Source: a virus | Strand: one strand, 5' to 3' | Virus record (IMG/VR): IMGVR_UViG_3300033148_003551 | Span: 1-28,774 of that record | DNA: 28,774 nt | Shown: positions 1 to 28,774 of the stretch, one piece after another | Numbering within the stretch: position 1 is the stretch's first letter | How the letters are laid out: every line of letters starts with the position of its first letter | The notes under the pieces: model-generated | The model's input: the letters and a program-made list of their open reading frames with translations, nothing else | What the model was told of the DNA's origin: nothing | Databases searched by the model: none | Position numbers and translations under genes: made by a program

Positions 1-408
1 CTTCTGAATTTGGCCTTGCATGTTTCACAGTGGAGCAAAGACCCACGGACAGGAGTGGGGTGTGTGATTGCAAACGGGAAGCGAGATATTGACCTTGGGT
101 ATAATGGATTTCCTGAAGGCATTGCTGACTTGAAAGACAGGCTCAACGATTACGATTTAAAGCACAAGCTGATAATCCATGCGGAACAAAATGCAATGGA
201 TAATTCAAAACGGGATTTGGTGGGACGGAGTTTGTATGTCACCTACCCACCTTGCATCAATTGCACCATGAGCATCATCAGCAGGAAATTGGGAAGGGTG
301 GTAACCATACAATCCTCCCCTGAGAAAATGGAAAAGCATCATGTGAATATCGAGCTATCGAAAGAACTATTCACTGAGGCAAATATTCGATTCGACATTT
401 TTAAATAA
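1..408 (+). CDS. dCMP/cytidine deaminase family protein, 5'-truncated by window edge
   Basis: Zinc-dependent deaminase of the dCMP deaminase (ComEB/Dcd-like) type, expected to convert dCMP to dUMP and so feed dTTP synthesis for phage DNA replication. The zinc-site motif His-Ala-Glu (HAEQNA) and the later P-P-C-x-x-C motif (PPCINC) are both present with normal spacing, and the N-terminal stretch (GVGCVIANGK, then LGYNGFP) matches the family core. The reading frame is open to base 1. The first possible start in the window (TTG at 10) would cut into the conserved first strand, so the true start is almost certainly upstream. It is followed after 12 nt by a gene with a strong AGGAGG site. Confident on family; substrate (dCMP rather than another cytosine compound) is inferred from the phage setting. 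Confidence 0.85.
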   Translation, partial: LLNLALHVSQWSKDPRTGVGCVIANGKRDIDLGYNGFPEGIADLKDRLNDYDLKHKLIIHAEQNAMDNSKRDLVGRSLYVTYPPCINCTMSIISRKLGRVVTIQSSPEKMEKHHVNIELSKELFTEANIRFDIFK

Positions 409-420
409 CTAGGAGGTTGT

Positions 421-1446
421 ATGTTTAAATCAAAATTAGCAGATACAAAAACCCTGTTGGGTGAATCCATTCGTGGAATCCTTCGGGGGTATTGTCAGAT
501 CAGATATGCGAGGACTGACATCAAAGAAATGTTCACAGGGAATATGTTTCAGGATGATCCGTTTCTTCTTTACATGGGGGAACAGAATATGTTTCTTGAA
601 ACCAAGAATCCCCCTGTCATAGATTTTCAAATGGACATCGTGAATATTCTGAAGGCACTGGATACCGATGAGAAGTATGCTGACTTTGTTGCTACGGTCA
701 CTGATGAGTTGCTTCACGGGGATGAGCTTGGTCTTCCCTTCGAAGATTTCATTCTATGCTCTGGTGATGTTCAGGTTTATGAGTACCCCCAACAGGATCA
801 AGTCTTGGTTCGGGTGACGGACATTACAAAGGAATGGAATGTGGATTGGGCAAAAGTCCAATACAAGCGGGTGGTGGAAATCGGAATGTATGCTTTGCAG
901 AAGGAACCGGAAAATGACATGGTTCGGTACTACGCTCCGTCAATGGCTCCCCTGCAATTGTTCACTCACGAAGATGGGGAACGGCATCACCAACGGTTGA
1001 AATTTGATAAGACCATTGAAGGCTTCTTGTTCCCGAATCAATCTGCTGAGTCTGCTGACGATTGGGAAAAGACTCATGCAGCAATGTGCATGTTTGTAGT
1101 TGGCTCCTTCATGTTCATGTATAAGCATCAGCGAATCAGCTACGATGTCATTGAACCTCCCAAGGGTCTGAATCGGAATCGAAGACGGAAGAACAAGGAA
1201 CCTTATGAGCGGTACTTTGTTTCGAGACTTGGTGACTACACTTCCAAAACTTATTCAGAGTCGAAGGAGTCAACCGGAAAAAGAGAGGGGGGTGTTGCCC
1301 TTCATATCAGGAGAGGTCATTGGAGACTGAAGATGAATCACAGGAAGCTCCCTGTGGAGAAGCAGGAGAAGATTTTTATTCAGGCAACTGTTGCGGGTGA
1401 CCCCCTCGTTATGGAATCATCATCAGGGACTATGAGAGTGATCTGA
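421..1446 (+). CDS. conserved phage-type protein of unknown function (341 aa)
   Basis: Start is the ATG at 421 preceded by AGGAGG at 411-416. The protein is mostly soluble, with no signal peptide or membrane segment. Residues about 235-280 are rich in Arg/Lys (GLNRNRRRKNK). The C-terminal 50 residues hold a pattern HIRRGHWR followed by a short strand region with FIQATVAGD, which I recall as a recurring C-terminal module in uncharacterised phage proteins; no catalytic motif is evident. It lies between the deaminase and two small ORFs, and its stop overlaps the ATG of the next short ORF (TGATG). Function not assigned. Confidence 0.8.
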   Translation: MFKSKLADTKTLLGESIRGILRGYCQIRYARTDIKEMFTGNMFQDDPFLLYMGEQNMFLETKNPPVIDFQMDIVNILKALDTDEKYADFVATVTDELLHGDELGLPFEDFILCSGDVQVYEYPQQDQVLVRVTDITKEWNVDWAKVQYKRVVEIGMYALQKEPENDMVRYYAPSMAPLQLFTHEDGERHHQRLKFDKTIEGFLFPNQSAESADDWEKTHAAMCMFVVGSFMFMYKHQRISYDVIEPPKGLNRNRRRKNKEPYERYFVSRLGDYTSKTYSESKESTGKREGGVALHIRRGHWRLKMNHRKLPVEKQEKIFIQATVAGDPLVMESSSGTMRVI

Positions 1447-1529
1447 TGCATGGTGAAGAGGTGACCCCTGAGAAGATGAAGACGGTACTGCGGGAAATGC
1501 ACACGGAGAGGGCTTCCCATGATCGATAA
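1446..1529 (+). CDS. possible small ORF, 27 aa, translationally coupled
   Basis: ATG at 1446 overlaps the TGA stop of the preceding gene (TGATG), a typical coupling arrangement. The peptide is very polar (MHGEEVTPEKMKTVLREMH, then TERASHDR) and could form one helix. The next candidate ORF starts inside its 3' end at 1519. Without homologues this is weak; it may only be a bridge between genes. Confidence 0.35.
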   Translation: MHGEEVTPEKMKTVLREMHTERASHDR

Positions 1530-1722
1530 GACTTGGGTAATTATCAGCAGGGTGGAAGCCTTGACCCAAATCAGAAGGTGGGGCAGCAAGCCTTTGCGGT
1601 ACTCCTGCTCCCATTACAAATATTTCAGTACCCACAATCATCCGTTGATTAAACATGACAGCAGGAAAAATGAGTTCTTCGGGAATGAGGACTACCGAAA
1701 TTTAGTTTCACAAACTGGTTGA
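1519..1722 (+). CDS. hypothetical protein (67 aa)
   Basis: Small basic protein that starts 11 nt before the end of the preceding 27-aa ORF, with a GAGAGG stretch at 1507-1512 that could serve as ribosome binding site. The C-terminal half is polar with several His residues. No family recognised. It fills the gap between the 341-aa gene and the promoter region of the PPDK-like gene, and its stop overlaps the putative -35 box at 1719. It could be spurious. Confidence 0.45.
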   Translation: MIDKTWVIISRVEALTQIRRWGSKPLRYSCSHYKYFSTHNHPLIKHDSRKNEFFGNEDYRNLVSQTG

Positions 1723-1747
1723 CAAATATTAATCCATGAACTAAGCT
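1719..1747 (+). promoter_or_regulatory. candidate sigma70-type promoter for PPDK-like gene
   Basis: A consensus -35 hexamer TTGACA (1719-1724) is followed after 17 nt by TAAGCT (1742-1747), which keeps the critical T1, A2 and T6 of a -10 box. About 34 nt further on begins the PPDK-like gene, with the strong AGGAGGT site at 1770-1776. It does not resemble the four repeated promoters described below, so this gene may have separate control. Prediction only. Confidence 0.45.
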
Positions 1748-1780
1748 CTTTATATATCACTGATCACTCAGGAGGTGGAT

Positions 1781-1849
1781 GTGAAATTAGTACGCAACTT
1801 TACAGGTAAAATAGCAGTGGGGGCAAAGGACATAACCTTATCAAAATGA
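1781..1849 (+). CDS. N-terminal fragment of the PPDK-like protein, out of frame with the main ORF
   Basis: A GTG at 1781, just after the AGGAGGT site at 1770-1776, opens a 22-codon frame that ends at TGA 1847-1849. Its last residues (GAKDITLSK) align with the conserved PPDK N-terminus (GGKGANLAE), including the Lys equivalent to ATP-binding Lys22 of Clostridium symbiosum PPDK. The conserved Met that comes next in the family is the ATG at 1846, which begins the main 609-aa frame. The two frames meet at AAAATGA; one extra A there would fuse them. The fragment therefore belongs to the PPDK-like gene, joined by -1 slippage, reinitiation at ATGA, or a one-base sequence error. Confidence 0.7.
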   Translation: MKLVRNFTGKIAVGAKDITLSK

Positions 1850-3675
1850 AACTTGATGGTCTCAATGTACCGTCTGGTTTAGTTGTGCCTACTGAGGTTT
1901 GTAATGCCTACAGGACTGCAACTGCAATCGGACAGGATGAGATTCTGAATCAAGTCATTGAAGCTGTCATGATAGAGCTTGAAGCGAATGTTTACCCAGA
2001 AGCAAACTCAAGGCTTCTGTCAGTTCGTTCAGGTGCTCCCGTGTCAATGCCGGGTATGATGGACACCATTTTAAATGTCGGGGCAGGTTATGAAGATGAC
2101 GGTCTTGCTCCCAAGCTCAAGAAAGATTGCCGTAGACGTTTCGTTGAAATGTATGCTTCGGTTGTCATGGGTCACACCAAGAAAATTGAGAATCCTGTTG
2201 AGTGGATGAAGTCAATCAAGAAGCACATCCCTGAAGTTCGGGATGTCATCAAGAATTCTATCAAGGCAGTTTGGGATTCCTTTGATAACGAAAGAGCGGT
2301 TCACTATCGCAAGATGAACAGCATCCCTAATGACATGGGAACTGCTGTTGTCATTCAGAGCATGGTGTTCGGAAACTATAATTCCAAGTCTGGTTCTGGT
2401 GTCATGTTTACTCGCAACCCTTCAACGGGTGAGAAGCGAGTGTTCGGAGAATTCCTGACCAATTGTCAGGGTGAAGATGTTGTTGCGGGTACTACTACTG
2501 CTCCCCCGATTTCTGATATGCAGAAGACTGCGGGTTTCAAAAACCTTTACAAGCAACTGATCAAAATCGGTGAGAAGCTTGAAAAGAAAAACAAGGATAT
2601 GCAGGACATTGAATTTACTATTGAGAACGGTGAGCTTTTCATTCTCCAAACTCGCAACGGTAATCGTTCTGCTTACGCTGAAATCAGGATTGCTCTTGAC
2701 CTCCTTGATGAAGGTCTGATTGATGAGCTTGGTGATCGAGTAAACGAAGGGACTTTTATGAAGCTTCGTGTTCCTACTCTCCCCGAAGATTTCAACCTGA
2801 CTCCTGCTGCAAAGGGAATCGGTTCCGGTGGATATTTCGCAACTGGTAAAGTTGCCTTTGGTAAGGATGAAGTTATGAATGCAACTGAGCCTTGTGTTTT
2901 GGTTGCTGAAGAAACTACCCCCGATGATATCAAGGCAATGGAAAAGGCTGAAGGAATCCTGACCTATAAAGGTGGGGCAACTTCTCACGCTGCTGTTGTT
3001 GCTCGTGGAATGAACAAGCCTTGTGTTGTCGGTTGTGCTGACAGTGCAAACCAGTCCATGAACTATGTTTTGATCGATGGTCAAACTGGTAAGGTTTGGT
3101 TTTCTGATGAAGCTTTTGATCTGGAATTTAACACCAACATTCCGGTTGAACTTTTGGGTGACTTGTTTGAAGTCGCGATTACTGAAAGCGATTGGATCAA
3201 GGTTGAAAATTATGACGAAGCTCTGAGCCTTGAAGATTACATTTACAAAATCGGTGTTCCGGTTCATGACCTGACTGGTGATGAGTTGGCTGATCTGGCT
3301 GATCGTTTTGACAAAGTTATTTTGTTGAACCCTGAACGTAAAGATCGAGTCAGTGACTTTCTGGGTAATGCGAATCCTGAAGAAATGGATAACGCTAGAA
3401 AACTGGATGAAGTGATTTGTAATAATCCTGCAATGACCAACGTGTTTTTTGATTCAGGAAACTGGATCACTGACCAAGTTGCCAAGCCTTATAAAACTAT
3501 GGCTGATGTTATGAACCCTGATTTTATCGGCTACATTGAAAAGGGTTTTGTTGAGAACATCATGGGTGATCAAGAGACTTTTGAAAAGATCAGTGAGCAA
3601 CTTGGACTTCATGCACGGGTTGTTGATATGGAAAGTGCTCTTGGACTTCTCGAAAAGAGGATTAACATAGGGTAG
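1846..3675 (+). CDS. pyruvate phosphate dikinase-like protein lacking the PEP/pyruvate barrel
   Basis: Strong similarity to the N-terminal and central domains of PPDK, which phosphorylates a His using ATP and phosphate and passes the phosphate to pyruvate. Visible motifs: SVRSGAPVSMPGMMDT at residues 59-74, SGVMFTRNPSTGE near 184-196, DIEFTIE at 254-260, LQTRNGNR at 267-274 (ATP-grasp), and the phosphohistidine loop GGATSHAAVVARGM with His381. Usual PPDK is about 870-900 aa; here the roughly 350-aa C-terminal PEP/pyruvate TIM barrel is absent and is replaced by about 190 residues (420-609) that I do not recognise. The true N-terminus is encoded in another frame at 1781-1849; ATG 1846 has no ribosome binding site of its own. 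It probably autophosphorylates from ATP, but the acceptor is unknown. Rifampicin phosphotransferase is a related family but fits the motifs less well. Confidence 0.88.
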   Translation: MKLDGLNVPSGLVVPTEVCNAYRTATAIGQDEILNQVIEAVMIELEANVYPEANSRLLSVRSGAPVSMPGMMDTILNVGAGYEDDGLAPKLKKDCRRRFVEMYASVVMGHTKKIENPVEWMKSIKKHIPEVRDVIKNSIKAVWDSFDNERAVHYRKMNSIPNDMGTAVVIQSMVFGNYNSKSGSGVMFTRNPSTGEKRVFGEFLTNCQGEDVVAGTTTAPPISDMQKTAGFKNLYKQLIKIGEKLEKKNKDMQDIEFTIENGELFILQTRNGNRSAYAEIRIALDLLDEGLIDELGDRVNEGTFMKLRVPTLPEDFNLTPAAKGIGSGGYFATGKVAFGKDEVMNATEPCVLVAEETTPDDIKAMEKAEGILTYKGGATSHAAVVARGMNKPCVVGCADSANQSMNYVLIDGQTGKVWFSDEAFDLEFNTNIPVELLGDLFEVAITESDWIKVENYDEALSLEDYIYKIGVPVHDLTGDELADLADRFDKVILLNPERKDRVSDFLGNANPEEMDNARKLDEVICNNPAMTNVFFDSGNWITDQVAKPYKTMADVMNPDFIGYIEKGFVENIMGDQETFEKISEQLGLHARVVDMESALGLLEKRINIG

Positions 3676-3681
3676 ACTCCG

Positions 3682-4107
3682 ATGCTGATTCCATTACTCA
3701 AAATGCTTATGTCTTTGATCTGCCCCAAATGCGGGGGATTCTCATGGCTGAAAGAAGAAGCCGATACAGTAATTCAGATGTGCGTTTGTGGTCTGAATAA
3801 ATTTGTATACCTTAAATCAGGGAATCAAACTTTCACAAGGGTTCCAGTAAAAGCGAGTACAGTTGTCCTCCCCGCAAGGGGAAGCCAGTTGTCTCAAGTT
3901 CTAGGCTGCTTGATTATCTTGGGGGAATTAACCTCTCAGCAGATAGCAGTTCAACTCAGTATCACGGTAGACAAAGCCACAACAAATTTGTCTGTCCTTC
4001 GTTCACGGGGGTTGATACATACCCTTGAAGATCGAAAGGGAAGACTAGGAGGTTCGTTATGGGAAGTCTATGCAGTGGTCACAAAGAAATGGTATCGAGG
4101 AAAATAA
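3682..4107 (+). CDS. zinc-ribbon plus winged-helix DNA-binding protein (putative regulator)
   Basis: The N-terminal part carries two Cys pairs, CPKC at residues 14-17 and CVC at 34-36, a zinc-ribbon layout. Residues about 68-141 read as a winged helix: a helix, then LTSQQIAVQLSITVDKAT as helix-turn-helix, a recognition helix with LRSRGLIHTL, and a charged wing. This suggests a small transcription factor or nucleic-acid-binding protein. It lies 6 nt after the PPDK-like gene and one base before the CsrA-like start, so it is in the same transcript. The start is uncertain: Met8 and Met10 are alternatives and the upstream ribosome site is weak. Confidence 0.7.
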   Translation: MLIPLLKMLMSLICPKCGGFSWLKEEADTVIQMCVCGLNKFVYLKSGNQTFTRVPVKASTVVLPARGSQLSQVLGCLIILGELTSQQIAVQLSITVDKATTNLSVLRSRGLIHTLEDRKGRLGGSLWEVYAVVTKKWYRGK

Positions 4108-4108
4108 A

Positions 4109-4399
4109 ATGGCACTTGTATTAGGAATGAATCTTGAAAAAGATAATGAGATTTGGTTGGATAATCTGAAGATTACTCTTGACCGAATCATGAACCCCAA
4201 TGAAACAGCTATCACAGTTCACGGGAAATACATGACAGAAAAGAAAGTGATCAACACCAAAGGAATGACCCATGTGACTACCTCCCCTGTTGTGGGGATG
4301 ATGTTGGGAACTGATACAAATGTTGATGGGTTCTGTCGGGTACTGGTTGAAGCTCCCCGAAAGGTTAAGGTAGATCGTGGGGCAAAGAGAAAAGGCTAA
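4109..4399 (+). CDS. CsrA-like RNA-binding protein with a central insertion (96 aa)
   Basis: The first 28 residues (MALVLGMNLEKDNEIWLDNL then KITLDRI) line up with the CsrA start (MLVL-R---GE-I-IGD-ItVtVl), and the end (CRVLVEAPRKVKVDR) lines up with its fourth and fifth strands (VRIGIEAPRDVKVxR). Between them about 45 residues replace the usual short turn. CsrA binds GGA motifs in mRNA leaders and controls translation; a phage homologue could act on phage or host messages. I chose ATG 4109 over an in-frame ATG at 4070 because it has GAGG at 4097-4100 and gives the CsrA-like N-terminus. It overlaps the next gene at TAATG. Remote similarity, seen by pattern only. Confidence 0.6.
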   Translation: MALVLGMNLEKDNEIWLDNLKITLDRIMNPNETAITVHGKYMTEKKVINTKGMTHVTTSPVVGMMLGTDTNVDGFCRVLVEAPRKVKVDRGAKRKG

Positions 4400-4875
4400 T
4401 GCTTTATAAATTCAGCCAAGGAGCCAAAGAAGATTTGTTGGCTTTGCAAAGTGAATATTCGTTTGCGGATATCATAGGCTTTTTGAAAACTGGTGTGAGT
4501 GTTAAAGGACAAATCAAACACAACCATCTGCTGATTAAAGCCAAGGGTGGAACTGTCATGGCTGTGACATTTGACCACCTACCAAAACCCGCAAGGTACT
4601 ACAATTTCAAATGTGTAGTTTGTTGGGACTCTCACAAAATTCAGGTGGGTGACCAATGTAATTTTTGCGGGGGGGAAGGATGCTCTGAATGTCAGAGCGG
4701 ATTAATTTTTAAAACCATAGCCTGTCCAAACTGCACAGGCAAACAGACACTAGGGGATAGTGATGAATGGATCAATAGAAGTAAAATTGAACGGGCGCAA
4801 AGTCACGGTAATGGGAGGCCCATACCGAGACAGACCCAAAGGAATCAGAGGCGTAAAACTAGCCAAAGAAATTAA
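4399..4875 (+). CDS. DnaJ-type zinc-finger protein, 158 aa
   Basis: Starts at TAATG overlapping the CsrA-like gene. The N-terminal 65 residues are unrecognised. Residues about 71-113 hold four CxxC pairs (CVVC, CNFC, CSEC, CPNC) with GGEG and QSG turns, the layout of the DnaJ cysteine-rich domain that binds two zinc ions. There is no J-domain. Such stand-alone fingers occur in phage and may aid protein folding or bind nucleic acids. The last 39 residues, after the finger, overlap the start of the phosphatase gene in a different frame and are Arg/Gln-rich, so they are constrained by the overlap and may not be functional. Confidence 0.72.
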   Translation: MLYKFSQGAKEDLLALQSEYSFADIIGFLKTGVSVKGQIKHNHLLIKAKGGTVMAVTFDHLPKPARYYNFKCVVCWDSHKIQVGDQCNFCGGEGCSECQSGLIFKTIACPNCTGKQTLGDSDEWINRSKIERAQSHGNGRPIPRQTQRNQRRKTSQRN

Positions 4876-5302
4876 TGCTGCTGCGGATGTCGTTCTTGAT
4901 ATTCCTGACTTCGGTGTTCCTCGCATGGATGCCTTGAATGACCCCCTGTACAAAGCTCTTCGGATTCTAGAAGAAGACGGAGTGATCTATGTGGGCTGCA
5001 TGGGGGGCATTGGCAGGACAGGAATGTTCATGGCTCTGCTGATCAAGTGTCTTGGTTCATTGGCTTACCACAGAGCACGAGCGTCCTTGTGGGGTAGGAT
5101 CAAGATGAAGTTCGGGAACTACCCTGCCAATCTGGACATTGCTAAGCAGTGCGCCTATCCGATTGAGTATGTGCGGGAGCATTACCTTGGACATGCCATT
5201 GAAACAGAATCACAGGAACAGCTTATTGCTGACTTCAGTGCTGACGATTTGATCAAGGTGCGGGGCATTCGCCGGGCTATCCTGAAGAGTCTTGAAGATT
5301 GA
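4763..5302 (+). CDS. tyrosine/dual-specificity protein phosphatase, first copy
   Basis: Contains the cysteine phosphatase P-loop CMGGIGRTG (C79-X5-R85-T) preceded by hydrophobic strand VIYVG, and an upstream Asp-containing loop (LDIPDFG) that could supply the general acid. At 179 aa it is in the usual size range for small phosphatases. It should remove phosphate from Tyr/Ser/Thr or from another phosphorylated substrate in the cytoplasm. Start ATG 4763 follows GGGG at 4753-4756; GTG 4760 is an alternative. The gene overlaps the preceding zinc-finger gene by 113 nt. The last 25 residues (LIKVRGIRRAILKSLE) may form a helix-hairpin-like tail. A second phosphatase lies at 6627-7295. Confidence 0.8.
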   Translation: MNGSIEVKLNGRKVTVMGGPYRDRPKGIRGVKLAKEINAAADVVLDIPDFGVPRMDALNDPLYKALRILEEDGVIYVGCMGGIGRTGMFMALLIKCLGSLAYHRARASLWGRIKMKFGNYPANLDIAKQCAYPIEYVREHYLGHAIETESQEQLIADFSADDLIKVRGIRRAILKSLED

Positions 5303-5319
5303 TTGATCTTAGTATCAAA
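5303..5319. repeat. interrupted palindrome TTTGAYCTTAGTATCAAA, copy 1
   Basis: The motif begins right after the phosphatase stop codon and lies just upstream of promoter cassette A. TTGAT and ATCAA can pair around a six-base loop CTTAGT. The same sequence occurs at 12794-12811, 17381-17398 and 23634-23651, and a one-base variant at 9095-9112. Confidence 0.7.
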
Positions 5320-5327
5320 AATAAGTT

Positions 5328-5396
5328 GAAAATAGTTCAACATTTATTTGTCAATGTGCTATGCTTGTAGGACTTAAACAAAACACGAGCAGAAAC
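5328..5396 (+). promoter_or_regulatory. repeated promoter-leader cassette, copy A
   Basis: Shares with three other sites the blocks GAAAATAGTTCAACATT, TATTTGTCAA, an extended -10 (TGC-TATGCT, 5360-5365) and a leader ACTTAAACA-AACACG. It precedes the ATG at 5397. The -10 here differs by one base (TATGCT) from the TATACT of the other copies, so it may be somewhat weaker. Confidence 0.75.
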
Positions 5397-5591
5397 ATGA
5401 ACGTACAAGACATTGAAAAGAACTACATTGCGAAAGGTGATTACATCGATGATGATGGTGAGTTTCGCATGATCAAGGATTTCGAAATTTACTCTGACAC
5501 TCAAGCCACGGTTTGTTTGACTGATGGTGGAGTGATGAGCATCCAAGAAATTAAGTCAGACATGATTTTTCTTGAATCAGAAATTTATTAA
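5397..5591 (+). CDS. hypothetical small acidic protein (64 aa)
   Basis: I place the start at ATG 5397, directly after the conserved leader of promoter cassette A, as in the other cassettes; an in-frame upstream ATG at 5361 falls inside the promoter's -10 box and is not credible. The product is acidic, with a predicted beta-rich middle (FRMIKDFEIYSDTQATVCL). No family recognised. It is the first gene of the unit that continues into the 335-aa gene and the second phosphatase. Confidence 0.65.
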   Translation: MNVQDIEKNYIAKGDYIDDDGEFRMIKDFEIYSDTQATVCLTDGGVMSIQEIKSDMIFLESEIY

Positions 5592-5617
5592 ACGAACACA
5601 ACTAGGAGGTTGCAGAA

Positions 5618-6625
5618 GTGAATCTTAAAGACTTAAAAAAATCCATGTTGTTCAAAGCCTGTGCTTATGACAGGGAGCCAATCAACATGGAGAAATTCAT
5701 TGAGGTAAATAATGCTTCAATGATTTGTCCTGAGTCTGACCTGATCCGATTTTATTTGGGTGCTCATATTCTGGGTGCTGTAGAAAATAAATTTGGAATT
5801 GAAGCGGAGCTTTCTGAAGCTGTTGCGGGGTTGGTTGAATATCATCATAGTGCAATGGAAGAAGTATTTTTTCGAATCTTCACTTACATCATGCTTATCT
5901 CAATGGGCGAATCCAGACACGGACACAACAGTTCAAAACTGGAATTAATTTCTCAGAAGTTTGGTTTGGATGTTACGAACTACGCAACCATAATCACCAA
6001 GAGTTCAGGCAGGAGCGGAGCACGAAAAGAATTTTTACAATCTGATCGTGACGTTCTGAACTTCATGGAATATTGTGACTGGATGTTTATTGATTGTTTC
6101 TCCGGTGGTTCCTACGGTGGGCCGAAATGGAAAGTCATCAGCAACAAAGCAACCCAAGTTTTGAACGGGGAAATTTCTCCCTTCACGATGGTTGATGTTG
6201 CGTGGGCTTTGGTTCACAACACTGGAAGCATCTTCAACAAGAACACAATTTATAGTTCGGAATATTCTACTGACGGTCTGACTCAGTTGCTTGACATGCA
6301 AAGGGGTGGAGCAATTCCTTCACTGATCAAACATTTTGATTTGTATAACGTGGCTTCAGGTTGGAACGTGAACAAAAAATTCCTGACTGAATTTGAGGCT
6401 TTCGTTGATAAAGCTTCTGAGACTCTGGGTGAAGACCTTGCTGCTTTCGTTCCTCTCTATGAGGTTGCCGAAGCAGGAGCCTTGAGCCACACAATCAAGA
6501 GCCAATTGTTGAGCAGTTCGGAAAATGCTGAAGCTACTCCCTTGGATGGTGGACTGTCTTTCAACGGGGAGATTTTTGATCTAGGTGTTGTCTCTATTCC
6601 CAAGATGAAAAGAGGGGTAGCGTAA
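5618..6625 (+). CDS. unrecognised phage protein (335 aa)
   Basis: GTG start at 5618, chosen because CTAGGAGG (5603-5610) sits just upstream; the same sequence ACTAGGAGGTTG precedes the gene at 421. The protein appears largely helical, with a hydrophobic central segment (residues 83-95, VFFRIFTYIMLIS) that looks like a buried helix rather than a membrane span. His pairs (EYHH near 74-77, RHGHN near 99-103) could bind metal, but I see no known motif. It ends one base before the second phosphatase, so they are probably co-translated. Function unknown. Confidence 0.8.
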   Translation: MNLKDLKKSMLFKACAYDREPINMEKFIEVNNASMICPESDLIRFYLGAHILGAVENKFGIEAELSEAVAGLVEYHHSAMEEVFFRIFTYIMLISMGESRHGHNSSKLELISQKFGLDVTNYATIITKSSGRSGARKEFLQSDRDVLNFMEYCDWMFIDCFSGGSYGGPKWKVISNKATQVLNGEISPFTMVDVAWALVHNTGSIFNKNTIYSSEYSTDGLTQLLDMQRGGAIPSLIKHFDLYNVASGWNVNKKFLTEFEAFVDKASETLGEDLAAFVPLYEVAEAGALSHTIKSQLLSSSENAEATPLDGGLSFNGEIFDLGVVSIPKMKRGVA

Positions 6626-6626
6626 A

Positions 6627-7295
6627 ATGTCAAAGTCAAAAATTGTAGACATGTGGGGTGGTGGAACCGGAAGCAAGAAAGGGTCTTGTTGGGAGAGTCA
6701 CCCTGTTTATGAAATCAATGGGATGCCTATAGTCGGGGGAAGTTGCACAAGCAACTATCCTGATGTGGATGTGTTCATTGCTCTGGATGGTGGTGCTCGA
6801 AAAGGAAAACGATCTTACCCGTGGAACAAAGGGGTGGATATTTATTTTAAGATCGTGGACATGCAGGTTCCCGATGACATCAAAGAATTCAAAAAGCTTC
6901 TGTCCTACACTGCCAAGCAGATGAAGGCAGGGAAGAGCATCTATGTGGGTTGTATCGGTGGACACGGAAGGACAGGTTTATTCCTTGCTGCCCTGACAAC
7001 CTTCATGACAGGTGACAAGGATTCGATCAAGACAGTCAGAGCGGAGTATTGTCACAAGGCTGTTGAGTCTTCGGTTCAAATGGTTTGGTTGAACAAGTAT
7101 TTTGACATCACCAAAGTTGAACCTTCGAAGAAAGTCATCAGCAACTATTCGAAGAAGAAAGGCAAAAAGGATTCTACTATTTTGCCGTGGGGAAACCCCC
7201 AACAGGATGCATGGGTGGAAGGCAAGGTGACGGAGCAACCCCCCACCAATTACATGCACACAAACGGAAGCAAAATAGTCATCAATAACGATTGA
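6627..7295 (+). CDS. tyrosine/dual-specificity protein phosphatase, second copy
   Basis: P-loop CIGGHGRTG gives C109-X5-R115-T after the strand SIYVG, matching the first phosphatase closely at this site, while the rest of the sequence is clearly different. An acidic loop (DMQVPDD, about 78-84) may hold the general acid. It is 222 aa, with a Lys-rich, probably unstructured C-terminal third (KKVISNYSKKKGKKD). The gene starts one base after the 335-aa gene. Having two diverged cysteine phosphatases within 2.5 kb suggests two substrates or a diverged pair. Confidence 0.8.
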   Translation: MSKSKIVDMWGGGTGSKKGSCWESHPVYEINGMPIVGGSCTSNYPDVDVFIALDGGARKGKRSYPWNKGVDIYFKIVDMQVPDDIKEFKKLLSYTAKQMKAGKSIYVGCIGGHGRTGLFLAALTTFMTGDKDSIKTVRAEYCHKAVESSVQMVWLNKYFDITKVEPSKKVISNYSKKKGKKDSTILPWGNPQQDAWVEGKVTEQPPTNYMHTNGSKIVINND

Positions 7296-7304
7296 AAATA
7301 AATC

Positions 7305-7373
7305 GAAAATAGTTCAACATTTATTTGTCAAGGTGCTATACTTCACTTACTTAAACAGAAACACGGAAACAAA
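7305..7373 (+). promoter_or_regulatory. repeated promoter-leader cassette, copy B
   Basis: Extended -10 TGC-TATACT (7337-7342), upstream TTGTCAA and GAAAATAGTTCAACATT, and downstream leader ACTTAAACAGAAACACGG. It lies between the second phosphatase and the 57-aa gene at 7374. Copies A and D match it closely. Confidence 0.78.
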
Positions 7374-7547
7374 ATGAACCACTTCTTCAACGAAAGCCAC
7401 AACCCCACAGCCAAGGAAATTGCTGTGATGCTTCAGATAGCGAAAGCTGAACGCATTCAAAGACGCATGGAGCAACTTGCTGTTGCTGCTGATTGGCCTG
7501 AAGCGAAACGTGGAACCCACACTTACAAGCCTAACGGTCAATTGTAA
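7374..7547 (+). CDS. hypothetical small protein (57 aa)
   Basis: ATG at 7374 directly follows the leader of promoter cassette B, and the TAA stop abuts the ATG of the next gene (TAAATG). The product is basic and helical in its middle (AKEIAVMLQIAKAERIQRRM), with a short tail ending THTYKPNGQL. No family recognised. Its placement right behind a conserved promoter argues that it is translated. Confidence 0.65.
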   Translation: MNHFFNESHNPTAKEIAVMLQIAKAERIQRRMEQLAVAADWPEAKRGTHTYKPNGQL

Positions 7548-8303
7548 ATGTCAGAATCACTTCACATTCAGAAGCCAGAGAAATCCCCTTTGCCAATATC
7601 GGTGAAGGGTGCTTTGGCTCAACACAAACCCAAGCTGCTGAGCATCACTGCGATGATCAAAATCTTTGGCAAGGGGATTGCTGTTGAAATGCAAGAACAT
7701 GGAATGGAACTTTCTGTGTGTAACCATCAGGCAATTTTTGTTTCTGATCAGACTCACTCCAAGATTGATCTGAGTGATGACCTGACTGATGAGGCAAAAG
7801 TTCAAATGATTAAAGATGCTGTGAACTATCTGAATCCTTCAGTACCCACAGCCAAGAAACTTCCTGCTTCGAAAACGAAGGGGAAGAAAGTTGTTAAGCC
7901 CAAAATCTTAGGAGTTGATATGGCACATGACGAAATAGCAGCAGAAGTCGGGAACGGTGGAATCACTTCCCTTCCGAAAGCAAAAACATTTTATGATCCG
8001 GTAACCAGTTCATCAGCAGGTTCACGCTATGTTTATTTAGCGAAGCTGAAAGATGGAAAAGCAAAGCTTGCAATTCGCTTCAAAGGAACAGCAGTCTCAG
8101 TCAGGATCGAACCTTTCAACGATGAGCTTCAGTTGATTGCTGACGTTCTTGGATTGAACAACAATGGAACTTATGCATCTGGACATTTTCAGGCTGCTGA
8201 TACCACGTTGGTTCGATACATGAATTTGGTTGCGGGAACCCTTCAAGACAAATGGGATGTTGCCAAGTTCAACGAAAAGAAAATTCGTGAGGTTGGTGCG
8301 TGA
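7548..8303 (+). CDS. hypothetical protein (251 aa), possibly two domains
   Basis: Begins immediately after the 57-aa gene. An N-terminal region (to about residue 100) and a C-terminal region (about 145-251, beta-rich with YVYLAKLKDGKAKLAIRF) are joined by a Lys-rich linker (about 103-120). Neither part carries a motif I recognise. The stop overlaps the GTG of the next gene (GTGCGTGA context). Located upstream of the polymerase, so a role in replication or recombination is possible but not shown. Confidence 0.75.
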   Translation: MSESLHIQKPEKSPLPISVKGALAQHKPKLLSITAMIKIFGKGIAVEMQEHGMELSVCNHQAIFVSDQTHSKIDLSDDLTDEAKVQMIKDAVNYLNPSVPTAKKLPASKTKGKKVVKPKILGVDMAHDEIAAEVGNGGITSLPKAKTFYDPVTSSSAGSRYVYLAKLKDGKAKLAIRFKGTAVSVRIEPFNDELQLIADVLGLNNNGTYASGHFQAADTTLVRYMNLVAGTLQDKWDVAKFNEKKIREVGA

Positions 8304-8482
8304 AGAAATCCACACAAAAAAAGAAAGCCCCTCTGACATTTTACGGGGGGGATTTTCTTGTGGGTTCCAAGTTGGGATTGATCGTGACTGATCGAACAAC
8401 CAAATCAATTACCCTGTCCTATGGTGGGGTAAGTTTGGGGAAACATTTCGGGAAGGTAACCAATGAACATCAGCCAAGCTAA
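8300..8482 (+). CDS. hypothetical small basic protein (60 aa)
   Basis: GTG start overlaps the preceding stop. The first ten residues are strongly basic (VKKSTQKKKA), the rest looks like a small beta-sheet with Gly-Gly turns. The gene contains a run of seven G at about 8345-8351, a site prone to sequence error. Its 3' end overlaps the next ATG by 20 nt. No family recognised. Confidence 0.55.
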   Translation: MKKSTQKKKAPLTFYGGDFLVGSKLGLIVTDRTTKSITLSYGGVSLGKHFGKVTNEHQPS

Positions 8483-8846
8483 TTTGTATGAAGTGCTTGA
8501 TGCCTTTGCGGTGAGTGCAACGGTGGGAGTGAAGAACACGGGGAAGGTGGTGTTTGCTATCAACTCAGAAATGCACATTGACAATGGATATGTGGATGTC
8601 TCCCTTCGGGTTCAGGGGTTGCACATAAGAGAAACCACAAACTCACTTTATGCGATAATGAGAATCGGGGATTTGGGGATAATTGGAATTGCAAAATCTG
8701 CTGAGTTCAAATCAGTTTGTCTCTTTGATTTTTCTCATCCGGTTGCTGATGCCTATTACATGACCCTTGATTGGAATGCCTTGCTTCAGCATTTGTCTGA
8801 AGATAAATGGCACAGTGAATTTGTAGTGGAGTATATTGAATGCTAA
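8463..8846 (+). CDS. hypothetical protein (127 aa)
   Basis: ATG 8463 has GGGAAGG a few bases upstream. The product is acidic to neutral, beta-rich, without Cys clusters or membrane segments. Its end overlaps the start of the DNA polymerase gene by 7 nt, which points to translational coupling and possibly an accessory role, but no function can be read from the sequence. Confidence 0.7.
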   Translation: MNISQANLYEVLDAFAVSATVGVKNTGKVVFAINSEMHIDNGYVDVSLRVQGLHIRETTNSLYAIMRIGDLGIIGIAKSAEFKSVCLFDFSHPVADAYYMTLDWNALLQHLSEDKWHSEFVVEYIEC

Positions 8847-11164
8847 AGATTTGGAGCAAGGCATACCACCCAGATAAAATAAAAGAACTGGACGTTCTTC
8901 GGGGTGAAGGAATTCGAATATCCTACCCAACAGGCTCAGCAATTCCGTCACTGAAAGAAGGTGACGTTCTGCTGTCTATGGGTGGGGAAAATCTGAAGAC
9001 GATTCAGGAAGCGGGATTTTTTCACAAGGGGAGAACGATCACTTCCATGAGGGAAAAAGCTCATCCCCTTGGTGATGGAATCTGCTTCGTGACTTTTGAT
9101 ATTAGTATCAAAGATTTTGATTACACCCAATTTGTAAAATTTCAAACTGACCTTTCTTTGGTTCGGAGATATCTGGACACGGGAAGTCTGGAACCGCAAG
9201 TTGGGGATTATAAATGGGTGGAAGATTACAGTTATCTTCCTGAAATTATAAATCTGAAATACAACGAAACAGGCAAGCGTGTTCGTGTCGCTCTCGATCT
9301 GGAAACGGTTGGACTTGATCCGTGGGATAGCTCCAAATTTATTGTCAGTATTTCATTTTCAATTGTGGAGGGGATGTCAGAACTGATTCGATTTCAGGGA
9401 GTGGATGACCAACCAAAAAGAAACTCAGATTTGTGGGATCAAATAAATTGGTTGATGAACGATGACAGGATTTCTCTTGTCGGGGCAAACCTGAAATATG
9501 ATTTGATTTGGATTCGTCGGAAGTGGGGGATGCTTTGCACGAACTTCAAAATGGATACAACTTTGGTGGGGTCACTGCTTGACGAAAATCGAAGCAACTC
9601 CCTCAACACTCATGCAAAAATTTACTGCCCTTCTCTGGGTGGTTACGATGACACGTTTAATCAGACGGTTGATAAAAGTCGGATGGACTTGGTTTCGAAT
9701 GAAGACCTTCTGACCTATGCGGGGGGAGACACTGACGCAACTCTTCGGGTAGCAAACCAGATGGTCAAGAAACTTTCTGAGTCAGGATCACAAACCCGAT
9801 TTTATACCAACCTTCTTCACCCTGCTTCCCGTGCATTTGAGGACATGGAATTTAATGGGATTCTCGTGGACGTTGAGCACTACCAAAATTTGCAGGTAGA
9901 ACTATTCAGCGAAATGAAAAGGCTTGATCAGGAAGCACGGGATTTGATTCCAAATGCAATCCTCTATAAATACGATGGGGAGTTTAGTCTGACCAAATCC
10001 AAAATCATTTCAGACTTTATGTTTAACCATCCCAAGGGATTGAAGCTTGCTCCCCTGATGCTCACGGAAAAAACCAAAGTGGCATCAACTGCAATCGATC
10101 ATCTGAAGATGTTTGAAAGTGTTCCTGATGCAGTGGAGTTCGTGAAGATTTTCAAGGAGTGGAATTCAGCGAAGAAAACGGAGAGCACTTATGTCACGGG
10201 ATTTCTGAAACACTTGCGGGAGGATGGGAGGCTTCACCCAACAGCAATTTTATACCGTGGGGATTATGGTGGGGCAGGGGGAGAAGATGGAGGAACGGTG
10301 ACAGGGAGAACATCATTCAAAGACCCGGCATTTCAGACAGAACCGAAACACACAATTTGGGCTAAGAAATTGAGACAGGGTTTCCCTGCTCCTGAAGGTT
10401 ACGTGATTGTGAATTGGGATTACTCTCAGGGTGAGCTTCGGGTGATTGCGTGTGTGGCTAATGAACCCACAATGATTCAAGCCTACCTTGATGGGATTGA
10501 CATGCATCTGAAAACCGGAGCGGAGTTGAACGGGTACACCCTAGCGGAAGCCCTGACCATGAAGGAGGCAGGGGATGAGAAAATAAAAACAATAAGGCAG
10601 GGGGGCAAGGCAGGAAACTTCGGATTGATTTACGGGATTAGCCCTGAAGGTTTTGTGGAGTATGCGCGGAACACTTACGGGGTGGAAGTTTCTTTGGAAG
10701 AAGCCATTGCTCAGCAAGAACAATTTTTTGGACTCTATCCAGAGCTTTCCCGATACCACAAAGAATATAAAGAATACGCTCATGAGTACGGGCTTGTTCA
10801 ATCTCCGTTGGGTAGGGTTCGTCATTTGCCTTTGATCAATTCAAATAACTTCGGGAAGATGCTGCAATCTGAAAGACAGGCAATCAACTCCCCGATTCAA
10901 TCAACCCTGTCAGACCTCTCTCAGTTGTCCCTAGCGATCTTTAAGCAAAGGCATGGCAACCCTGAGACCTGTAGATTCTTTGCGATGACACACGATAGCC
11001 TGACTGCCTACGTGCGTGAAGACAAGGTGAATGTGTGGGGGCCAGAAGTATCAAACATCATGGAGACCTTACCCCTGAAGAGAATGTTTGGTTGGGTTCC
11101 TCAATTGCCGTTCCTGACTGATCGAGAGATTGGGCCGACATTCGGAGACCTTGTTGAAATGTGA
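8840..11164 (+). CDS. polA: family A DNA polymerase with 3'-5' exonuclease
   Basis: Replicative polymerase of 774 aa. The exonuclease has DLE (Asp153, Glu155), the Exo II stretch GANLKYD (215-221) and Exo III YAGGDTD (293-299), so it should proofread. Polymerase motif A is DYSQGELR (527-534), motif B is R586-K590-F594-Y598 within RQGGKAGNFGLIYG, and motif C is THDSL (717-721). The residue matching E. coli Phe762 is Phe594. Motif C has Ser where pol I has Glu (HDE), and motif A has Gly for Ile. There is no 5' nuclease domain; instead the first 145 residues are unrecognised, with a weak resemblance to uracil-glycosylase-like folds (LLSMGGENL...T). Expected to copy the phage genome. Preceded by a coupled small gene. 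Confidence 0.95.
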   Translation: MLKIWSKAYHPDKIKELDVLRGEGIRISYPTGSAIPSLKEGDVLLSMGGENLKTIQEAGFFHKGRTITSMREKAHPLGDGICFVTFDISIKDFDYTQFVKFQTDLSLVRRYLDTGSLEPQVGDYKWVEDYSYLPEIINLKYNETGKRVRVALDLETVGLDPWDSSKFIVSISFSIVEGMSELIRFQGVDDQPKRNSDLWDQINWLMNDDRISLVGANLKYDLIWIRRKWGMLCTNFKMDTTLVGSLLDENRSNSLNTHAKIYCPSLGGYDDTFNQTVDKSRMDLVSNEDLLTYAGGDTDATLRVANQMVKKLSESGSQTRFYTNLLHPASRAFEDMEFNGILVDVEHYQNLQVELFSEMKRLDQEARDLIPNAILYKYDGEFSLTKSKIISDFMFNHPKGLKLAPLMLTEKTKVASTAIDHLKMFESVPDAVEFVKIFKEWNSAKKTESTYVTGFLKHLREDGRLHPTAILYRGDYGGAGGEDGGTVTGRTSFKDPAFQTEPKHTIWAKKLRQGFPAPEGYVIVNWDYSQGELRVIACVANEPTMIQAYLDGIDMHLKTGAELNGYTLAEALTMKEAGDEKIKTIRQGGKAGNFGLIYGISPEGFVEYARNTYGVEVSLEEAIAQQEQFFGLYPELSRYHKEYKEYAHEYGLVQSPLGRVRHLPLINSNNFGKMLQSERQAINSPIQSTLSDLSQLSLAIFKQRHGNPETCRFFAMTHDSLTAYVREDKVNVWGPEVSNIMETLPLKRMFGWVPQLPFLTDREIGPTFGDLVEM
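9095..9112. repeat. variant palindrome TTTGATATTAGTATCAAA inside polymerase gene
   Basis: Differs by one loop base from the intergenic motif (CTTAGT to ATTAGT) and has a perfect six-base stem. It encodes FDISIK in the polymerase N-terminal region. It could be chance, but an 18-bp near-identity is unexpected. Confidence 0.45.
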
Positions 11165-11168
11165 ATTA

Positions 11169-11244
11169 GATCACAAAGAAAAGTCAGCAATTATTTGTCA
11201 ATGATGTATACTTTAAGGACTTAAACAGAAACACGGAAAATCAA
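11169..11244 (+). promoter_or_regulatory. repeated promoter-leader cassette, copy C (diverged)
   Basis: Keeps TTATTTGTCAA, TATACTT (-10 at 11207-11212) and the leader ACTTAAACAGAAACACGG. The upstream GAAAATAGTTCAACA block is altered to GAAAAGTCAGCAA and the TG of the extended -10 abuts the hexamer. It precedes the 183-aa gene at 11245. Confidence 0.7.
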
Positions 11245-11796
11245 ATGGCTTATGTATCACAACAACGTAAACAAGAACTGGCTCCCCAAATCAAAGCTGT
11301 ACTGAAGAAGTACAACATGAAGGGAACCATTGCGGTTCGTCATCACAGCACTTTAGTAGTCAACATCAAATCTGGTGATCTGGATGTTATCGGTAACTGG
11401 ATGGAGAATGACACTCCGGTAGTTCAAAACTACAAAGAGAGTGACACTGCTCCTGACCATCTTGATGTAAACACTTACCACATTGGTAGCGGTTACACTG
11501 GTGAAGTTGAAAACTTCCTGACTGAACTGAAGGATGCAATGAACGGTGAAGGTTCTGACGGTGAACAGAATTTTGACAAGTCTGACATCATGACTGATTA
11601 CTTTCACGTTGGTTGGTACATCGACATCAACATAGGTCAGTGGAACAAGCCTTACGTTTTCACTGGTGAGAAAGCTGACCCCACTCAAATCACTAAGCAA
11701 GATTTGATCGACATGAATGAGGGTTTTGTTAATCCTCCCAAGATGATCAGAATCGTTCGTGATGAATGGGCTGAGTCTGCTGCAAAATTTATCTAA
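11245..11796 (+). CDS. conserved-looking protein of unknown function (183 aa)
   Basis: ATG 11245 follows promoter cassette C. The start (MAYVSQQRKQELAPQIKAVL, then a Lys-Tyr helix and VRHHSTLVVNIKSG) resembles a family of uncharacterised proteins seen on phages and plasmids of Gram-negative bacteria, as I recall it. The protein is acidic with two folded-looking halves and a conserved-looking DYFHVGWYIDINIGQWNKPY stretch. It has its own promoter and is followed by a UUCG hairpin, so it may be strongly expressed by itself. Function unknown. Confidence 0.75.
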   Translation: MAYVSQQRKQELAPQIKAVLKKYNMKGTIAVRHHSTLVVNIKSGDLDVIGNWMENDTPVVQNYKESDTAPDHLDVNTYHIGSGYTGEVENFLTELKDAMNGEGSDGEQNFDKSDIMTDYFHVGWYIDINIGQWNKPYVFTGEKADPTQITKQDLIDMNEGFVNPPKMIRIVRDEWAESAAKFI

Positions 11797-11802
11797 CCAA
11801 CT

Positions 11803-11820
11803 AGCCCCTTCGGGGGCTTC
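11803..11820 (+). terminator. UUCG-loop hairpin, weak terminator
   Basis: AGCCCC (11803-11808), loop TTCG, GGGGCT (11813-11818), directly after the 183-aa gene. The T-tract is poor, so it may act as a partial terminator or as an mRNA 3'-end protector. Confidence 0.55.
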
Positions 11821-11823
11821 ACT

Positions 11824-11842
11824 CATCGACTAGGAAAAACTG
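11824..11842 (+). promoter_or_regulatory. repeated ribosome-binding leader CATCGACTAGGAAAAACTG
   Basis: This leader before ATG 11843 recurs almost unchanged before ATG 12171 (12152-12170), and in diverged form before ATG 12829 (12812-12828). The AGGA core serves as ribosome binding site; conservation of the flanks suggests shared translational control or gene-cassette duplication. Confidence 0.6.
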
Positions 11843-12145
11843 ATGAAAAAAACTTTTGAAGATAGCGACAAAGCAACCCAACTCTTTGAGCATTGTGGTA
11901 TGCGGGTTGTTCTGGAAGTCCACAAGCTGACAGGTGGTTGGTATGCTTCGGGTCAGATCACTCCGATGGTGGGCTATGATGAATCTCCCGTTGGGATTGA
12001 AATCAAGTGGTCTATCGTCAAGCCTCGTTCTTGGGGATTCAGTAATCGTGCGGAAGCTTCGAAAGCCCGTACCCAGATCAAGAAGGAAATTGCTGCCCGT
12101 ATTGAAGCGGGAGATTTCGAAGGCAATTTTATTAAGTACGTTTAA
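11843..12145 (+). CDS. hypothetical protein (100 aa)
   Basis: Starts after the repeated CATCGACTAGGA leader. A strand-rich first half (MRVVLEVHKLTGGWYASGQI) is followed by a Lys/Glu-rich C-terminal helix (RTQIKKEIAARIEAGDF). No family recognised. It is one of several small genes between the polymerase and the virion module. Confidence 0.7.
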   Translation: MKKTFEDSDKATQLFEHCGMRVVLEVHKLTGGWYASGQITPMVGYDESPVGIEIKWSIVKPRSWGFSNRAEASKARTQIKKEIAARIEAGDFEGNFIKYV

Positions 12146-12170
12146 ATAAATCATCGACTAGGAGAAACTG

Positions 12171-12428
12171 ATGAACACAAATCTTAAAACTTATCTAGAA
12201 CGGAAAAACCTTTGGCGCAATCATACGGGTGAGCCTGATCTGACAACGGACAACCTGACTCCCAAAGATTTTGAGTCACTGTTTGATTCAATTGAAAATG
12301 ATCTGTCTCCTGAGAACCTTCATTGTGACGGTGAGATTTCCAGAGCCGAAGCACAGAAGAAATATAAATTCCTGATGAGTGTGCAGAAGGAACTTGAAAC
12401 CCTGTATTACGCCTATCACCCTGAATGA
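12171..12428 (+). CDS. hypothetical protein (85 aa)
   Basis: Has the second copy of the repeated leader upstream. The product is acidic and mostly helical, with one Cys and no obvious motif. Its TGA stop overlaps the beginning of promoter cassette D. Confidence 0.65.
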   Translation: MNTNLKTYLERKNLWRNHTGEPDLTTDNLTPKDFESLFDSIENDLSPENLHCDGEISRAEAQKKYKFLMSVQKELETLYYAYHPE

Positions 12429-12435
12429 AAATAAA

Positions 12436-12505
12436 TTGAAAATAGTTCAACATTTATTTGTCAAGCTGCTATACTTTAGATACTTAAACAAACACGAGAA
12501 AGAAA
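12436..12505 (+). promoter_or_regulatory. repeated promoter-leader cassette, copy D
   Basis: TTGAAAATAGTTCAACATT, TATTTGTCAA, extended -10 TGC-TATACT (12470-12475) and leader ACTTAAACAAACACGAG, then ATG 12506. Nearly identical to copies A and B through the -10. Confidence 0.78.
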
Positions 12506-12769
12506 ATGCATACAGAAACAATCCTTAGATACCGAGTAGTCATCCTCTCTGACCGTGGGCCTGAAGTACGTGCTGCCCTGATCGAGCGAGGAATTGACCC
12601 CGATCAAAACTGGAAACTCGTTTGGTCTTTCAATGAAGAAGCTGACGCGATTGCCCAAATGGAACGCGAAATTGAAGAAGGCAAAGAGTACGGTCTTGAT
12701 AAATACGACACTTACAAAATCATTGACAACGGTGCAACTGAGCATCGTCAAGTTCAAGATTGGTTTTAA
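12506..12769 (+). CDS. hypothetical protein (87 aa)
   Basis: Sole gene between promoter cassette D and a strong terminator, so it is a one-gene unit. The product is acidic, starting with a strand (ILRYRVVIL) and containing a charged helix (EADAIAQMEREIEEG). No family recognised; a stand-alone expressed small early protein of this kind often targets a host function, but that is inference. Confidence 0.7.
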   Translation: MHTETILRYRVVILSDRGPEVRAALIERGIDPDQNWKLVWSFNEEADAIAQMEREIEEGKEYGLDKYDTYKIIDNGATEHRQVQDWF

Positions 12770-12774
12770 TCCAC

Positions 12775-12796
12775 GGGGGGGCAACCCCCCATTTTT
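12775..12796 (+). terminator. rho-independent terminator
   Basis: Seven G (12775-12781), loop CAA, six C (12785-12790), then ATTTTT. Ends the 87-aa gene's transcript. The T-tract overlaps the palindrome at 12794. Confidence 0.85.
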
Positions 12797-12811
12797 GATC
12801 TTAGTATCAAA
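12794..12811. repeat. interrupted palindrome TTTGATCTTAGTATCAAA, copy 2
   Basis: Perfect TTTGAT/ATCAAA stem with loop CTTAGT between the terminator and the gene at 12829. Confidence 0.7.
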
Positions 12812-12828
12812 CATCGACATAGGAAAGA

Positions 12829-13467
12829 ATGATGGAAATGACACAGAAACAATCTTTAGTGGTTCAACTGGAATCACTTCTTCACACTCACGATTTCAAA
12901 AAAGCGGGTGACGCTGCTTACAGTCTCGTGAGCCAGTACATCAAGAAAGGTCAACATGACGGTTCACTGACTCAACCTCAGTGGAACTTTGTGGCTAGTC
13001 TGGTTCAACAGGCTACTGCCCCTGCTCCGAAACTGGACACGGAATCGGTTGGAGATTTTGCGGGAGTGATCGAACTTTTCAAATCTGCGAATCTGAAATA
13101 CCCGAAGATCACAATCGGTAGTATCGGGCCTGTCGTTCAATTGTCTATGGCGGGAGCCAAGGCTAAGAAGCCGGGTACTATTAACGTCACTGACGGAAAG
13201 CCCTACGGACAAAACATCTGGTATGGTCGGGTCAATGCTGACGGTACTTGGGAAAAGTCGTTTAAGGCAACTGATGAAATCGGTGAAATCTTAAAGGGAC
13301 TTTCTGAAGACCCTGCGGGATTTGCTTCAGCGCATGGTGACAAGCACGGTTCATGTTGCTTCTGTAACAAGACTTTGACCCATCCCAATTCGGTGACTGC
13401 GGGATTCGGGCCTGTCTGTGCAGACAATTGGGGATTGAAATCACAGTGGAAAGCTGCTGTAAAATAG
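12829..13467 (+). CDS. protein with C-terminal DUF6011-like zinc-binding domain (212 aa)
   Basis: The C-terminal 40 residues contain CCFCNKTLTHPNSVTAGFGP followed by VCADNW: two Cys pairs around a 'gives name to G-x-G-P-x-C' pattern that I associate with DUF6011-type zinc-binding modules on phage and host proteins. The middle (about residues 85-160) is beta-rich, with WYGRVNADGTWEKSF. The N-terminal 60 residues are helical. Likely nucleic-acid related but unproven. Preceded by the diverged leader CATCGACATAGGA; ATG 12832 is an alternative start. Followed by a terminator before the portal gene, so it closes the early/middle part. Confidence 0.7.
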   Translation: MMEMTQKQSLVVQLESLLHTHDFKKAGDAAYSLVSQYIKKGQHDGSLTQPQWNFVASLVQQATAPAPKLDTESVGDFAGVIELFKSANLKYPKITIGSIGPVVQLSMAGAKAKKPGTINVTDGKPYGQNIWYGRVNADGTWEKSFKATDEIGEILKGLSEDPAGFASAHGDKHGSCCFCNKTLTHPNSVTAGFGPVCADNWGLKSQWKAAVK

Positions 13468-13489
13468 ATCATCACCCATCTGGAATAAT

Positions 13490-13528
13490 CGGTTAGGAAG
13501 TTATACACTGCTCCCTGACCGTTTTTTT
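13490..13528 (+). terminator. rho-independent terminator separating early and virion genes
   Basis: CGGTTAGG (13490-13497) pairs with CCTGACCG (13514-13521) with one G-T pair, followed by seven T. The flanking GAATAA and TTATTC can extend the stem. Confidence 0.8.
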
Positions 13529-13542
13529 ATTCTGGGTGGGAT

Positions 13543-15369
13543 ATGGCTGAGACCAAATTAAAGACAGCAGCAACACGGACACGAGCCAAGCCGAAACCGA
13601 AACCTGTTGCTGCCCAATCCAAGCTAGACCTCAATGCAACCGCTATCATAAAAGCGGAAGCCCAAATTACTTCGAATGCTCTTGAGGTTGAGGATTCGTT
13701 TATTCAGCACTATGACAACTCAGTGATTCAACCTGAGATTTCCCCCGAAACTTACTATGCTTTAGTCGAGCAGAACAATGCATTGAATCAATGTATCTCT
13801 GCAATGGAAGTCAATATTGATGGAACGGGATATGACATTGTTCGATTCGATGGGGAGGAAATTGCTGAATCTGATAAAGCTGCGGTCACTACCATCAACC
13901 AGTTTTTTGCTGAAGTCATGCCTCAGATGTCCTTCACTACCCTTCGGAGATTTCTGCGGAGACAATGTGAAATCGCGGGATATGGCTGTGTTGAAGTCAT
14001 CCGAAATCCCAAAGAGGAAGTTGTATTTCTCAGACCTCTGGTATCGAAGACCATCCGATTGATGAAACTGGATGAGGCTGTTCCCACAACCAAGAGTCTG
14101 ATTCGTGGGGGAGTCGAAATGAAAATCACTGCCCTCACTCGTGAACGTCGATTTGTTCAGATCGTCAATGAGAAGAAAGTTTATTTCAAGGAGTATGGTG
14201 CTTCTCGTGATCTGTCCAAGTCTCGTGGGGTCTGGTCACCCAAAGGAGAACGGTTGCCTTCACAAGAGAGAGCAACTGAAGTCATTTACACCACAATTCA
14301 CAATGCCACGAATTCTCCCTATGGTGTTCCCCGTTGGCTGAATCAACTGCCTTCGGTTATCGGTTCCAGATCAGCAGAAGAATTGAACCTTGAGTTCTTT
14401 GAAGCGGGTGGTATTCCCCCGTTGATGGTTTTCATTTCCGGTGGGGCAATGGCTGAGACAGCACGGAAACAACTGGAAGGTTTGCTTGCAGGTAAAGCCC
14501 GAAACAAGCTGAAGGGAATCGTTGCCGATATCCAAAGCACATCAGGCACAATTGACAAGGGGGGTGGTGTCAAAGTTGATGTGGAATCCTTCGGGTCAGA
14601 CAGACAAGATGATTCCATGTTTGAGAATTATGATGAGCGGTGTGAGAAGCGGGTTCGCTGCTCCTTCCGTTTGCCTCCCCTGTTCGTGGGTAAGGCTGAT
14701 GATTACTCTTATGCATCTGTGTTCGCCTCCTATACTCTGGCTGAAGCTCAAGTGTTTGCTCCTGAACGAACTGAGTTTGATGAGGTTTTTAATCTCACGA
14801 TCATGAAGGAAATGACCAAGGGTGAATATAAAATTAAATCCAAGCCTCTCCGTGTGGCTGATGCTGAAACCAATCTGAAGTCCCTTGAGCTTGCCATGAA
14901 CGGGGCAGCAATTCCGAAGAAGACCTTGATTGAGAACCTGAACAAAATCGGTAGCATCAATCTGAAGCAGTTGGAAGAGGGTGAAGATGAGATTGCTGAG
15001 CGGTTCAGTGGTTCCAGTTCTGCGGATCAGGTACGGAATCCCAACCCTGAAGCTTTCGGGGCTGAAGCGGGAACCAATGCAGCAGCGGGGGTTGATGGAA
15101 CTACAACAACTGAGGAAACCAAAGGTCAGTATCGAGTCACCAAAGCTGACTTGTCATATCTGGGACATATTGCAGACAGGCAAGTTTTGAATCTGACTAC
15201 GGAACTGGAACCGGAAGCGGTTGAGGAACTGACTCAGACCATGAAACGCTTGAACCCGTTTGAGTCCAACATGGTGACCATGCTTGTCACGAATAAAGTT
15301 TATGCTTCGATGGACAATGATTCTGAGGGCATGAATGAACTGTGTCATTCTGTTTCTGAGATAGACTGA
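13543..15369 (+). CDS. portal protein
   Basis: Dodecameric head-vertex channel of the PBSX/HK97-like portal family. Diagnostic stretches are EQNNALNQCISAMEVNIDG near residues 75-93, SPYGVPRWL near 257-265, GIPPLMVFISGG near 290-301, and the ending core with LPPLFVGKADDYSYAS near 379-394. At 608 aa it is longer than many portals because of a Lys/Pro-rich N-terminal tail and about 150 C-terminal residues beyond the core. Start ATG 13543 has GGGTGGG upstream. It is the first virion gene, after a terminator, without an adjacent terminase, which is unusual since terminase normally precedes portal. Confidence 0.9.
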   Translation: MAETKLKTAATRTRAKPKPKPVAAQSKLDLNATAIIKAEAQITSNALEVEDSFIQHYDNSVIQPEISPETYYALVEQNNALNQCISAMEVNIDGTGYDIVRFDGEEIAESDKAAVTTINQFFAEVMPQMSFTTLRRFLRRQCEIAGYGCVEVIRNPKEEVVFLRPLVSKTIRLMKLDEAVPTTKSLIRGGVEMKITALTRERRFVQIVNEKKVYFKEYGASRDLSKSRGVWSPKGERLPSQERATEVIYTTIHNATNSPYGVPRWLNQLPSVIGSRSAEELNLEFFEAGGIPPLMVFISGGAMAETARKQLEGLLAGKARNKLKGIVADIQSTSGTIDKGGGVKVDVESFGSDRQDDSMFENYDERCEKRVRCSFRLPPLFVGKADDYSYASVFASYTLAEAQVFAPERTEFDEVFNLTIMKEMTKGEYKIKSKPLRVADAETNLKSLELAMNGAAIPKKTLIENLNKIGSINLKQLEEGEDEIAERFSGSSSADQVRNPNPEAFGAEAGTNAAAGVDGTTTTEETKGQYRVTKADLSYLGHIADRQVLNLTTELEPEAVEELTQTMKRLNPFESNMVTMLVTNKVYASMDNDSEGMNELCHSVSEID

Positions 15370-15379
15370 GTTTCGGATT

Positions 15380-17179
15380 ATGGCTGTTAAGGTTGAAGCC
15401 TACCTTGATCTTGAGCTTTCACTTCAGAGGCTCTTCGAACCCCGATGGAGGAAAATCCAAAATCGGGTTGTCCCTCAGATTGCCAAGGCTATTGAAGCCC
15501 ACGATCTTGAGAAGGTTTTGCAGATCGTGGACACAATCAATACTTCCTCCCTGTATCAAGGGCAAACCAAATCCATCAACACCCTGCTGAAGACTGGCTT
15601 GGTTTTTGGTGGATCATTGATTAATGGGAATACGGTTGATCTGGAAGTTGTCTCTGATGAAGATGCTCTTGACTTGGTTCCTATTGCTACCAACCAATTG
15701 AAAATCCAATTGGATCAGGCAATTATCACAGTCAGGAAAAGGTTTCTGCAACTGGCTACCAAGCTTGAAGAACGGATTACATGGGAAGAAAACTTTGATG
15801 CTGAAGCTGAGCTTCATAAAACTGCTGATGGGACTGTTGCTGTTGAGAAGGTCAATCGAATCAATCTCTCTACTGCTCTGAATCGTGGGGCAGGGAATAT
15901 CGGTGGGGGGATGATCAATGTTGCTTCATCTTTGCAAATGTCACGGATGTCCCAATTTGGATTTCTGTCGGAAGCTTCTGCCCGTGGAATAACCACATAC
16001 ACAGTGAATGAGCAATTGGATTCTAGGATTTGTCCTGTGTGCAGGAGAATGCACGGGAAGAGATTTGAAGTCCCTTCTGCTCTGGCAAAACTGGATACCC
16101 AAATTCGAATCACTGACCCAAGTGATTTAAAACTGTTGGCTCCCTTCCCCAAGCAAAACAAAGAAGCCCTGAAGGAATTGGATTCCATGAGTTCAGAACA
16201 ACTCAGGGCAAAGGGATTTGATACCCCTCCCTATCATCCTCACTGTAGGGGGTTGCTCAAGGTAGCGAAGAAGCAAGTTGCTCAGCAACCGGGGAACCTG
16301 AGAAGGCTGAACCCGAATGCCCCTGAACAACCGTTTACATCTGCATCTGATTATTATCTTGCGGGTGATACTGCTGTGACTGAAGCGGGTGTGATTGATG
16401 CTCTGGCTGTTGAAGAGCAAGCTGCAATCAGGGGCTTTGAGGATTTGTTGAAAGGAATCAAGCCCACAACTGACAGGTTCAGGAGTGCGGAAGGGGTGTG
16501 GAGTGCGGAACGGAAACTTCTTCACAAGGATATCATCAAGAAAGTCATCCTTGGATTCAAGGAAGAAACCGGAGCACTGACCAGAAGCAATATCCTGAAG
16601 AACGGAAAGCACCGGGCTGTTGTTCCCGCCAACGAAACCCCAACCTATACGGTTCTAGGGGGTCGGGGTGGTTCCGGTAAATCTTGGTTGACGAAAAAGG
16701 ATGGGCCTGTTGATGGAAGGAAGATGTTGGTTCTGGATAGTGATGCAATCAAAGGGCTGCTCCCAGAATACAAGGGGTGGAATGCTTTTGAGGTTCATGC
16801 AGAATCCTCCCACCTATTTGAAGAAATCACGAAGGTAGCAAAACGATTGAACATGAACATTGTCCATGATATGACTTTGAAAAGTGCCAAGTCTGCAAAG
16901 CAGAGAGTGGGTCAATTTTCTGCAAGTAGCCTGAAGAACCCCAATGGCTACAACATCGAAGGATATTACATGTACCTTCCACGGCACGAGGCTGCAACAA
17001 GAGCGGTGTCACGGGCATTGGGTGAGACTCAGAGGTATGTTCCCCTTGATATCATCCTGTCCAACACAGAGAATGAAGCGGTCTTTGATGCCCTCAGACC
17101 CTTGTTCAGTCGGTGGGGTATGTGGGATAACTTTGTTCCCAAGGGAACCCCACCCAAGGTTGTAGGTACTAGCTTCTAA
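15380..17179 (+). CDS. minor head protein (Mu gpF-like) fused to zeta-toxin-like P-loop kinase domain
   Basis: Residues 1-300 resemble head-morphogenesis proteins of the Mu F/SPP1 gp7 kind: after a helical region come LDSRICPVCRRMHGKRF (213-229) and PPYHPHCRG (283-291), the family's Cys/His signature. Residues about 420-599 form a second domain with Walker A GGRGGSGKS (427-435), LDSDAIKGLLPEY (452-464), HAESS (473-477), HDMT (496-499) and an Arg-containing helix TRAVSRAL (540-547), matching zeta toxin/UDP-GlcNAc kinase-like enzymes in order and spacing. Its position after the portal fits a virion protein on the inner head vertex. The kinase could be injected with DNA (inference). It overlaps the next gene at TAATG. 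Confidence 0.82.
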   Translation: MAVKVEAYLDLELSLQRLFEPRWRKIQNRVVPQIAKAIEAHDLEKVLQIVDTINTSSLYQGQTKSINTLLKTGLVFGGSLINGNTVDLEVVSDEDALDLVPIATNQLKIQLDQAIITVRKRFLQLATKLEERITWEENFDAEAELHKTADGTVAVEKVNRINLSTALNRGAGNIGGGMINVASSLQMSRMSQFGFLSEASARGITTYTVNEQLDSRICPVCRRMHGKRFEVPSALAKLDTQIRITDPSDLKLLAPFPKQNKEALKELDSMSSEQLRAKGFDTPPYHPHCRGLLKVAKKQVAQQPGNLRRLNPNAPEQPFTSASDYYLAGDTAVTEAGVIDALAVEEQAAIRGFEDLLKGIKPTTDRFRSAEGVWSAERKLLHKDIIKKVILGFKEETGALTRSNILKNGKHRAVVPANETPTYTVLGGRGGSGKSWLTKKDGPVDGRKMLVLDSDAIKGLLPEYKGWNAFEVHAESSHLFEEITKVAKRLNMNIVHDMTLKSAKSAKQRVGQFSASSLKNPNGYNIEGYYMYLPRHEAATRAVSRALGETQRYVPLDIILSNTENEAVFDALRPLFSRWGMWDNFVPKGTPPKVVGTSF

Positions 17180-17379
17180 TGGCTAAAGTCAGAAACATAG
17201 ATGGTGATGCATTCCTTGTAGATGCCAACGGTGATTTCATCGATTCTGATTTGATGGAGAACGATCCTCTCCCACGATCTGAAGTCCATGCAGAGAATGA
17301 GTCTTTAGGAACTGCGGAAGAACTGATTGCAGAGCTATTCCCTGAAGTCGATCTTGAGGCAGATGAATTCATATTTTAG
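17179..17379 (+). CDS. small acidic protein (66 aa), possible partner of the kinase fusion
   Basis: ATG overlaps the stop of the head-kinase fusion (TAATG). The product is strongly acidic (about 20 Asp/Glu, few Lys/Arg), with repeated D-A-N-G-D and a helix ending (AEELIAELFPEVDLEADEF). No family recognised. Its coupling to a zeta-domain gene raises an antitoxin-like role, but it could equally be a small virion or assembly factor. Confidence 0.65.
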   Translation: MAKVRNIDGDAFLVDANGDFIDSDLMENDPLPRSEVHAENESLGTAEELIAELFPEVDLEADEFIF

Positions 17380-17380
17380 G

Positions 17381-17398
17381 TTTGACCTTAGTATCAAA
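17381..17398. repeat. interrupted palindrome TTTGACCTTAGTATCAAA, copy 3
   Basis: Lies immediately after the 66-aa gene and before the protease gene. The stem is TTTGA/TCAAA here because Y is C. Confidence 0.68.
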
Positions 17399-17407
17399 AA
17401 AAACTTG

Positions 17408-17430
17408 TGAATGTCGTTAGGTAGTTTTAA
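17408..17430 (+). promoter_or_regulatory. candidate late control element, copy 1
   Basis: TGAATGTC-GTTAGGTAGTT-TTAA, shared with 22579-22603 upstream of another virion gene. Lies 58 nt before the protease ATG. It does not look like a sigma70 site; it may be a late promoter or activator site. Function inferred only from recurrence. Confidence 0.35.
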
Positions 17431-17487
17431 TCTTAGGAATATTGAAAGCCCCCTTTGCCTATTAATGCGCGAAAGCCACATGAAAAA

Positions 17488-18072
17488 ATGACAGTACAGA
17501 TCAAAAAGGTTGATGAGGAACTTCAGATTGTCTATGCGGAAGTCTATGTTCCCAATGTCCCTGATTCTGACAATGACTTTATGAGCATTGAAACTGTCCG
17601 TGAAATGGCTCATGGTTTTTTAGCTGAAGGAAGGGTGACAAAAGTTGATGTTGAGCACAGCAAGGATGATATTCAAGCTGCTGTGGTTGAGAGTTTTGTA
17701 GCTCGTAAAGGTGACCCCGATTTTATTGAAGATGCGTGGGTTACAGGGATCAAGGTTTATGATTCTGAAATTTGGGAGCTTATCAAGAGTGGAGAAATCA
17801 ATGGTTTCTCATTGGATGGTATAGGACAAGGTGCTGATACTGAACTGGTAATTGAAATTCCAGAGTTTGTAATTGGTGAGACTGACAAAGAGGAAGGTCA
17901 TATTCATATCTTCAAAGTTTTCTTCGATGATGAAGGGAATTTTATGGGAGGTAAGACGATTGACGAAGACTCCGATCACGTTCATCTGATCAAGCGAGGT
18001 ACATTAACCGAAGATGCCGATGACCATGCCCATCGTTTTAGCTTTGTAGAGGTTTATCAAAATGTCGCGTAA
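17488..18072 (+). CDS. prohead protease, XkdF-type (peptidase S78-like)
   Basis: Matches the XkdF-like putative serine protease family: IVYAEVYVPNVPDSDNDFM near the N-terminus, catalytic-type VDVEHSK with His, then WVTGIKVYDSEIWELIKSGE and NGFSLDG with the candidate nucleophile Ser. The C-terminal part has repeated His-x-His pairs (HIHIF, HVHLI, HAHRF). The enzyme should trim the capsid shell or scaffold during maturation. I chose ATG 17488, which gives 194 aa and begins just before the family's first strand; a TTG at 17455 is less likely. The 3' end overlaps the scaffold-like gene by 11 nt, supporting a protease-scaffold pair. Confidence 0.82.
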   Translation: MTVQIKKVDEELQIVYAEVYVPNVPDSDNDFMSIETVREMAHGFLAEGRVTKVDVEHSKDDIQAAVVESFVARKGDPDFIEDAWVTGIKVYDSEIWELIKSGEINGFSLDGIGQGADTELVIEIPEFVIGETDKEEGHIHIFKVFFDDEGNFMGGKTIDEDSDHVHLIKRGTLTEDADDHAHRFSFVEVYQNVA

Positions 18073-19240
18073 GAAAGTGACAATCCAAGCACGGGAATTA
18101 TCCGAAATGGATGTAAACAGAATCTCTCTGGTGAAGCGTGGTGCGAATCGTGTTCCTTTTCGTATTATAAAATCTGATGGAGAATCCACCATGTTAGACA
18201 TTTCAAAAATCTTCTTTGCAAAAAAAGAAGCCCCTGTTGCCCCTGCTGTTATCGCGATTGCCCTTGCCAAAGGCGCGGATATCGAAGCCTATACCAAGGC
18301 TCTGACCGATGCAGGATTTGAAATTGACCACGTTGCTGAAAGTGACGATGGTTCCACCCTCATGCTGAAGGCCGATGACCTTCCCGAAGATATCACGGCA
18401 TTCAAAATTTCGGAAGACTGTGCTCTTGTTATCGAGGGCATTCAAAAGGGTCTGATGACTTGGCCCGATTCAAACTCCTTCGTGGAGAACATCACCAAAG
18501 CGGGATTTGCTCCGTCCTACCGGATCGCAAATGACATCCTGACTGAGACCGTGAGTAATATCATGTTCTCTGAAGGTGATGCCGATGAAACCAAAACTGC
18601 TATCAGCAAAGCTCTGACCGATTTTCAGGGTTATGTTGAAGCTGTCCTGTCTACTGTTCCTGTTCAGGCATTCAAAGCGGAAGCTGCGATTGTCGAAGTT
18701 GAAAAGGGAATGCTCAACGAGCAGGACACTGCTGATTCCTTGAAAGCCAAGGCGAAGAAAGCCAAGGCTGCAAAATCCAAGGACAAAAAGGAAACCAAGG
18801 AAACGAAAGGTGAAGGTGATGAAGATGAAACTGAATCTTCTGAGTCTGATGAATCCTCTGAGTCTGAGGGTGCTGAAGGTGATGCATCCACGGGTGATGA
18901 TGTGGTAGCTGAGAAAGACAGCACAAGCGAAAGTGCTGAAGGTGATGCCGAAGATAAGACCGATTCGAATGCTGAGTTGATCAAAACTTTGTCGGGCCTG
19001 ACTGAAGCGGTAGGGGCAATCAAAACCTCTGTCGATCAGGTCGAAGAAAAACTTTCAGGTCGTATTGATGACCTGCAAGCCCAAGTGAAAAAGACTGATG
19101 AAGCTTTGGCGGGAACTGTCCATTCTGAAGACTCCGAAGATGATTCTTCGAATCCGAAGGAGAAGACAGACGCTCAAAAAACAGAAGGTGTTTCTTGGGA
19201 TAGCGTCTTGGACTTCGGTGAAGGTGTCGAGTTGTCTTAG
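18062..19240 (+). CDS. putative capsid scaffold/delta protein (392 aa)
   Basis: Overlaps the protease gene and precedes the major capsid gene, the standard scaffold position. N-terminal VNRISLVKRGANRVPFRII is typical of proteins following XkdF-like proteases. Residues about 230-300 are a low-complexity Lys/Ala then Glu/Ser/Asp-rich tract, followed by a coiled-coil-like segment (about 303-350, LIKTLSGLTEAVGAIKTSVD). Scaffolds are commonly acidic and helical. It may be cleaved by the protease, but no site can be named. Not a virion-shell protein by sequence. Confidence 0.68.
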   Translation: MSRKKVTIQARELSEMDVNRISLVKRGANRVPFRIIKSDGESTMLDISKIFFAKKEAPVAPAVIAIALAKGADIEAYTKALTDAGFEIDHVAESDDGSTLMLKADDLPEDITAFKISEDCALVIEGIQKGLMTWPDSNSFVENITKAGFAPSYRIANDILTETVSNIMFSEGDADETKTAISKALTDFQGYVEAVLSTVPVQAFKAEAAIVEVEKGMLNEQDTADSLKAKAKKAKAAKSKDKKETKETKGEGDEDETESSESDESSESEGAEGDASTGDDVVAEKDSTSESAEGDAEDKTDSNAELIKTLSGLTEAVGAIKTSVDQVEEKLSGRIDDLQAQVKKTDEALAGTVHSEDSEDDSSNPKEKTDAQKTEGVSWDSVLDFGEGVELS

Positions 19241-19287
19241 TCTTTAATTTGTAACCCTGTAACTTTTGTAATTGGAGTAATATAGAT

Positions 19288-20259
19288 ATGTCATCTAACA
19301 GTAAAATTATCCAGAAAGCGGATTTTACTTTGGCAGACCTTGCTTCGGGTGGTCTTCTGAATCCTGAACAAGCTGCTACGTTCATCCGCAAACTCAAAAC
19401 CTCACCTACCATCCTTAACCAGATGCGTACTGTGGTGATGAGTTCTCCCCAACGTAACATCAACAAGATTGGTTTTGCAGATCGAATCCTGATGCCAGCA
19501 ATTTCCGGTGTCGCTCTGGATGAAGATACTTCACCCACCAATCGTCGGTCAAAGCCGACTACCGAGCAAGTTGTTCTGACCACGAAAGAGGTCATTGCAG
19601 AAGTCCGGTTGCCTTACGATGTTATCGAGGACAACATTGAGCGTGGTAACATCAATGCCGATAACCCAAATGGGCCTTCCACCAATCCGGTTTCAGGTGG
19701 GTTCAAGGACACCATCATGGCACTGATTGCGGAACGTGCAGCAATCGATCTGGAAGAGCTTGCGATTCTGGGTGACACTGGTTCAGGTGATGACTATCTG
19801 AAGCTGCTTGACGGATTCCTTGTCGATGCCACTTCGAACATTGTGGATCAGGGTGGTTCTGTCATTGATCGTGCATTGTTCAAGGGTGGTATTCAAACCC
19901 TGCCCGATCAGTACAAGAAGCAGTTGGCTTCACTGAAGAGCTTCATCAGCATGGACAACTACACCGAGTATCAGGACACTCGTGCGAACCGTGAAACCAA
20001 CGGTGGTGATGCTGCCAACGATCAACTCACTCCTACTCTGTGGGCCTTGGGTACGAAGGTGGAAGGTGCTGCGGTTATGCCTGCTGCCAACGGCTTGTTC
20101 TGTAACCCTCAGAATATGATCTTCGGTATTCAACGTCAGATGTCCATTGAAGTTGACAAGATCATCACTCAGCGGGTCTTCGTGATCGTTCTCACAATGC
20201 GGATTGACTTCAAGTACGAAGAAGAAGAAGCAGTTGTGAAGTACATCAATATCGGCTAA
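19288..20259 (+). CDS. major capsid protein (HK97 fold)
   Basis: 323-aa shell protein. Supporting features are its place after protease and scaffold, N-terminal TLADLASGGLLNPEQAATFI, an E-loop-like stretch (TEQVVLTTKEVIAEVRLPYD), ALIAERAAIDLEELAILGDT and a C-terminal strand-rich VIVLTMRIDFKYEEEEAVV, as in XkdG/SPO1-type capsid proteins. A GGAG site lies upstream at about 19274-19277. It is followed by a strong terminator, in keeping with abundant expression. Confidence 0.9.
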   Translation: MSSNSKIIQKADFTLADLASGGLLNPEQAATFIRKLKTSPTILNQMRTVVMSSPQRNINKIGFADRILMPAISGVALDEDTSPTNRRSKPTTEQVVLTTKEVIAEVRLPYDVIEDNIERGNINADNPNGPSTNPVSGGFKDTIMALIAERAAIDLEELAILGDTGSGDDYLKLLDGFLVDATSNIVDQGGSVIDRALFKGGIQTLPDQYKKQLASLKSFISMDNYTEYQDTRANRETNGGDAANDQLTPTLWALGTKVEGAAVMPAANGLFCNPQNMIFGIQRQMSIEVDKIITQRVFVIVLTMRIDFKYEEEEAVVKYINIG

Positions 20260-20266
20260 ATTAATC

Positions 20267-20288
20267 GGGGGGTGAAAGCCCCCCTTTT
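20267..20288 (+). terminator. rho-independent terminator after capsid gene
   Basis: GGGGGG (20267-20272), loop TGAAAG, CCCCCC (20279-20284), TTTT. Eight bases after the capsid stop. Confidence 0.85.
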
Positions 20289-20336
20289 GATTGTTGTAAA
20301 CTGGTATTTCGTTAAACCTATCGAGGATTTTTTATT

Positions 20337-20585
20337 ATGCAAATCGGAAAGTGTCATGGTACTCGTCACACGGCTTCGGCTGCTGACGTTGCTGCGGGAA
20401 GTGTGAAATTCAATGCGGATTTCTCTGCCCCTCTTGGCGCGATTGTTGTTGTCCGTTCAGCAGCAGGAGCACTCAAAGCGTGGGATGGTGCAATTATTAT
20501 CGGCACATCTGGGCGCGTAACCGTGGATAATTCGGGTGCGGTAGATTTTGCCGACACCGATACAATCGATATTATCTACTTCTAA
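20337..20585 (+). CDS. small virion-region protein, possible capsid decoration protein (82 aa)
   Basis: Has GAGG at about 20321-20324 upstream. The product is Ala/Gly/Val-rich and predicted all-beta (GAIVVVRSAAGALKAWDG, then DNSGAVDFADTDTIDIIYF). It is a one-gene unit between two terminators directly after the major capsid gene. Position and single-gene expression resemble those of decoration proteins, but no family was recognised; a head-completion role is also possible. Confidence 0.65.
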   Translation: MQIGKCHGTRHTASAADVAAGSVKFNADFSAPLGAIVVVRSAAGALKAWDGAIIIGTSGRVTVDNSGAVDFADTDTIDIIYF

Positions 20586-20603
20586 ACTTGTAGTATCTGA
20601 AGC

Positions 20604-20634
20604 GGAGTCCCTGTAATATCGGGACTCCCTTTTT
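20604..20634 (+). terminator. rho-independent terminator
   Basis: GGAGTCCC (20604-20611) and GGGACTCC (20621-20628) pair perfectly over 8 bp, then CTTTTT. Confidence 0.9.
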
Positions 20635-20636
20635 AA

Positions 20637-20648
20637 CATGAGACTGAG
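20637..20648 (+). repeat. CATGAGACTGAG leader repeat, copy 1
   Basis: Twelve bases right after a terminator and 9 nt before ATG 20658; the same 12-mer is at 23691-23702, again after a terminator and just before a start codon. Confidence 0.55.
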
Positions 20649-20657
20649 GAACAAGTT

Positions 20658-21035
20658 ATGTATGTTCGATTAACTTTTGTAAAGCGGTTCAATAAAGACA
20701 AATTTTTGTATCACAGAGGCAGAATCTACAATGTGGATGAGCGTCTTGGGATGGAACTCTGTGGAACGATGGTCAACGATATGCCTGTGTTCGCTATGGT
20801 TGCCCCTGAAAAAATTGGGGAGACTCCGGTGATTAATCTTCTTCAGGAAGATGAACAACCTGAAGAAGTGGTGGTTCCCAAAACAGTCAAGGAAGATAAA
20901 GTGATTGAGAAAAAGCAGGTACGAAAAAAACCTGTTGCCAAGAAGACGGTAGCTGCTAAAGCTTCCAAAAAGAAAGCAACCTTGAAAACTAAGGCTGCTG
21001 TTAAACCCAAACCGGGTAACGAAGTCGAGATTTAA
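20658..21035 (+). CDS. hypothetical virion-region protein with Lys/Ala-rich tail (125 aa)
   Basis: The first 70 residues form a small beta domain (MYVRLTFVKRF then FLYHRGRIYNV). The last 55 are Lys/Ala/Val-rich (KKPVAKKTVAAKASKKKA), like nucleic-acid-binding or disordered tails. GAGGAA precedes the start. Between the putative decoration gene and the connector gene, so probably a head or head-closure component. No family recognised. Confidence 0.65.
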   Translation: MYVRLTFVKRFNKDKFLYHRGRIYNVDERLGMELCGTMVNDMPVFAMVAPEKIGETPVINLLQEDEQPEEVVVPKTVKEDKVIEKKQVRKKPVAKKTVAAKASKKKATLKTKAAVKPKPGNEVEI

Positions 21036-21038
21036 TTT

Positions 21039-21716
21039 ATGATCCCTGCCCTTGCATCAGTAGACGAATTAATAATTCGGATCAATGGGATTGATGGTGG
21101 GGATATCCGCAAGACTTTGTATGCCAATCTAGTCTCCGCAACCATACAACTCCAAGGGCTTGCTCGTGTGGGTAAGCTCGTTCAGGAAGTGGGCAAGATC
21201 GAAGAGTTTGAAATTGATCGTGACACTGCTGTTCGGGATCATGAACGGTGGTTGAAATTTCGTCTTAGTAATTCCTTTGTGGATCAAACCATCACCCCCG
21301 TTGAAGTCAAGTATGGGGTGAATCAGGATGATCTAGATTCCGCAAGCAACTCCCCTGTTGATCCCTCATTTGTCAAGATCAATGAAGAGCGTGGGACTGT
21401 CTGGTTTGATGTGTGGGGATTCAATGGTGACATCCAAAGTATCTCCCGAAGAATCCCACAAGGCTTCTATCAGTACATCTTTCGGATTACCTATGCCTAT
21501 GGGCTTGCTGAGAAAGGCACGAAGGACGGAAAGGTTTTCACTGGTGTTCCTGACTGGCTGCAAGAATCCACATTGATCAAGGCGCGGGAGATATACCAAC
21601 TCACCAACCCATCCGAGAACAACAAAGCAATTGACAACTCTGGGAATCTGTCCTATCTGCTTGACAGCAATATGCGTGTTGCTCCCCTGCATTTAGACCC
21701 TCTCCCAAGTCCGTAG
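21039..21716 (+). CDS. putative head-tail connector/adaptor protein (225 aa)
   Basis: Sits three bases after the previous gene, at the position of head-completion adaptors (gp6/gp15-like). N-terminal helices (ASVDELIIRINGIDGGDIRK) and a strand region ending RITYAYG, then VPDWLQESTLIKAREIYQLT, fit the helix-bundle-plus-loop pattern of connector proteins. No specific signature, so the call rests on order and general shape. Confidence 0.6.
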   Translation: MIPALASVDELIIRINGIDGGDIRKTLYANLVSATIQLQGLARVGKLVQEVGKIEEFEIDRDTAVRDHERWLKFRLSNSFVDQTITPVEVKYGVNQDDLDSASNSPVDPSFVKINEERGTVWFDVWGFNGDIQSISRRIPQGFYQYIFRITYAYGLAEKGTKDGKVFTGVPDWLQESTLIKAREIYQLTNPSENNKAIDNSGNLSYLLDSNMRVAPLHLDPLPSP

Positions 21717-21718
21717 AT

Positions 21719-22153
21719 ATGCCAACTGTTCGCGTCACTGCAACGGGGTTCCAAGAGATAGCTGCCAAGCTGAATGCCTTGAAGCTTGCAACCGATACGG
21801 AAGAGGCTTTGGATGTTGCAGGGGCTTACTTGCTCAACCAAATCAAAACCCGATTCCTACGACAAGAAGCAACTGATGGTTCTATCTGGCCTGAATCCAA
21901 AGGCTCGATCTTCCGCAAGAAAAAAGGGCGGGATGGGGGAACCCTGTTTGAATCGGGTAGGTTATTTGAAAGTATTACTCTGGGTAGGCAGGGGCCGGGT
22001 AGACGAATAATTTTCACTGATGTCCCTTATGCTGCCAAGCATCAATTCGGATTAGACGGAATGCCCGTGCGGGAGTTTCTGGGTATTAGTCCTGATGATG
22101 AGCTTGGGGTTCGGAACATTATTGAGGCACGGATAAAGGCTGCTGCTGCATGA
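21719..22153 (+). CDS. virion morphogenesis/tail completion protein (Mu gpG-like)
   Basis: 144 aa with the pattern of the phage virion morphogenesis family: F-x-x-Q-x-x-x-D-G-x-x-W-P (RQEATDGSIWPESK), LFESGRLFESIT, YAAKHQFG and PVREFLGISPDD. Such proteins join the head and tail or complete the tail end. Stop overlaps the next ATG (ATGA). Confidence 0.8.
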   Translation: MPTVRVTATGFQEIAAKLNALKLATDTEEALDVAGAYLLNQIKTRFLRQEATDGSIWPESKGSIFRKKKGRDGGTLFESGRLFESITLGRQGPGRRIIFTDVPYAAKHQFGLDGMPVREFLGISPDDELGVRNIIEARIKAAAA

Positions 22154-22581
22154 CCACAAAAGAAACAGATGTAATCACTGCCCTGAAGGAAGACATCGAA
22201 ACTAATATTGATGCGGTTTCTGAACTCAAGGGAAATCATTTGTATGTCTACGATCCTGCTCAGTTGAGTCAGGCACAGCAACGGACAGCACTGCCCTTCG
22301 TTATCTTCCACTATTCAGGAATCCGAAGAGCAAACAAGTCTCATGACGTTTATTTTGACCTGTATCTGATTGCCAAATCTGCTTCACTTAATCAGATTCA
22401 GAACACCAGAGTTGTCCCTACTGCTACGGAAATCCTGCAAAAACTGAGAAAGGAAATGGCTTGCAACAGTACAGCAACACAAAGGAAGTGGGAACTTGAT
22501 ACGGAGCTTCCAGATTTCGGAGTTGATGACAAGCTGATTTACCGTCAACGGTGGGTCACTTCTTATCAAATAATTCGTTGA
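22150..22581 (+). CDS. putative tail terminator protein (Mu gp37-like)
   Basis: 143 aa starting at ATGA overlap. Pattern LPFVIFHYSGIRR followed by VYFDLYLIAKS and a C-terminal IYRQRWVTSYQI resembles the DUF1834/gp37 group of tail terminators, which cap the tail tube. Position between the completion protein and tail tube agrees. Family call is by shape and order. Confidence 0.62.
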   Translation: MTTKETDVITALKEDIETNIDAVSELKGNHLYVYDPAQLSQAQQRTALPFVIFHYSGIRRANKSHDVYFDLYLIAKSASLNQIQNTRVVPTATEILQKLRKEMACNSTATQRKWELDTELPDFGVDDKLIYRQRWVTSYQIIR

Positions 22582-22603
22582 ATGTCCTGTTAGGTAGTTG
22601 TAA
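22579..22603 (+). promoter_or_regulatory. candidate late control element, copy 2
   Basis: TGAATGTCCTGTTAGGTAGT followed by TGTAA, nearly the same as at 17408-17430 except for a 2-base insertion. Begins in the stop codon of the tail terminator gene, 27 nt before ATG 22630. Confidence 0.35.
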
Positions 22604-22629
22604 GGTCGGGATTACTGTTTGAGGTTTTT

Positions 22630-22839
22630 ATGTCTAGAAAACGAAAGCTTAAAGTAACAGACTCCGATGGTGGTGGAAGTTCAAGCGATGAATCCTCTGT
22701 GGAATCTGAGCAACGGACGTACACTATTGTAGTTGCGTCCCATACTCATGCGGGTGTGGCATACAAATCCGGTGACCCATTTTCTTCTGATAATCCTGCC
22801 ACGATCAGGAAGCTGAAGAATCGGGGCATCATTTCTTAG
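22630..22839 (+). CDS. small virion-region protein (69 aa)
   Basis: GAGG lies just upstream of ATG 22630. A basic start, then a Ser/Asp/Glu-rich stretch, then a compact C-terminal domain: TIVVASHTHAGVAYKSGDPF and a final helix ending RKLKNRGIIS. This H-x-H-x-G-x-x-Y-x-x-G-D layout recalls small uncharacterised phage proteins found near tail tube genes. Role unknown. Confidence 0.6.
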   Translation: MSRKRKLKVTDSDGGGSSSDESSVESEQRTYTIVVASHTHAGVAYKSGDPFSSDNPATIRKLKNRGIIS

Positions 22840-22858
22840 AATATAGAGGTTTGATTAA

Positions 22859-23632
22859 ATGACTAATTCATGTGTAACCAATCAATATTTCTCCGGTCAA
22901 GGCTCTGTATTGATCGCAACCAAAGACGCTGTTACGGGAGAGCACGAAGGTTTTGTTCCTGTCGGTAACGTGTCTGCTCTGACCATTGGTGTAGAGACAA
23001 CCGTTTTCCAACACAAGGAATCGTGTTCAGGCACGAGGGGAATCGATAAGGAAATCACTCAGGAAGTTGTTGTGACCATTGCTATGACGATGGAGAGCAT
23101 CAACGATGACAACCTTGCCCTTGCCCTGTACGGCACAACTGCTCCGGTAGTCGGTGGAAGTGGCTCTGATGAAGAGCATGTGATGTATTGGGATAAGTGG
23201 ATTCCATTGGATCACATCAAGGTCAGTGCGGTGATTGTCGGTGACGATGCCGTTCCAACTGTCACCTATGTTGAGGGAACTGACTATGAACTGAACGCTG
23301 AAACAGGTTCAGTCAAGGCTCTGTCCACAGGTAACATCACTGATCTTCAGAATGTGTTCTTCGATTACACTTATGCGGGTTATGATCAGATCGAAGCAAT
23401 CGTTTCTTCTGCTGCTCCTGAACGGTGGTTGCGTTTCGAAGGGCTGAACACTGCTGACAGTGACAACCCTGTTGTGATTGATGTCTACAAGGCTTCAATT
23501 CAACCGTTGGCTGAGCTTGCCCTGATCAATGAAGAGCTTGCTGAAATGGCTGTGGAAGCTTCTGCCCTCTCTGATCCTACCCGTGCAACGGGTAGCCAGT
23601 ATTTCACCATCAGGCAGATCACTACCAACTAA
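22859..23632 (+). CDS. major tail tube protein
   Basis: 257 aa, beta-rich, between the tail terminator and chaperone genes. N-terminal NQYFSGQGSVLIATKD, a middle VTYVEGTDYELNAETGSVKA and C-terminal WLRFEGLNTADSDNPVVIDV match the pattern of siphovirus tail tube proteins. GAGG precedes the ATG, and a terminator follows, as with the capsid gene. No sheath gene lies nearby, so the tail is non-contractile. Confidence 0.82.
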   Translation: MTNSCVTNQYFSGQGSVLIATKDAVTGEHEGFVPVGNVSALTIGVETTVFQHKESCSGTRGIDKEITQEVVVTIAMTMESINDDNLALALYGTTAPVVGGSGSDEEHVMYWDKWIPLDHIKVSAVIVGDDAVPTVTYVEGTDYELNAETGSVKALSTGNITDLQNVFFDYTYAGYDQIEAIVSSAAPERWLRFEGLNTADSDNPVVIDVYKASIQPLAELALINEELAEMAVEASALSDPTRATGSQYFTIRQITTN

Positions 23633-23633
23633 G

Positions 23634-23651
23634 TTTGACCTTAGTATCAAA
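23634..23651. repeat. interrupted palindrome TTTGACCTTAGTATCAAA, copy 4
   Basis: Starts two bases after the tail tube stop codon and precedes the terminator hairpin by 8 nt. Confidence 0.68.
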
Positions 23652-23658
23652 TAATAAC

Positions 23659-23688
23659 GGGAGGTTGAAATTCCTCCCCTTGATTTTT
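23659..23688 (+). terminator. rho-independent terminator after tail tube gene
   Basis: GGGAGG (23659-23664), loop TTGAAATT, CCTCCC (23673-23678), then CTTGATTTTTT. Confidence 0.82.
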
Positions 23689-23690
23689 TC

Positions 23691-23702
23691 CATGAGACTG
23701 AG
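23691..23702 (+). repeat. CATGAGACTGAG leader repeat, copy 2
   Basis: Follows a terminator and ends 3 nt before ATG 23706. Identical to 20637-20648. Confidence 0.55.
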
Positions 23703-23705
23703 ACT

Positions 23706-24104
23706 ATGTTGAAAGATATTACGGTGCAAACCGTAGAAATAAAAGTGGCAGGGGGTCAATCCTTCACTGTCCAAGGTGTTACCCTGACAGGGATAGGGGG
23801 ATTGTTGACTGACTATCGGGAACCTCTTGAAGCCCTGATGGAAAACAAATTAAACCTCCAAGAAATCGCAGATCATTACCCCGATTTCATGGCGAAGATC
23901 GTTGCTATCGCTGCAAACGAACCGGAGGAATGGGATAAGGTCAAGAACCTCCCCTTTCCAACTCAACTCCTAGCTTTCGAAAAATGTTGGGACTTGACGA
24001 TACCGGATTATGATGCGCTAAAAAAGCTGATAGAAAGGATAAAAGGACTTATCCCGAAATCACAGGGACGCAAGGGGCGAAGTACAAAACTAAAAAGCAA
24101 GTAG
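23706..24104 (+). CDS. tail assembly chaperone, short form (gpG-like)
   Basis: 132 aa, between tail tube and tape measure, the fixed place of the G/GT chaperones that load the tape measure protein. Includes LTGIGGLLTDYREPLEALME and a middle helix (EEWDKVKNLPFPTQLLAFEKC). Near its end lies an A AAA AAG heptamer in this frame (24020-24026), after which a -1 frame is open to 24349. The short form ends with a basic tail (GRKGRSTKLKSK). Confidence 0.8.
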   Translation: MLKDITVQTVEIKVAGGQSFTVQGVTLTGIGGLLTDYREPLEALMENKLNLQEIADHYPDFMAKIVAIAANEPEEWDKVKNLPFPTQLLAFEKCWDLTIPDYDALKKLIERIKGLIPKSQGRKGRSTKLKSK

Positions 24105-24349
24105 AGGAAGAGCTTGCTGCGAAGAAGGATGCTGATGGGTGGGAGGTTTACATTGCTGACGTTGCTGAATTCCTCCTAGCCAACGGACACATCCAAGCCC
24201 TGAGTTATACGCTTAGACAAGCGGTGACTTTGCATCACATAGCACATAAGAGATTGAGACTAGAAGCGATAGAGGACATGACTCAGCTTCGTATTGCATA
24301 CCATGCTGATGATAAACATTGGCGCAAGTCAATCAAGCAACTAGAGTGA
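23706..24349 (+). CDS. tail assembly chaperone, long frameshift form (gpGT-like)
   Basis: Joining frame 0 to the -1 frame at A AAA AAG (24020-24026) gives a 215-aa protein. Its extra 108 residues (KKQVEEELAAKKDADGWEV through FLLANGHIQALSYTLRQAV to WRKSIKQLE) are helical, have no start codon or ribosome site of their own at the join, and read as a well-formed protein. This is the classic tail chaperone arrangement (lambda G/GT). The stop at 24347-24349 lies 4 nt before the tape measure ATG. Confidence 0.82.
24020..24054 (+). other. programmed -1 ribosomal frameshift site
   Basis: Slippery heptamer A AAA AAG at 24020-24026 in the chaperone's frame, then 10 nt, then hairpin GGATAA (24037-24042), loop AAGGAC, TTATCC (24049-24054). 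Same heptamer as E. coli dnaX. The hairpin is AT-rich and may stimulate only moderately. Confidence 0.82.
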
Positions 24350-24353
24350 ACAC

Positions 24354-24830
24354 ATGGCTACCACTTTAACGATTATCCTTGAAGCCCAAAACCGGATATC
24401 AGGAGACCTTAAAAAAGTTTCTGGTGATGTAGGTAAGCTCAAACTTCAGCTTGACAAGCTCACTGCTACCACAGCAAAAACCGCTACGGGTTTCACTGCT
24501 CTTGCTGCTTCTATGAGGACTGCCAACACTGCGGGGAAGGGTCTTCAAACTACGCTCCTTGCCCTTGGTGGTATCACCCTCTTTGTGGGGGTAGTCAGAA
24601 CCCTTGTTGAGTTTGAACAAAAAATGGCTGAAGTCAGGGCAGTCACGGGGGCAACGGGGGATACCTTTGATGCTCTGTCTGACAAAGCTCGTGAGCTTGG
24701 TGCTTCTACGGTCTTCAGTGCTTCGGAAGCTGCTGCGGGTCTTGCCTTCTTAGGTCGAGCGGGTTTCACTGCTGATCAAGCCCTTGGTGCTATTGAAGGC
24801 ACATTGAATCTTGCTGCTGCGGGTGGCTAA
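24354..24830 (+). CDS. tape measure protein, N-terminal part (frame ends early)
   Basis: 158 aa with the start of the tape-measure core: FEQKMAEVRAVTGATGDTFD, KARELGASTVFSASEAAAGL and LAFLGRAGFTADQALGAIEG, then LNLAAAGG and stop. In the family this is followed by about 20 residues (LD-x-A-A-D-I-A-x-N) before the segment found at the start of the next frame. The two ORFs overlap by 20 nt and together make one tape measure gene interrupted by a frame change. Confidence 0.85.
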   Translation: MATTLTIILEAQNRISGDLKKVSGDVGKLKLQLDKLTATTAKTATGFTALAASMRTANTAGKGLQTTLLALGGITLFVGVVRTLVEFEQKMAEVRAVTGATGDTFDALSDKARELGASTVFSASEAAAGLAFLGRAGFTADQALGAIEGTLNLAAAGG

Positions 24831-27600
24831 TGAAGCCAATCGGGTTGCTGATGTTCTGGCCCTGACTGCTAATAGTGCAAACACCAATGTTGAACAGTTG
24901 GGTGATGCCTTTAAATTTGTTGGGCCTGTTGCTGCTGCCTTCGGGGTTTCGATTGAAGATACTGCTGCTGCTCTGGGTACGTTAGGAAATGCAGGTTTGC
25001 AAGCATCCCTTGCGGGTACTGGACTGCGAAAAATTCTCAGCACATTAGGTACACCCACCAAGAAACTGAATGACCTCCTGAAAAAGTTGGGTCTGACTTT
25101 CAGTCAGGTAAATCCTGATACAAATAAATTCGCTGATGTTATGCAGTTGCTTGCTGATCGTGGCATTGGTGCAACGGATGCTCTGAATGTTTTCGGTCAA
25201 CGGGGTGCTCCTGCGATATTGGCAGTCACTAGCCAGATTGGAAAGCTTCAGGAACTCACGGATGGGATGAAGGATGTTGCGGGTACTGCTGATACTACCG
25301 CAAAGATTTTGACTGATACTCTGGGTGGTTCACTGAAGGAACTCAGATCAGCATTTGAAGAATTGATTTTGAGCACGGGTGATGATGGTCTTGGTGAAAA
25401 TCTCCGTGCAATTGTTCAGGGCTTTACCGGAGTCATCAGGGCATTGAATGGAACCCTTGACCCCCTGAATGAGAATGCGAAGCTCTATGAGCAGATTGCT
25501 GCGGGTGTTCGTGCATTGAAGTTCGTGCTCATTGCTCTGATAGCTGTGAGGACGCTGAGCTTCTTTGGTGGGATCATTGCCACGTTGGGAACCCTCACAA
25601 CAACTTTCGCTACTGCTGCTGTAGGGGTCACAGGATTTGCTAGGGCTATGATTGGACTCAGGACTATTGTTCTGGGTGCTCTTGGGCCTGTCGGGTGGAT
25701 TGTAGGCATTGGGTTAGCCCTGCTTGCATTCGCACAGGATGACGCTCCACAGGCTGTTGATGCTTTGAAGCTCGTGACACGGGAAGTCAATTCCCTACGC
25801 AAAGAATTTGAAGCTGCTTCGTTGGCTGCTGTTGATATTCGTATTGGGGATGCTGAACGTCGAAATGAGTTGATTGATGAAAATGTTCGGAGAATCAAAG
25901 AAGAAATAAAAGCCAATAAGGAATTGTTAAAGCAAGCGGGTCAGGGAACATTCGGGCAAGGGTTTGAAATAAAAGCCCGTGAAGATGAACTGAAGGAAGA
26001 ACTCCGTGGGTTGCAGATAGTTAAAGATATCAATGTTGCTCAACTTGCTGAGCTTGCTGACATTCGGGTTGAAGCCGATAAGCGAAGGATTGCACAGGAA
26101 GAGCAGACCCTTGAAGCACTAAAGAAACTCCAACAACAGCAACTTCAGGCTGAGCTTGCTGCGGGTCGAGCGCAAATCAATCTCAATGAAGCTATTGCAT
26201 TGGATGAATTGGAAACAGCCCAGAAGCTTGCTAAGGATATAGCTATTATCCGAAAGGGTGAGCTTGATAAATCTCTGGCTGAAAGGACTATTAGTATCGA
26301 TGAGTATTATGATGGGCTTGAAGCTCTGGCTCTGGAAGCTCTGGATACTGACCTTGCCATTGAGAGACAGAAGCAAGCTGCTCTGACGGAGTTACAGAAT
26401 CAGCAACGGGATGTTCTCCAAGAACGAACTGTAAAGAAAGTCGGGGATGAAGTTGAAGGGTCAGATGAACAAGCTGCTGTTGCGGGAAGATTCAAAGCGG
26501 AACAGGAAGCCCAAGAAATCAGATTTAAACAGGAGCAACTTGCTCTTGATCAGCAATTAACAATTCTTCAGGCAAAGCGTGATGGTGCGATTGCCAAGAA
26601 TGAAGCTGCTCGTGCAAAGGCATCAGCTAAACAACTTGATGCGGATATCAAGGCATTTGATGATGAGTTTGATGCTAAAGAAGCAGCACAGAAGCAAGCG
26701 TTTGATGATGAGTTTGACGCTATCATTCTTCAGCGTGATCGTCTATCTGCTGCTGCGGAGAGGGACGTTGAATCAGGGGCAGCATCAAGCTTTGGTTTGG
26801 GGGCTGCTCTGGATGAAATAGATGAAGATGCTATTCAAAAATTGACTGACCTACAGGAGCGGGTGCAACTTTTCAGTGATACAACCACAGACCCTATTCT
26901 TCCTGAGAAGATTGCTGCTATCGGTGATGCAATTGTAGACATGTCTCTGAGGTCAAGTGAGAGTATTCGAGCGGTCATTACTCAGTTGGGTGAAGGTCTT
27001 GGTGATGCTTTGTTTGATATTCTGGAAGGAACCAAATCAGCCAAGGAAGCATTTTCAGATTTCGCTAGAAGCTTCCTGCGGTCAATTGCGAAAATGATTC
27101 TGCAACAGATTGCATTGAATGCGGTGAAAGCTGCGGGTAGAGCATTCGGGTTTGGCTTCTCCGGTGGTGGTGCGGTACATGCAAAAGGTGGTGGTTCTAT
27201 CCAAGGCTTTGCTGAAGGTGGTTACATCACAGGCAAGGGAGGCCCAACCTCTGACACTATCAATGCTCGTTTGTCAGACGGTGAGTATGTGGTGAATGCT
27301 GCTGCTGTGAAAGGTTATGGTCTGAATTTCATGGAAGCAATCAACCGGATGAAAGTTGATAAACCTGCGGGACTTCCGAAGTTCGCAATCACTAGACCCC
27401 GCAAAGTTGCTTTTGCTGATGGTGGTGTTGTGGATTCCGGTGCTCAAACAAATGAATCCAAAGCTCCCGCTTCTTCTTTGCGGATCGTGAATGTAGTGGA
27501 CACGGATCAGACTTCAGATTATTTATCGAGTGCTGACGGTGAAGCGATGATTGTTAATATAATTCGTCGGAATGGTTCAACGATCAAGTCAATAATTTAG
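24811..27600 (+). CDS. tape measure protein, main part
   Basis: 929-codon frame from a TTG with no ribosome site; its first family-like residues are NEANRVADVLALTANSANTN and GDAFKFVGPVAAAFGVS. Later features: a hydrophobic region (about 234-310, including FVLIALIAVRTLSFFGGIIA and VGWIVGIGLALLAFA), a long helical Glu/Lys/Gln-rich part, and a Gly-rich C-terminus (SGGGAVHAKGGGSIQGFAEG). The protein sets tail length and helps DNA pass the membrane. With the first part it totals nearly 1,100 residues, implying a tail on the order of 150 nm. It includes an imperfect tandem repeat FDDEFDA at about 617-635. Confidence 0.88.
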   Translation: MLLRVANEANRVADVLALTANSANTNVEQLGDAFKFVGPVAAAFGVSIEDTAAALGTLGNAGLQASLAGTGLRKILSTLGTPTKKLNDLLKKLGLTFSQVNPDTNKFADVMQLLADRGIGATDALNVFGQRGAPAILAVTSQIGKLQELTDGMKDVAGTADTTAKILTDTLGGSLKELRSAFEELILSTGDDGLGENLRAIVQGFTGVIRALNGTLDPLNENAKLYEQIAAGVRALKFVLIALIAVRTLSFFGGIIATLGTLTTTFATAAVGVTGFARAMIGLRTIVLGALGPVGWIVGIGLALLAFAQDDAPQAVDALKLVTREVNSLRKEFEAASLAAVDIRIGDAERRNELIDENVRRIKEEIKANKELLKQAGQGTFGQGFEIKAREDELKEELRGLQIVKDINVAQLAELADIRVEADKRRIAQEEQTLEALKKLQQQQLQAELAAGRAQINLNEAIALDELETAQKLAKDIAIIRKGELDKSLAERTISIDEYYDGLEALALEALDTDLAIERQKQAALTELQNQQRDVLQERTVKKVGDEVEGSDEQAAVAGRFKAEQEAQEIRFKQEQLALDQQLTILQAKRDGAIAKNEAARAKASAKQLDADIKAFDDEFDAKEAAQKQAFDDEFDAIILQRDRLSAAAERDVESGAASSFGLGAALDEIDEDAIQKLTDLQERVQLFSDTTTDPILPEKIAAIGDAIVDMSLRSSESIRAVITQLGEGLGDALFDILEGTKSAKEAFSDFARSFLRSIAKMILQQIALNAVKAAGRAFGFGFSGGGAVHAKGGGSIQGFAEGGYITGKGGPTSDTINARLSDGEYVVNAAAVKGYGLNFMEAINRMKVDKPAGLPKFAITRPRKVAFADGGVVDSGAQTNESKAPASSLRIVNVVDTDQTSDYLSSADGEAMIVNIIRRNGSTIKSII

Positions 27601-27613
27601 TAAGGTAATTACA

Positions 27614-28774
27614 ATGTTTAAAAATGGTGTAGCTGAAAGTCATAAAGATTTGCTGAACATAGTTCGGCAAGCTCTCAACGGGTATGGGGATATCACCCTT
27701 CCGGTGACCTACGTGGGAACAGGGGATGGGCTTTTGATCAAACCTGCTTCTCCCCCGCCCGGTGTTTCTGAAGTCTGGACAATGGTTTGTACTCTTGGGG
27801 GTGGTCATGGGGTAGCAACATTTTCCGTGACAGGCTCCGTGTCAGGTGCTCAAGCTGCTGCTACTGTTGGCACGTTCTACGATAACGGGTTGTTTGAGTT
27901 TGCTATCATTGACGGTGCTGCTGATTTTGTAATCTCAGATCAGTTTGATGTCACTGTTACTCAGAATGCATTGATCCCTTTGAATCAGGAATGGGCTGTG
28001 AATCGATTCCATTCCGGTGTAGAAACTGAGACTGGTAGCACACTGGATTTTCCGAATAATGCTATCAGTGGAAATGCTTCATCTGAGTGCGGCAAGGTAG
28101 CCGTTACTACAGGAACTTTACAACTCAATTTGGATGATGCTACTGACTTCGATTCCTATTATGTCAGGTCAAACAATGTTCTTGCTGAGCAGGATGATGC
28201 TCCCGCAGATTGGACGGTTGAGTATTCTGATGATGCTGTGAATTGGACTGTTGCTGATACTAGAGCTAGTCAGGTCTTTACACCATTCGAAGTGAAGACG
28301 TTTGCACTGACTGAAGACCGTCACCTTCATTGGAGGTTTGTTATTACTGATGTGAACGGTGGAGTGAATATTAACTTCGGTGAATTTAATATGCACAAGA
28401 CTGGAACGGAAGCACACATTCTTGGACTGGAATATGAGGGGTGGATTCTGCAAGGACAGGGGCTTGCGGGTGCTGATGAGATTTATATTGGTGCAAAGAT
28501 TTCCGAGAATATTCTGTCTCCGTATTTCAATTGGTATTTCAATTGGCGCATACAAGGGATGACTGCTTACGACAGTGGGCTGACGTTCTATGATCAGCCG
28601 GGAGTAAGTCCTCAATCCAGATTTGTTTTGAATGATGCCACGATGGAGTATTGGATATTTGCCACAGGTCGATATGTCCATCTGGTAACTAAGCAAACGA
28701 CTGACTACACGGATTGTCACATGGGTTTGATCCTGCCTTACGGTGTACCAAGTGAGTACCCTTACCCGTTGGCA
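27614..28774 (+). CDS. phage tail-tip/minor tail protein, 3'-truncated by window edge
   Basis: ATG 27614 follows AAGG at 27602-27605, and the frame stays open for 387 codons to the last base. N-terminal ESHKDLLNIVRQAL, middle EIYIGAKISENI, then WRIQGMTAYDSGLTFYDQPG and the closing MGLILPYGVPSEYPYPLA match a tail protein family I recall as common in Gram-negative phages, in which a Y-W-x-x-A-x-G-R-x-x-x-x-x-x-K pattern precedes LPY-x-x-P-x-x-Y-P-Y-P. The segment about 130-240 (SGVETETGSTLDFPNNAISG...) resembles a carbohydrate-binding or F5/8-like beta domain. Position after the tape measure fits a distal tail or fibre role. Confidence 0.78.
   Translation, partial: MFKNGVAESHKDLLNIVRQALNGYGDITLPVTYVGTGDGLLIKPASPPPGVSEVWTMVCTLGGGHGVATFSVTGSVSGAQAAATVGTFYDNGLFEFAIIDGAADFVISDQFDVTVTQNALIPLNQEWAVNRFHSGVETETGSTLDFPNNAISGNASSECGKVAVTTGTLQLNLDDATDFDSYYVRSNNVLAEQDDAPADWTVEYSDDAVNWTVADTRASQVFTPFEVKTFALTEDRHLHWRFVITDVNGGVNINFGEFNMHKTGTEAHILGLEYEGWILQGQGLAGADEIYIGAKISENILSPYFNWYFNWRIQGMTAYDSGLTFYDQPGVSPQSRFVLNDATMEYWIFATGRYVHLVTKQTTDYTDCHMGLILPYGVPSEYPYPLA

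Follow-up and report, generated by a model that had tools for sequence, protein, structure and literature searches.

A PPDK-like phage protein without a recognisable PEP/pyruvate barrel, encoded in a conserved operon with CX5R phosphatases

The analysed stretch of DNA (the window), a virus record in IMG/VR with a length of 28,774 bases, encodes a protein that resembles PPDK in its first two domains. In published phage genomes, among them that of a Vibrio phage reported in 2025, the gene is annotated as coding for a PEP/pyruvate enzyme and credited with reprogramming the host carbon metabolism. The locus raises the question whether such a protein can still act on pyruvate or PEP, and what would receive the phosphate otherwise. 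Should the whole family lack the pyruvate half, the claims on host carbon metabolism need revising and a large phage lineage carries an uncharacterised kinase/phosphatase operon.

The phosphate-loading half and the missing barrel

The window gene has the following features.

1770-1776, + strand: strong ribosome-binding site AGGAGGT ahead of the native start GTG 1781, seen in the sequence and in the same layout in the relatives L002-L008
1781-1849, + strand: native N-terminal piece of 22 codons, in another frame than the main ORF; L002-L008 are intact there
1819-1839, + strand: GGKGHNL loop including the codon of the ATP-binding Lys (1825-1827), in the main frame only and upstream of ATG 1846
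1846-3675, + strand: barrel-less PPDK-like protein (PHROG 18609), ORF of 609 amino acids
1846-2745, + strand: ATP-grasp nucleotide-binding domain, residues 1-300 (Pfam PPDK_N; structure match 1kbl)
2806-3120, + strand: swivelling phosphohistidine domain, residues 321-425 (Pfam PEP-utilizers; structure match 2fm4)
3121-3672, + strand: linker and C-terminal 184 residues in the position of the PEP/pyruvate barrel of PPDK, without barrel family, motif or sequence similarity

In Pfam, the window ORF matched PPDK_N (E 1.3e-35) and the His domain PEP-utilizers (E 1.8e-24) and nothing else. An earlier note, made from the sequence alone, had proposed a PPDK-like enzyme without the PEP/pyruvate domain, and this was borne out, as PEP-utilizers_C was absent. 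PHROGs assigned the ORF to family 18609, whose sole label is 'kinase'. The nearest solved structures by sequence were PPDKs, with the match limited to the ATP-grasp and His domains, and the predicted structure superimposed on PPDK 1kbl over 441 residues at 2.5 Å, both domains together. The codon of the catalytic His381 was found at 2986-2988 and the phosphohistidine loop reads KGGATSHAAVVARGM; the loop had been described as intact, which holds, and its His is invariant in 54 relatives. Invariant in the same 54 relatives are the residues that align with R92, E323, Q335 and R337 of the C. symbiosum enzyme, and the position aligning with D321 is almost invariant. We take these five to be ATP-site residues of PPDK. 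For the pairs with L002-L004, dN/dS was 0.14-0.16 in the ATP-grasp domain and 0.11-0.17 in the C-terminal region; the L007 pair was saturated, and the values cover the three pairs with finite dS. They indicate strong purifying selection on the phosphate-loading half. The ATP-grasp domain would split ATP and load the swivelling His. PPDK begins its reaction in this way, and self-phosphorylation on His has been shown for VadK, which also lacks a barrel; by analogy with both, the short PPDK is likely to charge its own His from ATP.

The scan of IMG/VR gave 104 confirmed relatives, and the 80 best of them were retained. The proteins of the short family (PHROG 18609) are 570-770 residues long and are parted from the full-length PPDKs by one fully supported branch of the tree. 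Phage homologues of the same architecture had been suggested as a check, and all 54 short-family relatives matched both PPDK_N and PEP-utilizers, with none (0/54) matching PEP-utilizers_C (PF02896). PF02896 was also absent from the ORFs flanking the short-PPDK loci and from 11 whole or near-whole phage records, each of which contained PF00391 exactly once; the control genomes were positive for PF02896 in 14 of 14 cases. Five barrel active-site motifs were found in none of 68 short proteins and in 10-11 of 11 full-length PPDKs. The motifs presumably surround the PEP/pyruvate site, with positions as in C. symbiosum PPDK. A single exception among 69 proteins, L080, turned out to be a broken full-length PPDK. 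Five annotated isolates lacked the motifs as well, and the match of the relative L033 to TIGR01828 ended at position 525 of 865 with 566 bits, where the cut-off is 843.

A barrel encoded in a neighbouring gene, which the earlier note had named as a refuting finding, was rejected after searching the short-PPDK flanks, the HP335 loci and seven bacterial contigs. Barrel matches in these searches were limited to full-length PPDKs and the broken L080; in the module-bearing bacterial contigs there was none around the module. Judged by these sequences, the protein of the window family is very probably not a pyruvate/PEP enzyme.

Compared with PPDK (TIGR01828, C. symbiosum 1KBL), the phage proteins share the ATP-grasp and phosphohistidine domains, including the presumed catalytic residues, but are shorter (PPDK has about 875-910 residues), form a separate clade and have neither barrel family nor barrel motifs. 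PPDK-derived kinases without a pyruvate domain are already known. VadK of Mycobacterium tuberculosis (Rv1127c) is a PPDK descendant that autophosphorylates on His without a pyruvate domain and has a regulatory role (PMC13400623). By its published description it is like the phage proteins in having the ATP-binding and His domains and no PEP/pyruvate domain, but it is bacterial, about 50 kDa in size and ends at or soon after the His domain, whereas in most of the phage proteins another 120-230 residues follow, and their genes sit in a fixed operon with phosphatases. The phage short PPDKs are also matched by NF004531, an NCBIfam model of 534 positions that we take to represent VadK-type proteins. 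If the reading holds, this would be a second case, after mycobacterial VadK, of a PPDK turned into a signalling-type kinase, here in viruses. As far as we found, the viral family with its fixed phosphatase operon is undescribed as such in the literature.

Rather than a stray metabolic gene, the short PPDK is part of the core gene set of a lineage of proteobacterial phages. The family is present in phages of Vibrio, Rhizobium, Stenotrophomonas and Rhodobacter. The PPDK search matched 61 phage records and the HP335 search 41 (Vibrio 33, Stenotrophomonas 4, Rhizobium 2, Rhodobacter 1, uncultured 1), with identical counts for the four named genera in both searches. Bacillus phage G (gp139; L174 3905-5002) encodes a PPDK-like protein of 365 residues but lacks the module; this may be a barrel-less form of its own. 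Proteins of about 1400-1500 residues in many bacterial genomes (for example G061:C150:6171-7658) combine the PPDK ATP-grasp and His domains with no barrel match, and are possibly another barrel-less group.

The C-terminal region and the acceptor

Sequence searches with the last approximately 180 residues of the window protein matched neither a Pfam family nor a PDB chain, and a profile of the C-terminus gave no credible match in the PDB. The C-terminus as a barrel homologue was rejected by profile comparison, in which it scored no better against the barrel of 40 full-length PPDKs than the shuffled-column and unrelated-family controls. The description in the earlier note of about 190 unfamiliar residues replacing the barrel thus stands at the sequence level. 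For the fold it does not stand in the same way: the structure model of the window protein had low confidence over the C-terminus, so that the suggested barrel-fold check on residues 400-609 gave a low-confidence model, and the relative L033 aligned over the barrel with a large rmsd. In the L033 model, the pLDDT was mostly 70-94 in the C-terminal region, and 688 of 720 residues aligned with PPDK residues 2-871 at an rmsd of 8.8 Å. The structure-search lists were filled by the N-terminal domains, and other C-terminal folds missing from them carry no weight. From the models, a shrunken and emptied barrel is possible and a catalytic barrel unlikely.

Within the clade of the window, C-terminal identity was 66-82%, compared with 65-73% for the ATP-grasp domain. 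Between clades it fell to about 12%, whereas the ATP-grasp and His domains remained at 43-48%, and a separate C-terminal alignment across the family contained zero invariant columns. Because the region has no residue conserved family-wide and yet is tightly constrained within the clade, these alignments favour docking of a partner by the C-terminal domain as more likely than a second active site shared by the family.

We lean towards a phage-lineage-specific, PPDK-derived histidine phosphotransferase that would no longer act on pyruvate/PEP and would have a non-pyruvate acceptor, a reading for which the sequences argue somewhat more than against. In its second step, the charged His may swing to this acceptor while the C-terminal domain docks the partner; this step is inferred with less support than the loading of the His.

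The acceptor could also be a small molecule. In a dikinase of the RPH or HpeHI type, the C-terminus would bind a host metabolite, a nucleotide or an antibiotic, whose hydroxyl the His would phosphorylate. RPH and the two-component dikinases HpeHI/PpsAB pair the same swivelling-His engine with another acceptor domain and a non-pyruvate acceptor (PMC12167813), and the high C-terminal identity within the clade of the window as well as a dCMP deaminase gene near the short PPDK in this clade fit such an enzyme. Since the C-terminus of L033 can be aligned over the barrel positions, a cryptic small-molecule site is possible. However, the shared catalytic pocket expected of such an enzyme has no counterpart in a family-wide C-terminal residue. 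The ATP-grasp domains of RPH and HpeHI/PpsAB are closer to PEP synthase than to PPDK, and their acceptor domain and domain order differ from those of the phage proteins. In RPH, unlike here, the order of the domains is different, and the window protein has only a short linker between ATP-grasp and His, with no rifampin-binding domain at this place. On balance, we regard a small-molecule dikinase as rather unlikely.

In the published view, the protein is a functional PPDK whose barrel is reduced. There, the C-terminal 170-200 residues would bind PEP/pyruvate and boost the host carbon metabolism. The homologue of Vibrio phage vB_VneS_J26 (ORF98, 691 residues) was published as a PPDK metabolic gene, and its AlphaFold model, with PEP docked, was described as containing a 'TIM barrel' of four strands (PMC12038007). 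ORF98 and PHROG 18609 are the same kind of protein in the same operon as in the window, with a published role in PEP/pyruvate metabolism. The long alignment of the L033 model with PPDK also speaks for a reduced barrel, but its rmsd is 8.8 Å. The motif and PF02896 searches were negative for J26 as well as for the short proteins, the C-terminus did no better than the controls against barrel profiles, and its alignment lacks any invariant residue. A reduced-barrel PPDK is therefore highly improbable, and the published metabolic annotations of phage 'PPDK' genes are probably wrong, as far as the sequences can tell.

The operon and HP335 as a candidate partner

The genes downstream of the short PPDK in the window are the following.

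3682-4107, + strand: Zn-binding/winged-helix-like protein (weak matches; in a minority of the relatives' operons, 23 loci)
4070-4399, + strand: CsrA-like protein (family in 63 loci; relatives match PF02599)
4399-4875, + strand: Zn-ribbon protein, a usual operon member (55 loci)
4760-5302, + strand: CX5R (DSP/PTP-type) phosphatase 1, P-loop CMGGIGRTG
5618-6625, + strand: HP335 (PHROG 20946), uncharacterised protein, a strict partner of the short PPDK
6627-7295, + strand: CX5R phosphatase 2, P-loop CIGGHGRTG
7548-8303, + strand: HP251, uncharacterised conserved operon member (55 loci)
8840-11164, + strand: DNA polymerase I, the conserved downstream boundary of the module

The gene order was PPDK, sometimes the Zn/winged-helix protein, CsrA-like protein, Zn-ribbon protein, phosphatase, HP335, phosphatase, HP251 and DNA polymerase I, and the portal gene came next where it was seen. 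Some isolates, among them LV6 and J26, have one phosphatase listed and not two. The neighbours named in the earlier note were recovered: the two phosphatases, the CsrA-like protein (clear in the relatives) and a possible Zn/winged-helix protein, the latter by weak matches only. The overlap of the ORF at 4399 with the phosphatase was considered as another frame break and rejected, as the relatives have the same overlap. PHROG 17568, to which the proteins at 4760-5302 and 6627-7295 belong, is labelled thymidylate synthase, probably a mistaken annotation, as the proteins are CX5R phosphatases. The gene of J26 annotated as 'pyruvate decarboxylase' (L173 8881-9735) is a member of the HP251 family (E 5e-33).

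Where the short-PPDK locus had room downstream, a phosphatase and HP335 were present in 48 of 49 cases, the exception being again the broken full-length L080. Neither was found at any of the full-length PPDK loci (0/11 each). The search started from HP335 gave 73 loci with PPDK and 9 without. In eight of these nine, the sequence stops less than 1.5 kb upstream; the remaining one (L172) belongs to a distant giant phage, the uncultured 595-kb phage LR756511, in which two tandem HP335-like ORFs lie at 7368-12376 with no PPDK and no phosphatases. In all seven bacterial contigs with HP335, the PPDK was present together with the greater part of the module. These contigs (L086-L092), filed under bacterial genomes, carry the module with polymerase and portal and are probably prophages or co-assembled phages.

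HP335 has 20 invariant residues and gave no credible match in the PDB or Pfam. Its distances correlated with those of the PPDK core at r 0.83, compared with 0.36 for the DNA polymerase, in values uncorrected for tree structure; for the C-terminal region, the partial correlations were weak (0.10-0.37). The close tracking of the PPDK core by HP335 is suggestive. As HP335 always accompanies the short PPDK and has so many invariant residues, it is the leading candidate for a partner in the same operon, an assignment that we hold tentatively, and it is singled out here as a testable one.

The earlier note had also read the neighbourhood as a phosphotransfer or regulation cluster. The conserved operon with two phosphatases agrees with this, but the synteny extends to the DNA polymerase and the portal. 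Because the syntenic core of the phosphatases includes these two genes, the synteny is no proof of a shared reaction, and the linkage of PPDK and module may partly be lineage backbone. CX5R phosphatases usually have phosphoesters as substrates and need not belong to the pathway of the short PPDK. Both phosphatases retain the CX5R Cys and Arg, consistent with action on a phosphoester. In the proposed phosphotransferase pathway they would dephosphorylate the final phosphoester; that they act on the same product is conceivable, with the odds somewhat against it. A viral module for reversible phosphorylation, in which the His kinase, its clade-specific docking domain and HP335 write phosphate on a hydroxyl acceptor and the CX5R phosphatase or phosphatases erase it, is a speculative and rather unlikely extension. 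Equally speculative is that the acceptor would come from the phage or the host and that such a module would be a core function of large Proteobacteria phages mistaken for carbon metabolism. A search of a defence-system database gave nothing notable, and a role in DNA hypermodification was rejected, the module being conserved without any modification enzyme.

The frame break at the start of the window gene

The span 1781-3675 had been read as one gene, which did not hold: GTG 1781 and the PPDK domains are in different frames. The frame opened by GTG 1781 stops at TGA 1847-1849. In the PPDK frame, a TAA stands at 1807-1809, and there is no standard start ahead of ATG 1846. The break lies within about 1800-1812, and the region is about 25 nt shorter than in L007. 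In the relatives L002-L008 the start and the GGKGHNL loop share one frame and the N-terminus is intact. The claim of intact ATP-grasp motifs is correct for the family, in which GGKG is almost invariant, but not for the contig as sequenced, because the GGKGHNL loop lies outside the 609-residue ORF. That the start and this loop are in different frames counts against the non-pyruvate model.

Since the close relatives are intact at the same place, the break is likely to be a contig error or a recent mutation and no property of the family. Programmed frameshifting was rejected as a family feature for the same reason. The tape-measure gene (24354-24830 and 24811-27600) is also apparently split into two frames, near 24826, and this second break favours the contig error. 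A decaying gene, with the window copy as a pseudogene or the whole family as a remnant, would account for the break ahead of the GGKG loop but is highly improbable, given unbroken close relatives, the sign of contig error in the tape-measure gene, retention of the family in the phages of all four host genera, and an intact remaining ORF with 66-74% identity and low dN/dS. Downstream of the break, the remainder of the window ORF is well preserved.
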